Origin: Vulcanimicrobiota bacterium
GTDB lineage: Bacteria > Vulcanimicrobiota > Vulcanimicrobiia > Vulcanimicrobiales > Vulcanimicrobiaceae
Length of the DNA stretch: 11,870 nt
Assembly (NCBI GenBank): GCA_013289785.1
Contig: JABCZE010000019.1
Coordinates: 1 to 11,870 of the forward strand
Direction of reading: 5' to 3'
A program made the position numbers and the translations under genes. The notes beneath the pieces are model-generated. The model was given only the letters and a program-made list of their open reading frames with translations, made no database searches and was not told the origin of the DNA. Each line of letters opens with the position of its first letter. Positions within the stretch are counted from its first letter, which is position 1. This document shows, one piece after another, positions 1-11,870 of this stretch.

Positions 1-1
1 A

Positions 2-289
2 AATTTGATCGATAGCGACCGCTTCGACGCGCTGGTGGCGTTGGGTGCCGTCATTCGCGGCGAGACGCCGCACTTCGACTTTGTCGCCGGCCAATGTGCC
101 CGCGGCATCATGGACGTCCAACTCGTTACTGGCGTTCCGATCGGCTTCGGCGTACTCACGACCGACACGCTGTTGCAAGCCGAAGAACGCGCCGACCCCA
201 AGGACGGCGACAAGGGATATGGGGCCGGCTTGGCCGCGGCCTCGTTGCTAACCCTGACGGTCGGCGGCCCGCGCGCCGGCTTCCGGTGA
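2..289 (+). CDS. ribH: 6,7-dimethyl-8-ribityllumazine synthase, 3' part (5' end outside window)
   Basis: Lumazine synthase makes 6,7-dimethyl-8-ribityllumazine from 5-amino-6-ribitylamino-uracil and 3,4-dihydroxy-2-butanone 4-phosphate, the penultimate step of riboflavin synthesis, in the cytoplasm. The visible 95 codons are the C-terminal two thirds of a protein usually about 150-160 residues long. Family motifs seen are the [10 protein letters not shown] block, TPHFDFV with the conserved catalytic histidine, [11 protein letters not shown], and QAEERAD followed by a GDKGYGAG segment matching the usual NKGxEAA region. The frame is open to the left edge, so the gene is cut by the window; the TTG at base 5 is internal. 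The stop TGA (287-289) overlaps the GTG start of mtnA, so the two are probably translationally coupled. The final residues after LTLTV (GGPRAGFR) are a short family-variable tail. Identification is firm; only the N-terminus is unknown. Confidence 0.95.
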
Positions 290-1305
290 ACGAATTCATC
301 CCCGTCGCGTGGGACGGTGACGCCGTACGCTATCTCGACCAACGCTTGCTGCCCCACGAAGTACGCTACGAGCGCGCGCAAACGGTCGCCGATATCGAAG
401 GCGCGATCAAAAGCCTCGCCATCCGCGGCGCGCCCTGCATCGGCGTCTTTGCGGCATACGGTGTAGCACTGCTTCGCCGGACGATCTCCGATGACGGGCG
501 CTTTCTCGAAGAAGCGAGCCGCGTGCGCGCTGCCCGGCCGACGGCCGTGAACCTCGCGTGGGCCGTCGACCGCGTTCTCGCGGCCGGCGATGCGCTCGAA
601 GAAGCCAAACTGATCCATGAAGAGCAGGTTGCTATCGACGAGGCAATTGCGCAGAACGGCTTCGAGCTGATTCCCAAGAACGCGCGGATCGTGACGATCT
701 GCAACACGGGACCGCTCGCAACCGCCGGCGGTGGCACCGCGCTCGGCGTCATCATCGCCGCGCAGCGAGGCGCCAAGAAACCGCACGTTTTTGCCTGTGA
801 AACGCGGCCGCTTTTGCAGGGCGCTCGCCTGAACTATCTCGAGTTGCAGCAGGCCGGTGTGGACGCGTTCCTTATGGCCGACTCCGCGGCCGCCATCGCA
901 ATGCAGCGTAAGGGCATCGACCTGGTGATCGTCGGCGCCGACCGCATCGCGAGCAACGGCGATACCGCCAACAAGATCGGCACCTATGCGCTTGCGATCC
1001 TGGCGGCACATCACGGAATTCCGTTTTACATCGCTGCACCGCGGTCGACGTTCGACTTCGCGATTCGCCGCGGAGATGAAATCCCAATCGAAGAGCGCAA
1101 CGCCGAGGAGGTCAGCTCGTTTGCCGGCCGGCGCGTCGCTCCCGAAGGCGCAGCCGTCTATAATCCGGCGTTCGACGTAACGCCGGGGCATCTGATCGCG
1201 GCATTTGTGACCGAATGCGGCATCGTCCGTTCGCCGTACGTCGAGTCGATCCCCGACCTCGAGCTTCGCCCGCGCGTGCGGGTAGCAACTCCGGCGACAC
1301 ATTGA
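286..1305 (+). CDS. mtnA: S-methyl-5-thioribose-1-phosphate isomerase
   Basis: A 339-residue protein of the eIF2B-related aldose-ketose isomerase family. MtnA converts 5-methylthioribose 1-phosphate to 5-methylthioribulose 1-phosphate in methionine salvage. Motifs in order: [10 protein letters not shown] near the N-terminus, [17 protein letters not shown], the catalytic-cysteine block [17 protein letters not shown] (Cys139), the [15 protein letters not shown] block, and [18 protein letters not shown] with the catalytic aspartate Asp219, then [12 protein letters not shown]. Length is at the low end of the usual 340-370. The start is the GTG at 286, which gives the family N-terminus and overlaps ribH as GTGA; an in-frame extension back to base 94 would lie inside ribH and is not credible. 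No Shine-Dalgarno sequence precedes it, so coupling to ribH is likely. No other methionine-salvage gene is in the window, so pathway partners are elsewhere or the enzyme serves another sugar-phosphate salvage route (for example the 5-deoxyribose/DHAP shunt, in which MtnA is known to act). Confidence 0.93.
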
Positions 1306-2285
1306 AATTCTACGACTTCCTCGATAAGCAGCCGGCGATCGGCAAGCTTGTGATCGTCGAGGGGACGGAGCGCGCGCTGGCGGAGCGCGCCATGGACGTT
1401 CTACTCGACCGGCTACTGCCCGACGAGGTGCGCGACCTCAATCTCTCGCGATTCTCGCCTGAAGATCTTGGCGATCTGGGGCGCCTTCGCGAAGCGGTAC
1501 AGGCAATGCCGTTTCTCGCCGACCGCCGCGTCGTCGTCGTCAGCGAGGCGCAAACGTTGCGCGCCGACCCGCGACGCGCGCTGCTCGCGCTGCTGCAAGA
1601 GGTGCCTGAAGGCAATACGCTGGTCGTTAGCGACTTGCTCTCGCCACGCAGCGCTCGCCCGCAATCCCTGGGTAGCTTGGCCGGACGCGCGGCCTTACGC
1701 ATCGATACGACCGCCGACGAGCAGACGCGCGCACGTTTTGTTACCGAGACGCTCGAACGCTTGCAGGCGACCGCCGAGCCACGCGCGGTCGCCGAGCTGG
1801 CGCGCAGCGACGCCGATTTAACGACCGTCCGTAACGACCTCGAAAAGCTCGCGCTGGCGGGGAAGAAGATTACGCTGGCCGATCTAGAGCACGAAACGCT
1901 GACGATCGGAGATCCAAAGGCCTACAAGTTTGCCAGCGCACTGGTGGAAGGCAACGTTGCCACGGCGTTGCAGATTGCGCACGAGCTTTTTGCGGAGAAC
2001 CGCGGCGCGGCAGTTGCGCTCTTTTCGGCGCTGGCAACCGAAAGCGGCTACCTGTGGGAGGCTGCGCGGCCGGGCGGCCAAATTCCCGAGCGCATGCGCT
2101 GGCGCGAACGCACCCTGCGCCCGCTGGGAAGACGCATCGGCGCTCGCCGCGCCCGCATCGCGTTTGAAGGGGCCCTTGCGGGAATTGAAGCCGTCGTAAC
2201 GGGCCGGGCCGGCAACGATCCGGAGGACCACAAGACGCTCGTCGATCGTATCAGCGTCGGCCTCGCCGAATACCTGCGCCGCTAA
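1302..2285 (+). CDS. holA: DNA polymerase III subunit delta
   Basis: A 327-residue protein, close to the usual 320-345 for HolA, the clamp-loader delta subunit that opens the beta sliding clamp. It has the family pattern of an AAA+-like fold without a functional Walker A: KLVIVEGTERALAERAMDVL at residues about 14-33, the AMPFLADRRVVVVSEAQ segment (the family's tlPfFxxrRlVvv motif, about 68-84), NTLVVSDLL, a DLTTVRNDLEKLAL helix (about 169-182), ITLADLEHET, and the C-terminal collar region starting at AYKFASALVEGN. The start taken is TTG 1302, overlapping the mtnA stop as TTGA; the next upstream in-frame candidates run deep into mtnA. There is no clear Shine-Dalgarno sequence, which fits coupling to mtnA. 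The N-terminal strand looks short by a few residues compared with typical HolA, so the start carries some uncertainty. It is probably the last gene of the ribH-mtnA-holA unit. Confidence 0.88.
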   Translation: MKFYDFLDKQPAIGKLVIVEGTERALAERAMDVLLDRLLPDEVRDLNLSRFSPEDLGDLGRLREAVQAMPFLADRRVVVVSEAQTLRADPRRALLALLQEVPEGNTLVVSDLLSPRSARPQSLGSLAGRAALRIDTTADEQTRARFVTETLERLQATAEPRAVAELARSDADLTTVRNDLEKLALAGKKITLADLEHETLTIGDPKAYKFASALVEGNVATALQIAHELFAENRGAAVALFSALATESGYLWEAARPGGQIPERMRWRERTLRPLGRRIGARRARIAFEGALAGIEAVVTGRAGNDPEDHKTLVDRISVGLAEYLRR

Positions 2286-2297
2286 GAACTCGATCGC

Positions 2298-2317
2298 CGC
2301 CGCTTGACGAAGCGGCG
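2298..2317. repeat. 8-bp perfect inverted repeat between holA and the MFS gene
   Basis: The arms CGCCGCTT (2298-2305) and AAGCGGCG (2310-2317) are exact reverse complements separated by the 4-base loop GACG. It begins 12 bases after the holA stop. No T-run follows on either strand, so it is not a canonical intrinsic terminator. Its left arm and loop contain the TTGACG proposed as the -35 box of the MFS gene, so it could be an operator or a weak terminator/attenuator. The inverted repeat is directly visible; its role is inference. Confidence 0.5.
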
Positions 2318-2332
2318 ACGGTGCGGTATCCT
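2304..2332 (+). promoter_or_regulatory. Candidate sigma70-type promoter for the MFS gene
   Basis: TTGACG at 2304-2309 (5 of 6 to consensus), a 17-base spacer, and TATCCT at 2327-2332 (4 of 6). The predicted transcription start falls at about 2338-2339, only 3-4 bases before the ATG at 2342. The resulting mRNA would be essentially leaderless, which fits the lack of a Shine-Dalgarno sequence before that ATG. In a 56-base spacer of a GC-rich genome this arrangement is suggestive but not proof. Confidence 0.4.
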
Positions 2333-2341
2333 CCCCGACTC

Positions 2342-3568
2342 ATGGTTAGCGAGGTCAGCGCGCCGAGCATCTTTGCTTCGCGCGGTTTTCGGCGGTATTT
2401 TGCCGGTCAATCCCTGAGCTTCGTCGGGGACGGATTGCGCATGCTTTCGGTTCCGCTTTTAGCCTATCACCTCACGCATTCCGCGCTCTCGACCGGCACG
2501 GCTTTTATCTGCGAAGTGGCGCCGTTCTCGCTCTTTGCGCTGGTCGGCGGTTCGCTAGCCGACCGGCTCGACCGGCGCAAGCTGATGATCGGCTGCGATG
2601 CCGTTCGCTTTTTGGTGATGAGCTTTTTTGCCGTCGCGTACGCGATGCACGTGCTGACGCTGCCGATGATCTACGGCGGTTTGGTGATCATCTCAATCTG
2701 CGCGGCCGGCTTTCTGGGCGGACAGTCGTCGAGCATTCCATATCTCCTGGGCAGCAAGCAGTCGACCAAGGCGATTGCGATGCTTCTCGCGGCCGAAAAC
2801 ACGTCGAATCTAGTGACGCCTGCCATCGGCGGCGCGCTCTTCGCGACCCTCGGCCCGCTGCCTGCGCTCACCATCAACGCGCTCACGTACTTGGGCTCGC
2901 AGTTGTCGCTGGTCTCGATTCCGTCGCTGGGGCCCGAGAAGACGACGGGCCTACCGACGCTGCGCCATTTTCTGGACGACGTCGCGCTCGGGTACCGCGC
3001 GCTTTGGTCCGATCTCGGGATGCGTGCGCAAGCCTTCGTCGCCTTTTCGCTCAACATCTTCGGCTTCGGCTGCTATGCGATTCTGATTCCGTTCCTCAAG
3101 AAGGGCTTCGACGCCACGGATCAGCAGGTCGGTTTCTTTTTCGCGATCTCGGCACTGGGCGCGATCGCGGGAGCTTCGGTGGCGGCGCGCTACGCCGAAC
3201 GCTGGCCTCTCGGGCGCTCACTTACGCGGGCCTATCTGATCGACGCGATACTCTTCATTCCCGTCGTGCTCGTCTCGAATATCTGGCTGGCCGCCTTCTT
3301 CTGGGCCAGCTCCAATGCACTGGCGAACTTCGAGATCGCGCAGATCATCGGTTTTCGCATGCGCGTTACGCCCGAGCACATGGTCGGGCGACTAATGGGC
3401 GCGGTTCGCCTGCTCGTCCTCGCCGGAATGGCGCCGAGCGTGACGTTCTTTGGCTGGGTTGCCGACCATCGCTCGCCGCACGCCGCGATGACGATCGCCT
3501 GCGTCGGCACCGCCGTCGTCGCCATTGCCGCATTTCTTACCCCGGCAATTCGCACCGAGTCGCGCTAG
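2342..3568 (+). CDS. MFS transporter, EntS/MFS_3-like exporter
   Basis: A 408-residue polytopic membrane protein of the major facilitator superfamily with about 12 hydrophobic segments. The N-terminal half starts with GFRRYFAGQSLSFVGDGL, typical of the MFS_3 group (enterobactin exporter EntS, macrolide exporters). Motif A lies between TM2 and TM3 as GGSLADRLDRRKLM (residues 69-82). A hydrophilic central loop (about residues 200-222, from PSLGPEKTTGLP on) separates two six-helix halves; the second half starts near MRAQAFVAFSLNIFGFG, and TPEHMVGRLMGAVRLL is a family-typical TM10-11 connector. It probably exports a small molecule by proton antiport; the substrate cannot be told. ATG 2342 is preferred over the in-frame GTG at 2321 because the latter would add MRYPPRL encoded inside the likely promoter. 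It is convergent with the GloVer lipoprotein gene, with only 18 bases between stops and no terminator visible. Confidence 0.85.
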   Translation: MVSEVSAPSIFASRGFRRYFAGQSLSFVGDGLRMLSVPLLAYHLTHSALSTGTAFICEVAPFSLFALVGGSLADRLDRRKLMIGCDAVRFLVMSFFAVAYAMHVLTLPMIYGGLVIISICAAGFLGGQSSSIPYLLGSKQSTKAIAMLLAAENTSNLVTPAIGGALFATLGPLPALTINALTYLGSQLSLVSIPSLGPEKTTGLPTLRHFLDDVALGYRALWSDLGMRAQAFVAFSLNIFGFGCYAILIPFLKKGFDATDQQVGFFFAISALGAIAGASVAARYAERWPLGRSLTRAYLIDAILFIPVVLVSNIWLAAFFWASSNALANFEIAQIIGFRMRVTPEHMVGRLMGAVRLLVLAGMAPSVTFFGWVADHRSPHAAMTIACVGTAVVAIAAFLTPAIRTESR

Positions 3569-3586
3569 GCACGCAACGAGTTTGAG

Positions 3587-4804
3587 TCACGGCGCGATGC
3601 TAAAGACGGTCCCATTTCCATCCGTTCCGCCTCCCACCGTCGTCCCGTAGAGTCTTCCGCCGAGGACGGTTAAGGGCGTTTGGGGATACGCACCATCTGA
3701 GCCCCCCGTAAATCGGAAGAGCACGCGCTCCGTACCCGAAGCGTTTATCGAGAAGATCGTGCCGCAACCGTGGTAGAACTTGCAGCTAATCCCGCCACCT
3801 TCAGTTGTCGTGCCGTACAGCGTACCGTGATAGTCGACGAGCGTTCCGTTGGGGGCCTCGCCGTCGAGATCGCCTTTGAAGCTATAGACGATACTCTCGC
3901 TGCCCGACAATGTGACCTTGAACACGGCGCCCGCGTCGTTCGCGCCGCCCGTTGGCGTGGTTCCGTACAGCTCCCCGCGATCGAGGAGTAAGCCGCCGAC
4001 TCCCGGCCTCTCGCCGTCCGGCTCTCCCGCGAAGTTGTACAATATGCGCTCCGAGCCGGACGTGCCGACGGCAAAGACGGTGCCGCAGCCTTCGCTGCAC
4101 GAGCCGGTGCCTCCATAATTCGTAGTGCCATAAAGCGTTCCGTTCACGTCGACTACGGGTGCCTGGGGGTCCGCGCCGTCGGGCTGGTTGCCAAAGTCGT
4201 GGAGCACAGTTTGGTTGCCGGAAGCGTTCAGCGCATAGACCGTTCCGAAGCCCTTGCTTCCGCCGTCGAGCGCCGTCCCATAGAACGTGCCGCTTTTCGC
4301 GGTCACGGCAGCCCAAGGGCTGTTTCCGTCCGGCTCCTCAAGGCTGTAGAGAACGCTCTCCGCGCCAGCGCTCGTTACGGAAAAGACAGTACCGGCGTTA
4401 CCGCTCCCGCCGCCTGAAGTCGTTCCATAGAGCACGCCATGTCGCGCGAGCAATTCGCCAAGTGGGTACTCACCGTCGGGCGTCTCCGCAAAACTGTAGA
4501 GCACGCTCTCCGTCCCGCCTTTCGAGAGCGAAAAGACCGTGCCGAAATCATTTGCGCCGCCGTAGAGAGTCGCGCCATACAACGTGTGACCGATGGCAAT
4601 TACGCCGTTCTGCGGATTGGCGCCATCGGGGCGGTTCGCAAAGCTGTAGAGCGACTTGAAGCCGTGGTCCGCGACGGCGTGCGCTTCCGGTGGTAGTGCG
4701 CGCGGCGCCGCGATCGGTTGTGGTGACCCGCAGCCGGCGAACAGCGCGGCGGCGGCCACGCTAAAGCCGATGGACGTCCATTGCACGGCTCGATCCATTT
4801 TCAT
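3587..4804 (-). CDS. GloVer-type tandem-repeat lipoprotein
   Basis: A 405-residue exported protein. The N-terminus (MKMDRAVQW, hydrophobic run, LFAGC with Cys25) is a lipoprotein signal peptide, so it should be lipid-anchored outside the cytoplasmic membrane. After a short Pro/Ala linker (26-50) the rest is seven tandem repeats of about 50 residues with the pattern LYSFxxxPDGxxP...LYGTTxxGGxxxxGTVF, the Gloeobacter/Verrucomicrobia (GloVer) repeat family. Function of the family is unknown. Repeats 4 and 6 carry insertions with paired cysteines (236/240 and 341/347), possible disulfides. The start is ATG 4804, whose ATGA overlaps the stop of the upstream substrate-binding protein; the longer open frame to 4897 would lie inside that gene and lacks a signal peptide at its N-terminus. 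No Shine-Dalgarno sequence is visible, consistent with coupling. Confidence 0.85.
   Translation of the reverse strand: MKMDRAVQWTSIGFSVAAAALFAGCGSPQPIAAPRALPPEAHAVADHGFKSLYSFANRPDGANPQNGVIAIGHTLYGATLYGGANDFGTVFSLSKGGTESVLYSFAETPDGEYPLGELLARHGVLYGTTSGGGSGNAGTVFSVTSAGAESVLYSLEEPDGNSPWAAVTAKSGTFYGTALDGGSKGFGTVYALNASGNQTVLHDFGNQPDGADPQAPVVDVNGTLYGTTNYGGTGSCSEGCGTVFAVGTSGSERILYNFAGEPDGERPGVGGLLLDRGELYGTTPTGGANDAGAVFKVTLSGSESIVYSFKGDLDGEAPNGTLVDYHGTLYGTTTEGGGISCKFYHGCGTIFSINASGTERVLFRFTGGSDGAYPQTPLTVLGGRLYGTTVGGGTDGNGTVFSIAP
3590..4651 (-). repeat. Seven coding GloVer repeats
   Basis: Protein-level tandem repeat within the lipoprotein gene. Units start at residues 52, 102, 152, 201, 255, 306 and 362; the last ends at the C-terminus, residue 405. 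Each unit has the core LYxF, a PDG turn, an LYGTT strand, a GG turn and GTVF. Unit 3 is shortest (49 residues); units 4 and 6 are longest (54 and 56) because of the cysteine-bearing insertions. The units are diverged at the residue level, so this is an old expansion and not a recent DNA duplication. Confidence 0.8.
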
Positions 4805-6429
4805 ATGGTCCAACGCCAGGCATCCCAGGATTCGACGACCGGGTTGGGATCGAAGCCGTGGAAGTCGACGCTTATTGCTTCTTGCTGGCGCTGCCACCAG
4901 AAGAAGAGGATCGGGTTGTCACGCGCGAGGAGGTGCTCGATCTTCGAGTACGCCGCCCGACGCGTCGCGCGATCGTAATGGGATAGCGCGACGGCCTGCG
5001 CGGCGTCCATTTCCCGGCTGCAGTAGCGCGGGTCGTTATAACCGTGGGGCGGGAAGTTGTTGCAGGTAAGTTGGGACGAATTATCTGGGTCGATGCCGGC
5101 ATACCACCCATAGGCCAGCATGTCGAACTTTCCGCCGTGCTGGATGCCGCCCATGGCTTGCGGTGCGTAGAGCAAGTCGAACGGATAGTACTTCACATCG
5201 ACGGCGACCCCGATCCGCTTGAGCGCCGCCTGAATCAAAATGCTCTCCGACCGGTGCGTCGCGCTCGCATTATCGGTGACCAGCAGCAGCTCCAGCGGCT
5301 GCCCCTGCTTTCGGACCATTCCGTCGGGGCCGGCGACCCATCCGGCTTGTGCGAGCAGCTGCTTCGCGCTCGTCAGGTCGAACGGCACGGATCGCACGCT
5401 TGGATCGAAGGCCCACATCCAGTTCGGCAGATCTTCGGTCGCCGGAAGCGTCTGTCCGTGGGTGAGGGTGGTCGTGAAAGACGGTTTGTCGAGCGCCGCC
5501 GCGATTGCTTCACGCACGCGAGTATCGGCCAGCAGCGGATGCGACAGGTTGAACTCCACGCCCTCGAAGCCGTTGGCGTTGACCCACACGATGCGCCCAT
5601 CGGGTAGGGAGTGTAGCGTCGGGTACGTTTGAATAGAGGGCTGGTAGAGATAGTCGATGGCGTGAGTACGCAGCAAGTTGGTGCCCGAGTCCTCGTTGGG
5701 GACGAAGAGTATTTCGACTCGCTTCAGTCCCGGGGTCCCGGCAAAGAACCGAGGATTGGCCTCGAGCAGAATGCGATCGGCGCGCCGCCATTCCACGAAG
5801 TTGAAGGGCCCGTCGCCGACGCTGGGCCGCGCGTTGAAGGGCACGCTATTCACGTTTGGGTAGCGCGCCAGAACGTGTGCGGGGAGAATTTCGTACGGCT
5901 GGTCGCTCTCGGCAAAAAAAGTGTTCACGAAGGGCGAAAAGCGCTGCTTCAAGTGCACCACGACCGTGTGTGCGTCCGGCGTGTCGATCGCCCGCACTTG
6001 GTCGTAGCCGTGGCGCGAGACCGCGTCGTTGTTCGGGTTCTCGATGGCCTGCCACGACCAGGCAACGTCGTGCGCCGTTACCGGGATGCCGTCGCTCCAA
6101 GTCGCGTTGCGCCGCAAATGATACGTGATCGTGAGACCGTCGGCGCTAATGCCGCCGTTGGCTTGCGACGGTACCACGGCGGCGAGCATGGGCACGGTAT
6201 CGCCGCGCGCGTCGGCCGACAGCAGAGGCTCGAACATGAAGCGGTCGATGAAGATCTCGATCGTAGTACCGGCGAGCAAGGGATTGAGATTCTTCGGTTC
6301 TTCGGTGACGGCGACACGCAACACGCCGGCATGCGTCCAGGAATGGCGCGCGCCGGGCGTCGAGCCATTTTTCGTGCATCCCGCCAAACACGCTATGACG
6401 GCTGCCGATAGCACCGTGGCCGCTTTCAT
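4801..6429 (-). CDS. Peptide-type ABC transporter substrate-binding lipoprotein (SBP family 5)
   Basis: A 542-residue extracytoplasmic solute-binding protein of the OppA/DppA (SBP_bac_5) family, usual length 500-560. The N-terminus MKAATVLSAAVIACLAGC is a lipoprotein signal with a perfect LAGC lipobox (Cys18 from this start). Family motifs: VLRVAVTEEPKNLNPLL, DRFMFEPLLSADARG, ITYHLRRNATWSDGIPVTAHDVAWSW, VGDGPFNFVEW, VEFNLSHPLLADTRVREAIAAALDK, and a C-terminal NPILFFWWQRQQEAIS. It should bind oligopeptides or another bulky solute and deliver it to an ABC importer. No permease or ATPase gene is in the window. Start: ATG 6429 gives a clean Met-Lys signal peptide; an in-frame GTG at 6438 adds three residues and cannot be excluded. 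The stop overlaps the GloVer lipoprotein start (ATGA), so both lipoproteins are probably made together. Confidence 0.9.
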   Translation of the reverse strand: MKAATVLSAAVIACLAGCTKNGSTPGARHSWTHAGVLRVAVTEEPKNLNPLLAGTTIEIFIDRFMFEPLLSADARGDTVPMLAAVVPSQANGGISADGLTITYHLRRNATWSDGIPVTAHDVAWSWQAIENPNNDAVSRHGYDQVRAIDTPDAHTVVVHLKQRFSPFVNTFFAESDQPYEILPAHVLARYPNVNSVPFNARPSVGDGPFNFVEWRRADRILLEANPRFFAGTPGLKRVEILFVPNEDSGTNLLRTHAIDYLYQPSIQTYPTLHSLPDGRIVWVNANGFEGVEFNLSHPLLADTRVREAIAAALDKPSFTTTLTHGQTLPATEDLPNWMWAFDPSVRSVPFDLTSAKQLLAQAGWVAGPDGMVRKQGQPLELLLVTDNASATHRSESILIQAALKRIGVAVDVKYYPFDLLYAPQAMGGIQHGGKFDMLAYGWYAGIDPDNSSQLTCNNFPPHGYNDPRYCSREMDAAQAVALSHYDRATRRAAYSKIEHLLARDNPILFFWWQRQQEAISVDFHGFDPNPVVESWDAWRWTI

Positions 6430-6491
6430 CGCGTTCACTTCTACGGTGACGAGGCCGCGGCTTCCCGTAAGGCGAAGCCCAATTCACGTCC
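6430..6491. promoter_or_regulatory. Divergent intergenic spacer between the lipoprotein operon and purB
   Basis: This 62-base spacer must hold promoters for both the minus-strand lipoprotein pair and the plus-strand purine block, unless purB is read from elsewhere. No convincing -35/-10 pair is visible on either strand, and no Shine-Dalgarno sequence precedes purB. An inverted repeat, GGCTTC (6459-6464) and GAAGCC (6474-6479) with a 9-base centre, sits near the middle and could be a shared operator. No match to the E. coli PurR or B. subtilis PurBox consensus was recognised. Confidence 0.35.
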
Positions 6492-7910
6492 ATGGATCAT
6501 CGAACGTACGCCTCGCCGTTCTCCTGGCGATATGGCCGCGCGGAACTTCGCTCGCTGTTTTCCGAGCAGCAGCGGCGGCGGCTCTGGCGCGCCGTGTGGG
6601 TCGCCCTGGCCGAAGCACAATTCGCGCAAGGCCTGGTCGCGCAGGCCGAGCTCGACGATCTGCGCGCGCACGCCGGCGACATCGACATCGAGGCGGCCTT
6701 GGCGATCGAGCGTGAGATCCACCACGACTTGATGGCCGAGATCCGCCTCTTTGCATCGCAGGCAACGCGCGGCGGCGGAAAGCTCCACCTCGGTGCGACG
6801 TCGATGGACGTCGAGGATACCGTCGAAACCTATCGGCTGCGGCTGGCGCTCGCGTATGTCGGTTCCAATCTGCGCGAGCTGCTTACAGCCTTCGCCGAGA
6901 AGATCCGCGCGAATGCGGATCTCGTCTGCATGGCCTACACGCATCTTCAGCCGGCCGAGCCGACGACGCTTGGCTATCGATTCGCAAGCTACGCTCAAGA
7001 CTTGCTCGTCGACGACGAAAACTTACGGTTCGTCTTCAACAATCTCACGACGAAGGGGCTGCGCGGCGCCGTCGGCACGGCTGCGTCCTACGAACGCCTT
7101 CTGGGCGAGAACGGCCGCTCGGCGGAGCTCGAAGCTTACGTGCTCGAGCAGTTTGGGTTGACCGCTCGCGAGATCAGCACCCAGACCTATCCACGAAAGC
7201 TCGATTATCTGCTGCTCTCCGCGCTGGCTGGCCTGGGGGCATCGCTCTCGAAGTTTGCGGCCGACGTTCGCGTCCTGGCAAGTCCGGGCTTCGGCGAGCT
7301 GGGCGAGCCGTTCGCGAAATCGCAAGTCGGCAGCTCCGTCATGCCCTTCAAACAGAACCCAATTCTGAGCGAGCGGATCGACTCGCTGGCTCGATTGCTG
7401 CCCGGCTACGCCGACGTCACCTGGCAAAATGCCGCGACGAACTACCTCGAGCGAACGCTCGACGATAGCGCGAACCGCCGCATCGTCCTGCCCGAAGCGT
7501 TGCTCTGCGCCGACGAGTTGGTAACGCTCGCTCGCACGGTCATCGAAGGGCTGCGCGTCGAGGAGCGGCGCATCGCTCAAAACGTCCGCACGTATGCTCC
7601 CTTCTGCGGCACGCAGACGGTGATGATTGAAGCGGCGCGAGCCGGCGGAGACCGTCAGCTCTTGCACGAAACGCTGCGCGATGCATCGATGGAAGCGTGG
7701 GAAGCAGTTCGTCGCGGTGACGAGAATCCGCTTGCGGGCCTCTTGACGGAGCGTGCAGAGTTGACCGCACTCGTTGACCCGGCCGAGATACGGCGGTTGC
7801 TCGACCCAAGCGGTCACGTCGGTACCGCGCCGCAACGCGCGCGGCTCTTGGCCGACCGCATCGAAGTTTTGCCGCCCTTCCCCCGTCAAACCGAGGTGCG
7901 CCTGACGTGA
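6492..7910 (+). CDS. purB: Adenylosuccinate lyase
   Basis: A 472-residue member of the fumarase/aspartase superfamily. PurB splits SAICAR to AICAR plus fumarate, and adenylosuccinate to AMP plus fumarate, in purine synthesis. The three superfamily conserved regions are present: KLHLGATSMDVEDT, YTHLQPAEPTTLG with the general-acid His151, and the signature loop GSSVMPFKQNP (residues 280-290) carrying the catalytic serine. The N-terminus SPFSWRYGRAELRSLFSEQQ matches the PurB start, so ATG 6492 is well placed although no Shine-Dalgarno sequence is seen. It is about 40 residues longer than the common 430-residue form; the extra is largely a C-terminal tail after DPAEIRRLLDPSGHVG. It opens the purine block, and its product shares the SAICAR intermediate with the next gene, whose start it overlaps by 4 bases (GTGA). 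Confidence 0.93.
   Translation: MDHRTYASPFSWRYGRAELRSLFSEQQRRRLWRAVWVALAEAQFAQGLVAQAELDDLRAHAGDIDIEAALAIEREIHHDLMAEIRLFASQATRGGGKLHLGATSMDVEDTVETYRLRLALAYVGSNLRELLTAFAEKIRANADLVCMAYTHLQPAEPTTLGYRFASYAQDLLVDDENLRFVFNNLTTKGLRGAVGTAASYERLLGENGRSAELEAYVLEQFGLTAREISTQTYPRKLDYLLLSALAGLGASLSKFAADVRVLASPGFGELGEPFAKSQVGSSVMPFKQNPILSERIDSLARLLPGYADVTWQNAATNYLERTLDDSANRRIVLPEALLCADELVTLARTVIEGLRVEERRIAQNVRTYAPFCGTQTVMIEAARAGGDRQLLHETLRDASMEAWEAVRRGDENPLAGLLTERAELTALVDPAEIRRLLDPSGHVGTAPQRARLLADRIEVLPPFPRQTEVRLT
7893..7898 (+). promoter_or_regulatory. Ribosome binding site of purC
   Basis: GAGGTG lies inside the purB 3' end, 8 bases before the GTG at 7907. It supports that start over any other and shows that the gene can recruit ribosomes itself besides being coupled to purB by the GTGA overlap. 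Confidence 0.6.
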
Positions 7911-9106
7911 ACAAAGGCATAGAAATAACGCGCGGCAAGACGAAGGTACTCTACGAGAATCCCGGTCAGCCCCATCAACTCGTCGTCGCGCAGACCGATC
8001 AGATATCCTCGGGCGACGGCGCGCGCCGTAACGTGATTGCCGGCAAGGGGCGGCTGGCCGCGCAGACGACCGCGCGCGTCTTTCGCTTGCTCAATCTCTG
8101 CGGTCTGCCGACGCACTATCTCAACGGCGGCGAGGATGACGACAACAACGAAATGGTCGTCCGGCGCGCCAACATGATTCCCCTCGAAGTGGTGACCCGC
8201 GGCATTGCGGCCGGGTCGTTTGCCAAGCGCAACCCCGGGCTCGCGCGAGGAACGCTGCTCGTGCCGCACGTGATCGAGTTCTTCTTTAAAGACGACGCGG
8301 CGCACGACCCGATGATCACGCCCGACCAAATCGTTGCGCAAAACATCGCCGCACCGCAAGAGGTCGGCGCGATGACCGAACTAGCACGGCTTACGTTCGA
8401 CATCCTGTCGCATGCGTGGCGCAAGCGCGACGTGATGTTGGTCGATCTCAAGATCGAGTTCGGGCGGCTCGCGGGTGGCGAGAACCAGGGTCAGCTCGTG
8501 ATCGCCGATGTAATCGACAACGATTCGTGGCGAATCTGGCAGCAGGGCCGCGAGGAGCTGATGCTCGATAAGCAGCTCTACCGGAACCTCGAAACCGTCG
8601 ACGAGCCGGCCTTGGAGATGGTCAAGCAGGCCTACGAGCGAGTCGCGGATTTCGTTGGCACGTTTCCGGTCATGCGGTCGGGGATGGTCGCGGTGATTGC
8701 CGATTCCGCCTCGCAGGTCGAGCGCGCCAACGAGATCGGCAAAGCGCTCGGTCAGCTTGGCGTCCCTTCGGTACGCCACGTGGCCAGTGCCGCGTCCACA
8801 CCGGGTTTCGTGCTCCAGTTGATGGCGCAACTCGAAGCGAGCTTCGCGCGCCTCGTCGTGATTCCGGTCGGCGAAAACGAGTTGCTGCGTTCAATGCTCG
8901 AAGCGGCCTCGTCGGCGCCGGTGGTCGACGGTCGCGACGATATCGCTCGTGTGATGATGCAGTGCGCGAAGGTCTTTGGACTCGAAGACACCGTGCTTTT
9001 TGGCCGCACTCTGCTGATGCAGGCTAATGCGCGGTCGGCCGTGCTCCATGCCGATGCGTCGCTCCAGCAAGCTCCGCAGTTGTCGCAGAAGGCTGCGCTT
9101 GGTTAA
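7907..9106 (+). CDS. purC: SAICAR synthetase fused to a degenerate PurE-like domain (PAICS-like)
   Basis: A 399-residue two-domain protein. Residues 1 to about 250 are SAICAR synthetase (ATP-dependent ligation of aspartate to CAIR): RGKTKVLY at 9-16, DQISSGDGARRNVIAGKG at 31-48, MIPLEVVTRGIAAGSFAKR at 90-108, LVDLKIEFG at 178-186, DVIDNDSWRIW at 201-211, DKQLYRNL at 221-228. Several stretches resemble the animal PAICS enzyme more than E. coli PurC, for example GSFAKRNPG, EFFFKDD and ADVIDNDSWR. Residues about 259-383 align with AIR carboxylase (PurE), giving the PAICS domain order, but the PurE active-site loops are lost (see the separate domain entry). Typical stand-alone PurC is 235-300 residues. 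The SAICAR synthetase half looks fully functional; carboxylase activity is doubtful. GTG 7907 overlaps the purB stop and has a good ribosome binding site. The stop overlaps purL. Confidence 0.92.
   Translation: MNKGIEITRGKTKVLYENPGQPHQLVVAQTDQISSGDGARRNVIAGKGRLAAQTTARVFRLLNLCGLPTHYLNGGEDDDNNEMVVRRANMIPLEVVTRGIAAGSFAKRNPGLARGTLLVPHVIEFFFKDDAAHDPMITPDQIVAQNIAAPQEVGAMTELARLTFDILSHAWRKRDVMLVDLKIEFGRLAGGENQGQLVIADVIDNDSWRIWQQGREELMLDKQLYRNLETVDEPALEMVKQAYERVADFVGTFPVMRSGMVAVIADSASQVERANEIGKALGQLGVPSVRHVASAASTPGFVLQLMAQLEASFARLVVIPVGENELLRSMLEAASSAPVVDGRDDIARVMMQCAKVFGLEDTVLFGRTLLMQANARSAVLHADASLQQAPQLSQKAALG
8681..9055 (+). other. Degenerate PurE (AIR carboxylase-like) domain of the PurC fusion
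   Basis: Residues 259-383 of the fusion. By eye, against PurE sequences recalled from memory, the segment from DSASQ (266-270) to APVV (337-340) aligns without gaps to E. coli PurE from GSKSD through VPVL. Framework positions such as LGVP, the SA..TP frame, the VV strand and the PV strand are kept. The active-site residues are not: GSxSD becomes DSASQ, SAHRTP (class I) or SAHKGP (class II) becomes SAASTP, so the key histidine is Ala296, and the GGAAHLPG (class I) or GRSNGLGP (class II) loop becomes GENELLRS. The following loop appears about 9 residues shorter than in E. coli PurE. Codons stay GC-ending (47 of 60 for residues 263-322), so the frame is still selected. A structural or regulatory role is inferred, not shown. 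Confidence 0.7.
9087..9092 (+). promoter_or_regulatory. Ribosome binding site of purL
   Basis: AGAAGG lies within the end of purC, 6 bases before the TTG at 9099. It decides the purL start, because no ATG or GTG is available in frame at the position where PurL homology begins. Confidence 0.5.
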
Positions 9107-11279
9107 CCTCCGTGACGAGGAGCTGCAACGCATCGCCGAGCGGCTCGGCCGAGATCCATCGGTCGTGGAGCTGCACGCCTTCGATGCGGCGTGGAGCGAG
9201 CATTGCAGCTATAAGTCGAGCCGCCGCTTCCTAAAGACCCTTCCCACCAGCGGGGCGCGCGTGATCCTCGGGCCGGGCGAGGATGCTGGAATTCTCCATC
9301 TTGGCACGCACGACGGCGAGCGCTACGCGATCGTCGTCGCGCACGAGTCGCACAACCATCCATCTCAAGTCGTTCCCTTCGAAGGCGCGGCGACCGGAAT
9401 CGGCGGGATCGTTCGCGACGTCCTCTGCATGGGTGCCGAGGTCGTTGCGGTGGCCGATCCGCTGCGTTTCGGCCGATGCGAAGACCTTGGATCGCATCAA
9501 AGCCACGTCGCGCGCGGGGTCGTGGACGGGATCGGCGCCTACGGAAATGCGATCGGCGTTCCCAATCTCGCCGGCGACGCCTACTTCGAGCGCGGCTTCA
9601 ACGAGAACTGTTTGGTCAACGTCGTCGCGCTGGGAATCGTCAACGAGAAAGACGTCATCCACTCCTACGTACCCAAAGGAGCCGAAGGTTGGCAGATCGT
9701 GCTCGTCGGAAAGGCGACCGATCCCAGCGGTTTCGGCGGAGCGTCGTTTTCATCGGTCGCGCTGGATGCGCGCGACGCGGAGCTTAACAAAGGCGCCGTG
9801 CAAGTCCCCGATCCGTTCTTCAAAAACGTTTTGATGCGCGCGAGCTACCGTGTCTTTGCGCTCTTGCGGGAGCGCAAGATCGGTGCGGCCTTTAAAGATC
9901 TTGGCGCGGGCGGCATCGTTGGATGCTCCGCGGAGGTTACGGCGCACGGCGGATACGGCGCCCAGATCGATCTCGACAGCGTCAACGTTGCGGTCGAAGG
10001 GATGCCGCCCGAGGTGATCGCCGTCGGCGAGACGCAGGAACGGATGCTCTGGGTGGTTCCACCGGATTTCGTTGGCGAGCTGCTTCAGATCTATAACGAG
10101 GAGTTCGGGCTCCCGGACGTCGCCTACAACGCGCGCGCCACGGCGATCGGCGAAGTGACCGCGCAGCAGCAATACGTTCTGCGATATCGCGGCGCGGTCG
10201 TGATGGACGTCGAAAGCGAGTTTCTCACCGGATCGATTCACGACGAGCTGCCTTACACGGAAAAGATTTATCACGGCGCGGCCGCCCAAGAGCTTCCGGC
10301 GGTGGACCTCCAGGAAATCTTCCCACGCGTGCTGGCGCACCGCGACGTCTGCTCGCGCGAGCCGCTCTACCGGCGTTACGATTCCGTCGTACGAGGGCGC
10401 ACCGTTCTGCCGCGCGGCGCGGCCGACGCCGGGGTTCTGGCGGCCGTCCCTGGCTCGCGTCTTGGCGTCGCGCTCGCCGTTGCCGGCAATCCGCGTTACG
10501 GGCGCATCGATCCGGCGTATGCCGCCGAGCAGGCCGTCCTGGAAGCGATGCGCCGCGTCGTTGCCGTCGGCGCCCACCCAATTGGTTTGACCGATTGTTT
10601 GAACTTCGGCAATCCCCGAAAGGCCGAGCAGTACGGCACGTTCGTCGCGGCAGTCGAGGCATTGGGCCGAGCTGCAGCGGAGCTCGACCTGCCGTTCGTT
10701 TCCGGAAACGTAAGCCTCTACAACGAAGCGTCAGACGGGCGCGCGATTCCCGCCTCGGCGATCGTCGCGTGCATCGGCTCCATCAACGATATCGCAAACG
10801 TCGTGACGCCGGGCTTCAAAGCGGCCGGATCGCCGCTGTTGTGGATTGGAAGCCGGGAACTGGTCGCGGGCGGATCGGTCTTGGCCGAGCTGCTCGGCGT
10901 CAAGGGAACGCTTCCGAGCATCGAGTACGACGCCGAACGCGCCGCGCTTGCAATCGTGCGAGATGCAATTGCGCGCGGCGTCCTGCGTGCCTGCCGCGTC
11001 GTCGCCGACGGCGGAATGCTGACGGCGGTTGCGCGCTTGGCTTTCGACGCTCGGCCGGCGGGGCGAAAGATCGGCGCGGAGATCGACTTCGGCAATCCGC
11101 TCTGCGAAGCCGGCGGTTTCGTCTGCGAAGTCGCTCCCGACAGCGGTATGGACATGACCGGAACGCTCCAAATCGGCGTGACGATCGATGCGCCCGAACT
11201 GATCGTCAACGGGACTCGCTTTGACGTCGAGCATTTGCATGAGATTTGGTCGCAGCCGTTGGCGGCGCTCTACCCATGA
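9099..11279 (+). CDS. purL: Phosphoribosylformylglycinamidine synthase subunit PurL (short form)
   Basis: A 726-residue protein, the usual size of small PurL (about 720-750), which with PurQ and PurS converts FGAR to FGAM using ATP and glutamine-derived ammonia. Motifs: the linker start DEELQRIAERLGRDP, AWSEHCSYKSS with conserved His35, AHESHNHPSQ (81-90), GAATGIGGIVRDVLCMGA, GGASFSS (213-219), FKDLGAGGIVGCSAE, and in the second half LTDCLNFGNP, FVSGNVSLYNE and VVADGGMLTAVA. The lysine usual two residues before ESHNHPS is replaced by Ala81 (VAHESHNHPS). There is no N-terminal PurS-like domain. The start is TTG 9099, overlapping purC by 8 bases and preceded by AGAAGG; the open frame upstream is shadow inside purC. 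The stop TGA overlaps the purQ ATG. Confidence 0.92.
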   Translation: MVNLRDEELQRIAERLGRDPSVVELHAFDAAWSEHCSYKSSRRFLKTLPTSGARVILGPGEDAGILHLGTHDGERYAIVVAHESHNHPSQVVPFEGAATGIGGIVRDVLCMGAEVVAVADPLRFGRCEDLGSHQSHVARGVVDGIGAYGNAIGVPNLAGDAYFERGFNENCLVNVVALGIVNEKDVIHSYVPKGAEGWQIVLVGKATDPSGFGGASFSSVALDARDAELNKGAVQVPDPFFKNVLMRASYRVFALLRERKIGAAFKDLGAGGIVGCSAEVTAHGGYGAQIDLDSVNVAVEGMPPEVIAVGETQERMLWVVPPDFVGELLQIYNEEFGLPDVAYNARATAIGEVTAQQQYVLRYRGAVVMDVESEFLTGSIHDELPYTEKIYHGAAAQELPAVDLQEIFPRVLAHRDVCSREPLYRRYDSVVRGRTVLPRGAADAGVLAAVPGSRLGVALAVAGNPRYGRIDPAYAAEQAVLEAMRRVVAVGAHPIGLTDCLNFGNPRKAEQYGTFVAAVEALGRAAAELDLPFVSGNVSLYNEASDGRAIPASAIVACIGSINDIANVVTPGFKAAGSPLLWIGSRELVAGGSVLAELLGVKGTLPSIEYDAERAALAIVRDAIARGVLRACRVVADGGMLTAVARLAFDARPAGRKIGAEIDFGNPLCEAGGFVCEVAPDSGMDMTGTLQIGVTIDAPELIVNGTRFDVEHLHEIWSQPLAALYP

Positions 11280-11870
11280 GCGCGAGGATTGCGGTTCCGG
11301 TCTTTCCCGGGACGAACTCCGAAGACGAGACGCTTCGGCTGCTCCGTGACTGCGGCGGTGACGCCGAGATCGTCCATTGGTCGCAGGCGGACTCCCTGGC
11401 GCACTACGATGCGTACGTGCTCTCGGGTGGCTTTGCCTACGAGGATCGCATCCGGGCGGGAGCGATCGCGGCGCACGACCGAATGATGGGCTACGTCATC
11501 GAAGCGGCCGCGAGCGGAAAGCTCGTCTTGGGTATCTGCAACGGCGCGCAGATTCTCCTCGAAGCCGGCCTCGTGCCGGGCACCGGCCCGGTTCGCCGGC
11601 CGACCGCGGCGTTCACGCGCAACGGACCGGCACCGCATTTTATCTGCCGGCACGTCTACATGAAGCTCGCAATCGAGCCTGAGCGTTGTGCAATTACCGC
11701 GGCGCTGCCGCAGGACGCGCTGGTGCCGGCTTGGGCCGCGCATGCCGAGGGGCGCCTCGCCGCGACGGCGGAGCATCTGAGTGAGATCGTGGCCGGCGGC
11801 CACCTCGCCTTCATCTATGCAAATGCAAACGGCAGCGTGGACCAAGGCGCGAATCCCAACGGATCGGCGC
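11276..11870 (+). CDS. purQ: Phosphoribosylformylglycinamidine synthase subunit PurQ, 5' part (3' end outside window)
   Basis: The glutaminase subunit of FGAM synthase, a class I glutamine amidotransferase that feeds ammonia to PurL. The 198 visible codons read without a stop to the window edge. Motifs: RIAVPVFPGTNSEDETLRLL at the N-terminus, YVLSGGFAYEDRIRAGAIAA, the nucleophile elbow LGICNGAQIL with Cys88, AWAAHAEGR (the family AHGEGR motif), and DQGANPNGS just before the edge. The C-terminal PHPER segment with the rest of the catalytic triad should lie within about 30-50 further codons, outside the window. ATG 11276 overlaps the purL stop as ATGA, so the two subunits are probably made in a coupled ratio. 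No strong Shine-Dalgarno sequence is seen. Confidence 0.92.
   Translation, partial: MSARIAVPVFPGTNSEDETLRLLRDCGGDAEIVHWSQADSLAHYDAYVLSGGFAYEDRIRAGAIAAHDRMMGYVIEAAASGKLVLGICNGAQILLEAGLVPGTGPVRRPTAAFTRNGPAPHFICRHVYMKLAIEPERCAITAALPQDALVPAWAAHAEGRLAATAEHLSEIVAGGHLAFIYANANGSVDQGANPNGSA

Follow-up and report, generated by a model that had tools for sequence, protein, structure and literature searches.

A PAICS-type PurC-PurE fusion in Vulcanimicrobiota with a probable pseudoenzyme as its PurE domain

The window, meaning the whole stretch of 11,870 nucleotides that was analyzed, is an entire contig (C19) of a Vulcanimicrobiota genome assembled in 361 contigs. It carries an operon with the 5' to 3' gene order purB, purC::purE fusion, purL, and purQ, with the following features.

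6492..7910, plus strand: purB, upstream, with a 4-base overlap with purC (Pfam Lyase_1 and ADSL_C)
7907..9106, plus strand: purC::purE fusion, an open frame of 399 aa with a GTG start (Pfam SAICAR_synt and AIRC; AlphaFold2)
7907..8656, plus strand: SAICAR synthetase (PurC) domain, residues 1-250 (Pfam, 197.8 bits; site residues kept)
8678..9070, plus strand: fused PurE domain, residues 258-388
8699..8716, plus strand: lost first loop, ADSASQ (265-270) replacing MGSTSD (alignments)
8786..8803, plus strand: lost catalytic loop, SAASTP (294-299) replacing SAHKGP (alignments)
8867..8887, plus strand: lost glycine-rich loop, VGENELL (321-327) replacing VAGRSNGL (alignments)
8927..8944, plus strand: approximate site of a 26-residue active-site deletion, residues ~341-346 (alignment with intact relatives)
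8990..9067, plus strand: conserved C-terminal helix, residues 362-387 (DSSP of the AlphaFold2 model)
9102..11279, plus strand: purL, downstream of purC (Pfam AIRS, AIRS_C, and FGAR-AT linker); the start at 9102 is assumed by comparison with locus L003, and a longer frame opens at 9027
11282..11866, plus strand: purQ (PF13507, 94 bits), cut by the contig end

Two further frames on the minus strand were described by eye: a 436-aa frame (3587-4897) with repeats of ~45 residues and LYGTT..GG..GTVFS motifs, and a 545-aa frame (4801-6438) resembling a peptide ABC transporter substrate-binding lipoprotein. The closest named relative of the fusion among the best 120 of 2699 matches was a protein of Candidatus Cybelea sp. 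(96% identity), which belongs to the Vulcanimicrobiaceae of the Vulcanimicrobiota in the NCBI taxonomy.

Pfam analysis revealed a SAICAR_synt match at residues 7-235 and an AIRC match at residues 261-340 (profile positions 2-81), the latter falling short of the cut-off of 30 bits when the entire chain was searched (28.7) and exceeding it when the tail was searched alone (31.4). The whole protein matched PAICS sequences from the PDB up to residue 340-341 (E values of 8e-61 and 5e-55), whereas the PurE signal of the tail alone was weak (silkworm PAICS, 0.0046; human PAICS, 0.095). Armadillo-repeat proteins in the PDB ranked above PAICS in the latter search (2.8e-06); because a structure search with residues 258-388 of the predicted model lists PurE, these matches were set aside as chance similarity between a short stretch and repeated units. 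The AlphaFold2 model of the fusion, computed as a monomer (pLDDT 91.6, pTM 0.88), shows a confident PurE fold. Profile, model, and structure search thus agree on a single chain with SAICAR synthetase followed by a PurE domain. A preliminary description, made from the sequence alone, had read the purC frame as continuing into a PurE-like segment and had proposed a profile search and a structure prediction as checks; both bore it out. Its claim of a gap-free alignment to PurE from DSASQ to APVV agrees with the Pfam match, as both stretches are 80 positions long, but fails against human and silkworm PAICS, where the third loop contains one single-residue gap.

The PurC half keeps its site. In an alignment of 76 hand-picked rows, taken from protein-search matches and six loci, the equivalents of the human PAICS residues Gly16-Lys19, Lys131, Asp133, Asp137, Lys191, Glu193, Asp207, Asp212, Trp214, Arg215, and Lys228, as listed in PMC9376930, were all invariant; together with the profile match, this conservation of substrate residues identifies the domain as a SAICAR synthetase.

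The active site of the PurE domain, by contrast, has been dismantled. Human M272-G-S-T-S-D277 aligns with A265-D-S-A-S-Q270 of the window protein and human S301-A-H303-K304 with S294-A-A296-S297, so that Asp277 is replaced by Gln270, His303 by Ala296, and Lys304 by Ser297. The AGRSNGL loop has become GENELL, with one residue fewer, and a stretch of ~26 residues present after the PV(V) strand of intact relatives has been deleted. The loop replacements recorded in the preliminary description (SAASTP, DSASQ, GENELL) were real in the alignment to human PAICS; the 26-residue deletion had been overlooked there. An intact AIR carboxylase site (His303, Lys304, Asp277, AGRSNGL) is therefore absent, as are the SAHK and AGRSN loops and following segment of class II PurE enzymes and, within residues 258-342, the SAHR and GAGG-AHLPG loops of class I PurE. 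The catalytic His is named in PMC9376930 as the only possible base, and its substitution inactivates characterized enzymes. Judged from these sequence features, the fused PurE domain is probably catalytically inactive.

The window protein had matches in 120 of the 149 genomes of the phylum, six of which (families f14 and f15) were weak, PurC-only, and tail-less. We analyzed 79 fusions of at least 350 aa: 55 from the same family (f1, described as a family of soil bacteria), four from the same order (f2), 13 from the same class (f3), three from f6, one from f8, and three from f13. Full-length f1 matches reached down to 57% identity. The 89 matching f1 genomes comprised these 55 fusions, seven tail-less genes (g35), one stop-broken gene (G034), and 26 that were left out; 13 of 14 f3 genes were used, with G028 omitted as it was cut by a contig end. 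His occupied the catalytic column in 18 fusions that we refer to as intact (13/13 in f3, 3/3 in f6, 1/1 in f8, and 1/3 in f13), in none of the four f2 fusions (three Gln, one Leu), and in 3 of the 55 f1 fusions (L091, L093, and L114). Every f2, f3, f6, and f8 row and one f13 row had the full 26-column segment; the two decayed f13 rows had 10 and 11 of its residues left, and each of the 55 f1 rows at most 5. Ser294 of the old site was kept in 51 of the 55 f1 fusions. This survey of relatives, another suggested check, showed that the loops are lost in close homologues too; a local error or recent mutation was rejected, since loop loss and deletion recur in the 55 f1 fusions, including that of G118. 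Some f2 and f3 proteins are annotated as AIR carboxylase (among the best 120 of 2454 matches), and for f1 and f2 the domain label is no guide to activity.

In six of the seven g35 genomes analyzed (L080-L083, L085, and L086), purC has ~254 codons, purL follows directly, and no match to the fused PurE domain was found; in the seventh (L084) the sequence ends at the contig end. This clean loss indicates that PurC works without the tail, at least in g35. At L043/L087 (G112, contig C9) and L054 (G034), the fusion gene is interrupted by a single stop within its PurC part; since a different contig of G112 carries a purC lacking the tail, C9 possibly does not belong to this bin.

The preliminary description had also proposed a search for a separate intact purE, and the source genome has one: on contig C63, a class I purE whose product carries SAHRMP and GAGGSAHLPG loops is followed by purK. 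Across the phylum, class I PurE and PurK together were found in only 1 of the 18 genomes with intact fusions (G007, f6). Among genomes with decayed fusions, PurE was found in 4/4 f2 and 52/55 f1 genomes (absent from G056, G079, and G071) and PurK in 4/4 and 52/55 (absent from G056, G079, and G077), in tallies made by hand with best PurE E values of at most 1e-44 and with PurK pieces at contig ends counted. The purK of G071 starts 6 bases from a contig end. Neither gene was found in the assemblies of G056 and G079; the gene that adjoins purE in G055, which was found in G053 and G104, is missing from both as well, which fits an assembly gap and points to one without proving it. In f13, neither PurE nor PurK was found in G131 (61% complete) or G132 (100% complete by markers, 940 contigs), whose decayed fusions (L079 and L075, respectively) have lost most of the same segment, which speaks against a strict rule. 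G007 (L078, L130), the sole genome combining an intact fused class II domain with class I PurE and PurK, may be at the outset of this same replacement. G118 (L094, L121), very probably Vulcanimicrobium alpinus WC8-2, also has both class I PurE and PurK; the strain is reported to require high CO2 even under heterotrophy (PMC9758169).

Molecular phylogenetic analysis was performed with hand-picked rows; the motif search behind them missed 4 of 21 class I PurE loci (L123, L124, L130, and L133). In the 37-row PurE-domain tree, a 99/96 branch separated the 20 fused domains from the 17 class I proteins, as expected of class II descent; this tree contained no named class II reference, and the class II label of the intact fusions comes from alignment to PAICS and structure. 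Within the fused domains, f1 and f2 united at 98/90 and f3 joined both at 98/91. The class I genes of f1 and f2 were not resolved as a single clade, so the PurE tree gives no support for a one-time acquisition of PurE by f1 and f2. The 31-row PurC-domain tree likewise united f1 and f2 (91/99) and placed f13 in one clade (100/96), in which G131 and G132 pair to the exclusion of the intact G133, which indicates that decay in f13 was separate from that in f1 and f2. This tree required three changes of the His state and two of the deletion. The intact bacterial fusion L073 showed 43-50% identity to named animal proteins (among the best 120 of 4955 matches), indicating that the starting point was a protein of the animal PAICS kind.

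Median dN/dS was 0.040 for PurC and 0.058 for the fused PurE domain in 6 close pairs, and 0.077 and 0.151, respectively, in 44 wider pairs. The domain is thus under purifying selection, and the high use of GC-ending codons noted earlier also held (99/131 in the domain vs. 201/250 in PurC). A fold that is kept, catalytic residues that are lost, and purifying selection together support the earlier reading of the PurE part as a pseudoenzyme, which neither the profile search, the predicted fold, nor the loops of homologues contradicted.

To compare constraint, we used pairs with PurC identities of 0.75-0.9 (55 pairs in f3 and 865 in f1). The 18 active-site columns showed an identity of 0.92 in f3 vs. 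0.41 in f1, and the rest of the PurE domain 0.77 vs. 0.59, whereas the C-terminal helix showed the reverse, 0.56 in f3 vs. 0.75 in f1, where it is the most conserved part of the domain and nearly matches PurC (0.80). In f1, constraint has shifted from the active site to the C-terminal helix. The corresponding helix of human PAICS is described as critical at the oligomerization interface, and the Arg403Ter variant, which removes it, retains 21% activity with reduced octamer (PMC12229671). The conservation pattern therefore appears to favor assembly among the non-catalytic roles. C-terminal tags on human PAICS, however, are reported to leave homo-oligomers unweakened while weakening contacts with other enzymes (PMC9035706), so a conserved helix may also mean other partners.

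Among the closest known systems, animal PAICS (6yb8, 2h31, 4ja0) has the site intact, whereas in the window fusion the site is gone, the 26-residue segment is deleted, and the genome additionally has separate PurE and PurK. The intact fusions of f3, f6, f8, and f13 (G133) are the same fusion, on the same side of the 99/96 branch, but keep the site residues, and G007 alone of the 18 genomes also encodes a separate class I PurE with PurK. The class II PurE of Treponema denticola (3rg8, 3rgg) is separate and active, with a kcat reported in PMC9376930, whereas the domain here is fused and its site lost. Class I PurE (N5-CAIR mutase) is encoded in the source genome by a separate gene, and the fused domain groups away from it.

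We consider it likely, with a probability of roughly 0.6 for the account as a whole, that a redundant PAICS-type fusion became a pseudoenzyme kept for assembling PurC domains. The ancestor would have been a bacterial PAICS-type fusion of PurC with a class II AIR carboxylase, which adds CO2 straight to AIR without PurK. In f1 and f2, a separate class I PurE with PurK would have made the fused carboxylase redundant, and the fused domain would then have shed the catalytic His, the loops, and the 26-residue segment. It may have been retained because, through its fold and C-terminal helix, it still holds PurC domains together in a PAICS-like oligomer; CAIR would come from PurK and class I PurE, and SAICAR would still be made by the PurC domain. 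This account draws on the fusion, fold, site loss, conservation, purifying selection, separate purE-purK, and shift of constraint computed here. The link between PurE and PurK and the redundancy is a correlation, with f13 as an exception. Several observations run against the account: the domain evolves faster than PurC in the wider set, the tail is dispensable at least in g35, decayed fusions occur where no other PurE or PurK was found (G131, G132, G056, and G079), three f1 fusions have His at the catalytic column, and a one-time PurE gain by f1 and f2 lacks support in the PurE tree.

The fused domain might be an adaptor that joins class I PurE or other Pur enzymes, by mixed assembly or by docking, and lets CAIR reach PurC unreleased. 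Class I PurE is likewise an octamer of the same fold (octameric structure matches; PMC11451730), nearly all f1 genomes have it, and tagging human PAICS at its C terminus interfered with its contacts to other enzymes while sparing homo-oligomers (PMC9035706). Since purE-purK lies on a different contig, away from the purC operon, and no PurE was found alongside the decayed f13 fusions, we consider an adaptor role unlikely, as we do the mixed assemblies with class I PurE that would dock PurC. If true, a class II pseudoenzyme would restore, over two genes, the AIR-to-SAICAR channeling that PAICS achieves in one chain.

Equally unlikely is a domain without a role whose deletion is still to come. 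The g35 genomes have taken that step, and the domain does evolve faster than PurC; nevertheless, its dN/dS values (0.058 and 0.151) are far below 1, the frame is open over its full length in the 55 f1 fusions, a set chosen for length, and conservation of the C-terminal helix comes close to that of PurC. A non-catalytic sensor that binds AIR, CAIR, or another nucleotide and regulates PurC would accord with the high predicted confidence of the fold and the retention of Ser294, but conservation within the domain is lowest at the old site, where the ribose-binding Asp, loops, and segment are gone, which makes a shared ligand there unlikely and this role more doubtful still. That the domain remains an AIR carboxylase through a rebuilt site is highly improbable: decayed domains do occur where no other PurE was found (G131 and G132 in f13, G056 and G079 in f1), but the latter two also lack the purE-adjoining gene, pointing to a gap, nearly all f1 genomes have PurE and PurK, two loops and the segment are gone, and the absent His is the residue whose substitution inactivates characterized enzymes (PMC9376930).

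A gene for PurS often sits at the position taken here by the tail, and replacement of PurS by the fused domain was considered and dropped. The Pfam profile matched in 13 of 149 genomes and found no PurS in the source genome or any f1 genome; five f3 genomes, which have an intact fused PurE, gave only weak matches. In a relative (L003), a 144-aa ORF just after purQ (10137-10571) resembles, by eye, a long divergent PurS.

Our searches of the open-access literature found neither a paper on a PurC-PurE fusion in Vulcanimicrobiota nor one describing a PurE pseudoenzyme. Both fusions and pseudoenzymes have precedents; as far as these searches show, a PAICS with a dead yet conserved PurE domain, accompanied by intermediates in the same phylum, is new. 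Pseudoenzymes tend to be encountered in their final state, whereas here one phylum spans intact fusions, intermediates, dismantled domains, and clean loss, which allows the path leading from enzyme to probable scaffold to be traced stepwise: intact-looking fusions (17 of 18 without separate PurE or PurK), f2 with His lost and the segment kept, f1 with the site dismantled, g35 with the domain lost, and f13 with a second decay. The likeness of L073 to animal PAICS bears on the origin of the animal enzyme. The series makes two questions testable, namely which non-catalytic tasks the PurE domain has in PAICS and whether a fused domain becomes free to turn into a scaffold once a second enzyme is present. 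One member of the series is very probably Vulcanimicrobium alpinus, which is available in culture.
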